NCBI GenBank assembly: GCA_021815645.1
Contig: JAKBAB010000009.1
Coordinates: 1 to 36,641 of the forward strand
Reading direction: 5' to 3'
Origin: Actinomycetes bacterium
GTDB taxonomy: Bacteria > Actinomycetota > Acidimicrobiia > Acidimicrobiales > RAAP-2
DNA: 36,641 bases
The position numbers were made by a program, and so were the translations under genes. The first letter of the stretch is position 1. Each line of letters begins with the position of its first letter. Below the pieces are notes generated by a model, which was not told where the DNA came from, ran no database searches, and was given only the letters and a program-made list of their open reading frames with translations. Positions 1-36,641 of this stretch are shown piece after piece.

Positions 1-30
1 GAGACGCGCCAGCTGTGGTGAGATGTTGGC

Positions 31-387
31 GTGAACGTATCGCGCCTCGGGCTCGTGGTCGTAGCGGTGATGGCGCTCGTCGTCGCCTCGTCGCGCGCCA
101 CTACGTCGCCCAGCCCCCGCGTTAACACCGTGGCCTGTAACGCGTCGGCGATGGGCGTCGCCTTCAGTGGGCCACTGCGCCTGGTTAGCGTCCAGAGTTT
201 TGGCTGCGTGGGTCGGTGGGGCTACGTGTGGGCGACGGTCGGCCACGGCGTGAGCGAAGTAGGGGTAACCGAAGTCGTGCGGTTCAGCGACCGTCTCGGG
301 CGGTGGACTTTCGCGTCTCGCGCCGTCGTCTGTGGCCACCACGTGCTCCCGGGCTACGTGCAGTACTGGGGCTGTAACTCCAACTAA
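31..387 (+). CDS. small secreted cysteine-containing protein, function unknown
   Basis: A 118-residue protein starting at GTG. Residues 1-23 read as a signal peptide: a short N-region with one Arg, a hydrophobic run of Val, Ala, Leu and Met, and a small-residue region near Ala19-Ser21. The mature part is rich in Gly, Val and Trp and has four cysteines (about residues 36, 59, 101 and 115), which could form two disulfides outside the membrane. I recognise no family. It is followed 56 bp downstream by an MFS transporter that has its own start signal, so an operon link is not clear. The start lies 30 bp from the window edge and no strong Shine-Dalgarno sequence precedes it. A real secreted protein is likely because the signal peptide and composition are coherent. 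Confidence 0.6.
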   Translation: MNVSRLGLVVVAVMALVVASSRATTSPSPRVNTVACNASAMGVAFSGPLRLVSVQSFGCVGRWGYVWATVGHGVSEVGVTEVVRFSDRLGRWTFASRAVVCGHHVLPGYVQYWGCNSN

Positions 388-430
388 TGGCCACCGGTAT
401 TGACGACTCGGTGACGTCGGGCCCATCCCC

Positions 431-436
431 TACGCT
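431..436 (+). promoter_or_regulatory. -10-like TACGCT, likely leaderless promoter of the MFS gene
   Basis: TACGCT ends 7 bases before the GTG at 444, and no Shine-Dalgarno sequence is visible. This is the spacing expected when transcription starts at the first base of the start codon. Confidence 0.45.
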
Positions 437-443
437 CGACTAG

Positions 444-1742
444 GTGCGGGCCCGCGGTTTCGTCTCACTGGCGCGGGCTTCCGCGCAGGATCTCTTCGAT
501 CAGCGCACGGCCTTCGGCCGTCTCGCGCTGGTACACGTAGCCATGATGGCCGGCGACACGCTGGTGACCGTTTCCTTGGCCGGATCTCTCTTCTTCTCCG
601 TGTCGCCCACGGAGGCGAAGGGCAAGGTCTTGCTCTACCTCATCCTCACGATCGCCCCCTTCGCCGTCGTTTCGCCGGTGCTCGGTCCGCTAATTGATCG
701 ATCGGCCAACGGTCGGCGCGTGCTGGTGGCGCTCTCCGCGGGGGTGCGCGCGACCCTGTGCTGGCTCATGGCCGAGCAACTGAATTCTTTGTGGCTCTTT
801 CCTCTGGCGTTTTTACTCCTGGTCGCCTCCAAGCTCTACGTCGTCACCCGCGGTGCGCTGGTCCCCGAAATGGCCCGAACCGACCAGTTTCTCGAGCACG
901 CCGCGCGGGTCGGAGACGCCGGGTGGCCCAACGAGCAGGTTGGCGACGCGCCCGGTTACGCCGGCTTCAACGCTCAACTTACGCTCCTGGGTACGCTGAT
1001 GGGACTCGTCGCGGGTGTGGTCGGGGCGGCCGTCCTCAAGAGCATCGGTGCGACGAGTGTTCTGGTGTTGGCGTCGCTCGTTTACGTTGGCGCAACCGTA
1101 GCGAGTGCACGCCTGAGGCGCCCCTCGCCGGTGGTTCGCGACGAAGTCGCGGGCCTCAGCCAAGTGGAGAGAGATCGTAACGCGCTACAGCCCTTCGGGG
1201 ACCACGACGTCTCGTGGGGACTGGCGGCTGCGTCGCTCATGCGCTTCGCCGTGGGCTTCGCCACGTTTCTGCTCGCCTTCGGGTTGCGTCGTGAATCGGC
1301 CGGTTTGGGTTGGTACGCCCTCGCCCTCGGGCTGAGCGGTGTGGGCTCTTTGGTCGGACTGGCGCTAGTCACGCGAACCCGTAACGCCCTGCGCGAGTCG
1401 AGCCTGCTCACTGCGGCCCTCGTCGCTACGGGAGTCGGCGCGGCCCTGGCGTCCACCCACGCCAATCTCGGCGCCCAAGTGGCCCTGGCGGGGTGGATTG
1501 GCCTATGCGCCGCGATCGCGCAACCGAGTTTCGACGCGATCACCCAACGCGCGGTTCCCCCCGGCGCCCAGGGGAGAACTTTTGCGAGGTTCGCCGTGCG
1601 CCAGCAACTCCTGTGGGTCGTCGGGGCACTCTTTCCGGTCGCGGTGGCGATGAGCTTCGTGGTGGGCGATCGGTTCCTCGCGTTCGTCTGCGTCGCGGGG
1701 GCACTGCTATACCCCCTGGGTCGGTGGCGTTCGACGCGTTGA
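444..1742 (+). CDS. MFS-type transporter
   Basis: A 432-residue integral membrane protein with roughly ten to twelve hydrophobic helices spread over its length. The section at residues 76-92 (SPVLGPLIDRSANGRR) matches the loop 2-3 region of major facilitator superfamily exporters, where an acidic residue and a basic cluster follow a Gly/Pro helix end. The central loop at residues 142-172 and the cytoplasmic segment near 222-250 are polar. The substrate cannot be read from sequence; the layout is closest to drug or macrolide-efflux type MFS proteins. The GTG start is favoured by a TACGCT hexamer 7 bases upstream. The next gene, ndh, begins 47 bp downstream. Confidence 0.8.
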   Translation: MRARGFVSLARASAQDLFDQRTAFGRLALVHVAMMAGDTLVTVSLAGSLFFSVSPTEAKGKVLLYLILTIAPFAVVSPVLGPLIDRSANGRRVLVALSAGVRATLCWLMAEQLNSLWLFPLAFLLLVASKLYVVTRGALVPEMARTDQFLEHAARVGDAGWPNEQVGDAPGYAGFNAQLTLLGTLMGLVAGVVGAAVLKSIGATSVLVLASLVYVGATVASARLRRPSPVVRDEVAGLSQVERDRNALQPFGDHDVSWGLAAASLMRFAVGFATFLLAFGLRRESAGLGWYALALGLSGVGSLVGLALVTRTRNALRESSLLTAALVATGVGAALASTHANLGAQVALAGWIGLCAAIAQPSFDAITQRAVPPGAQGRTFARFAVRQQLLWVVGALFPVAVAMSFVVGDRFLAFVCVAGALLYPLGRWRSTR

Positions 1743-1789
1743 GCGACACCGTAGGCACGAGATTTCTCGGCGCTGTGGTGTAATGGTCT

Positions 1790-3091
1790 ATGGCGCACAC
1801 CCCCCTCTACGAGGCCACCGACGAGGACCGGTCCAATTGGCCCCAGGTAGTAATCGTGGGTGGGGGTTTCGCGGGAATATCGGCCGCGCGGCGGCTGTCG
1901 AAGGAACGCGTCGTCGTGACGATCGTCGATCGACACAACTTTCACACCTTTTTGCCGTTGCTATACCAAGTCGCCACCGCCGGACTCGAGCCGGCCGACG
2001 TGGCCTACCCGATACGTACTATCTTTGGTAACGCCAAGAATGTGCGGTTCCGTCACGGCTTCGTTCGACGGATTGATCAGGTAGAACGCCTCGTCATTCT
2101 CGACGACGGGGCGCGGATCGCCTACGACCACGTCATCGTCGCTACGGGTGCGACGGCGTCATTTTTCGACATCCCCGGTGCGCGCCGCTACGCGCTTCCG
2201 CTCTACTCCCTCGCCGACGCGCGGGCGCTGCGAAATCGACTACTCCTCGCCCTAGAAGAAGCCGACGTCGCTGGAGAACGGGCGTCAGTGGCGCTTAATT
2301 TCGTCGTCGTAGGCGGGGGGCCCACCGGCGTCGAAACGGCGGGCGCCCTGTCGGAACTGATCGATATCGTAATTAGGCGCGACGGTCTGCGCCTCGACGG
2401 CGACACCGCCCGAGTGCGACTGGTCGACCTCGCCCCACGACTACTCACGTCCTTTCCCGAGTCCGCCGCGTCGTACGCCAAACGCGAGCTCGAGCGCATG
2501 GGCGTCGACGTGGAGTTCGGCCGTTCGGTCGTCGAGGTAGAAGAGCGGGCCATCCGCTTCGCCGACGGGGAGCGGCTCGAGGCCGTGGCGGTCATTTGGG
2601 CCGCGGGACTCACGGCGACCGGGACTCTAACCGACGATCTCTCTACTACGAGTGGACCCGGTGGCCGGGCGATGGTGGGGGCCGATCTGGCGGTCGTTGG
2701 TTGCGTCAACGTCTGGTGCGCGGGCGACGGGGCGGCCATACCCGACGGCGCCGGCCAATACTGTCCCCAGCTGGCGCCCGTCGCCATCCAGTCGGGTCGA
2801 CACTGCGCCGCCCAGATCTCGCGGGTCCTCGCGGGCGAAGCGACCCAGCCGTTCCACTACCGCGACAAGGGCATCATGGCCACCATCGGTCGGCGAGCGG
2901 CGGTGGCGAAACTACCTCACCTCGGGGTTATACGCGGCACTACTGGGTGGCTCGCTTGGCTGGGTCTGCACCTGTGGTACTTGGTGGGCTTTAGGAATCG
3001 ACTGCGCGTCATGATCAACTGGACGTGGCGCTACTTCGACTGGCCGTCGGGACCAAGACTCATCGTCGCGGACGCGGAGACCGCCGAGTAG
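1790..3091 (+). CDS. ndh: type II NADH dehydrogenase (NADH:quinone oxidoreductase)
   Basis: A 433-residue single-subunit flavoprotein that passes electrons from NADH to quinone without pumping protons. Two Rossmann motifs are visible: GGGFAG at residues 24-29 for FAD, and GGGPTG at 175-180 for NADH. The segment around HNFHTFLPLLYQVATAGLEP (50-69) is typical of NDH-2 near the flavin and quinone site. A second FAD motif (CAGDGAAIPD) lies near residue 308. The C-terminal part from about residue 380 is hydrophobic and amphipathic, as expected for a membrane-anchored peripheral enzyme. Length fits the family. The stop codon directly abuts the stop codon of the convergent pckG, leaving no spacer. 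Start at ATG. Confidence 0.93.
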   Translation: MAHTPLYEATDEDRSNWPQVVIVGGGFAGISAARRLSKERVVVTIVDRHNFHTFLPLLYQVATAGLEPADVAYPIRTIFGNAKNVRFRHGFVRRIDQVERLVILDDGARIAYDHVIVATGATASFFDIPGARRYALPLYSLADARALRNRLLLALEEADVAGERASVALNFVVVGGGPTGVETAGALSELIDIVIRRDGLRLDGDTARVRLVDLAPRLLTSFPESAASYAKRELERMGVDVEFGRSVVEVEERAIRFADGERLEAVAVIWAAGLTATGTLTDDLSTTSGPGGRAMVGADLAVVGCVNVWCAGDGAAIPDGAGQYCPQLAPVAIQSGRHCAAQISRVLAGEATQPFHYRDKGIMATIGRRAAVAKLPHLGVIRGTTGWLAWLGLHLWYLVGFRNRLRVMINWTWRYFDWPSGPRLIVADAETAE

Positions 3092-4882
3092 TTAACCCAG
3101 TCGCACTTCGAGGTCGTGGAGCAAGTCGGTGAGAGCGCCGGGCAGGTGATCAGAGAACTGGGCGTAGTGCTCGCGAATGTGCCCGATCTCCTCACGCCAC
3201 TCGGACTCGTTTACCGACAACAGCTCCTCGACGTCTTCGGGGGTAACGGCCAAGCCCTCGACGTTGAGGGATTGGGCGGTCGGCACGTACCCAATGGCGG
3301 TCTCGCGCGCCTCGCCCCGGCCGGCGGTTCGTTCGAAGATCCACTCGAGCACCCGGCTGTTTTCGCCGAAGCCCGGCCAGAGCCACCGTCCGTCGGCCCC
3401 CCGGCGAAACCAGTTGACGTAGAAAATCTTGGGCAAGGTGGACTCGTCGAAGCGCTTCGAGAACGTGAGCCAGTGGGCGAAGTAGTCGGCCATGTTGTAG
3501 CCACAAAACGGCAGCATTGCGAAGGGATCGCGTCGAAGATTACCCACGGCGCCCGTAGCGGCCGCCGTGGTCTCCGAAGCCATAATCGAACCGAGAAAGA
3601 CGCCGTGGTCCCAGTTGCGCGACTGAAACACCAGTGGTACGACACTCGCGCGCCGACCCCCGAGGAGGATGGCGTCAATGGGCACTCCCGCCGGGTCTTG
3701 CCACTCGGGCGCTATGGCCGGATCTTGGGCGGCCGGGGCGGTGAACCGTGAGTTGGGGTGGGCGGCGGGGGTGCCGAGCTCTTTCGACCAGGGCCGACCG
3801 CGCCAGTCGGTGAGGTTTTCGGGTGGCTCGCCCAGGCCCTCCCACCAGACGTCTCCGTCGGCGGTTAGTGCGGTATTCGTGAATATGGTGTTGGCCGATA
3901 CCGAGTACATCGCGTTGGGGTTCGTGTCCATGTTGGTGCCCGGTGCGACCCCGAAGAAACCGGCTTCGGGGTTGATGGCGTAGAGCCGACCGTCGGCGCC
4001 CGGTTTCATCCAACAGATATCGTCACCCACCGTCTCGACTTTCCACCCCGGCAACGTGGGGACCAACATGGCCAGGTTGGTCTTGCCGCAAGCACTCGGG
4101 AAGGCCCCGGTCACGTAGCGCGACTCGCCCGCGGGACTGGTCAATTTCAAAATCAACATGTGCTCGGCGAGCCAGCCGTCGTCTCGCGCGAGCACCGACG
4201 CGATGCGTAGCGCGAAGCACTTTTTGCCGAGCAGCGCGTTGCCCCCGTACCCCGAACCGTAAGAGATGATTTCGCGCGTCTCGGGAAAGTGCACGATGTA
4301 CTTGTTCTCCGCGTCACAGGGCCACGGCACGTCGCGTCGTCCGTTCGTGAGCGCCATGCCGACCGAGTGCAGGCAGGGCACGAATTCGCCGGACTCGCCC
4401 AAGACCTCCAGGGCCGCACTGCCCATGCGCGTCATGATTCTCATTGAGACCGCCACGTAGGGCGAGTCGGTGATCTCGACGCCGATGTGCGAGATGGCGG
4501 ACCCGAGGGGCCCCATGGAAAAGGGCACCACGTACATGGTGCGCCCGCGCATGGACCCGTCGAACAGCTTTCGTAGGGTCTCGCGCATCTCATCGGGGGC
4601 GCGCCAGTTGTTAGTAGGACCCGCGTCACTCTCGTGGGTCGAGCAGATGAACGTTCGGTCCTCGACGCGTGCGACGTCACCGGGGTCCGAGGCGGCGTAG
4701 TAACTGTGGGGACGCTTCGCCTCCGACAGCCTCGTAAAAGTTCCGTTATCGACGAGCAGTTGGCACATCTCGTCGTACTCTTCGGCCGATCCGTCGCACC
4801 AGTGGATACGATCGGGAGTAGTGAGCAGCGCCACTTCTTCGACCCACTCAATCAGTTTTTTATTCGTGGTTGGGTACGTCAC
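3092..4882 (-). CDS. pckG: phosphoenolpyruvate carboxykinase (GTP)
   Basis: A 596-residue GTP-dependent PEP carboxykinase, which interconverts oxaloacetate and phosphoenolpyruvate in gluconeogenesis and anaplerosis. The diagnostic kinase-1 loop FPSACGKTN is at residues 261-269 and contains the hyper-reactive Cys265 and the P-loop Lys. A metal and PEP-binding region follows (VGDDICWMK, then [13 protein letters not shown]). The guanine-binding C-terminal region around FLGS...SETTAAATG is also present. Length is normal for the GTP type (about 590-620). Start GTG at 4882 is supported by GAGG five bases upstream. The gene is divergent from thiL, with 60 bp between the starts. Confidence 0.97.
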
Positions 4883-4887
4883 GACAT

Positions 4888-4891
4888 CCTC
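4888..4891 (-). promoter_or_regulatory. Shine-Dalgarno of pckG
   Basis: GAGG on the minus strand, five bases before the GTG start of pckG, fixes this start. The 60-bp divergent gap to thiL has no promoter hexamer I would call with confidence. Confidence 0.5.
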
Positions 4892-4942
4892 ACTCGTTCA
4901 ACCCGCGTCGCCTCGTTACGAACGCGAGTGCAGTAATCCGTC

Positions 4943-5887
4943 ATGAGCTCGCCGATCGACCCAACCACAGACCACTACCAGCGCGAAGATGACGTACTGG
5001 AGCGTATAGCCAAAATCGTCGCCCCCGACGCGGTCGCGCGCGGCGAAGTCTACGGTGGCGACGACGCCGCGGTTCTACGGCCCTTCGCCGGGCAGGCGGT
5101 GGTCAGTACCGACGTGGCCGTCTGGGGCGTACACCTCGATCGCGATCTCTTTTCGCTGACCGACCTCGGTTATAAGGCGGTCGGGGCCGCGCTGTCGGAT
5201 TTAGCCGCCGTGGGGGCCCGACCGCGCGGTCTGGTAGTGGCCGTTACCGCGCCGGCCGGCACGGATCTGGATGCCCTGCACCGGGGAATCGCCGAGGCCG
5301 CCGCGCTGACCGGCTGTCCCGTGGTGGGCGGCGATCTCTCCAGTGGCCGCGAAGTGTGCGTGGCGGTCACGGTCTTTGGGGAGTGTCCGAGCCGCGGCGC
5401 CGTACTGCGCAGTGGGGCGCGTCCCGGCGACGAACTGCTCGTAACCGGTCCCCTCGGGCGCGCGGCGGCCGGCCTGCGCCGCCGCCGAGCGGGGGCCGAG
5501 CTCGCTGACGAGTTGGTGGAAGCTCACCGTCACCCGTGGCCACTCATCGCCGAAGGAATCGCCGCGCGCGGCGCGCGCGTTCACGCGATGATGGACCTCA
5601 GTGACGGCCTAGGACTCGACTTACACCGGATGGCCGACGCTTCGCGCGTGGGATTCGTCCTCGATGAGATTCCCGTCGCCGACGGCGCTACCGGCGATGA
5701 GGCGCGCGGCGGGGGGGAGGACTACGAACTGTTGATGGCGACCGACAACTCCGCCCGATTACGGCTTATTTTCGAAGACCGTGGACTGCGTGCGCCCCTT
5801 CGCTTGGGCACCGTCGTCGCTGACCCGGCAGTACGCACCGCCGGAGGCGAGCCCTTTCCTCCCTACGGCTTCGAGCACCGCCTATAG
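4943..5887 (+). CDS. thiL: thiamine-monophosphate kinase
   Basis: A 314-residue ThiL, which phosphorylates thiamine monophosphate to thiamine diphosphate using ATP, the last step of cofactor synthesis. It belongs to the PurM/ThiL/SelD ATP-binding superfamily. Seen: the early GDDAAVL motif (about 39-45), STDVAVWGVHLDRD as the Mg/ATP loop, DLAAVGARPRGLVV in the dimer domain, VGGDLSSG near residue 131, MMDLSDGLGLDL near 216, and GGGEDYELL near 257. All are hallmarks of the family and length is standard. Start ATG at 4943. No other thiamine gene is nearby. The gene converges with rpmB with only seven bases between the stops. Confidence 0.95.
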   Translation: MSSPIDPTTDHYQREDDVLERIAKIVAPDAVARGEVYGGDDAAVLRPFAGQAVVSTDVAVWGVHLDRDLFSLTDLGYKAVGAALSDLAAVGARPRGLVVAVTAPAGTDLDALHRGIAEAAALTGCPVVGGDLSSGREVCVAVTVFGECPSRGAVLRSGARPGDELLVTGPLGRAAAGLRRRRAGAELADELVEAHRHPWPLIAEGIAARGARVHAMMDLSDGLGLDLHRMADASRVGFVLDEIPVADGATGDEARGGGEDYELLMATDNSARLRLIFEDRGLRAPLRLGTVVADPAVRTAGGEPFPPYGFEHRL

Positions 5888-5894
5888 GGACCGC

Positions 5895-6104
5895 CTAGGC
5901 GCCGACGTTACTGCGCGAGGGCTTCGTGACTTTCCCGGACCTGAGGCAACCGGTGCACACGTTCAGTCGCGTCGGGGTTCCCTTGACCAGGGCGCGGACT
6001 CGTTGGATGTTCGGGTTCCAGCGCCGCTTGGTGCGCCGGTGGGAGTGCGAGACGTTCATGCCGAAAGACGGCTTCTTACCGCAGATTTCGCAGACTGACG
6101 CCAT
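5895..6104 (-). CDS. rpmB: 50S ribosomal protein L28, zinc-binding form
   Basis: A 69-residue bL28. It begins [15 protein letters not shown] and carries two CxxC pairs (CEIC and CTGC), so this is the zinc-binding C+ form found under zinc-replete conditions. The central [16 protein letters not shown] is typical of the family. The ATG at 6104 is chosen because AAGGAG lies ten bases upstream; an in-frame GTG three codons earlier would sit directly on that Shine-Dalgarno. The gene is divergent from the fakA-like gene, so the 78 bp between them must contain the promoter of L28. It stands alone, without rpmG. Confidence 0.95.
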
Positions 6105-6168
6105 GGTGAACACTCTCCTTCAAGCTCCGCGCGGGCGCGCGGCAAACTCGTGAAACGAAGGTCCATTG

Positions 6169-6174
6169 TAGCAT
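6169..6174 (+). promoter_or_regulatory. -10-like TAGCAT, leaderless promoter deciding the fakA start
   Basis: TAGCAT lies 8 bases before the ATG at 6183. An in-frame GTG at 6150 lies upstream of this hexamer and would not be in such a transcript. Confidence 0.45.
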
Positions 6175-6182
6175 CGCTAGCG

Positions 6183-7814
6183 ATGAGCACTCCCACGTCG
6201 CTTTCGGCGCTCGACGTGCGGGCCGTCATCACCACGTACCGCGAGTTGCTCCACGCCCACCGAAACGTCATCAATCGGCTAAACGTCTACCCCGTGCCCG
6301 ACGGTGACACGGGTACGAATATGGCTCTCACGATGGACTCGGTCTACTCGGCCCTCGAGCCGCTTCGGCCCGAGGCGACCCTCGGTGAGGTCGCTCGAGC
6401 GGTGGCTCACGGTTCGCTCATGGGCGCGCGGGGCAACTCGGGAGTCATTCTCTCTCAACTGCTTAGGGGACTGGTGGGCGCATTCCCCGAGCGAGGAAAC
6501 GTGGACGCGCCCGCGTTGGCGACCGCCCTGGGGCGCGCCGACGAATTGGCCCGTCAGGCGGTGGCCCGTCCGGTGGAGGGGACCATTCTTAGCGTCGCGC
6601 GCGCCGGTGCGCGCGGCGCGCTCGATCACGACGACTCCCTGGCCGCGCTGGCCCGTGGTGCGCGCGACGCCGCCGCCGACGCGCTCGCCCACACGCCCGA
6701 ACAACTACCCGCGCTGCGGCGCGCGGGCGTCGTCGATTCGGGGGGCAGCGGACTGTTGCTACTGTTCTGTGCCCTGTGTTTCGTAGTGACCGGAGACGCC
6801 GTACCCGAAGTCCCGCCGATCGAATCGATTGTGGTGCGCGACGGGGCCCCCGACGACGACGAGACCGTGACGAATGACCTTCGCTACGAGGTCATGTACC
6901 TCCTCGACGCCGACGACGCGAAGATGCACGCCTTTCGCGACGTCTGGACGGGCCTGGGCGACTCGATCGTCATCGTGGGTGGCGACGGCCTGTACAACTG
7001 CCACATCCACACCGACGACGTCGGGGCGGCCATCGAGGCGGCGCTCGACGCGGGGCGACCGAGAGAGATTCGCGTCACCGACCTCAACGACCAGATAATC
7101 GAAGAACGTTGGGTGCGTGACGCATCGTCGGCCCCGTGGTCCGAGGACAGTCCCGCGCCCACGACCGCCGTTATCGCCGTAGTGGTGGGCGACGGTGTGG
7201 GTCGAATCTTTAGATCGCTCGGCGTGCGCCAACTCGTTCTCGGCGGCCAGTCGATGAACCCCTCGACCGGTGACCTCGTGGCGGCGGTGCGCGCCAGCGG
7301 ATCTCGCCAGGTCGTGCTCCTGCCGAACAACAAAAACGTTGTGGCGGCCGCTCTACAAGTTCCGGCGCTCGTTGACCAGACGGTGCGCGTCGTCGCCACG
7401 ACTTCGATCGTGGGTGGGTTTTCGGCCCTCCTCGCCTACGACCCCGACGCCGAAGCCGACGAGAACGCTGAGGCAATGACGGCGTCGGCGCAAAACGTGG
7501 TGGCCGGAGAGGTGACCCAGGCCGTTCGCGGCGCCGAGACCGAGGTGGGCACCGTAAGGGAGGGGGAGTGGATTGGGCTTCACGACTCGACGGTGCTCGC
7601 CGTGTCCGATTCTGTCTCGGGTGCCGCTAATCGGTTACTGGCGGTGTTGGTGCGCCCCGAACACGAGCTAGTGACCATCATCGAGGGCGACGGGTCGACC
7701 CCCGCGGCCACGGGGCGGGTTCGTGAGTTTTTAGCGGAGGAGTACCCCCACGTGACGGTGGAGGTTCACCACGGGGGCCAACCGCTCTACCCCTACCTCT
7801 TCGGTATCGAGTGA
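6183..7814 (+). CDS. fakA: DAK2-domain kinase, FakA/YloV-like
   Basis: About 543 residues. The N-terminal DAK2/Dak-phosphatase domain shows NVYPVPDGDTGTNM, whose aspartates bind Mg-ATP, then HGSLMGARGNSGVILSQL near residues 78-95. A middle domain contains the NCHIHTDD segment and a C-terminal EDD/DegV-like domain follows. This is the architecture of YloV and of the fatty acid kinase subunit FakA, which with a FakB carrier phosphorylates exogenous fatty acids. FakB is not in this window, so fatty acid kinase activity is inferred. Start: ATG 6183 is preferred over GTG 6150 because of TAGCAT at 6169. The stop overlaps the recG start by four bases. plsX and acpP further along the cluster make a lipid role plausible. 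Confidence 0.85.
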   Translation: MSTPTSLSALDVRAVITTYRELLHAHRNVINRLNVYPVPDGDTGTNMALTMDSVYSALEPLRPEATLGEVARAVAHGSLMGARGNSGVILSQLLRGLVGAFPERGNVDAPALATALGRADELARQAVARPVEGTILSVARAGARGALDHDDSLAALARGARDAAADALAHTPEQLPALRRAGVVDSGGSGLLLLFCALCFVVTGDAVPEVPPIESIVVRDGAPDDDETVTNDLRYEVMYLLDADDAKMHAFRDVWTGLGDSIVIVGGDGLYNCHIHTDDVGAAIEAALDAGRPREIRVTDLNDQIIEERWVRDASSAPWSEDSPAPTTAVIAVVVGDGVGRIFRSLGVRQLVLGGQSMNPSTGDLVAAVRASGSRQVVLLPNNKNVVAAALQVPALVDQTVRVVATTSIVGGFSALLAYDPDAEADENAEAMTASAQNVVAGEVTQAVRGAETEVGTVREGEWIGLHDSTVLAVSDSVSGAANRLLAVLVRPEHELVTIIEGDGSTPAATGRVREFLAEEYPHVTVEVHHGGQPLYPYLFGIE

Positions 7815-10012
7815 GCGCTCCGCCCGAGCGGCGCCTGCGCGAGTTGGCCGAAGTGTCGGTCGCGAAGTTGCGCCACGTGGGCGACAAGCGCGCGGCGGCG
7901 CTGGCTTCGATGGGGGTGTCCAACGTCTTCGACCTCCTTACGGTCTACCCGCGCCGTTACCTCGACCGCACGAGCCGAATCGATCTTTCGGACCTTCGCG
8001 TCGGTGACGAGGCGGCCGCCTTTGGGGAAGTGACCGCGGTGCGCGCACGGCGATCTCGACAGGGGCGGTCCGTCGTGGACGTGACGGTGCGCGACGGCGA
8101 CGAGACGATGACGATCGTCTTTTTCAATCAGACCTGGCGCGAGCGACAGCTCGCGGTCGGCGTCCAGGCGCTCTTCTTCGGACGCGTGAGCGAGTTCCGC
8201 GGACGCGCCCAGATGACCAACCCGGTGGTGGACGTCGTCGTGGGCGCCAGCGGGGAGGAGCGCGACGCGTCGAAGGTCGGGCGAATTGTCGCGCTCTACC
8301 CGGCGTCGGGTAAGGCGGGACTTACGAGCTGGGAGATCGGTGGATTCATCGAGGAGTCCCTGCGTCGCGCGGGCCCAATCTTTGACCCCCTGGGGGAGGA
8401 TCATCGCCGCCAATGCGACCTCGTCGATCGTACGCGCGCGTACTGGGCCATCCACTTGCCCCAGGACGCAAAAGAGGCCACCGTCGCCCGGCGGCGACTG
8501 GCCTTCGACGAACTACTACGTCTCCAGCTCCTAATCGCGCTGCGCCGCCAGCGACTGGCCGCGTCGGCGGCGGGCGTCGCGCACCCCTTCGACGTCAGCG
8601 ACCTCGACGCGCGATTACGCGAGTCGCGCTCGACTTCCCTCGTCGCCACTTTGCTCAGGGCGCAGGCCTTCGACCTGACCGGCGCCCAGCGTCGGGTCTT
8701 GGCGGAAGTCGGAGGGGACATGGCCTCTTCGCGACCGATGCATCGGTTACTCCAGGGCGACGTCGGATCGGGCAAGACGGTGGTGGCGCTCGCGGCGATG
8801 ATGAGCGCCCTCGGCGGCGGCCGCCAGAGCGTCCTGATGGCGCCGACCGAGGTGCTCGCGGAACAGCACGTGTCGTCGCTTCGTCGCGACGTGGCCGCCC
8901 TTCGAGTTCGCGACGACGCCACCCTCGGCGGCGAACGGGAAGTTCGCGTCGCCCTGCTCACGGGGCGGGTGCGGGCGAAGGACCGTCGCGCCGTTCTTTA
9001 CGACCTCGAGGCCGGCGCCGTCGACGTCGTGGTGGGGACCCACGCCCTCCTCAGCGACGATGTGCGATTTCACGCCCTGGGTCTCATAGTCATCGACGAG
9101 CAGCACCGCTTCGGAGTCGAGCAGCGCGCGGCGCTACGCGACCGGGGTCGGGCCCGCTCACTCGAGGGTAAAGACCCCGATCTGCTCGTAATGACCGCGA
9201 CCCCCATTCCCCGTACCGCCGCGATGGTCGCCTTCGGGGACCTCGACGTTTCGGTAATCGACGAGATGCCCCCCGGTCGACGGCCCGTCACCACTGAGTG
9301 GGCGCGCGACGACGGGTCAATAGCGCGATGTTGGCAACGGGTTCGCGACGAGGTTGCGGCCGGGCGGCGCGCTTACGTGGTGTGCCCGTTGGTCGACGAG
9401 TCCGAGAGCAGTGCCGCGACGAGCGCCGTCGCTGAGCGAACTCGACTGGCCACCGGCGAACTGCGGGGCCTGAGCGTCGGGCTCATTCACGGCCAGATGA
9501 GTGGGGCGGACAAAGAAGAGGTTATGGCTCAGTTTCGTGACGGCGTAGTTACGGTTCTAGTCGCGACCGTCGTCATCGAGGTCGGCGTAGACGTCGCGGC
9601 GGCCAGCGTCATCGTCGTCGAAGACGCGTGGCGTTTCGGCGTCGCCCAACTGCACCAACTGCGCGGCCGGGTCGGTCGCGCCGAACACCAGAGTTACTGC
9701 TACCTGCTCGGCGAGCCCCCGTCGGACGACGGTCGCGAGCGTCTCGAAGCCGTCACGACCACGAGCGACGGTTTCGCGCTGGCCGAGATTGATTTCGTCA
9801 TGCGCGGGGAGGGGACCCTCCTCGGTTCGCGCCAGCGGGGCCGTAGCGATCTCCGTCTGGCGAAACTTCGTGACGACGGAGATTTGCTCGACGCGGCTCG
9901 CCAATTAGCGGCGGATATCGTGGCGGCGGGTGGAGCGACCCTCGACGAGATGACCGACGAACTGCGACTGTTCGTCGACGCGCAGGAAGCGGCCTACCTC
10001 TTCAAGTCGTGA
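7811..10012 (+). CDS. recG: ATP-dependent DNA helicase RecG
   Basis: A 733-residue superfamily 2 helicase that reverses stalled forks and migrates Holliday junctions. In order: an N-terminal helix-hairpin-helix and wedge OB-fold region (VGDKRAAALASMGVSNVFDL, then YPRRYLDR near 47-54), Walker A GDVGSGKT near residue 316, the DEQH box (VIDEQHRFGVEQR) near 429, motif III TATPIPRT near 462, motif V/VI VATVVIEVGVDV and QLRGRVGR, and the C-terminal RecG wedge-contact domain. Length is close to the family norm of 680-740. The GTG start overlaps the upstream stop as GTGA, implying translational coupling to the fakA-like gene. Confidence 0.97.
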   Translation: MSAPPERRLRELAEVSVAKLRHVGDKRAAALASMGVSNVFDLLTVYPRRYLDRTSRIDLSDLRVGDEAAAFGEVTAVRARRSRQGRSVVDVTVRDGDETMTIVFFNQTWRERQLAVGVQALFFGRVSEFRGRAQMTNPVVDVVVGASGEERDASKVGRIVALYPASGKAGLTSWEIGGFIEESLRRAGPIFDPLGEDHRRQCDLVDRTRAYWAIHLPQDAKEATVARRRLAFDELLRLQLLIALRRQRLAASAAGVAHPFDVSDLDARLRESRSTSLVATLLRAQAFDLTGAQRRVLAEVGGDMASSRPMHRLLQGDVGSGKTVVALAAMMSALGGGRQSVLMAPTEVLAEQHVSSLRRDVAALRVRDDATLGGEREVRVALLTGRVRAKDRRAVLYDLEAGAVDVVVGTHALLSDDVRFHALGLIVIDEQHRFGVEQRAALRDRGRARSLEGKDPDLLVMTATPIPRTAAMVAFGDLDVSVIDEMPPGRRPVTTEWARDDGSIARCWQRVRDEVAAGRRAYVVCPLVDESESSAATSAVAERTRLATGELRGLSVGLIHGQMSGADKEEVMAQFRDGVVTVLVATVVIEVGVDVAAASVIVVEDAWRFGVAQLHQLRGRVGRAEHQSYCYLLGEPPSDDGRERLEAVTTTSDGFALAEIDFVMRGEGTLLGSRQRGRSDLRLAKLRDDGDLLDAARQLAADIVAAGGATLDEMTDELRLFVDAQEAAYLFKS

Positions 10013-10015
10013 CGG

Positions 10016-10021
10016 TAGCCT
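10016..10021 (+). promoter_or_regulatory. -10-like TAGCCT before rsmD
   Basis: TAGCCT ends six bases before the GTG of rsmD, just after the recG stop, with no strong Shine-Dalgarno. A leaderless internal promoter is likely. Confidence 0.4.
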
Positions 10022-10027
10022 GCAGGG

Positions 10028-10555
10028 GTGCGAGTGATTGGCGGTGCGGCCCGGGGCCGTCAGCTCAAGGCGAAGTTACCCGCCGCGGTGCGACCCACCA
10101 CCGACTACGCCCGCGAGGCGATCTTTTCGATGCTCGAGAGCCGCGGCGGCCTCGCCGGCCTACGGGTGGTTGACCTGTACTGCGGGTCGGGGGCGATGGG
10201 CATCGAAGCGTTGTCGCGCGGGGCGGCGGCCGTTTACTTCGTCGACGCCGACCCCCACTGTCTGAGCGCCGCGAAGAGCAACTTAGAGCCCCTCGCCCTC
10301 GACGGCGAAAGCCACTTCGTTCGAGCGTTCCTGCCCGCTTGGGCGCCGCCGCGCGACCTCGACCTCGTGCTCGTCGATCCGCCCTACGGACCACTCGACC
10401 TCGCCACACTGCTTCACGGAGTTTCGGCGACGCGATGCGTCGTGGAGAACGACCGGCTCATGGATCCGCCCGTCGGGTGGCGCGTTACGAAGACCAAGCG
10501 GTACGGCACTACGCTCGTTACGATGTTAGAACCCACCAGAGGGGACGACGCGTGA
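10028..10555 (+). CDS. rsmD: 16S rRNA (guanine(966)-N2)-methyltransferase
   Basis: A 175-residue SAM-dependent methyltransferase that modifies G966 of 16S rRNA during 30S assembly. It opens MRVIGGAARGRQLKA as the family does. The SAM motif I is VVDLYCGSGAMGIEALSRG (about 46-64), and the catalytic loop is VDPPYG near residue 119. Length is standard. The start GTG at 10028 follows TAGCCT at 10016. The stop overlaps the coaD start as GTGA, and the rsmD-coaD pairing is conserved across many bacteria. Confidence 0.95.
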   Translation: MRVIGGAARGRQLKAKLPAAVRPTTDYAREAIFSMLESRGGLAGLRVVDLYCGSGAMGIEALSRGAAAVYFVDADPHCLSAAKSNLEPLALDGESHFVRAFLPAWAPPRDLDLVLVDPPYGPLDLATLLHGVSATRCVVENDRLMDPPVGWRVTKTKRYGTTLVTMLEPTRGDDA

Positions 10556-11040
10556 CGGTAGGTCTCATCCCGGGCTCTTTTGACCCGTTCCACAACGGTC
10601 ACCTCGAGATTGTCGAGCGAGCGGCCGAAATCTTCGACGAAATCGTCGTCGCCGCGATTCGCAATCCCCAAAAGTCCGAAGCCCTTTTCGACCTCGACGA
10701 ACGACGCGACATGATAATTGAGTCACTGAGCCACGTTCCGAACGTCCGCATCGTCTCGATCGCCACTTTGCTCGTCAACGTAGCGCGCGACGTCAACGCG
10801 ACGGCGATCGTCAAGGGTCTGCGCGCCGTGTCCGACTTCGAGAGCGAGTTGCAGATGGCTCAGATGAATCGTTCGTTGTCGGGGGTGGAAACGCTCTTTT
10901 TACCCTCGAGTTCTCACCACTCGTTTATCGCGTCACGACTACTGCGTGAGGTGGCGCGCTACGGCGGTGACGTGACGAGTTTCGTTCCCGCTCCGGTGGC
11001 GAAACGACTGGTCGAAAAGTTCCCGGGGGGGTTGTCGTGA
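10552..11040 (+). CDS. coaD: phosphopantetheine adenylyltransferase
   Basis: A 162-residue CoaD, which adenylates 4'-phosphopantetheine in the penultimate step of CoA synthesis. It begins VTVGLIPGSFDPFHNGH, the nucleotidyltransferase HxGH motif with Ser/Phe/Asp ahead of it. KGLRAVSDFESELQMAQMN is the conserved central segment, and the C-terminal HHSFIASRLLREVA replaces the common ISS(S/T)xVRE(I/V)A with an Ala at the second position. The start is the GTG at 10552: it overlaps the rsmD stop by four bases and gives the family length. Longer in-frame extensions upstream run through rsmD and have no family similarity. It overlaps the next gene by four bases. Confidence 0.96.
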   Translation: MTVGLIPGSFDPFHNGHLEIVERAAEIFDEIVVAAIRNPQKSEALFDLDERRDMIIESLSHVPNVRIVSIATLLVNVARDVNATAIVKGLRAVSDFESELQMAQMNRSLSGVETLFLPSSSHHSFIASRLLREVARYGGDVTSFVPAPVAKRLVEKFPGGLS

Positions 11041-11672
11041 CCTCCTTCGACGGCTACGGCGACCAGTACTACGAATCCGACGGCGTCCGTGACGTGGGGC
11101 ACCGTGACTTAGAGGCGGACCTACGCGAACTTATTGAGGTCATCACCAACGCGAAGCAGATGCCCCTGTCGAATTCGGCGCTCATCTCGCGCGACGAAGT
11201 GCTGGCACTGTTGGAGCAGGCGCTGCGTGACTTGCCCGAAGAGATTCGCGAGGCTCGCTGGGCCCTACGCGACCGCGAGGAGTTGATGGCGGCCGAGGTC
11301 CAAAAGGCCCAGCAGTTAATGGACCAAGTTCGCGCCGAGGCGGCCCGAATGGTCGACAAGACCGAGATCGTGCGCCAGTCTCGAGTACGGGCCGAACAGA
11401 TTGCCGCCGAAGCGCACGCGCAGGCGCGACAGATGATAAATCAGTCCGAGGACTTCATTGATGGGAAGTTGGGTGGATTCGAAATCGTTCTGGAGCGACT
11501 GCTCAAAACGGCCCGGTCGGGTCGCGAACGGCTGAGCGCGCAGGGTTTACCCAACTCAATGATTAGCGACGTGGCGCCGAGGGACGAAACTCTCGCCCCG
11601 GCCCCGCGCGCGTCGAGCGAGGTGGCCGAGCCGCGCGTCGAGGGATCCTTCTTCGACCAGGACTCCTACTAA
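11037..11672 (+). CDS. DivIVA-like coiled-coil protein, probable SepIVA homologue
   Basis: A 211-residue hydrophilic protein. Residues 20-60 look like a short DivIVA-type N-terminal segment (DLEADLRELIEVITNAKQMPLSNSALISRDE). Residues 60-175 form a long Glu/Arg/Ala/Gln-rich coiled coil, and the tail is disordered. In mycobacteria the division-site protein SepIVA (Rv2927c) lies next to a DUF177 gene and rnc. Here the gene sits between coaD and a DUF177 gene, with rnc a little further on, so synteny supports a homologue that acts in septation and polar envelope growth. That role is inferred. The GTG start overlaps coaD by four bases. Confidence 0.8.
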   Translation: MTSFDGYGDQYYESDGVRDVGHRDLEADLRELIEVITNAKQMPLSNSALISRDEVLALLEQALRDLPEEIREARWALRDREELMAAEVQKAQQLMDQVRAEAARMVDKTEIVRQSRVRAEQIAAEAHAQARQMINQSEDFIDGKLGGFEIVLERLLKTARSGRERLSAQGLPNSMISDVAPRDETLAPAPRASSEVAEPRVEGSFFDQDSY

Positions 11673-11677
11673 GGGCC

Positions 11678-12232
11678 GTGCCCTCGCCGTACCTGGTTCC
11701 GGTGGCGCGCCTCCTGCGCGACGCGCCCTCGTCGCTCGAAGTCGCCTTCGAAGCGCCCTTCGACGCCGCGCACGAGTTCACCCCCCGCGGGCCCGCAGAG
11801 ACCGACGTCTTCCCCGAAGCGCCCGTGAGCGTACGGGTGCGCCTGGAGAGCTACTCGGGTGGCGTGCGCGCGCGCGGCCTGGTCGGGGCCCCGTGGCACG
11901 GAGTCTGCCGACGGTGTTCGGCGCCGGTTTTGGGGAACGTGCTGGTGCGAGTGAACGAGCGCTTCGTGGCCGACCACGACCCGCCCGACGATGAGGCCTA
12001 CCAAATCGACCACGACGTCGTAGATTTGGCGCCGCTCGCGCGAGACGCGATTTTGCTCGAACTGCCCCTCGCGCCGCTGTGTCGCAGCGACTGCCGGGGA
12101 CTGTGCCCCTACTGTGGCGTCGATCGCAACGAGTCGACCTGTGAGTGCCGGGCGCCGCGTGACCCGCGGTGGGCTACACTGGACGGACTCCGATTTAGCG
12201 AACCCGACGGTGACGGGTCGTACGAGGGTTAG
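11678..12232 (+). CDS. yceD: YceD/DUF177 family protein
   Basis: A 184-residue DUF177 protein. The gene is almost always placed directly before rpmF, as here, and has been linked to 23S rRNA accumulation. Visible are the family C-terminal signature CRSDCRGLCPYCGVDRN (about 150-166) and a further Cys pair (CEC). An earlier CRRCSAPV lies near residue 75. These cysteines suggest a zinc-binding site, which is inference. The start GTG at 11678 lies five bases after the previous stop. The longest open frame on the other strand here is a shadow. Confidence 0.9.
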   Translation: MPSPYLVPVARLLRDAPSSLEVAFEAPFDAAHEFTPRGPAETDVFPEAPVSVRVRLESYSGGVRARGLVGAPWHGVCRRCSAPVLGNVLVRVNERFVADHDPPDDEAYQIDHDVVDLAPLARDAILLELPLAPLCRSDCRGLCPYCGVDRNESTCECRAPRDPRWATLDGLRFSEPDGDGSYEG

Positions 12233-12256
12233 TCCCTGAGCCGAAAGAGATGACCG

Positions 12257-12436
12257 ATGGCCGTTCCCAAGCGCAAAACCAGTAAGGCGAAAACGCGGAG
12301 CCGTCGTGCCGCTAACTGGCGCCTGGCGCGCCCGGCGCGCAGCGTCTGCCCCCAGTGTGCGACGTCGAAGTTGCCCCACGTGGTCTGTCCCAACTGCGGG
12401 TGGTACAAGAACCGCGTCGCGGTCGAGGTTAACTGA
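12257..12436 (+). CDS. rpmF: 50S ribosomal protein L32, zinc-binding form
   Basis: A 59-residue bL32 starting MAVPKRKTSKAKTRSRRA, the invariant N-terminus of the family. Two CxxC pairs (CPQC and CPNC) form the zinc ribbon, so this is the C+ form, matching the C+ L28 at 5895. The ATG follows GAAAGAGATG by a few bases. The stop TGA at 12434-12436 is followed one base later by the TTG start of plsX. The yceD-rpmF-plsX order is one of the most conserved small clusters in bacteria and couples ribosome and lipid gene expression. Confidence 0.97.
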   Translation: MAVPKRKTSKAKTRSRRAANWRLARPARSVCPQCATSKLPHVVCPNCGWYKNRVAVEVN

Positions 12437-12437
12437 G

Positions 12438-13427
12438 TTGACTTTGCCCATCGCCCTCGACGCGATGGGCGGCGACTTCGCACCGGACGTGACGGTCGCG
12501 GGCGCCCGACGAGCCGTCGACGAATTGGGTCTGTCGGTGGTCTTGGTGGGGGTGCCCGAACGGTTGGGCGACGTCGGGGGACTCGAAGTGGTTCCCTGCA
12601 GCGAAGTCATCGAGATGGACGACGAGCCCGGCTCCAGCGTGCGCCAAAAGAAGGACTCCTCACTGGTGCGCGCGGCCGAGATGGTACGCGACGGGCGAGC
12701 GAGCGCCATGGTCTCGGCCGGCAACACCGGCGCCGCCATGGCCGCGGCGCTGTTACGAATGGGCCGCCTACCGGGGGTGCAGCGTCCCTGTATCGCTACG
12801 GCGATTCCCCGGTTGTCGGGTCCGCCCATGGTGCTCGTCGACTCGGGAGCCAACGCCGAGTGCACCCCCGAGATGCTTCTTCAGTTCGCCCAAATGGCCG
12901 CATCCTTCGTCGCGACCCACTACGGCGTCGAACGGCCCAGCGTGGGACTGCTCTCCATAGGGGAAGAGTCCACCAAAGGAAACCCCCTCGTAAAGTCAAC
13001 CCACCAGCTGCTGGCCGCTGAGGCGACCCTTAATTTTGTCGGTAACGTCGAGGGGCGCGACCTCGTGCCGTCTCCCGTGGACGTCGTGGTGACCGACGGA
13101 TTCACCGGGAACGTGGCCCTAAAGACCCTGGAGGGTGCGCTCTCGTTCGTCCTGCGATCCCTGCTCGAGGTGGTAGCGACCAACGAGGCCACCCGCGACG
13201 CCGGGGCGGTGCTGTCGCAGTACCTGGCCCCCGTCGTGGGCAGGCTCACCCCCGACAACTACGGCGGGGCGCAGCTCCTCGGGGTTAAGGGCGTGTGCGT
13301 TATTAGCCACGGCTCGTCGAACGACACCGCCATTATGAACGCGCTGCGCGTGGCGCACGACATGGACGCCGCCGGCGTGCTCGAGGGACTGCGCGTCGCG
13401 CTCCGTGAGGGCGCCCCATCCCAATAA
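12438..13427 (+). CDS. plsX: phosphate acyltransferase PlsX
   Basis: A 329-residue enzyme that converts acyl-ACP and phosphate to acyl-phosphate for phosphatidic acid synthesis at the inner membrane face. It begins TLPIALDAMGGDFAPDVTVAG; the DAMGGD motif normally lies within ten residues of the start. That places the start at TTG 12438, and longer in-frame extensions run through rpmF and are not family sequence. MVSAGNTGAAMAAALLRMGR, LVDSGANAECTPEML, and DVVVTDGFTGNVALKTLEG are all typical. Length is standard. acpP follows by 66 bp, so the acyl-ACP substrate carrier is encoded next door. fabD and fabG, often found here in Firmicutes, are absent. Confidence 0.96.
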   Translation: MTLPIALDAMGGDFAPDVTVAGARRAVDELGLSVVLVGVPERLGDVGGLEVVPCSEVIEMDDEPGSSVRQKKDSSLVRAAEMVRDGRASAMVSAGNTGAAMAAALLRMGRLPGVQRPCIATAIPRLSGPPMVLVDSGANAECTPEMLLQFAQMAASFVATHYGVERPSVGLLSIGEESTKGNPLVKSTHQLLAAEATLNFVGNVEGRDLVPSPVDVVVTDGFTGNVALKTLEGALSFVLRSLLEVVATNEATRDAGAVLSQYLAPVVGRLTPDNYGGAQLLGVKGVCVISHGSSNDTAIMNALRVAHDMDAAGVLEGLRVALREGAPSQ

Positions 13428-13462
13428 CGACCGTTCCGTACGCCGGGGCCGTGGGGAGTCGG

Positions 13463-13468
13463 TAGTGT
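13463..13468 (+). promoter_or_regulatory. -10-like TAGTGT before acpP
   Basis: TAGTGT lies 31 bp before the acpP GTG and leaves room for a short leader carrying the Shine-Dalgarno. No clear -35 hexamer is seen. Confidence 0.3.
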
Positions 13469-13483
13469 GGGACTGAACGTAAA

Positions 13484-13489
13484 AGGAGG
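13484..13489 (+). promoter_or_regulatory. Shine-Dalgarno AGGAGG of acpP
   Basis: A perfect AGGAGG, four bases before GTG 13494. It selects this start over an in-frame GTG nine codons upstream, which would lie before the site. Confidence 0.6.
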
Positions 13490-13493
13490 CGCC

Positions 13494-13778
13494 GTGAGCG
13501 CTGAAACGACCGCACCACTGAGTCGCGGAGCGATACTGGTACTCGTTCGCGACCAGCTGGCCGAGATACTCGAGGCCAGCCCCGAGGACATTGGCGAAGA
13601 CGCCACCTTCAGCGACCTGGGGGCGGACTCGCTGGCGCTAATTGAACTGGTCGAGGGGCTCGAGGAGAGTCTCTCGGCGCACGTCGCGGATTTCCACATT
13701 GACGACGAGGACTTAGAGGGACTGGGTTCGGTACGCGACGCCGTCGACTACGTTGCGGCCAAACTTCAAGTTAGCTAA
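13494..13778 (+). CDS. acpP: acyl carrier protein
   Basis: A 94-residue acidic carrier protein. The phosphopantetheine attachment site is LGADSLALIELVEGLEE, with the serine of DSL near residue 49. The ILEASPEDIGEDATFSDLGADSL stretch covers helix 1 to helix 2 of the fold. It is slightly longer than E. coli ACP (78), with a Ser/Thr-rich N-terminal extension of about ten residues. The position between plsX and rnc suggests it is the housekeeping fatty acid ACP. The C-terminal half is less standard (HVADFHIDDEDLEGLGSV), so a role with a particular synthase cannot be excluded. Start is set by AGGAGG at 13484. Confidence 0.88.
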   Translation: MSAETTAPLSRGAILVLVRDQLAEILEASPEDIGEDATFSDLGADSLALIELVEGLEESLSAHVADFHIDDEDLEGLGSVRDAVDYVAAKLQVS

Positions 13779-13784
13779 GGCCGG

Positions 13785-14474
13785 GTGAGCCGCACGGTCT
13801 CACCGATCGACCTCGTGGCGTATCGCGTGGGGCTCGCCGCGTCGAGCCCTTGGCTCGAAATCGCGCTCACGCACTCGAGCTACGCCGCGGAGCACGCCGT
13901 CACGTCCAATGAACGCCTGGAGTTCCTCGGCGACGCCGTCATCGACTTGGCCGTGGCCGACCTGATTGTGACGCGATATCCCGAACTCAACGAGGGTAGC
14001 GGTTCTCTGGTACGCAGTCGCGTGGTCAACGAAGCGGCGCTGGCCAACGCGGCGCGCCGGTTAGACCTCGGGGCGGCGCTGCGCGTGGGGCGGGGCGTGG
14101 TCAAAGAGGACGGCGCGCGACGTCCCTCTCTGCTGGCCGACGCCTTCGAGGCCGTGGTCGCCGCGCTCTACTTCGAGCGGGGTTACGAGGTGGCTAAGGG
14201 CTTCGTTCAATCGACCCTGGCCGAGGACGTCGCGCTCGCGCGCCGCGACCCCGGCGACGTCGACCCGAAAACGCAACTGCGTCAGTGGGCGGAAGCGCGG
14301 GGAATGGGCACCCCCACGTACGACGTCGCCGCGACCGGCCCACCCCACGAGGTCACCTTTCGCGCGACCGTGCGCGTCGGCGGTGAAGTAGTTGCTTGGG
14401 GCGAAGGATCGTCTAAAAAAAGTGCCGAAAGTCGCGCGGCGCAGAGCGCGTGGCTCGAGCGTTCCGATGCCTGA
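13785..14474 (+). CDS. rnc: ribonuclease III
   Basis: A 229-residue endonuclease for double-stranded RNA that processes rRNA precursors. The nine-residue signature ERLEFLGDAV is near residues 43-52 and carries the catalytic Glu and Asp. LLADAFEAVVAALYFERGY supplies the second acidic pair. Residues 158-226 form the C-terminal dsRNA-binding domain (DPKTQLRQWAEARG..., ending in GSSKKSAESRAAQSAW). Start GTG at 13785 lies six bases after the acpP stop. The gene overlaps mutM by eight bases. Confidence 0.97.
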   Translation: MSRTVSPIDLVAYRVGLAASSPWLEIALTHSSYAAEHAVTSNERLEFLGDAVIDLAVADLIVTRYPELNEGSGSLVRSRVVNEAALANAARRLDLGAALRVGRGVVKEDGARRPSLLADAFEAVVAALYFERGYEVAKGFVQSTLAEDVALARRDPGDVDPKTQLRQWAEARGMGTPTYDVAATGPPHEVTFRATVRVGGEVVAWGEGSSKKSAESRAAQSAWLERSDA

Positions 14475-15372
14475 ACTTCCGGAAGTCGAAACCGTGAGGG
14501 CCGCCCTGGCGCGGGATTTAGCGGGCAAGAGAATCAAGTCGGTCGCGGTCACCAACGGTCGAGTGGTGCGCCGACACGCCAGCGCGAAGGAGTTTCGATT
14601 ATTGGCGGAGGGGCGCACCATACGTAGCGTGGAACGACTCGGCAAGAATTTAGTATTCACCCTCGACAATCGCTCGCACTTGGTGGTGCACCTCGGCATG
14701 AGCGGACAACTTCTTCGGGCCCACGGGGCGAAGGACCCTAAACCCAAGCACACCCACGTGGTCTTCACCTTCGTACAGGGGGGCGAACTGCGTTACGTCG
14801 ACCCGAGGACCTTCGGTGAACTTTTCGTTTCCCCGGCCCCCGTCGAGGGTGACCCGCCGATCGAGTTGTCGAAGTTCGCGCGCCTGTCGGTCGGCGGCGA
14901 CGGTCTGGCGAGACGGCGCGACGTGCCCGAACTGGCCCACCTGGGACTAGACCCCTTCGAGGACCAGATCGGCTGGGACCGGTTCGCGGCGGTGCTGCGC
15001 AGCCGTACGACGCCGCTCAAGAGCGTCCTGGTCGACCAGGACATCATCGCGGGAATCGGTAACATCTACTCCGACGAGATTCTTTTTAACGCCGGTCTCC
15101 GTTTCGATCGGCCGGCCCAGTCCCTCTCCACTATCGAGATTCGCCGACTCCATCGAGCGATCGCCGAGGTGTTATCCGACGCCATCAAGCACCGCGGCTC
15201 GACGTTGCGCGACGAGCAGTTCGTCGATCCCGACGGTCGCGCTGGAGAGTATCAGCAGTTCCATCAGGTCTACGACCGAGAGGGTCAGGCCTGCCCCCAG
15301 TGTCGCCAGCCGATTCGCCGCGAAACGGTTCGCGGTAGGTCCACTTTTTACTGCGAAAAGTGTCAGGCGTAG
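14467..15372 (+). CDS. mutM: formamidopyrimidine-DNA glycosylase
   Basis: A 301-residue base excision repair enzyme that removes 8-oxoguanine and formamidopyrimidines and nicks the abasic site. It starts MPELPEVETVR, where Pro2 is the catalytic nucleophile and Glu3 is required. The conserved Lys lies in GKNLVF. The helix-two-turn-helix is near DQDIIAGIGNIYSDEILF, and a C-terminal zinc finger is formed by CPQC and CEKC. The start must be ATG 14467, because Pro2 has to follow the initiator Met. It overlaps the end of rnc by eight bases. Confidence 0.97.
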   Translation: MPELPEVETVRAALARDLAGKRIKSVAVTNGRVVRRHASAKEFRLLAEGRTIRSVERLGKNLVFTLDNRSHLVVHLGMSGQLLRAHGAKDPKPKHTHVVFTFVQGGELRYVDPRTFGELFVSPAPVEGDPPIELSKFARLSVGGDGLARRRDVPELAHLGLDPFEDQIGWDRFAAVLRSRTTPLKSVLVDQDIIAGIGNIYSDEILFNAGLRFDRPAQSLSTIEIRRLHRAIAEVLSDAIKHRGSTLRDEQFVDPDGRAGEYQQFHQVYDREGQACPQCRQPIRRETVRGRSTFYCEKCQA

Positions 15373-15398
15373 CGCCCGGGACCCGACTGGAAGGTTGC

Positions 15399-15404
15399 TA
15401 GCGT
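15399..15404 (+). promoter_or_regulatory. -10-like TAGCGT before smc
   Basis: TAGCGT ends six bases before the smc GTG, in the 38-bp gap after mutM, with no Shine-Dalgarno. This is consistent with leaderless initiation. Confidence 0.45.
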
Positions 15405-15410
15405 CGTGGC

Positions 15411-18400
15411 GTGTTTCTAAAGCGACTGAGCATGAAGGGCTTCAAGTCCTTCGCCGACACCACGGTTTTGGAGTTCGAAGCGGGGGTGACGGCCGTGGTG
15501 GGGCCGAACGGGTCGGGCAAGTCCAACGTCGTCGACGCGGTCACCTGGGTGCTCGGCGCCCAGAGTACGCGAGCGCTGCGCAGCGCCCGGATGGACGACG
15601 TGATCTTCATGGGCACGGCCAACCGGGCGGCGTTGGGGCGCGCGGAGGTGGCCCTCACCCTCGATAACGCTTCGGGTCGTCTCAACGTCGACGGGGCGGA
15701 GGTGACGATATCGCGCATTCTTTTTCGAAACGGTGACTCGGAGTACGCCATCAACGGGACCACCTGCCGGCTGCTCGACGTTCAAGAGTTGCTGGGCGAT
15801 TCCGGCGTCGGACGCCAGCAACACATGATCATCGGACAAGGGCAACTCGACTCCATTCTCTCGTCGAACCCCGAGAATCGTCGGGCCGTCATTGAAGAAG
15901 CGGCCGGAGTCCTCAAACACCGTCGGCGAAAAGAGCGCGCCGAGAGGCGACTGGCCTCGACTCAAGAAAACCTGGAACGACTGGGTGACTTGGTGCGCGA
16001 AGTTAGGCGCCAGATGCGGCCTCTGGAAAGGCAGGCGGCGTCGGCGCGAAGTTACGCCGACGTAGTCGGTGAACTACACGCCGCTCGTCACGCCCTCTAC
16101 GCGACGCGACTTCGTTACTACGCGCGCCGCCGGGAGGAACTGGGGGCTTCGTTAGCGGAGGCGGCCGAGCGCGAAGGGGCCTTACGCCGAGAGGTGGCCG
16201 CCCTCGACGCGCAGGCGACGGCCGCCGCGGCCGAAATGTCGTCGCGACGAGAAGAGGGCTTCGCCTCGGCGCTGGCGGCTCTGCGCGGACTCGAGGAACG
16301 GGCCCGGGGCACGGCGTCGGTTATTGAGGAGCGGCGCCGTTCCCTCACTCAGGCGATCGCGGCGTCGGCCGACGAGAACGTTACCGCGACCCTCGAGGCC
16401 GACGCGGCGGCGCTGGAGATTGAGTTGGCACACCTCGCTCGCGACGAGGCGAGCCTCGAGGTATCACGCACCGCCGTGAGGGCGGCGCGTGAGAGTTTTG
16501 AAGCGCAGGCGGCCGACTTTTACGAACGATTCCCCGCCCACGGGAGTTCCGGCGACGAAGCGGCGTTGGCGCGCGCGACGGAGCGCGCGCACTCCTTGAA
16601 CCGTGCGCTACGTGAGGTGGTTGAGGCGCAACAACGCCTGACGACCCGTCTCGACGACGTCTTGACCCGCATCGCTCAAACCGAGATTGAGTACGCGAGA
16701 TCAAGTGACGAAGTCGCGGCCGCCGATTCTCACCTGGCGCTGGCGACGCGCGCCGCGGCCGACGCCGAGTTAGCCGAGGGCGAGGCGGCCGTTCGCCGCG
16801 ACGGCGACGGCGAGGATCTCCAAACGAGCGCGGACGAGGCCGCTCGCGCGACCGCGCGAGCCGAAACGCTCGAACGGGCCCTGGCGGAGCTTTCCGGTTC
16901 GGGTGGGCGCGAGGTCATCGGACAGCTAACTGGTGTGCTCGGTCCCTTCTTTGACCTCATCGACGTGACGGCGCGAGCGCAACGGGCCGTCGAGGCCGCA
17001 GCGGGGGTCGCCCTCGGGGCCACCGTGGTCGATGGTCGCGCCGCCGCGCGCGCGGCCCTAGCGGCGCTGCGTCGCGGCGGGGACTCCGGCGTTATCTTGA
17101 GCGCCGGTGACGTTGACGTGCGCGCCGTGGAGGTCCCCGCGGGCTGCCGAGCGCTCCGTTCGTCAGTGCAACCCCGGGCCGGGGCGCCGACCCAGGTCAA
17201 CCGCCTGCTCGACGCCCTCTTCGCTCGCGCGGTGGTCGCCGGCAGTTGGGAAGAGGGAATGGAGGTCGCCCTTAAGCACCCGGACCTCGTCGTGGTGACC
17301 GACGAGGGTGACTGCTTCGCCGCATCCGGTTGGCGTAGTGCGTCCGGTCGCGTCGTCGTCACGGGCGCGGCGCTCGACCAAGCGAAGCGTGACGCGCAGG
17401 CCGCGCGCGCTCACCTCGACGCAGTGCGCGTTCGCCACAGCGCCTCCGACGCCGCCTACGGCGCGGCGCGCGACCGTCGGCGCGCGGCGGCCACGGCCGT
17501 GATCGAAGCACGTCGTGATTGCGATCGTCGCGCGGACGAGGCGCGCCGCGTGGAGCGCCAACTGGAAGATCTGCGCGCGCTCACTGAGGTTCTAAACCGC
17601 GACGCGCAGGAGATCCTTGACCAGCGCTCGGTTATCGAAGGGGAACTCGAAGCGCAGAGCGCGACACTGCCCGAACTCGAACGCGCTCACCGCGACGCTA
17701 GCGCGCGCGCCGAAGCGTACGGTGACGAGCGCGCGATACTGGAGGAGCGCCGCCGCGCCACCGACGTCCTGGCGCTCGAGTTCTCCCAGCGCGAAGCCGA
17801 GTACGCCGAGCGACGTCGCCTCATCGAGACCCGTCGCGGTGAGATTGAGCGGCGCCTCGAGGGACGATCGAGTGAGCGACTCGAGGCGGCGACGCGCCGT
17901 CGGGCGCTCGAGTTTGATCGCGACGCGCTCGAGAGATTGGCCGCGGTGGTGGAGCGCGCGAGTGCCGATGTGCGTTTCGCCTACGAAGCGATGGAGACTT
18001 CCTACCGCGACCAGTTGGAAGTGACGCGCGCGAGCGCGGATGTCCTAGAGGAGGTGCGGACCGCGCGCCGAGAGATTGACGCACGGATCTCCGAGGTGGC
18101 CCAGGAGGTCCACCGGTGCGAGATTGAGCGGGCGGAACTTTCGGTCACGGTGACCAACGTATTCGACGCGCTGCACCGCGATCTCGGTCTCGAAGCGAAC
18201 GAAGTCGACGATGACCTCGCGGTAGACGGCGCCGACGTGGACGGGCTGAGTGCGCGCGTCGGGGAACTCGAGGCCGTCATCACGTCGCTCGGTCCGATTA
18301 ATCCGCTGGCCCTCGAGGAGTTGACCGCGCTCGAAGATCGCTACAAGGAGCTCGACGCCCAGGTCAGTGACGTCCGTCACGCCCGACGGGAACTGTTGGG

Positions 18401-18902
18401 CGTTCTTCGATCGCTCGACGACGAGATTATGTCGACCTTTACGGCGGCCTTCGCGGACGTTAACGAGCACTTTTCGACACTGGTCGCCACGCTCTTTCCC
18501 GGTGGGCAGGGTCGATTGAAGATGAGCGACCCCGACGACCCCCTCACAACGGGCGTCGAAATTGAGGTCCGACCCATGGGTCGAAATGTGCGAAGAATAT
18601 CTCTCCTAAGTGGCGGGGAGCGTTCGATGGCCGCCCTGGCGTTTCTCTTCGCGGTCTTTCGTTCACGGCCATCCCCCTTCTACTTAATGGACGAGGTCGA
18701 GGCGGCGCTCGATGACGTGAACCTGCAGCGCTTTTTGAAGTTGGTCGACGAGTTTCGTGACGAGGCCCAACTCCTGGTGGTGACCCACCAAAAGAGAACG
18801 ATGGAGGCCGCCGACGTTCTCTACGGCGTGACCATGGTTCCCGGGGCTTCTTCGAAAGTGGTCAGTCAGCGGGTCCAACGATCCAACCTGGCTTCATCGT
18901 GA
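15411..18902 (+). CDS. smc: chromosome partition protein Smc
   Basis: An 1163-residue SMC ATPase that organises and segregates the chromosome with ScpA/ScpB (not in this window). It begins MFLKRLSMKGFKSFAD. Walker A GPNGSGKS is near residues 32-39. A coiled coil runs from about 165 to 495 and the hinge from about 497 to 655 (starting GGREVIGQLTGVLGP). The return coiled coil covers about 655-990. The C-terminal head has the ABC signature LSGGERSMAALAF near 1067 and Walker B YLMDEVEAALDD near 1090. Length is normal. The coiled coils are unusually Ala/Arg/Glu rich, as expected at high GC. The stop overlaps ftsY by four bases. Confidence 0.98.
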   Translation: MFLKRLSMKGFKSFADTTVLEFEAGVTAVVGPNGSGKSNVVDAVTWVLGAQSTRALRSARMDDVIFMGTANRAALGRAEVALTLDNASGRLNVDGAEVTISRILFRNGDSEYAINGTTCRLLDVQELLGDSGVGRQQHMIIGQGQLDSILSSNPENRRAVIEEAAGVLKHRRRKERAERRLASTQENLERLGDLVREVRRQMRPLERQAASARSYADVVGELHAARHALYATRLRYYARRREELGASLAEAAEREGALRREVAALDAQATAAAAEMSSRREEGFASALAALRGLEERARGTASVIEERRRSLTQAIAASADENVTATLEADAAALEIELAHLARDEASLEVSRTAVRAARESFEAQAADFYERFPAHGSSGDEAALARATERAHSLNRALREVVEAQQRLTTRLDDVLTRIAQTEIEYARSSDEVAAADSHLALATRAAADAELAEGEAAVRRDGDGEDLQTSADEAARATARAETLERALAELSGSGGREVIGQLTGVLGPFFDLIDVTARAQRAVEAAAGVALGATVVDGRAAARAALAALRRGGDSGVILSAGDVDVRAVEVPAGCRALRSSVQPRAGAPTQVNRLLDALFARAVVAGSWEEGMEVALKHPDLVVVTDEGDCFAASGWRSASGRVVVTGAALDQAKRDAQAARAHLDAVRVRHSASDAAYGAARDRRRAAATAVIEARRDCDRRADEARRVERQLEDLRALTEVLNRDAQEILDQRSVIEGELEAQSATLPELERAHRDASARAEAYGDERAILEERRRATDVLALEFSQREAEYAERRRLIETRRGEIERRLEGRSSERLEAATRRRALEFDRDALERLAAVVERASADVRFAYEAMETSYRDQLEVTRASADVLEEVRTARREIDARISEVAQEVHRCEIERAELSVTVTNVFDALHRDLGLEANEVDDDLAVDGADVDGLSARVGELEAVITSLGPINPLALEELTALEDRYKELDAQVSDVRHARRELLGVLRSLDDEIMSTFTAAFADVNEHFSTLVATLFPGGQGRLKMSDPDDPLTTGVEIEVRPMGRNVRRISLLSGGERSMAALAFLFAVFRSRPSPFYLMDEVEAALDDVNLQRFLKLVDEFRDEAQLLVVTHQKRTMEAADVLYGVTMVPGASSKVVSQRVQRSNLASS

Positions 18903-19939
18903 CGACCCTCGTCGTCGTGGCGCTCGTCGTCGTGGTCGCCGTCGTGGCGACCCTCATCGTACGCGGGCGCCGTTCGACCCGAGGGGCCCCCGTGGCTCCG
19001 CCGCGCGCGGCTGCGCCCGAGTTATTGGTGAGCGAGACGGCTCCGTTGCCCGATCTCACGCGGGTAAACGTCAGGGACCGACTGGGGAACTCGCGAGGTC
19101 TCTTCGACCGGCTGCGGACTCTTAGCCCCGGGACCATAAACGAGGACGACGCGCGCGCCGTGGAAGAGGTGCTTTTGCGCAGCGACGTAGGGCGAGAGAC
19201 CACGGCCGTGGCGCTCGAGCAACTTCGTCGTCGGGGCGCCCCGGAGGGGATTGTGTCCGCGCTCAGGGAGATCCTTCTGGCCGGTTTCGTCACCGATCGT
19301 GCGCTCACGACGGCGGCGGGACCCGGTCGTGTTCCGGTGTGGCTATTCGTGGGCGTGAACGGAGTGGGCAAGACCACCACGATTGGTAAGGTGGCCCACT
19401 TCCAGCGAGCCGCGGGTCGCAAGGTTCTGTTAGCGGCCGGTGACACGTTTCGCGCCGCCGCCGCCGATCAGCTCGAGCAGTGGGCGACGCGCACCGGTTC
19501 GGACATCGTACGTGCCGGTGAGGGGGCCGATCCCGGTTCCGTCGTGCACGACGCCATCGGAAGGGCGCACGCCCGGGCTTTCGACCTGGTCTTGGCCGAT
19601 ACGGCCGGGCGCCGGGCGAATAGCGCGAACCTGCTCGACGAATTGGCCAAGGTGCGCCGCGTGGCGGACCGCGAACCGGGACAGGTCGTGGAAACCCTTT
19701 TGGTCATCGACGGAACGACCGGGCAAAACGCGCTGAGCCAGGTGCGGGAGTTTCACCAAGCGGCCCACGTCAGCGGGATCGTTCTCACCAAACTCGACGG
19801 AACGGCTCGCGGGGGGATCGCCGTGGCCCTCGAGCGTGAGTTCGCCCTACCGGTCAAACTGGTCGGGCTGGGCGAAGGGGTAGACGACCTAGTCGCTTTC
19901 GATCCACAGGAGTTCGTGGACGCGCTGCTGGGTGCGTGA
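18899..19939 (+). CDS. ftsY: signal recognition particle receptor FtsY
   Basis: A 346-residue SRP receptor GTPase that docks ribosome-nascent chain complexes at the membrane. Residues 2-22 are a single hydrophobic helix (TTLVVVALVVVVAVVATLIV), so this FtsY is membrane anchored at its N-terminus, as in many actinobacteria, with a short linker rather than a long acidic A domain. The N domain precedes the G domain, which has GVNGVGKTTTIGK (G1) near residue 151, DTFRAAAADQLE, the DTAGR motif, TKLDGTARGG (G4) and GLGEGVDDL. The GTG start overlaps smc by four bases. ffh follows after 18 bases, so both halves of the targeting pathway are adjacent. Confidence 0.97.
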   Translation: MTTLVVVALVVVVAVVATLIVRGRRSTRGAPVAPPRAAAPELLVSETAPLPDLTRVNVRDRLGNSRGLFDRLRTLSPGTINEDDARAVEEVLLRSDVGRETTAVALEQLRRRGAPEGIVSALREILLAGFVTDRALTTAAGPGRVPVWLFVGVNGVGKTTTIGKVAHFQRAAGRKVLLAAGDTFRAAAADQLEQWATRTGSDIVRAGEGADPGSVVHDAIGRAHARAFDLVLADTAGRRANSANLLDELAKVRRVADREPGQVVETLLVIDGTTGQNALSQVREFHQAAHVSGIVLTKLDGTARGGIAVALEREFALPVKLVGLGEGVDDLVAFDPQEFVDALLGA

Positions 19940-19942
19940 CGT

Positions 19943-19948
19943 TAGCCT
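19943..19948 (+). promoter_or_regulatory. -10-like TAGCCT before ffh
   Basis: TAGCCT, nine bases before the ffh ATG in the 18-bp gap after ftsY. It is identical to the hexamer before rsmD. Confidence 0.4.
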
Positions 19949-19957
19949 GGACCCACC

Positions 19958-21463
19958 ATGTTTGATGTCCTAAGTGAACGACTGGAACGGCTGAGCGTTT
20001 CCCTGCGCTCGCGCGCGCGCCTGAGCGACTCTGACCTAGACGCGGCGCTGGTGAGTGTGCGCGACGCACTCCTCGACGCCGACGTGGCGCTCGTAGTGGT
20101 GGACGCATTTTTGAGCGCCGTGCGCGAACGCGTGCGCGGCGAAGCGTTGACGCACAGTCTGAGCCCCGGTCAACAAGTGATACGGGCCGTTCACGAGCAA
20201 CTCATCGAAGTGCTCGGCGCGACCCCGCTCAAGATCACCTACAGCGCGAAACCTCCGACCGTCGTCCTGCTGGCCGGACTTCAGGGGGCAGGCAAGACCA
20301 CCACGGCGGCCAAGCTCGCGCTCTGGTTCAAGCAGCAGGGGCGTCAGCCGTACCTCGTAGCGGCCGACCTCCAGCGCCCCGCGGCCGTGGAGCAGTTAAG
20401 AGTCCTAGCGCGTAGCGCTGGCGTGGACGTCTTCTCCGAAGCGACGAGTCCCGTGGAGGTGGCGCGCCGGGGACTCCAAGAGGCTCAGCGACTCGGGCGT
20501 GACGTTGTCATCATCGACACGGCCGGTCGTCTGAGTATCGACGAAGCCCTCATGGCGGAGGCCCGCGCCATTGCCGCCGCGACGTCGCCGGACTTCACCT
20601 TCCTCGTGATTGACGCGGTAACCGGTCAAGACGCCGTGCACACCGCGCGCAGCTTCCACGACGCCCTGACGCTGTCGGGACTAATTGTGACGAAGCTCGA
20701 TTACGACGCCCGCGGGGGAGCGGTGCTGTCGGCGCGCGGCGTCGTCGGACGGCCCGTTGTCTTCGCGTCGACCGGTGAGCGACTCGGGGACTTTGATCTC
20801 TTCTACCCCGAGCGTATGGCGTCGCGTATCTTGGGCATGGGAGACGTCCTGTCGCTCATCGAGCAGGCCGAGCGCACCATGGACTCGGCCGTCGTGGCCG
20901 AGTCGGCCGACCGAATGATGAGCGGCACCTTTACCCTCGACGACTTTTTGGCTCAACTCGGACAGGTGAGAAAAATGGGGTCACTGGGCGGGCTGATGAA
21001 ATTGATGCCCGGAGTCACTAAGGAGATGCGCGCGGCGGCGAACAACGTCGACGAGGGCGACCTCAATCGCGTCGAAGCCATCGTGCGCTCTATGACGCCG
21101 GGGGAGCGCCGTAACCCGTCGATCATTGACGGGTCACGGCGCACGCGTATCGCGCGCGGTTCGGCGACTTCGGTCTCGGCGGTCAATCAACTGCTCAAGC
21201 AGTTCAGTGAAATGCGCAAGATGATGCGCCAGATGGGTTCGGCCCCGACGCCCGGCGGGCGGGCCGGAGCGCTCGCGGCGCTCGGGGGTCGCGCGGCGCC
21301 GGGCGCCCCGGGGCTGCGCGAACTACGAGAACTTCGATCAGGGGTCGGCGCTAGTGGTCCCCTCGGTTCCGTCACTCGCCCGGCCGCCCCGTTGAGCGCG
21401 CCCACCCGCTCGGGTAAGAAGAAGAAAAAGGGCGGGAGAGTTACCCCACCCAAACAACGCTAA
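19958..21463 (+). CDS. ffh: signal recognition particle protein Ffh
   Basis: A 501-residue SRP54 GTPase that binds signal sequences and 4.5S RNA. The N domain covers residues 1-90. The G domain carries GLQGAGKTTTAAKLA near 108, ADLQRPAAVEQL, DTAGR and TKLDYDARGG. The methionine-rich M domain spans about 325-430 and includes the segment MRKMMRQMGS and a Met-rich helix near GGLMKLMPGVTKEM. The C-terminal tail (about 430-501) is Gly/Ala/Pro rich and ends in a lysine patch (KKKKKGG). The RNA gene is not in the window. The stop codon TAA forms part of a TAAACT hexamer that probably drives rpsP. Confidence 0.97.
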   Translation: MFDVLSERLERLSVSLRSRARLSDSDLDAALVSVRDALLDADVALVVVDAFLSAVRERVRGEALTHSLSPGQQVIRAVHEQLIEVLGATPLKITYSAKPPTVVLLAGLQGAGKTTTAAKLALWFKQQGRQPYLVAADLQRPAAVEQLRVLARSAGVDVFSEATSPVEVARRGLQEAQRLGRDVVIIDTAGRLSIDEALMAEARAIAAATSPDFTFLVIDAVTGQDAVHTARSFHDALTLSGLIVTKLDYDARGGAVLSARGVVGRPVVFASTGERLGDFDLFYPERMASRILGMGDVLSLIEQAERTMDSAVVAESADRMMSGTFTLDDFLAQLGQVRKMGSLGGLMKLMPGVTKEMRAAANNVDEGDLNRVEAIVRSMTPGERRNPSIIDGSRRTRIARGSATSVSAVNQLLKQFSEMRKMMRQMGSAPTPGGRAGALAALGGRAAPGAPGLRELRELRSGVGASGPLGSVTRPAAPLSAPTRSGKKKKKGGRVTPPKQR

Positions 21464-21466
21464 ACT
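21461..21466 (+). promoter_or_regulatory. -10-like TAAACT overlapping the ffh stop, promoter for rpsP
   Basis: TAAACT shares its first three bases with the ffh TAA stop. A 5'-leader of about 60 bases follows, with a small hairpin candidate (TCGGG/CCCGA) and the Shine-Dalgarno GAAGGGA at 21514-21520. rplS has the same hexamer placed on the trmD stop. Confidence 0.45.
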
Positions 21467-21528
21467 GGGTCGCTCGGGTATAGCGCCCGACTTACGCCGG
21501 GGCGCGTCGCAGTGAAGGGAACTAGTTC

Positions 21529-21864
21529 GTGGCTGTAAAAATACGCTTAGTGCGCATGGGCAAGAAGAAGCAGCCCACGTACCGCATCGTGGCAACCGAG
21601 AGCCGACGGGCCCGCTCGGGCGCTTTTTTGGAGATCCTCGGGACGTACCAGCCGCGAGGGCTCTCCATTCGAGAACCGGAGATGGTCCTCAAGGTCGATA
21701 ACGATCGCGTCGTGAGCTGGCTTCAACACGGGGCGCAGCCCACCGAGCGGGTGGCGAAACTACTTGCGCTGAGCGGCGCCACCGAGGCCTTCGCCTCTTC
21801 GAAATTGGCCGCGAACACGCCGCCGGTTTCCCCCGAAGTCGCGAGCGAACCGGTCGCGCCGTGA
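21529..21864 (+). CDS. rpsP: 30S ribosomal protein S16
   Basis: A 111-residue bS16 that begins MAVKIRLVRMGKKKQPTYRI, an unmistakable family start. ARSGAFLEILGTYQPRG follows near residue 29. Residues 1-80 are the folded protein, and about 30 further residues form an Ala/Pro/Ser-rich extension common in actinobacteria. The GTG start has GAAGGGA eight bases upstream. It opens the conserved run rpsP-khpA-rimM-trmD-rplS, in which assembly factors for the 30S subunit travel with ribosomal proteins. Stop and next start overlap by four bases. Confidence 0.97.
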   Translation: MAVKIRLVRMGKKKQPTYRIVATESRRARSGAFLEILGTYQPRGLSIREPEMVLKVDNDRVVSWLQHGAQPTERVAKLLALSGATEAFASSKLAANTPPVSPEVASEPVAP

Positions 21865-22205
21865 GTGAGTTGAACGACGACTACGTCGCCGGCGACGTCA
21901 ACACCATCGACGAAGACGGCGATTTCTACGACGAGGTAGACGACGTAGACGACGTGGCGCCGTCGGCGCCCAGCGCCACCGCCGTGCTCGAGTACATCGC
22001 TAAAGCCTTGGCCGACGATCCGACGGCCGTGTCGGTTGAGGTGTCACAGAAATCGGGCAAAGTCGTCTTGTCCCTAAGTGTGGGGCCCGCCGACATGGGT
22101 CGGGTCATTGGTCGTCGCGGGCGCACTGCCCAGGCCATCCGGGCCCTAGTGGGCGCCGCGGGAGTTCGTGACGGAGTCACGACCTCCGTCGACATTTTGG
22201 ACTGA
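21861..22205 (+). CDS. khpA: KH-domain RNA-binding protein KhpA with acidic N-terminal extension
   Basis: A 114-residue protein. Residues 40-114 are the compact KH domain of the KhpA/YlqC family, with VLEYIAKALADDP at the start and the RNA-contacting GxxG loop GRRG at 84-87. KhpA is usually about 75-80 residues. Here about 33 extra N-terminal residues are strongly acidic (14 Asp/Glu in the first 32) and probably disordered. KhpA, with KhpB, binds small RNAs and influences cell division in Firmicutes. The GTG start overlaps rpsP by four bases; no internal start with better signals is evident, so the extension appears genuine. rimM begins two bases after the stop. Confidence 0.9.
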   Translation: MSELNDDYVAGDVNTIDEDGDFYDEVDDVDDVAPSAPSATAVLEYIAKALADDPTAVSVEVSQKSGKVVLSLSVGPADMGRVIGRRGRTAQAIRALVGAAGVRDGVTTSVDILD

Positions 22206-22207
22206 AC

Positions 22208-22681
22208 GTGACGCGCGAGCGCTCGACGCTCGAAGTGGGTCGAATCGTGAAGGCGCACGGGCTACGTGGGCAGGTGCTCGTCGACCTGTGGAGTGACCGA
22301 CGGGAGCGCTTGGCGGTCGGTTCCACCCTCGACACGGCGAAGGGGCCGGTTACGGTCGTCGCTTCGGCGGCGCACCAGGAGCGGTTTCTCGTCACCTTCG
22401 ACGTCATTGATTCGCGCGAGTCCGCCGATCGCTGGCGTGGGGTTGTCTTGTCGGCGGCGCCGATTGACGACGAGAGTGTTATTTGGATCGACCAACTCTT
22501 CGGTGCCGAAGTATTTGACGCTCAGGGGGTGCGCCGGGGCGTGGTCGTGGACGTGGAAGCCAATCCGGCGAGTGATCTCATGGTGTTAGACGGTGGCGCG
22601 CTCGTGCCCTTGACGTTCGTCGTATCGCTCGACGCGAACGTTCGCGTAGACGTCTCGACGCCACCGGGACTTTTCGAATGA
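22208..22681 (+). CDS. rimM: ribosome maturation factor RimM
   Basis: A 157-residue 30S assembly factor that binds S19 and helps mature the 3' domain of 16S rRNA. The N-terminal beta barrel starts with LEVGRIVKAHGLRGQVLVDL, typical of the family, and the C-terminal PRC barrel starts near IDQLFGAEVFDAQGV. It is a little shorter than the usual 165-180. The GTG at 22208 lies two bases after khpA. Its stop overlaps the trmD start as ATGA. Confidence 0.93.
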   Translation: MTRERSTLEVGRIVKAHGLRGQVLVDLWSDRRERLAVGSTLDTAKGPVTVVASAAHQERFLVTFDVIDSRESADRWRGVVLSAAPIDDESVIWIDQLFGAEVFDAQGVRRGVVVDVEANPASDLMVLDGGALVPLTFVVSLDANVRVDVSTPPGLFE

Positions 22682-23427
22682 CTCTTCGCGTTGACGTGGT
22701 TACGTTGTTCCCGCACGCGGTGGGTGACTACGCCGCGACGTCGGTACTGGGGCGCGCGGCGGCGCGCGACGTTTGGCGCCTGCGGCTATTCGATCCCCGT
22801 GACGGCGCCGACGACGTTCACCGCACCGTCGACGACACCCCCTTCGGTGGTGGGGCGGGAATGGTTCTTCGCGCGGAGCCCATACTGAAGGTTCTAGATA
22901 CCCCCGACCTCGCGCGGCCGGTAATCGCTCTTGGTCCCTCGGGGCGCGTGCTCACCCACGACGTCGCGCAAGAGCTCGCGAACTTGACCGGCTTCACGCT
23001 CTTGTGCGGGCGCTACGAAGGGATCGACCAGCGCGTTATCGACGCGGCGGTCGACGACGAGATCTCTTTGGGCGACTTCGTCTTGGCCGGTGGGGAGCTG
23101 GCCGCTCTGTGCGTTATCGAGGCCGTAGTTCGCCTCCGGCCGGGAGGACTCGGCAATGACGCGTCGCCGCACGACGAGTCCTTCAGCGATGGTCTGTTGG
23201 AGTATCCGCAGTACACCAAGCCCGCCGAAGTGCGGGGTCGGGCGGTACCGGAGGTGCTGTTGTCGGGGGACCACGCGAAAATCGCGCGGTGGCGGCGGGC
23301 CCAGTCGCTCTCGCGCACGCTCGAGCGCCGCCCCGATCTGATCGAGAGGCGAGGGGGCCTAAGTGCGGCCGACCGAGCGCTCATCGGGGAATTTGGGCCG
23401 TTGGGGGATGGGCCCGGGAGCGGCTAA
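22678..23427 (+). CDS. trmD: tRNA (guanine(37)-N1)-methyltransferase
   Basis: A 249-residue SPOUT methyltransferase that makes m1G37 in tRNAs and so prevents frameshifting. RVDVVTLFPH is at the start, DDTPFGGGAGMVL near 44, and the knot region LLCGRYEGIDQRVID near 110-124 is followed by SLGDFVLAGGELAAL near 132-146, the SAM-binding trefoil. The C-terminal domain contains the catalytic Asp region LEYPQYTKPAEVRG and ends in an Arg-rich helix. Length is standard. ATGA overlap with rimM. Confidence 0.97.
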   Translation: MTLRVDVVTLFPHAVGDYAATSVLGRAAARDVWRLRLFDPRDGADDVHRTVDDTPFGGGAGMVLRAEPILKVLDTPDLARPVIALGPSGRVLTHDVAQELANLTGFTLLCGRYEGIDQRVIDAAVDDEISLGDFVLAGGELAALCVIEAVVRLRPGGLGNDASPHDESFSDGLLEYPQYTKPAEVRGRAVPEVLLSGDHAKIARWRRAQSLSRTLERRPDLIERRGGLSAADRALIGEFGPLGDGPGSG

Positions 23428-23430
23428 ACT
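23425..23430 (+). promoter_or_regulatory. -10-like TAAACT overlapping the trmD stop, promoter for rplS
   Basis: TAAACT begins on the TAA stop of trmD and precedes a 33-base leader with an AAAGGGA-type Shine-Dalgarno before rplS. It is the same hexamer in the same position as upstream of rpsP. Confidence 0.45.
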
Positions 23431-23463
23431 CGTGGGGCCCGTGATCCGAAAGGGACCGCCCCC

Positions 23464-23820
23464 ATGAACCCGACTGACCTCGTCGACCGTGACTCACTTC
23501 GTGACGACGTACCCCCCTTTCGTCCCGGCGACACCGTGAAAGTGCACGTACGCGTCGTCGAAGGAACCCGCCAACGGGTTCAGGTATTTCAAGGCGTCGT
23601 GATTCGCCGTCAGGGTTCGGGCGTGCACGAGACATTTACGGTGCGAAAAGTCAGTTTCGGCGTGGGCGTCGAACGCACTTTTCCCGTCCATACGCCGACG
23701 GTAGCGAAAATTGAAGTGGACTCCTACGGCGACGTCCGGCGAGCCAAGTTGTACTACTTGCGTGATCTTCGCGGTAAGGCCGCCAAGATCAAGGAACTGC
23801 GTGTCACCGAGCGCGCTTAG
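23464..23820 (+). CDS. rplS: 50S ribosomal protein L19
   Basis: A 118-residue bL19 at the 30S-50S interface. [26 protein letters not shown] near residues 19-44, the [26 protein letters not shown] stretch and the [20 protein letters not shown]-terminal segment are classical. Start ATG at 23464 follows AAAGGGA. It has its own promoter candidate overlapping trmD. It is followed seven bases later by the DUF2469 gene. Confidence 0.97.
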
Positions 23821-23826
23821 TCGCCG

Positions 23827-24126
23827 GTGAGTGAGGAAGAGCTCGACGAGTACGAAGCCAGTCTCGAACTCGCGCTGGTCCAGGAGTACAAAGCGGTTGT
23901 GGGGATGTTCGATTTCGCGGTGGAGACCGATCGCCGGTTCTACTTGGCCAACGACGTGACGGTAGAAGTTCGTTCTAACGCGTCGCCGACTCTCGTCGAA
24001 GTGACCTTGCGCGACGCGTGGGTCTGGGACATGTACCGCTCCGCGCGGTTTGTACCGTCCGTGAGGGTGCTCACGTTTCGTGACGTCAACATTGAGCGGC
24101 TGCCTAAAGAGGATCTCCAGCCCTAG
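23827..24126 (+). CDS. DUF2469 family protein
   Basis: A 99-residue protein of the actinobacterial DUF2469 family (Rv2901c-like). It starts SEEELDEYEASLELALVQEY and contains VETDRRFYLANDV near residues 37-49 and LRDAWVWDMYRSARFVPSVR near 65-84, the family signature, then VLTFRDVNIERL. Function is unknown. In other actinobacteria it sits between rnhB and yraN after rplS; here both neighbours are missing and it directly follows rplS. Its TAG stop shares its last base with the GTG of the next gene, implying translational coupling. Confidence 0.9.
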   Translation: MSEEELDEYEASLELALVQEYKAVVGMFDFAVETDRRFYLANDVTVEVRSNASPTLVEVTLRDAWVWDMYRSARFVPSVRVLTFRDVNIERLPKEDLQP

Positions 24127-24623
24127 TGGTGGCCCTACGCCGCTTCAACACCACGGTCGAACGCTGTAGCGCCGCGCTCGCCCTCGCGCCCGGGCCGACG
24201 GTCGTGCTTCACTGCGTCGACGGATCGAGCGTGCTGGCGCTCAGCGCCCTCGGCGGGCGAGGGGCCCGGCCCCTGGGTGTCTGGCTCGACGTCGACGAGG
24301 GGTACCCCGCGGTACTCGCGGCGCGCGACGTCGCCACGCTCAGTTGGCTGGTGGATCTCGAACACGTAGTCGTGGCGGCGCCGAGTGACTCGGACCAGCA
24401 CGCCCGGGTGGTTACCGAGCTGCTCACCAACGACGAGGTGAACTTTTCGAATTCCGTGGCGACTCTGATCGGTGCGTACAATCGACCGGCGCCGAGACAC
24501 CCGGTGTCGGTGTGGTGGTTCAACTCGGGGACGCTACTGGGCGCCGAAGGCTCGTTACGCGAAGGGCTCCGCGAAGAAGTCGACGGGGGAGTCGTGACTC
24601 ACTTCGACCCCGTGGAGCTCTGA
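24126..24623 (+). CDS. uncharacterised protein coupled to the DUF2469 gene
   Basis: A 165-residue soluble protein I do not recognise. It starts at GTG within TAGTG, overlapping the DUF2469 stop by one base, so it is very probably expressed with it; a second GTG codon follows immediately and could also serve. Residues 20-55 alternate hydrophobic strands and turns (GPTVVLHCVDGSSVLALSAL, RPLGVWLDVDEG). Residues 65-85 look helical (AARDVATLSWLVDLEHVVVA), and the C-terminal half is acidic and Trp containing (VSVWWFNSGTLLGAEGSLR). No signal peptide, membrane helix or metal motif is visible. It occupies the place where yraN would be expected, but length and composition do not match that Arg-rich nuclease-fold protein. 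The stop lies one base from the stop of the convergent PPOX gene. Confidence 0.75.
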   Translation: MVALRRFNTTVERCSAALALAPGPTVVLHCVDGSSVLALSALGGRGARPLGVWLDVDEGYPAVLAARDVATLSWLVDLEHVVVAAPSDSDQHARVVTELLTNDEVNFSNSVATLIGAYNRPAPRHPVSVWWFNSGTLLGAEGSLREGLREEVDGGVVTHFDPVEL

Positions 24624-24624
24624 A

Positions 24625-25026
24625 CTACTCGGGCTGTCGCGAGATTCGGTCGGGGCGAATGGTCACGGTTACGCGAATCTCGCCCTCGCGGTGATCGCCG
24701 AATCGGTCCGCACCGACGTACTTCTTGGCCAGTCGATCGATGACTTCGTCGGCGCCAATCGTCGTGAAGCCGACGACCGTGCCGCGAACGGCGATCGACG
24801 TCGAGGGATCGTCGGGGTCGGTGAGGGACACCGCTACCCGGGGGTCGGTGGCCAAGTTGCGGGCCTTCGCTCGGCCGAGGGCGGTATTGATGACGATGCA
24901 TTCACCGTCGAGTTCGACCCACACGGGCGTGACGTTCGGTGCCCCGTCGCCGTCGAGAGTGGCGACGTGGGCCAGTACGCGCTTAGCGAAAATCGCTCGA
25001 GAACTTTCGGTGAAGGTATCGGACAC
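24625..25026 (-). CDS. PPOX-class flavin/F420-binding protein
   Basis: A 133-residue pyridoxamine-5'-phosphate-oxidase-fold protein, similar in length and pattern to the actinobacterial PPOX-class F420-dependent enzymes (Rv1155-like). Visible: AHVATLDGDGAPNVTPVWVE as the N-terminal strand pair, INTALGRAKARNLATDPRVA as the cofactor phosphate-binding region, and RGTVVGF and DRLAKKYVG before the C-terminal strands. Whether the cofactor is FMN, F420 or haem cannot be decided from sequence. The GTG at 25026 is chosen because TGGAG lies four bases upstream; longer in-frame starts run into the divergent endonuclease IV gene. The two divergent starts are 43 bp apart. Confidence 0.85.
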   Translation of the reverse strand: MSDTFTESSRAIFAKRVLAHVATLDGDGAPNVTPVWVELDGECIVINTALGRAKARNLATDPRVAVSLTDPDDPSTSIAVRGTVVGFTTIGADEVIDRLAKKYVGADRFGDHREGEIRVTVTIRPDRISRQPE

Positions 25027-25030
25027 GTTT

Positions 25031-25035
25031 CTCCA
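25031..25035 (-). promoter_or_regulatory. Shine-Dalgarno TGGAG of the PPOX gene
   Basis: TGGAG on the minus strand, four bases ahead of GTG 25026. It decides this start. Confidence 0.5.
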
Positions 25036-25056
25036 ATCGACGGGGCGGCCGCCTAC

Positions 25057-25062
25057 TAGTTT
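25057..25062 (+). promoter_or_regulatory. -10-like TAGTTT before the endonuclease IV gene
   Basis: TAGTTT ends seven bases before ATG 25070, and there is no Shine-Dalgarno. The spacing fits leaderless transcription. It lies in the 43-bp divergent gap with the PPOX gene. Confidence 0.4.
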
Positions 25063-25069
25063 TACAGTA

Positions 25070-26422
25070 ATGAACATAGGCGCACACGTACGTGGGGGTG
25101 GCACGCTCATCCCCTCCCTCCAAGCGGGGGTCGATATCGGGGCCACGTCGGTCCAGGTATTCACCCAGAGTCCTCGGATGTGGAAGCCCAGTCAGTATTC
25201 GCCCGAGGTCCTGAGCGCGTTTCGCGAAGAGCAGAAGAAACACCCTACGGTTACTACGACCTTTTGTCACGCTACCTACCTCATCAACTTGGCCTCGGCG
25301 GACCGTGATCTGTACGAGCGATCGGTGACTTGCCTCACCCACAATCTTTCGGTGTCTCGCGGAATGGGGTCTTCCGGACTCGTTTTGCACGTTGGTTCCC
25401 ACCTCGGTGCAGGTTTCGACGGAGTGCTCAATCAAATAGCGGACGGTCTTAGTCGGGCGTTGGCCGATGCGGAACACACTCCAACCGGTGTCGATGACTG
25501 CCCCATTTTGATCGAGAACGCTGCGGGCACGGGGGGCACCGTTGGTCGGTCTCTCGACGAGATTGCGGCGCTGATTGACGCGTGCGACGATGATGTTCGC
25601 CTTGGTCTGTGCCTGGACACGCAACACTTGTGGGCGAGCGGAATTAACTTTTCGACCGTCGACGGTGCGCAGGATCTCGTGGAGTCCGTGTCTCAAGCGG
25701 TGGGCCTGGAACGTCTGCGGTGTCTGCACCTTAACGACTCGAAGATTGAACTGGGAGGCAATCGTGACCGTCACGCCAATATTGGTGAGGGGACGATTGG
25801 ACCGTGGGGACTCGCCCCGCTCGTAGGTCACCCCAAGGTGCGTGACCTACCCTTGCTACTCGAAGTGCCCGGAGTCGGTGACGGCCCGCGGGCCGAAGAC
25901 GTCGCTGCGGCCCGTTCGGTCGTGACGTCAGGGATCTCCCTCTACGACGGAGACGCTGAGTCGGTCGAAATCGCCCGGAATGCGACACTGGCGAGATATA
26001 TCGCGCACAGTGAAGTTTTCGGTGGCGGGGCGACGGCGTCGGTGAAGTCCTCTCCTAAAACAGTTTCTTCCCCTGCGAAGAGTCCTAAATCTGCGAAGAA
26101 AACAGCGAAGACCGCAAAGAAGTCAACAAAGAAGTCAACGAAGAAGTCAACGAAGAAGTCAACGAAGAAGTCCGTGAATTCTTCGGAGAAGAAGAGTTCT
26201 AAATCTGCGAAGAAAACAGCGAAGACCGCAAAGAAGACCGCAAAGAAGACCGCAAAGAAGACCGCAAAGAAGACCGCAAAGAAGTCTGATACGAAGAAGA
26301 CGCCCAAAGCGGCTAAGTCTGCGAAGAAAACAAAGAAGACCGCAAAGAAGTCTGATACGAAGAAGACGCCCAAAGCGGCTAAGTCTGCGAAGAAGAGTAC
26401 TAAATCCGCGAAAAAGAAGTAG
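25070..26422 (+). CDS. nfo: endonuclease IV with a histone-H1-like lysine-rich C-terminal tail
   Basis: A 450-residue protein. Residues 1-315 are a TIM-barrel AP endonuclease that cuts 5' of abasic sites. All nine metal ligands of the E. coli enzyme have counterparts: His67, His107, Glu149, Asp183, His186, His220, Asp233, His235 and Glu265. Motifs include [33 protein letters not shown] and RHANIGEG. Residues 326-450 are a low-complexity tail with about 53 lysines in 125 residues, otherwise Ala, Ser, Thr and Pro, with three acidic residues and no aromatic ones. The repeats read STKK and TAKK, like linker histone tails or the tail of mycobacterial HupB. E. coli Nfo is 285 residues and has no such tail. 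The tail probably binds DNA or RNA non-specifically (inference). Start is ATG 25070, since MNIGAHV is the family N-terminus. fumC follows after five bases. Confidence 0.95.
26085..26236 (+). repeat. 38-bp direct repeat pair in the nfo tail
   Basis: Identical 38-base copies at 26085-26122 and 26199-26236, 114 bases apart, encoding [13 protein letters not shown]-type sequence. The identity at DNA level, not only protein level, points to duplication by slippage or recombination. Confidence 0.9.
26123..26170 (+). repeat. 12-bp tandem repeat, four copies (STKK)
   Basis: Unit TCAACGAAGAAG, four in-frame copies with one mismatch (first copy TCAACAAAGAAG). Each encodes Ser-Thr-Lys-Lys. Confidence 0.95.
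26225..26284 (+). repeat. 12-bp tandem repeat, five perfect copies (TAKK)
   Basis: Unit ACCGCAAAGAAG, five identical in-frame copies encoding Thr-Ala-Lys-Lys. A sixth copy occurs within the downstream 64-bp repeat. Copy number is a natural site for variation between strains, always in steps of four residues. Confidence 0.95.
26265..26394 (+). repeat. 64-bp near-tandem direct repeat in the nfo tail
   Basis: Identical copies at 26265-26328 and 26331-26394, separated by two bases, so the unit repeats with a 66-base step. It encodes [21 protein letters not shown]. The step is a multiple of three, so the frame is kept. Confidence 0.9.
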
Positions 26423-26427
26423 GGATT

Positions 26428-27819
26428 GTGGTTAGCCAGGTAAGAGTTGAGTCGGACACCATGGGGACAATCGAGGTTCCCGCCGAGCACTATTGGGGAG
26501 CCCAGACCCAGCGCAGTTTGCATCATTTTGCGATCGGACACGAGACCATGCCCTCGGCTCTGATTCGAGCATTCGGCGCACTAAAATTGGCGTCGGCTCG
26601 AGTCAATAGAGATTTAGGAAAACTTGACGCTGAACGCGAATCATTAATTGAGCGGGCCGCGGCCGAGGTATACGACGGAACGCTGGCGAAGGAGTTTCCG
26701 CTGCGTGTATGGCAAACCGGCTCGGGTACTCAAACCAACATGAACGTAAATGAAGTCATCTCAAACCGCGCGATAGAACTCGCCGGTGGCGAAATGGGTT
26801 CTAAGGTGCCAATTCACCCCAACGACGACGTCAATATGTCCCAGTCGTCAAACGATACGTTCCCAACCGCCATGCACATCGCGGCGGTCGTTGAGATTAC
26901 AGAACGGCTAAAGCCCGCCGTGGATCGCTTGCGTCGCGCGCTGTCGGATAAGTCGAACGAGTTCACGAACGTCGTCAAAATTGGGAGAACTCACCTCATG
27001 GACGCGGTGCCGCTCACACTCGGGCAGGAGTTCTCGGGCTACGTGGCCCAGCTCGACGCCGACCTCGCGAGGCTGGATTGCGTGCTTCCGGGTCTTTACG
27101 AACTCGCCGCTGGCGGTACGGCGGTCGGAACAGGCCTTAACACGCATCCGGAGTTCGGAGATCGGGTCGCCGCGGAGATTTCGTCACTGACGGGGCACCC
27201 TTTCGTGAGTGCACCGAACAAATTCGCCTCGTTGGCCGCCCACGACGCTCTGGTGTTCGCCCACGGAGCTCTCAAGACCCTGGCCGCCAGCCTGATGAAG
27301 ATCGCCGACGACATACGGTGGCTCGGTTCCGGGCCACGCTCGGGCCTAGGCGAGTTGCGGCTACCGGAAAATGAGCCGGGCAGTTCCATCATGCCGGGGA
27401 AGGTCAACCCCACCCAGAGTGAAGCGCTCATTATGGTGGGCATACAGGTCTTCGCTAACGACTGCGCGGTGGGGGTGGCCGGGTCGCGCGGCAACCTCGA
27501 ACTGAACGTGTGTAAACCGGTGATGGCGTACGCATTTTGTAACTCCGTCGAACTGCTCGCGGACGCATGCGAACGATTCCGCGAGTTCTGCGTAGAGGGA
27601 ATCGAACCGGACTTCGAGCAGATTGATCACCACCTGCGTAACTCGTTGATGCTCGTTACCGCCCTTAACCCCATCCTTGGTTACGATCGGGCCGCTCAGG
27701 TCGCGAAGCGGGCTCACCGGGAAAGGACGTCTCTCCGCGAAGCGGTAGTGGCGCTCGGTTTTATGACCGGCGAGGAGTTTGATGCGGCGGTAGTTCCCGA
27801 GACTATGACCCACCCATAG
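26428..27819 (+). CDS. fumC: class II fumarate hydratase
   Basis: A 463-residue iron-independent fumarase that interconverts fumarate and malate in the TCA cycle. [24 protein letters not shown] is the typical N-terminus. [17 protein letters not shown] (about 97-113) and the [21 protein letters not shown] region bind substrate. [16 protein letters not shown] contains the catalytic His, and the signature loop [15 protein letters not shown] near 320 carries the catalytic Ser. Length is standard. Start GTG at 26428; an ATG twelve codons in would cut into the conserved N-terminus. Only five bases separate it from nfo, so co-transcription is likely. Confidence 0.97.
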
Positions 27820-27829
27820 GGGCCGTTCG

Positions 27830-27843
27830 CCGGTCGCGACCGG
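27830..27843. terminator. 14-bp perfect palindrome between convergent fumC and membrane-protein genes
   Basis: CCGGTCGCGACCGG reads the same on both strands, ten bases after the fumC stop and 20 bases before the end of the convergent gene. It could form a five-pair stem with a four-base loop on either transcript. There is no T-tract, so intrinsic termination is uncertain. Confidence 0.35.
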
Positions 27844-27862
27844 TAGCTCTAGGAGCGTCCCG

Positions 27863-28162
27863 CTAGGCCCACTGCAGAAAGCCCGACGTCACGCACAGTC
27901 CGAAAGCGCACACGATGATCATGCCCGCCACGACTGAAGCCACGACCGTGCGTGTGGCGCGCCCCCGACCCACGGCGATGGGGCGGGGCATATACCAATC
28001 CGGCAATAAATTGGTCTCAAAGCCCCAGCCGAATCGCCACGGCACGGCGTCGGGGTCAATTGGCGCTCGTGGGTCGGCCCCCATCGCCATTTCGGTCAGT
28101 TCGTCGTCAGAGAAGGCGACGTCGCGACCGTCGAGGAAAAACTCGCTGGGAGAGTCACTCAC
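27863..28162 (-). CDS. small single-pass membrane protein, function unknown
   Basis: About 99 residues. The N-terminal two thirds is soluble and acidic (FFLDGRDVAFSDDELTEMAM, then an Asp/Pro-rich stretch with Trp residues). An Arg-rich stop (VGRGRATRT) precedes one hydrophobic helix (VVASVVAGMIIVCAFGLCV) that ends near the C-terminus. The topology would put the bulk in the cytoplasm with a C-terminal anchor. I recognise no family. GTG 28162 has AAAGGTGG five bases upstream; an in-frame GTG three codons earlier (28171) lies inside that site and is the alternative. It is separate from pspAB, which begins upstream on the same strand. Confidence 0.6.
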   Translation of the reverse strand: MSDSPSEFFLDGRDVAFSDDELTEMAMGADPRAPIDPDAVPWRFGWGFETNLLPDWYMPRPIAVGRGRATRTVVASVVAGMIIVCAFGLCVTSGFLQWA

Positions 28163-28202
28163 GTGCGCCACCTTTTCGATCTCATCCTACGGGTCCTAAT
28201 CT

Positions 28203-28778
28203 TTAGTGCACCGGCAGATTCCAAAGCGCCATCCACCGCGTGAGGTCCTTTTCCATGGGCAGGTCGCCACTTAGAAAAGAGCGCACTCGCAGTTCCAATT
28301 CGTTGTCACGTTGGGCGGCGCCCGTAGGGGCGAAGGGGTAGAACGTACCCTGCTTGAGGAGATAGACGAGGCGCAGAGAACCTTCACCCGGAGGGGTCTT
28401 GGCCACGAACCCGAATACGGCGCACAGGAGGTGAGGTCCGAGACCGTGTTCGACCAACGAGGTGTTGGCCGCGTGGATTCTCGTTACCAGCGCTTCGAAA
28501 TCGGGATCCTTGACCACCAACCAGCGAAAGCCTAAATCATCCGTATTTAGGGTCACCTTGTTAGTCGTTGCGTCGAAATCCAATAACTGTTCAATGTCGG
28601 TGTCGGTCGCCAGTGAGTTTTCGCCGCTGCCCGATTTGAAGCAAAGGCCCGCCTCCCCCGACGGAACGAGGTCGAGTTCGCTACCGAGGGTTAGCACCGC
28701 TGTGGAGAGGGCGAAGAGGTTGTCGAGGTTCGGGGCTACCTGTTTGGTGCGGCCGAGGAGAGTGTCGCGCAGCCCCAC
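28203..28778 (-). CDS. pspAB: PspA-associated protein PspAB
   Basis: A 191-residue soluble protein starting MGLRDTLLGRTKQVAPNLDN, characteristic of PspAB, which accompanies PspA and HtpX in actinobacteria. The body is mixed alpha/beta with GLCFKSGSGENS near residue 45 and a long C-terminal segment ending in RWMALWNLPVH. The biochemical role is not established; a part in the envelope stress response is inferred from its neighbours. The GTG start shares one base with the TAG stop of htpX (TAGTG), so the two should be translationally coupled. It is the last gene of the pspA-htpX-pspAB unit. Confidence 0.85.
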   Translation of the reverse strand: MGLRDTLLGRTKQVAPNLDNLFALSTAVLTLGSELDLVPSGEAGLCFKSGSGENSLATDTDIEQLLDFDATTNKVTLNTDDLGFRWLVVKDPDFEALVTRIHAANTSLVEHGLGPHLLCAVFGFVAKTPPGEGSLRLVYLLKQGTFYPFAPTGAAQRDNELELRVRSFLSGDLPMEKDLTRWMALWNLPVH

Positions 28779-29683
28779 TAACCGTTCAGCTCCTTTTCGA
28801 GCTTATTTAACTGGTCCAGTCGCCGTTCGAGTGACGGGTGGGTCGAAAAGAGGGTGGCCGCGGAGCCGCCCGATAGGGCCGGGGCGAAGAAGAAGGCGTT
28901 CATGCCCTCGGCTTTTCGCAGATCGGTCCGGGGAATCTTGCCCATGTCACCGGTGATGTGCACGAGGGCGCTAGCGAGAACGCTGGGTTTACCGATGAGA
29001 ATTGCTCCGGAGCGGTCAGCGGCGAGCTCTCGGTATCGCGAGAGCGCCATTGTCAAGAGAAAGGCCACCACGTAAATAACCATCGACACGAGCATTGTGG
29101 CCATCTCCAACAGAACGATGTTCTGACCACCCCGACCCCGACCCCCGCCGCCGAACATCGCGCCAAACATGGCGATGCGACTGATCAGTCCCGCGAGCAT
29201 GCCGACCCCCGAGGCGATCGTCATAACGGCGACGTCGCGGTGGGCCACGTGGCTGAGCTCGTGCGCTAATACCGCTTCGAGTTCCTCGTCACTGAGCCGG
29301 TGCATCAGGCCCCGGGTGGCGCAGATCACGGCGTGCTGGGGACTTCGCCCGGTGGCGAAGGCGTTGGGTAGGTCCATCTCCGAGACTCCGACTCGAGGCT
29401 TGGTCATGTTAGCCAGTAGGCATAGGCGGTCGACTATTTCGTGGAGACGGGGCTCTTGTTGTGCGGTGACCTCGCTGGCGTGCATCGAGAACATCGCGAT
29501 CTTGTCCGAAAAGTAGTACTGGGAGAAAATGAGCGCACCGGCGATAACGATCACGAGTACCGTCGACACGCCCAAACTGAGCATGACTGACACGATGATC
29601 GCGTAGAGGGCGACGAGCGCGAGGCCCGTGACGAACATTCGCACGTTCAGCTTGTGGTCTGTTTCAATTTTGGTCTTCGCCAC
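28778..29683 (-). CDS. htpX: membrane zinc protease HtpX (M48)
   Basis: A 301-residue membrane metalloprotease involved in quality control of membrane proteins. Two hydrophobic helices lie near residues 15-55. The zinc motif HELSHVAHRD is near residue 140 (HExxH), two more hydrophobic segments follow at about 155-215, and the third zinc ligand is the Glu of RYRELAADRSGA. Length fits HtpX (about 290-300). Start GTG 29683 is chosen because AAAGGAG lies six bases before it; an in-frame TTG at 29689 touches that site directly. The Shine-Dalgarno lies inside the end of pspA. Confidence 0.93.
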   Translation of the reverse strand: MAKTKIETDHKLNVRMFVTGLALVALYAIIVSVMLSLGVSTVLVIVIAGALIFSQYYFSDKIAMFSMHASEVTAQQEPRLHEIVDRLCLLANMTKPRVGVSEMDLPNAFATGRSPQHAVICATRGLMHRLSDEELEAVLAHELSHVAHRDVAVMTIASGVGMLAGLISRIAMFGAMFGGGGRGRGGQNIVLLEMATMLVSMVIYVVAFLLTMALSRYRELAADRSGAILIGKPSVLASALVHITGDMGKIPRTDLRKAEGMNAFFFAPALSGGSAATLFSTHPSLERRLDQLNKLEKELNG

Positions 29684-29685
29684 CG

Positions 29686-30435
29686 TCAACTCCTTTCGGG
29701 GGCGCCGTCGCTCGGCGCAGTCGCGGGTAACTCGGCGGCGGGGCCGGTCTGGGCCTTGAGGGCGGCGAGTTGGGCCTCGATGTCGGAGTTCGCCGACGCG
29801 CGGTCGAGCTGGGCCTGAATGTCGTCACTGCTGCTCGTGAGGTCGGTGAGCGCCCCCGAGGCCAGTAGTTCGTCGAGGGCGCCGCTGCGAGCCTGCATTT
29901 CGGCGACTTTGTCTTGGGCCCGTTGCATGGCCGCGCCGGCGTCGCCCATCGACGTCGAGATGCCGCTGATCGCCTCATTAACGTGAGCCGAGGCCTCCGC
30001 CGCGGTGTACGTCGCCTTGATGGTCTCCTTGCGGGTGCGAAAGGCCTCAACTTCGCTTTGGAGCTTGGTCGCGGTGGCTTCGAGTTTCTGCTGCTGCTCA
30101 TCGATGGAGGCGTGCTGGACCTCCAAATCCTTTAACTGAGTGGCGATCGCTTCGCGGCGAGTGAGCGCTTCGCGAGCGAGCGGCTCGTTGCCTTGATTGA
30201 GCGCGGCCTTGGCCTGCTCGGCTAGTTTGTCGCCCTGACTCTTTAACTGTTCGGCCTGAATCTCGACGCGCTTGCGCGCGGTGGCGACGTCCGCGACGGC
30301 TCGCTTCACCTTCGTCAGGTTCTCCAGTTGCTGCTCGTAGGAGAGGTCGAGCGTTTGGCGAGGGTCTTCGGCCTTGTTAAGGGCCGCGTTGGCCTTAGCC
30401 TGGAACAACGTCTGAACGCGCTTCATTACGCCCAT
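29686..30435 (-). CDS. pspA: phage shock protein A / IM30 family
   Basis: A 249-residue ESCRT-III-like coiled-coil protein that assembles on the inner membrane and preserves the proton motive force. It begins MGVMKRVQTLFQAKANAALNKAEDP, the amphipathic helix and first conserved segment. A long Gln/Glu/Lys/Ala coiled coil spans about 25-190 and an Ala/Ser-rich tail follows. The ATG at 30435 has AAGGAGG four bases upstream. A -10-like TAATCT lies 26 bases before the start. It leads the pspA-htpX-pspAB unit; the PspAA protein found in some actinobacterial operons is absent. Confidence 0.93.
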   Translation of the reverse strand: MGVMKRVQTLFQAKANAALNKAEDPRQTLDLSYEQQLENLTKVKRAVADVATARKRVEIQAEQLKSQGDKLAEQAKAALNQGNEPLAREALTRREAIATQLKDLEVQHASIDEQQQKLEATATKLQSEVEAFRTRKETIKATYTAAEASAHVNEAISGISTSMGDAGAAMQRAQDKVAEMQARSGALDELLASGALTDLTSSSDDIQAQLDRASANSDIEAQLAALKAQTGPAAELPATAPSDGAPERS

Positions 30436-30439
30436 TGGG

Positions 30440-30466
30440 CCTCCTTAGTGCTCCTCGCCTAGATTA
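30440..30466 (-). promoter_or_regulatory. pspA promoter -10 and Shine-Dalgarno
   Basis: On the minus strand, TAATCT at 30466-30461 followed by AAGGAGG at 30446-30440, four bases before the pspA ATG. No convincing -35 is seen, and no sigma-54 GG/GC pair. Confidence 0.45.
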
Positions 30467-30518
30467 GAGCGATGGCACGCGTCCGCGTTCACGCGCGGGC
30501 CTATTTCTCACCTAGCGC

Positions 30519-31003
30519 CTAATTTCTCTCTAAATTTCGGTCTTGGTCCACGGCGCTGGTGGCGAGTTCTAGGCGATAGTGCTCGAGGGCGATGGCCAAC
30601 GCGCCGTCGCAGGTCGCCAAAATTCGTAGCGCTAGCAGCGCCGCGTTTATCGCGCCGTTAATCGCGACCGTCGCCACGGGCACGCCCCGGGGCATCTGAA
30701 CGACGGACAGGAGCGAGTCGAGGCCGTCGAGCCGCGCGCCACGGGCACTCCGATTACCGGAACCGTCGTGGTCGCGGCGAGCATACCGGGTAGGTGCGCG
30801 GCTCCACCGGCGCCGGCGATGATCACCCGCAGGCCCCGCTCGCGCGCGCTCTGCCCGTAGGCGATCATCGCTTCGGGCGTCCGGTGGGCGGAGACGACCC
30901 GCACTTCGTGGTCGACGGCGAACTCCTTTAGGGTCTCCACGGCTCCCCTCATGACCTCGAGGTCTGAAGCCGATCCCATGACTACTCCCACCACTGGTTG
31001 CAC
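30519..31003 (-). pseudogene. purE: N5-carboxyaminoimidazole ribonucleotide mutase, frameshifted as read
   Basis: PurE, the purine pathway mutase that acts on the product of PurK. The N-terminal part (31003 to about 30740) reads [18 protein letters not shown], then [10 protein letters not shown] with the active-site His, [13 protein letters not shown] and [12 protein letters not shown]. The C-terminal part (about 30740 to 30519) continues in another frame as [19 protein letters not shown], then [20 protein letters not shown]. The break is in a GC-only stretch near 30731-30743. Adding one base restores a single frame of 161 residues, the normal length; judged by usual family spacing the gap could be four bases. 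The start GTG shares one base with the purK stop and has GGGAGG four bases upstream. It may be a true mutation or a sequencing/assembly error. Confidence 0.85.
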
Positions 31004-32160
31004 TAGGCCTCCCGGGTCGACGTGCCGTACGCGCGGGCACTGGTCCATGCTCTCACGTGCGGACCGTCCGGTTCGTCACCGAGGGCGGTCACGTGCCCGA
31101 GTTTGCGTCCCGGGCGCCACGCCTTACCGTAGTCGTGCACGAAGACGCCCGGAACCGCGCGCGCGTCGTCGAGCGAGCCCGCGCTGTCCCCACCTAAGAC
31201 GTTGACCATGACCGCAAACTCGGCGTTCAAGGTGATCTCTCCGAGCCGCTGGCCGCTCACCGCACGCAGGTGCTGTACGAATTGGCTCGCACTCGTGCCC
31301 TCTATGGTCCAGTGTCCACTGTTGTGAGGTCGTAGCGCGACTTCGTTTACGGTGACCCCACTCTCGGTTACGAAGTACTCAACGGCCATGACGCCTACGG
31401 GTTTGATCAATTCGGCCAAGCGGCGGGTTAGTTCGTGCACCTGAGTCTCGTTGGCGGCGGTGACGCCGCTCGGTGATCGGACTTCTACGCACGTTCCGTC
31501 GCGCTGAGCAGTGGCGACAGTTGGGTAAAACGCTACGTCGCCGTAAACGGACCGCGCGACGATTTGGGCGACTTCACCCCTCAGGTTCAGTCTCTCTTCG
31601 ACGACGACCTCGCCGTCGCGGCTCCACGCGGCCACGAGACTACGCGCTTCGTCGCGCGCCCGCGGGAAGGCCACGCCCCGTCCGTCGTATCCGCCACGAG
31701 CCGACTTGACGACCGGGGGTCCGTCGAGTTCGTCGAGGAACTTATCGACAACCGACCCGTCGCCCGAGCCGACAGTAACGAAGCGAGGAACGGGAATACC
31801 GGCGGCGGCGAGCGCCCGTCGTTGGAACGCTTTATCGACGCCGTAGCGAAGTGACGAAGGGGAGGGGCGAAGGACGACGCCGTCTCTTTCCAGTAGTTCC
31901 AGTACTTCGAGGTCGACGAGTTCGTGGTCGAAGGTTACGACGTCGACACTTTGGGCCAGCGCCCGAAGCGCGTTAACATCGCGCGCCGACCCGATGATGG
32001 CTTGCGCACAAGCGGCCACGGCGCAGTCATCGGTGGACGAGGCGAGGACGCTCACTCGAACCGCCGCTGCGGCCGACGCCTCACCCATCATGCGGGCTAA
32101 CTGTCCGGCCCCCACGACACCGACCGTGGCGAAAGTAGGAGTCGGTAGTTCGGTCTTCAC
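31003..32160 (-). CDS. purK: N5-carboxyaminoimidazole ribonucleotide synthase
   Basis: A 385-residue ATP-grasp enzyme that makes N5-CAIR from AIR, bicarbonate and ATP in purine synthesis. [16 protein letters not shown] near the start is the biotin-carboxylase-like N domain, and [19 protein letters not shown] is typical of Pur[20 protein letters not shown] starts the ATP-grasp region. [16 protein letters not shown] is the Gly-rich ATP loop, and [16 protein letters not shown] carries the metal-binding Glu and Asn. The GTG at 32160 is chosen because TAGGGT lies seven bases before it and the family N-terminus follows; the longer in-frame extension is Arg-rich and unlike PurK. Its stop overlaps the purE start by one base. 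Confidence 0.93.
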
Positions 32161-32167
32161 GAGGGGA

Positions 32168-32173
32168 ACCCTA
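32168..32173 (-). promoter_or_regulatory. -10-like TAGGGT before purK
   Basis: TAGGGT on the minus strand, seven bases ahead of the purK GTG. Spacing fits a leaderless transcript for purK-purE. The 200-bp divergent gap to the DoxX-like gene contains nothing else I can identify. Confidence 0.45.
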
Positions 32174-32360
32174 GTGGCGACCGGGCGGGCGACCGTTGCG
32201 CAGGCTCGACGCCTTCGACGGTCCCCACTGGCCCGTCTCTTTGGAAATGGCCACCGTGGACCGTCAATGTGAGCCGCCGTTTGGGCCCGGCGGACGAGAA
32301 CTCCCGTCGGAGCGTGTCCTTCGCTTCGGTACACTGTTCTTCCTGCGAGGTGAGTGATCT

Positions 32361-32729
32361 ATGTCTGCCGTGGCGGCACTTCTATCAATAGTTCTGTTCT
32401 TGGCGTTCGCATCGGCGGGCGCCCAAAAGATTGTTTTCAATCCCACTACCTCGAGGAGTGCGGAACGGCTCGACGTTACCAAGCGGGCCTATCAGCGAAT
32501 TGGCCTGTGTGAGGTCGCGGGCGCCGTAGGGCTCCTCGTGGGCATGGTGGCCAAAGGCCACGCGCCCCTGGCGATCGTCAATGAGGTCGCGGCGGGTGCG
32601 CTGGCACTGTTGATGGCTCTCGCGGTCGCGTGGCACCTTCGTTCACGTGAAACCCTAAAAGCCGTCGCACCGGCGAGCGTTCTCGGAGTCCTCCTGTTGG
32701 TTGAGTTAGTTTTTCGCCTGATCGGGTAG
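32361..32729 (+). CDS. DoxX-like membrane protein
   Basis: A 122-residue protein with four hydrophobic segments (about 3-20, 45-62, 68-88 and 100-121). The pattern LFLAFASAGAQKI near the first helix and the tyrosine/arginine loop before helix two resemble small DoxX/DoxD-like proteins. DoxX family members are linked to oxidoreductase complexes and redox homeostasis in mycobacteria; the role here is inference. The ATG at 32361 has GAGGTGA about seven bases upstream. It is divergent from purK, and its stop abuts the stop of the convergent DsbA-fold gene with no intervening base. Confidence 0.75.
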   Translation: MSAVAALLSIVLFLAFASAGAQKIVFNPTTSRSAERLDVTKRAYQRIGLCEVAGAVGLLVGMVAKGHAPLAIVNEVAAGALALLMALAVAWHLRSRETLKAVAPASVLGVLLLVELVFRLIG

Positions 32730-33326
32730 TTAAAACGGAACCGTGGTGTGTTTGAACTCATTCAGGTCGCGCCGCTGAGTCATCAGGGCCACTAGGGACG
32801 ACACAATCTCGAGAGACTCTTCGGGGCGCGCCGACGGTGCCGTCATGTAACGCACAAAAGTGGCGTCGTTACCGACGACGAAAGTGGGAACTCCAAAAGC
32901 TTCGTATCTTTCGAAGGCGCGGTAGCTTTCACCGATTACGGCGTGGGGGCGGCGGGAGGCCACGTCCTCGAAAACCGAGTCGAGGTCGACGCCGAGCGGT
33001 TCTAGAACCTCCGCAATCTCGGACGCGCGCGTCAGTCGGACCGCACTTTCGTGACGGGCGCGAAAGAGAGCCTCGTGCGCGGCCAAGAAGTGTTCGGCCT
33101 GTAAGTCCCGTACGGAAACGCTCACCGCGAGAGCCAAGAGTTCGTCGTCGCGCGCTGGGTCGTCCCACACGTTTGGTGAGTCGGCCCCCCGGTAACCCTC
33201 ACTCATGGTCCAAGGCACGAAGTTAACTTCGAACTCGCCACCGGCGCGCAGCGCACTGATCACGTGAAGGTGAATATTCTTCGCGAACGGACAGCGGTAA
33301 TCGTAAGAGAGTTGAAATGAAGTCAC
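32730..33326 (-). CDS. DsbA-fold thioredoxin-like protein with a single active-site cysteine
   Basis: A 198-residue cytoplasmic protein; no signal peptide is present. The N-terminal strand and active site read SYDYRCPFAKNIHLHVI. Cys12 is followed by Pro-Phe-Ala rather than a second Cys, so it is a monothiol version of the CxxC site. A helical insertion covers about 50-130 (DDELLALAVSVSVRDLQAEHFLAAH). The cis-proline loop FGVPTFVVG is at 145-152. The plan matches the DsbA/HCCA-isomerase/FrnE superfamily and resembles the mycothiol-linked Rv2466c group, which has CxxC. A role with a low-molecular-weight thiol is inferred. The GTG start follows TAGGCT by six bases. Confidence 0.78.
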   Translation of the reverse strand: MTSFQLSYDYRCPFAKNIHLHVISALRAGGEFEVNFVPWTMSEGYRGADSPNVWDDPARDDELLALAVSVSVRDLQAEHFLAAHEALFRARHESAVRLTRASEIAEVLEPLGVDLDSVFEDVASRRPHAVIGESYRAFERYEAFGVPTFVVGNDATFVRYMTAPSARPEESLEIVSSLVALMTQRRDLNEFKHTTVPF

Positions 33327-33332
33327 CGCGAA

Positions 33333-33338
33333 AGCCTA
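33333..33338 (-). promoter_or_regulatory. -10-like TAGGCT before the DsbA-fold gene
   Basis: TAGGCT on the minus strand, six bases ahead of the GTG at 33326, with no Shine-Dalgarno. Leaderless initiation is likely. Confidence 0.45.
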
Positions 33339-33430
33339 AAGGGCCCGCCGCCTCCACGGTCGCCCGGTGTTATCTCGACCTCGTTCGAGCAAAAGAAGCG
33401 GCCCCGGTAGTCACACGGTGGAGTTTTAAA

Positions 33431-34219
33431 TTAAACGGGAACTGGTACGCCTTCCGCGCGGCAGAGTTCCTTGAAGGAGCAGAATCGACAGGCCCGCGGT
33501 GAGGGAGTCGCGGGAAACTCACCATCGACGTAGTAACGCTGAATTCGTTCCCACGACCTCGTCGCGCTGTCACTTCTGGCCGATACGACGACGTCAGTCA
33601 CAGGGCGTTCTACCGATTCACCGTGGGCGACGTAGAGAAGGCGGATCTTCGTGGGTTGTTCACCGAGGGCCCCGCGGCATAAGACGGCGTAGAGTTCTGA
33701 GTTGGCGAAGGTTTGACTGTCGAAACGGCGGTTGGGCAGTGCGCCGGTTTTGTAATCGACGATGGTGAGTTCGCCCGACTCCTCACGATCGAGACGGTCC
33801 AGGATTCCGAAAAGGGGAGTTCCGTTGACGTCGGCGCCCAGGCGCAGTTCCACTCCCTCGTGGTGAACGGTACGCGGATCTTCCATCTCAAAGTAAGAAA
33901 CAACGATGGCGTCGGTTTCCGAGAGCAGGCGAGCTAGCCGGTCATCCGTTAAGGAGATCTCCTCGCGCACACTGGGCGTTAGGACAGCTTCAGTGGCCGG
34001 CCCGACGAATTCGCGCGCTCGGGCGATGGTCCGCTCCTCAGCGGGCAGCCGGAAAAGCTGTTCGAAGATGAAGTGCGCGAAGCGACCCTTCGCAGATGCG
34101 TAGCTGGCCGGCTGGGGTCGCCGCTCTACAGACGCGTACTGGTAGCGCCGTGGGCACGTTTGAAAATCAGCGAGTCGCGAAGGGGATAGCGACTCGGGAA
34201 GCGGCGAGGTAAAGTTCAC
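33431..34219 (-). CDS. RecB/Cas4-like PD-(D/E)XK nuclease with four-cysteine cluster
   Basis: A 262-residue stand-alone nuclease. Numbering from GTG 34219: LSPSRLADFQTCPRRYQY with Cys22; the nuclease core has an Asp in FGILDRLD and Asp155/Lys157 in VDYKTG; the C-terminal RACRFCSFKELCRAEG has Cys244, Cys247 and Cys253. One N-terminal Cys plus three C-terminal Cys is the arrangement that holds a 4Fe-4S cluster in AddB, Cas4 and related RecB-family exonucleases. Single-domain relatives are common in actinobacteria. No helicase or cas genes lie nearby, so a repair role is inferred, not CRISPR. GTG 34219 is preferred, since TATCGT lies six bases upstream; TTG 34237 is the alternative and adds six residues. 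Confidence 0.88.
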   Translation of the reverse strand: MNFTSPLPESLSPSRLADFQTCPRRYQYASVERRPQPASYASAKGRFAHFIFEQLFRLPAEERTIARAREFVGPATEAVLTPSVREEISLTDDRLARLLSETDAIVVSYFEMEDPRTVHHEGVELRLGADVNGTPLFGILDRLDREESGELTIVDYKTGALPNRRFDSQTFANSELYAVLCRGALGEQPTKIRLLYVAHGESVERPVTDVVVSARSDSATRSWERIQRYYVDGEFPATPSPRACRFCSFKELCRAEGVPVPV

Positions 34220-34225
34220 GCGCTC

Positions 34226-34231
34226 ACGATA
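34226..34231 (-). promoter_or_regulatory. -10-like TATCGT before the nuclease gene
   Basis: TATCGT on the minus strand, six bases ahead of GTG 34219. If used, the TTG at 34237 would not be in the transcript. Confidence 0.4.
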
Positions 34232-34237
34232 GGCCAA

Positions 34238-34250
34238 CCCTGTAACAGGG
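34238..34250. promoter_or_regulatory. 13-bp palindrome in the divergent promoter region
   Basis: CCCTGT-A-ACAGGG, perfect six-base arms around one base, just upstream of the nuclease -10 and 135 bp from the divergent gene at 34385. It could be an operator; no regulator is identified. Confidence 0.3.
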
Positions 34251-34384
34251 CGCCGCTAGTCGAGCCCCGGTTCGAATGCGGTTGTGGACTTGGCTGGCGC
34301 TGCCTAAGGTTTACGCCGATACCGTCGTAAGCCGAAGTGGGAATGACGCGGGCGCGGCGCCTCGGGCCATAAAGATGGGCAACA

Positions 34385-34738
34385 GTGAAACCTACCCGCG
34401 GAGCCAAGCGCGACCACCTCATTCGTACAACCGAGTGGCTCGGCGTGAGCGCCGGCGACGCCGTAGTCGTCGACGGCGTCCGGGAGCGACGACAGAGCTG
34501 GGTCTTCCTCGCTCACGTTAAAAATTCTCTCACTGAGCAGGAGTGGGTGGAAGTGCGCGGCGGCCGCCCGGGGGAGGCTAAGGGCCGAGCCTTTCCTCCG
34601 GAGATGATCTACCCCGCTGGGGCGTTCGTTGGTTCGCGCCGAAAGTGCCCTCCCATCGTTAGTGCTCCGCGGCTGCAATTGGCTAGTCGGACGACACAAC
34701 GAAAGGGGGCGCGCGGGGCGAGCCGAACAGACACCTAG
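34385..34738 (+). CDS. uncharacterised small protein, paralogue A
   Basis: A 117-residue protein without signal peptide or membrane helix. Residues 18-70 hold a conserved core: WLGVSAGDAVVVDGV, ERRQSWVFLAHVKN, EWVEVRGGRPGEAKGRAF. It looks beta-rich and possibly barrel-like, followed by PPEMIYPAG and a basic Arg/Lys/Thr tail. I do not know its function. The same core recurs at 35576-35920, about 32 of 53 residues identical without gaps, so the two are paralogues. The GTG start follows AAAGAT by eight bases and there is no clear Shine-Dalgarno. It is divergent from the RecB-like nuclease. A hairpin follows at 34803. Confidence 0.7.
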   Translation: MKPTRGAKRDHLIRTTEWLGVSAGDAVVVDGVRERRQSWVFLAHVKNSLTEQEWVEVRGGRPGEAKGRAFPPEMIYPAGAFVGSRRKCPPIVSAPRLQLASRTTQRKGARGASRTDT

Positions 34739-34802
34739 ACGGTTGCGACGAACCTAATTTCGGGGGGCTACCTAAAAACGGGCCTCCCAGATCAACTAAG
34801 TG

Positions 34803-34826
34803 ACGGTGTCAGAACTACCACACCGT
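34803..34826. terminator. hairpin between convergent genes
   Basis: Seven-base arms ACGGTGT/ACACCGT with a ten-base loop, four bases beyond the stop of the lipoprotein gene and 64 bp after paralogue A. It could end transcription from either side, but there is no T-tract. Confidence 0.4.
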
Positions 34827-34829
34827 GAG

Positions 34830-35396
34830 TCACTTGACTAATCGAAACGAGCGAACCTCCTCAAGGGCGGCCGTCCTGGTGTACTCGTGCGTGAAGACGA
34901 AATACAGCGTTGTTCCGTCAAGGACGACAAGATTGCCTACTGTGCCGGTGCACTGACCTGACGGATCGCACCCGGGTGTAAATTCCTCGGCTGCCGGGAG
35001 TCCGAACCACTTAATGATTCGACCCCCACGGTTGCTCAAATAGCTTCGCATGAACGGATCGACTCGTCGAGCGGGTACGGAGTTCGTTAGGGAGACGATC
35101 CACACGTCCATTTCCGTTGGGCCGTTGGTTCCACTGGAGTAGATCGTGCTGGACTGGACACCAACTCCGTACTGACGCTCCTTTACTCCGGAGTTCAAGT
35201 AGTAATGGGCTCTCGGCTGGTGTGGAAACGATGCCTTGAACTGCTTGCCCGCAGGTCCCTGTTGCGTTGACACCGCCAACGAGATGGTTGGCCCGATTTG
35301 CGACGCGCAGCCAGCCAAGAGCGCGCCAGAAACCAATACAAATGTCACGACCTTGCATCGATCGAACGTGAGGATCCTTCCAGCCTTGGTTGGCAA
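34830..35396 (-). CDS. predicted lipoprotein, function unknown
   Basis: A 188-residue protein with a type II signal peptide: a basic N-region (KAGRILTFDRCK), a hydrophobic stretch (VVTFVLVSGA) and the lipobox LLAGC with Cys30 as the lipidated residue. The mature part is about 159 residues, rich in Ser, Thr, Gly and Tyr, with two further cysteines close together (CDPSGQC) that may form a disulfide. I recognise no family; the strand-rich pattern suggests an extracytoplasmic beta domain. The TTG start is supported by AGGGAG four bases upstream. The gene lies between the two paralogues A and B and is transcribed against both. Codon use is less GC-biased than the housekeeping cluster. Confidence 0.72.
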   Translation of the reverse strand: MPTKAGRILTFDRCKVVTFVLVSGALLAGCASQIGPTISLAVSTQQGPAGKQFKASFPHQPRAHYYLNSGVKERQYGVGVQSSTIYSSGTNGPTEMDVWIVSLTNSVPARRVDPFMRSYLSNRGGRIIKWFGLPAAEEFTPGCDPSGQCTGTVGNLVVLDGTTLYFVFTHEYTRTAALEEVRSFRLVK

Positions 35397-35575
35397 AACA
35401 CTCCCTTCTGATGTCTCGGCTCAGCCAGCTGGTCGTTGTCGCCGGTGCCGGGCTGGAGAACTGCCACGTCGGGCCCTTCAATCCACGTTATCGAGCTTGA
35501 TCGACCGGAATCTTTTCCGCGACGAAGGGCGAGAGATGCTAGCGCGGCGAGACCACGACGAATTGACGTTCTTTC

Positions 35576-35920
35576 GTGACTAAAACCGCGCCTTTGGTGC
35601 GTTCCGTTGGTTGGCTGGGCGTTAGTTTCGGAGACGCCGTCGCGGTGGAGGGTGTGAAGGAGCGACGCCAACCGTGGGCCTTCGTGGTCCACGTGCGCCA
35701 CCCACTGTGTGGCGAGGAGTCGCTAGAGGTGAGCGGCGGGCGAGCGGAAGAAGCGAGGGGTCGGGTTTTCGTCCGGAGTCAATCTATTTCCCTCGTCGGG
35801 GAGTCGACTCGCTTCCGAAGGAGCGATCGTTGGTTGCGACTCCGTAGCTCCAGTTGGTGGCGAACGTCTCGTCACGAGCGGCTCGCAACGTTGACCACTG
35901 TGCGGATGGCCCGAAGGTAA
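35576..35920 (+). CDS. uncharacterised small protein, paralogue B
   Basis: A 114-residue protein whose residues 13-65 align without gaps to paralogue A at 34385: WLGVSFGDAVAVEGV, ERRQPWAFVVHV, LEVSGGRAEEARGRVF. The conserved EWVEV of copy A is ESLEV here. After the core, copy A has PPEMIYPAG while B reads VRSQSISLVGES and continues into a basic Arg/Trp/Ser-rich tail, which suggests relaxed constraint at the C-terminus. DNA identity is low, so the duplication is not recent. The start GTG has no clear Shine-Dalgarno and no TAnnnT box at the right distance, so it may be weakly expressed or a decaying copy. The 179 bp before it, back to the lipoprotein start, hold nothing I can identify. Confidence 0.55.
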   Translation: MTKTAPLVRSVGWLGVSFGDAVAVEGVKERRQPWAFVVHVRHPLCGEESLEVSGGRAEEARGRVFVRSQSISLVGESTRFRRSDRWLRLRSSSWWRTSRHERLATLTTVRMARR

Positions 35921-35929
35921 CAGGTGGAC

Positions 35930-35948
35930 CTTTTCGATGGTGGAAAAG
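35930..35948 (+). terminator. weak hairpin after paralogue B
   Basis: Arms CTTTTC/GAAAAG with a seven-base loop, ten bases after the stop of paralogue B. The stem is AT-rich and short and has no following T-run. Tentative. Confidence 0.25.
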
Positions 35949-36091
35949 TTAACTGATTGCGTGTTGCTCGGGAGGCCCACTGTTTCTTTAATCGTGGCGC
36001 TGGTGATTAGTTCACGTGACTCTCTGTATGGGGAGCAGTGCTATGTGGCAAGTTCCCTCTGATGAGGTGAAATGAGAGGTTATACAATCCT
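35949..36091. other. non-coding stretch before the phased repeats
   Basis: With its flanks this gene-free interval runs from 35921 to 36181 (261 bp). It is visibly more AT-rich than the rest of the window. It contains a good -10-like TACAAT at 36083-36088 just before the direct repeats, and no credible coding frame on either strand. Confidence 0.5.
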
Positions 36092-36135
36092 CAACGTTTG
36101 AGCAACGTTAAAGCAACGATTTGACAACGACGACT
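36092..36135 (+). promoter_or_regulatory. four direct repeats at 11-bp spacing, putative response-regulator operator
   Basis: CAACG occurs at 36092, 36103, 36114 and 36125, exactly 11 bases apart. The first two are followed by TT, giving a CAACGTT unit with a four-base spacer. The fourth overlaps a TTGACA -35. Tandem seven-base sites on an 11-base step touching the -35 are how OmpR/PhoB-type regulators bind, for example the Streptomyces PHO box. The regulator here is unknown and is not encoded in this window. Confidence 0.5.
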
Positions 36136-36150
36136 CGTCTGTGCAATGGT
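36121..36150 (+). promoter_or_regulatory. promoter upstream of the gene at 36182
   Basis: A perfect TTGACA at 36121-36126, an 18-base spacer and a weak AATGGT at 36145-36150. A good -35 with a poor -10 is the usual form of an activated or tightly regulated promoter. The start codon lies 32 bases further on, behind AGAGG at 36171-36175. Confidence 0.4.
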
Positions 36151-36181
36151 GCGGTCCGCAGGGGCAGATTAGAGGCACGCA

Positions 36182-36550
36182 ATGTCGGAACAGGCCCGCA
36201 CACGGCGAGGCGGACTCACGTCGTCGACTCAAGCGTTGGCGGCGATGTCGAAAGTTCGATTGACTGGTGCCTTTTTTAACTTCTGCTGGACCAGTCATCC
36301 GAAGTTGAGTCGGTTGGTGCGGCCCTACGTTTTCGGGGCCTCTTCAAAGTCCTTAGGGTCTCGGAATTCCTCAAGCTCCCGTTGGACGGTGAGCGAACTT
36401 CGGTCACGGTTTATCACGACGCCGACGCCTATTGCGCGTCGCGCCGTCGTTAAGTGTTGCAGCCCGGCGCGGACGAACGAGTTGTTCGCCGAGTCTGAGT
36501 TGTTCCAAAAAGGAGCTTTCGAGAGAGAGGTCCTTAGCAGTAAAGGGTGA
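36182..36550 (+). CDS. hypothetical protein downstream of the phased repeats
   Basis: A 122-residue basic protein starting at ATG with AGAGG six bases upstream and a TTGACA promoter candidate before that. No family, signal peptide or membrane helix is recognised. Residues 22-50 are moderately hydrophobic (MSKVRLTGAFFNFCW), residues 52-75 are Ser/Arg-rich, and the C-terminus is a plausible amphipathic helix (NELFAESELFQKGAFEREV). Other frames here are also open for 57 and 81 codons (57 on the plus strand, 81 on the minus), so coding status rests mainly on the upstream signals. It may be a real small gene, a decayed one, or chance. Confidence 0.35.
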   Translation: MSEQARTRRGGLTSSTQALAAMSKVRLTGAFFNFCWTSHPKLSRLVRPYVFGASSKSLGSRNSSSSRWTVSELRSRFITTPTPIARRAVVKCCSPARTNELFAESELFQKGAFEREVLSSKG

Positions 36551-36559
36551 TGCTGAGAT

Positions 36560-36591
36560 CCGCGGTCCATCCATGGTCGCCCGTACCGCGG
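36560..36591 (+). terminator. hairpin after the gene at 36182
   Basis: Seven-base arms CCGCGGT/ACCGCGG with an 18-base loop, starting ten bases after the stop at 36550. The long loop and lack of a T-tract make this tentative. Nothing else is visible up to the window end. Confidence 0.25.
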
Positions 36592-36641
36592 GGAGCAAAT
36601 GGCGAACCCGACGCCCTAGTAGTTGTCGATTATCTAATCAA

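Follow-up and report, generated by a model that had tools for sequence, protein, structure and literature searches.

A histone-like lysine tail on endonuclease IV in one clade of actinobacteria

Does an endonuclease IV (Nfo) that ends in a long lysine-rich extension use it to hold on to DNA, or did the extension arise in assembly, by repeat drift or in a role shared with unrelated enzymes? The question is raised by a gene in a window of 36,641 nucleotides (the whole stretch of DNA analysed here, contig JAKBAB010000009.1 of an Acidimicrobiales bacterium), in which the following parts were distinguished.

25070–26422, + strand: nfo, endonuclease IV with a lysine tail, 450 aa, ATG to stop
25076–25894, + strand: catalytic TIM-barrel core, residues 3–275, with nine invariant metal-ligand positions (profile match, alignment and predicted fold)
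25955–26017, + strand: predicted helix, residues 296–316, between core and tail (AlphaFold2 model)
26021–26419, + strand: lysine tail, residues 318–450, predicted disordered (composition and AlphaFold2)

The TIGR00587 nfo profile covers residues 3–275 at 222.5 bits (cut-off 129.65), four narrower equivalog models score under their cut-offs, and AP_endonuc_2 is the sole match in a Pfam scan. A phmmer search against the PDB matched 2x7v, annotated as ‘probable endonuclease 4’, at 3.6e-48. An alignment of 27 sequences shows no variation at nine residues (H67, H107, E149, D183, H186, H220, D233, H235 and E265), which we take to be the metal ligands of E. coli Nfo. An AlphaFold2 model built on this alignment has pLDDT values mostly >85 in the core and finds its best PDB matches in the endonuclease IV structures 4hno, 2x7v and 1qtw (target-normalised TM 0.89–0.90). 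By family sequence and predicted fold the protein is a DNA-acting member of the Nfo family with an intact core, as the sequence-only reading of this locus had claimed from the barrel and its nine ligands, and the core is presumably a functional endonuclease IV.

Residues 1–300 contain five lysines and carry a net charge of −17. The 133 tail residues comprise 53 K, 23 S, 21 T, 21 A and 5 P with a net charge of +50, close to the earlier estimate of about 125 residues, 53 Lys and a charge near +50. The likeness to the tails of histone H1 and HupB that had been suggested is real; in the model the tail is predicted to be disordered, with pLDDT <50 at residues 318–444 and 446–450 and no secondary structure. 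The GC content of the tail DNA (26020–26419) is 48%, compared with 64% for the window, and the segment is composed of 12-, 66- and 114-base repeats, two of the arrays being 100% identical. It encodes the C-terminal degenerate lysine repeats typical of actinobacterial lysine-repeat DNA-binding proteins. A Phe-rich antisense ORF (25942–26541) was dismissed as the mirror of the lysine codons. Repeat analysis resolved three arrays.

26077–26286, + strand: 114-base repeat, 1.8 copies, 83% matches
26221–26284, + strand: 12-base unit, 5.3 exact copies, encoding KKTA-type repeats
26265–26394, + strand: 66-base unit, 2.0 exact copies

A search for loci related to the window returned 69, most of them titled as Acidimicrobiaceae, Acidimicrobiales, Actinomycetes or actinobacterium metagenome assemblies, and many of their isolate names contain palsa, bog or fen. 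At a threshold of 1e-20, 175 of 395 genomes of the class have an Nfo match, as do 12 of 19 within the genus of the window; in the seven same-genus genomes with no such match (G055, G063, G099, G126, G165, G250 and G326) another enzyme may stand in for Nfo, or the cell may do without it. After removal of one cut-off row (L064) and 11 duplicates from 99 loci, 87 rows entered an Nfo tree, which was built by a quick method with SH-aLRT support only and in which the tail label of L098, L099 and L102, whose register differs, was assigned by hand. The window sits in a clade of 54 rows (SH-aLRT 100), to which every one of the 32 rows with at least eight tail lysines also belongs. This clade corresponds to the genus of the window, its members being titled Acidimicrobiaceae or Acidimicrobiales, and it takes in all 12 same-genus (g1) Nfo loci, whether as rows of their own or as copies of a named row. 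Genera g4 and g5 of the same family lie outside, and the four g4 proteins are 290–297 residues long with no tail.

Within the clade the tail varies strongly. Lysines past residue 285 number at least eight in 32 of the 54 rows, two to seven in 18 and zero or one in four, the counts for seven contig-cut rows being minimum values. Some rows have no tail or a bare KKK end, others a short end of the LYAKKK kind, and the tail of L017 reaches about 250 residues; the repeated units differ as well (KKSAAKK, PAKK, KATKATK). Even close relatives are unlike in length, with Nfo proteins of 400 aa in L013 vs 355 aa in L015 and of 462 aa in L025 vs 406 aa in L033. A tail that compensates for an unusually acidic core is unsupported: the median net charge of the first 285 residues is −11 in the 54 clade rows and −13 in the 33 others, and within the clade core charge and tail lysines are modestly correlated, with a Spearman coefficient of −0.35 (p = 0.01, uncorrected for relatedness).

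Outside the clade, 20 loci from the class and 60 from the phylum, where Nfo was found in 275 of 396 genomes, were picked mainly for long open frames and read in tblastn-anchored frames. Each of the 80 frames could be followed to its stop codon, and a lysine-rich C-terminus (at least 8 K in 30) was found in none of these sampled loci. One of them, L287, is the same gene as L085 and hence a clade member without tail lysines, which leaves 0 of 79 actinobacterial loci outside the clade, mainly long-frame picks, with a tailed Nfo. The statement that such a tail is not standard on Nfo therefore held up, and among the loci read the lysine tail on Nfo is confined to one clade. Among the few non-actinobacterial loci covered, a Planctomycetota Nfo (L070) ends in five lysines.

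The gene neighbourhood bears on whether the tail belongs to the gene.

26428–27819, + strand: fumC, class II fumarase, conserved neighbour (TIGR00979, 736.8 bits; synteny)
24625–25164, − strand: PPOX-class F420-dependent oxidoreductase, divergent conserved neighbour (TIGR03618, 102 bits; synteny)

In the window, five bases separate the nfo stop codon from the listed fumC start, and the listed PPOX ORF overlaps the nfo start; the true PPOX start probably lies further inside this ORF. The divergent oxidoreductase adjoins nfo in 49 of the 49 clade rows compared (of 54; L083–L086 were left out) and fumC comes next in 42; the contigs of the remaining seven break off before the nfo stop codon. From this shared setting it follows that tailed and tailless Nfo are orthologues, and the interval between core and fumC is what changes length. 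An assembly artefact or misjoin as the maker of the tail could draw on the repeats, which may disturb assembly, and on the seven of 54 clade contigs broken before the nfo stop (L012, L020, L021, L024, L034, L039 and L041), which make exact tail lengths in metagenome assemblies less sure. It is extremely improbable nonetheless, because tails with differing repeat units, in frame with the nfo core, occupy one syntenic place in many separately assembled genomes, and fumC comes next in 42 of the 42 clade rows whose contigs extend past nfo. As to the existence of the tail, misjoin is refuted. The sequence-only reading had named absence from close relatives through assembly error as a finding that would speak against it; the absence proved partial, with 22 of 54 clade rows below eight lysines and 32 at or above, and the error did not bear out given the conserved synteny.

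The explanation that we prefer, at a probability of roughly 58% and by analogy with known lysine-tailed proteins, is that the Nfo tail acts as a polycationic, disordered, nonspecific DNA tether on an AP endonuclease. In-frame repeat growth would lengthen the C-terminus, presumably from a short basic end, into a disordered polycation, while the folded core would keep locating and incising abasic sites through its metal centre. The flexible tail would attach to the DNA backbone by charge, irrespective of sequence, would raise the local concentration of the enzyme on DNA and could slow its dissociation both before and after incision; both the DNA tethering and its repair benefit are what we infer here. 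Under this proposal tail length and motif would be free to vary because net positive charge and disorder alone matter. With 22 of the clade rows below eight lysines and four at zero or one, a long tail is dispensable, and the short-tailed relatives together with a weak selection signal argue against a strong function of the tail.

Repeat drift would account for much of this variation: a C-terminus that was short and basic would have grown by DNA slippage into a disordered tail that is nearly neutral for Nfo, subject at most to selection against harmful (acidic, hydrophobic) residues. The exact 12- and 66-base repeats, the diverging lengths of close relatives (L013/L015, L025/L033) and the rows with almost no tail lysines all favour it. 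Codon usage points the other way. In 31 Nfo tails with 2,829 codons, lysine makes up 31.7% (AAG 781, AAA 115), next to 20 N, 25 E, 12 Q and 44 AGR codons. One A-to-G step away from AAG, the charge-reversing GAG (12) is rarer than the charge-keeping AGG (34; binomial p = 0.0016), and the test on GAR (25) vs AGR (44) is weaker (p = 0.029); codons derived from AAA are without the same bias (GAA 13, AGA 10). All these p-values are too favourable, since the codons were pooled from related sequences. Drift is further opposed by tails that stay lysine-rich in loci of some 72% GC (L063, L065), against base composition, and by the scarcity of similar stretches elsewhere, the only comparable non-Nfo stretches in 669,634 bases of loci being those of L002–L004, which were selected for having one. 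By eye, lysine is conserved in the clade tails and the small residues between the lysines are variable.

Substitution rates carry little weight as evidence of selection. In an initial comparison of 19 tail pairs, dN/dS was 0.07–0.53 in 18 and 1.28 in the short-tailed pair L028–L030. The pN/pS of homologous Nfo tails (0.27–0.53, nine pairs) overlaps that of a control of non-homologous Nfo–GlnII tail alignments (median 0.50, n = 80), because protein-guided alignment lines up lysines, and lies barely under it, as repeat drift would have it; GlnII tails compared with each other gave 0.46 (190 pairs). Taken together, selection for positive tail charge is plausible from these sequences, with a weakly positive signal, and we regard repeat drift as an unlikely explanation.

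Other proteins of these bacteria complicate the idea of repair coupled to chromatin. In the window's genome, topoisomerase I (TopA, a partial ORF) and the glutamine synthetase GlnII are likewise lysine-tailed.

L002:235–1659, + strand (contig C15 of the window's genome): glutamine synthetase GlnII with a basic tail (NF041605, 581.7 bits)

A basic tail of 33–86 residues is present in 20 of the 20 complete same-genus GlnII copies read (loci L109–L128 and L200–L204), four further copies cut by contig ends being left out of the count. Outside the genus none of the 25 class loci read has one, including those of the same-family genus g2; this count leaves out 32 more matching genomes that gave no locus. 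The tail is present in G055, G063 and G099, though these genomes have no Nfo match. GlnII is an enzyme of nitrogen metabolism, not of DNA, and yet its tail is histone-like. Arginine is about as frequent as lysine in the GlnII tails of L119 and L120, and the tail of G067 (L201) is arginine-rich (R8, K1), as would be expected if charge, not lysine, matters.

All 31 same-genus genomes searched gave a match to HU, and a lysine tail is missing from each of the 30 same-genus loci read (L105, L169–L197), L191 having an aberrant end. A sample of 212,887 bases, 11% of the window's genome, contains no tail of Nfo strength and two weaker lysine-rich stretches, one in a 378-residue ORF (L130) and one at the end of a 93-residue ORF (L140). 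A search of 21 genomes with the Nfo tail alone gave matches at E ≤ 10 in five, the window being the sole strong one; composition correction blunts such a search, so any count of tailed proteins in a genome is a minimum. Two further observations concern lysine-rich sequence of other kinds. On contig C2 of the window's genome, L107:1423–1692 (− strand) is a free-standing Lys/Ala/Pro-rich frame of 90 codons (AKKAPAKKAAKK...) with no family match, perhaps a putative tail-only, H1-like protein. L003:1450–2451 (− strand) encodes a helix-turn-helix protein with a lysine-rich stretch inside.

The tail on Nfo, TopA and GlnII could therefore be a genus-wide feature that serves either binding to a common polyanion (nucleic acid, polyphosphate, ribosome or membrane) or the supply of lysines for acetylation or pupylation. 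This is supported by the restriction of the GlnII tail to the genus (20 of 20 copies within it, 0 of 25 class loci outside), by the tailed TopA and GlnII of the window's genome, by the presence of a Pup gene and by a TopA review that discusses both modifications for TopA, Ku and HupB (PMC7398561). The arginine-rich GlnII tail of G067 counts against a lysine-modification role there, and overall we judge this explanation rather unlikely. Equally doubtful is a bolder version, in which a shared lysine tail was added independently to Nfo and GlnII, besides topoisomerase I and with HU lacking one, and recruits these enzymes to one and the same polyanionic scaffold (nucleoid, RNA or polyphosphate); if true, it would mean a charge-based organisation of the cell interior, central metabolism included. 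The genus-wide GlnII tail is the more puzzling result and raises the question of whether such tails serve only DNA binding. For the proposed coupling of chromatin-like binding to repair, the DNA-acting carrier with its H1-like tail stands, and the DNA-only reading of the tails is weakened by the 20 tailed GlnII copies and complicated by the untailed HU. The DNA tether nevertheless remains our preferred reading for Nfo, and the clade, in which one enzyme occurs naturally with tails that range from about 0 to about 250 residues, is well suited to measuring the effect of a disordered polycation on a repair enzyme.

In the literature searched, with most subscription journals outside its scope, we found no description of a lysine-tailed Nfo and none of a lysine-rich C-terminal extension of glutamine synthetase. 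Basic extensions on AP endonucleases are known from eukaryotes. Yeast Apn1, an endonuclease IV homologue, has a basic C-terminal extension. Its basic region acts in nuclear targeting, unlike anything expected in bacteria, which have no nucleus; Apn1 is described as having a nuclear localisation sequence (PMC4428415). The lysine-rich N-terminus of human APE1 may stabilise nonspecific association with nucleic acid (PMC8396254), and APE1 resembles the window Nfo in carrying a basic extension on an AP endonuclease; it differs in its catalytic fold, in the N-terminal position of the extension and in being eukaryotic. Among bacterial endonuclease IV proteins (TIGR00587; 4hno, 2x7v, 1qtw) the window Nfo is alike in core, nine ligand positions and predicted fold, whereas the matched PDB chains, at 258–307 residues, leave no room for a tail of this type.

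Prokaryotic DNA-binding proteins have low-complexity regions that are enriched in lysine (PMC6821194). With HupB and histone H1 the window Nfo shares a tail rich in Lys, Ala, Pro, Ser and Thr, in which KAAK occurs twice, and many relatives contain PAKK, both motifs being named in PMC5676037; no HU or H1 globular domain accompanies them, AP_endonuc_2 being the only Pfam match. The same paper describes the C-terminal domain of HupB as crucial for binding DNA, and the untailed HU of the window's genus is unlike the tailed HupB of mycobacteria and other actinobacteria (PMC5676037). A further parallel is TopA (also Ku, HupS/HupB and HrdB) of actinobacteria, in which lysine repeats sit on a DNA-acting protein as in the window Nfo; the Streptomyces TopA repeats stabilise the enzyme–DNA complex, and Ku and HupB need their tails to interact with DNA (PMC7398561). 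Lysine repeats on actinobacterial DNA-binding proteins are thus already published in these two sources (PMC7398561, PMC5676037), and what is new is Nfo as their carrier. Unlike the TopA-type carriers, it is an AP endonuclease with a tail of highly variable length within one genus, and through it a base-excision-repair nuclease joins the actinobacterial proteins with histone-like lysine tails.
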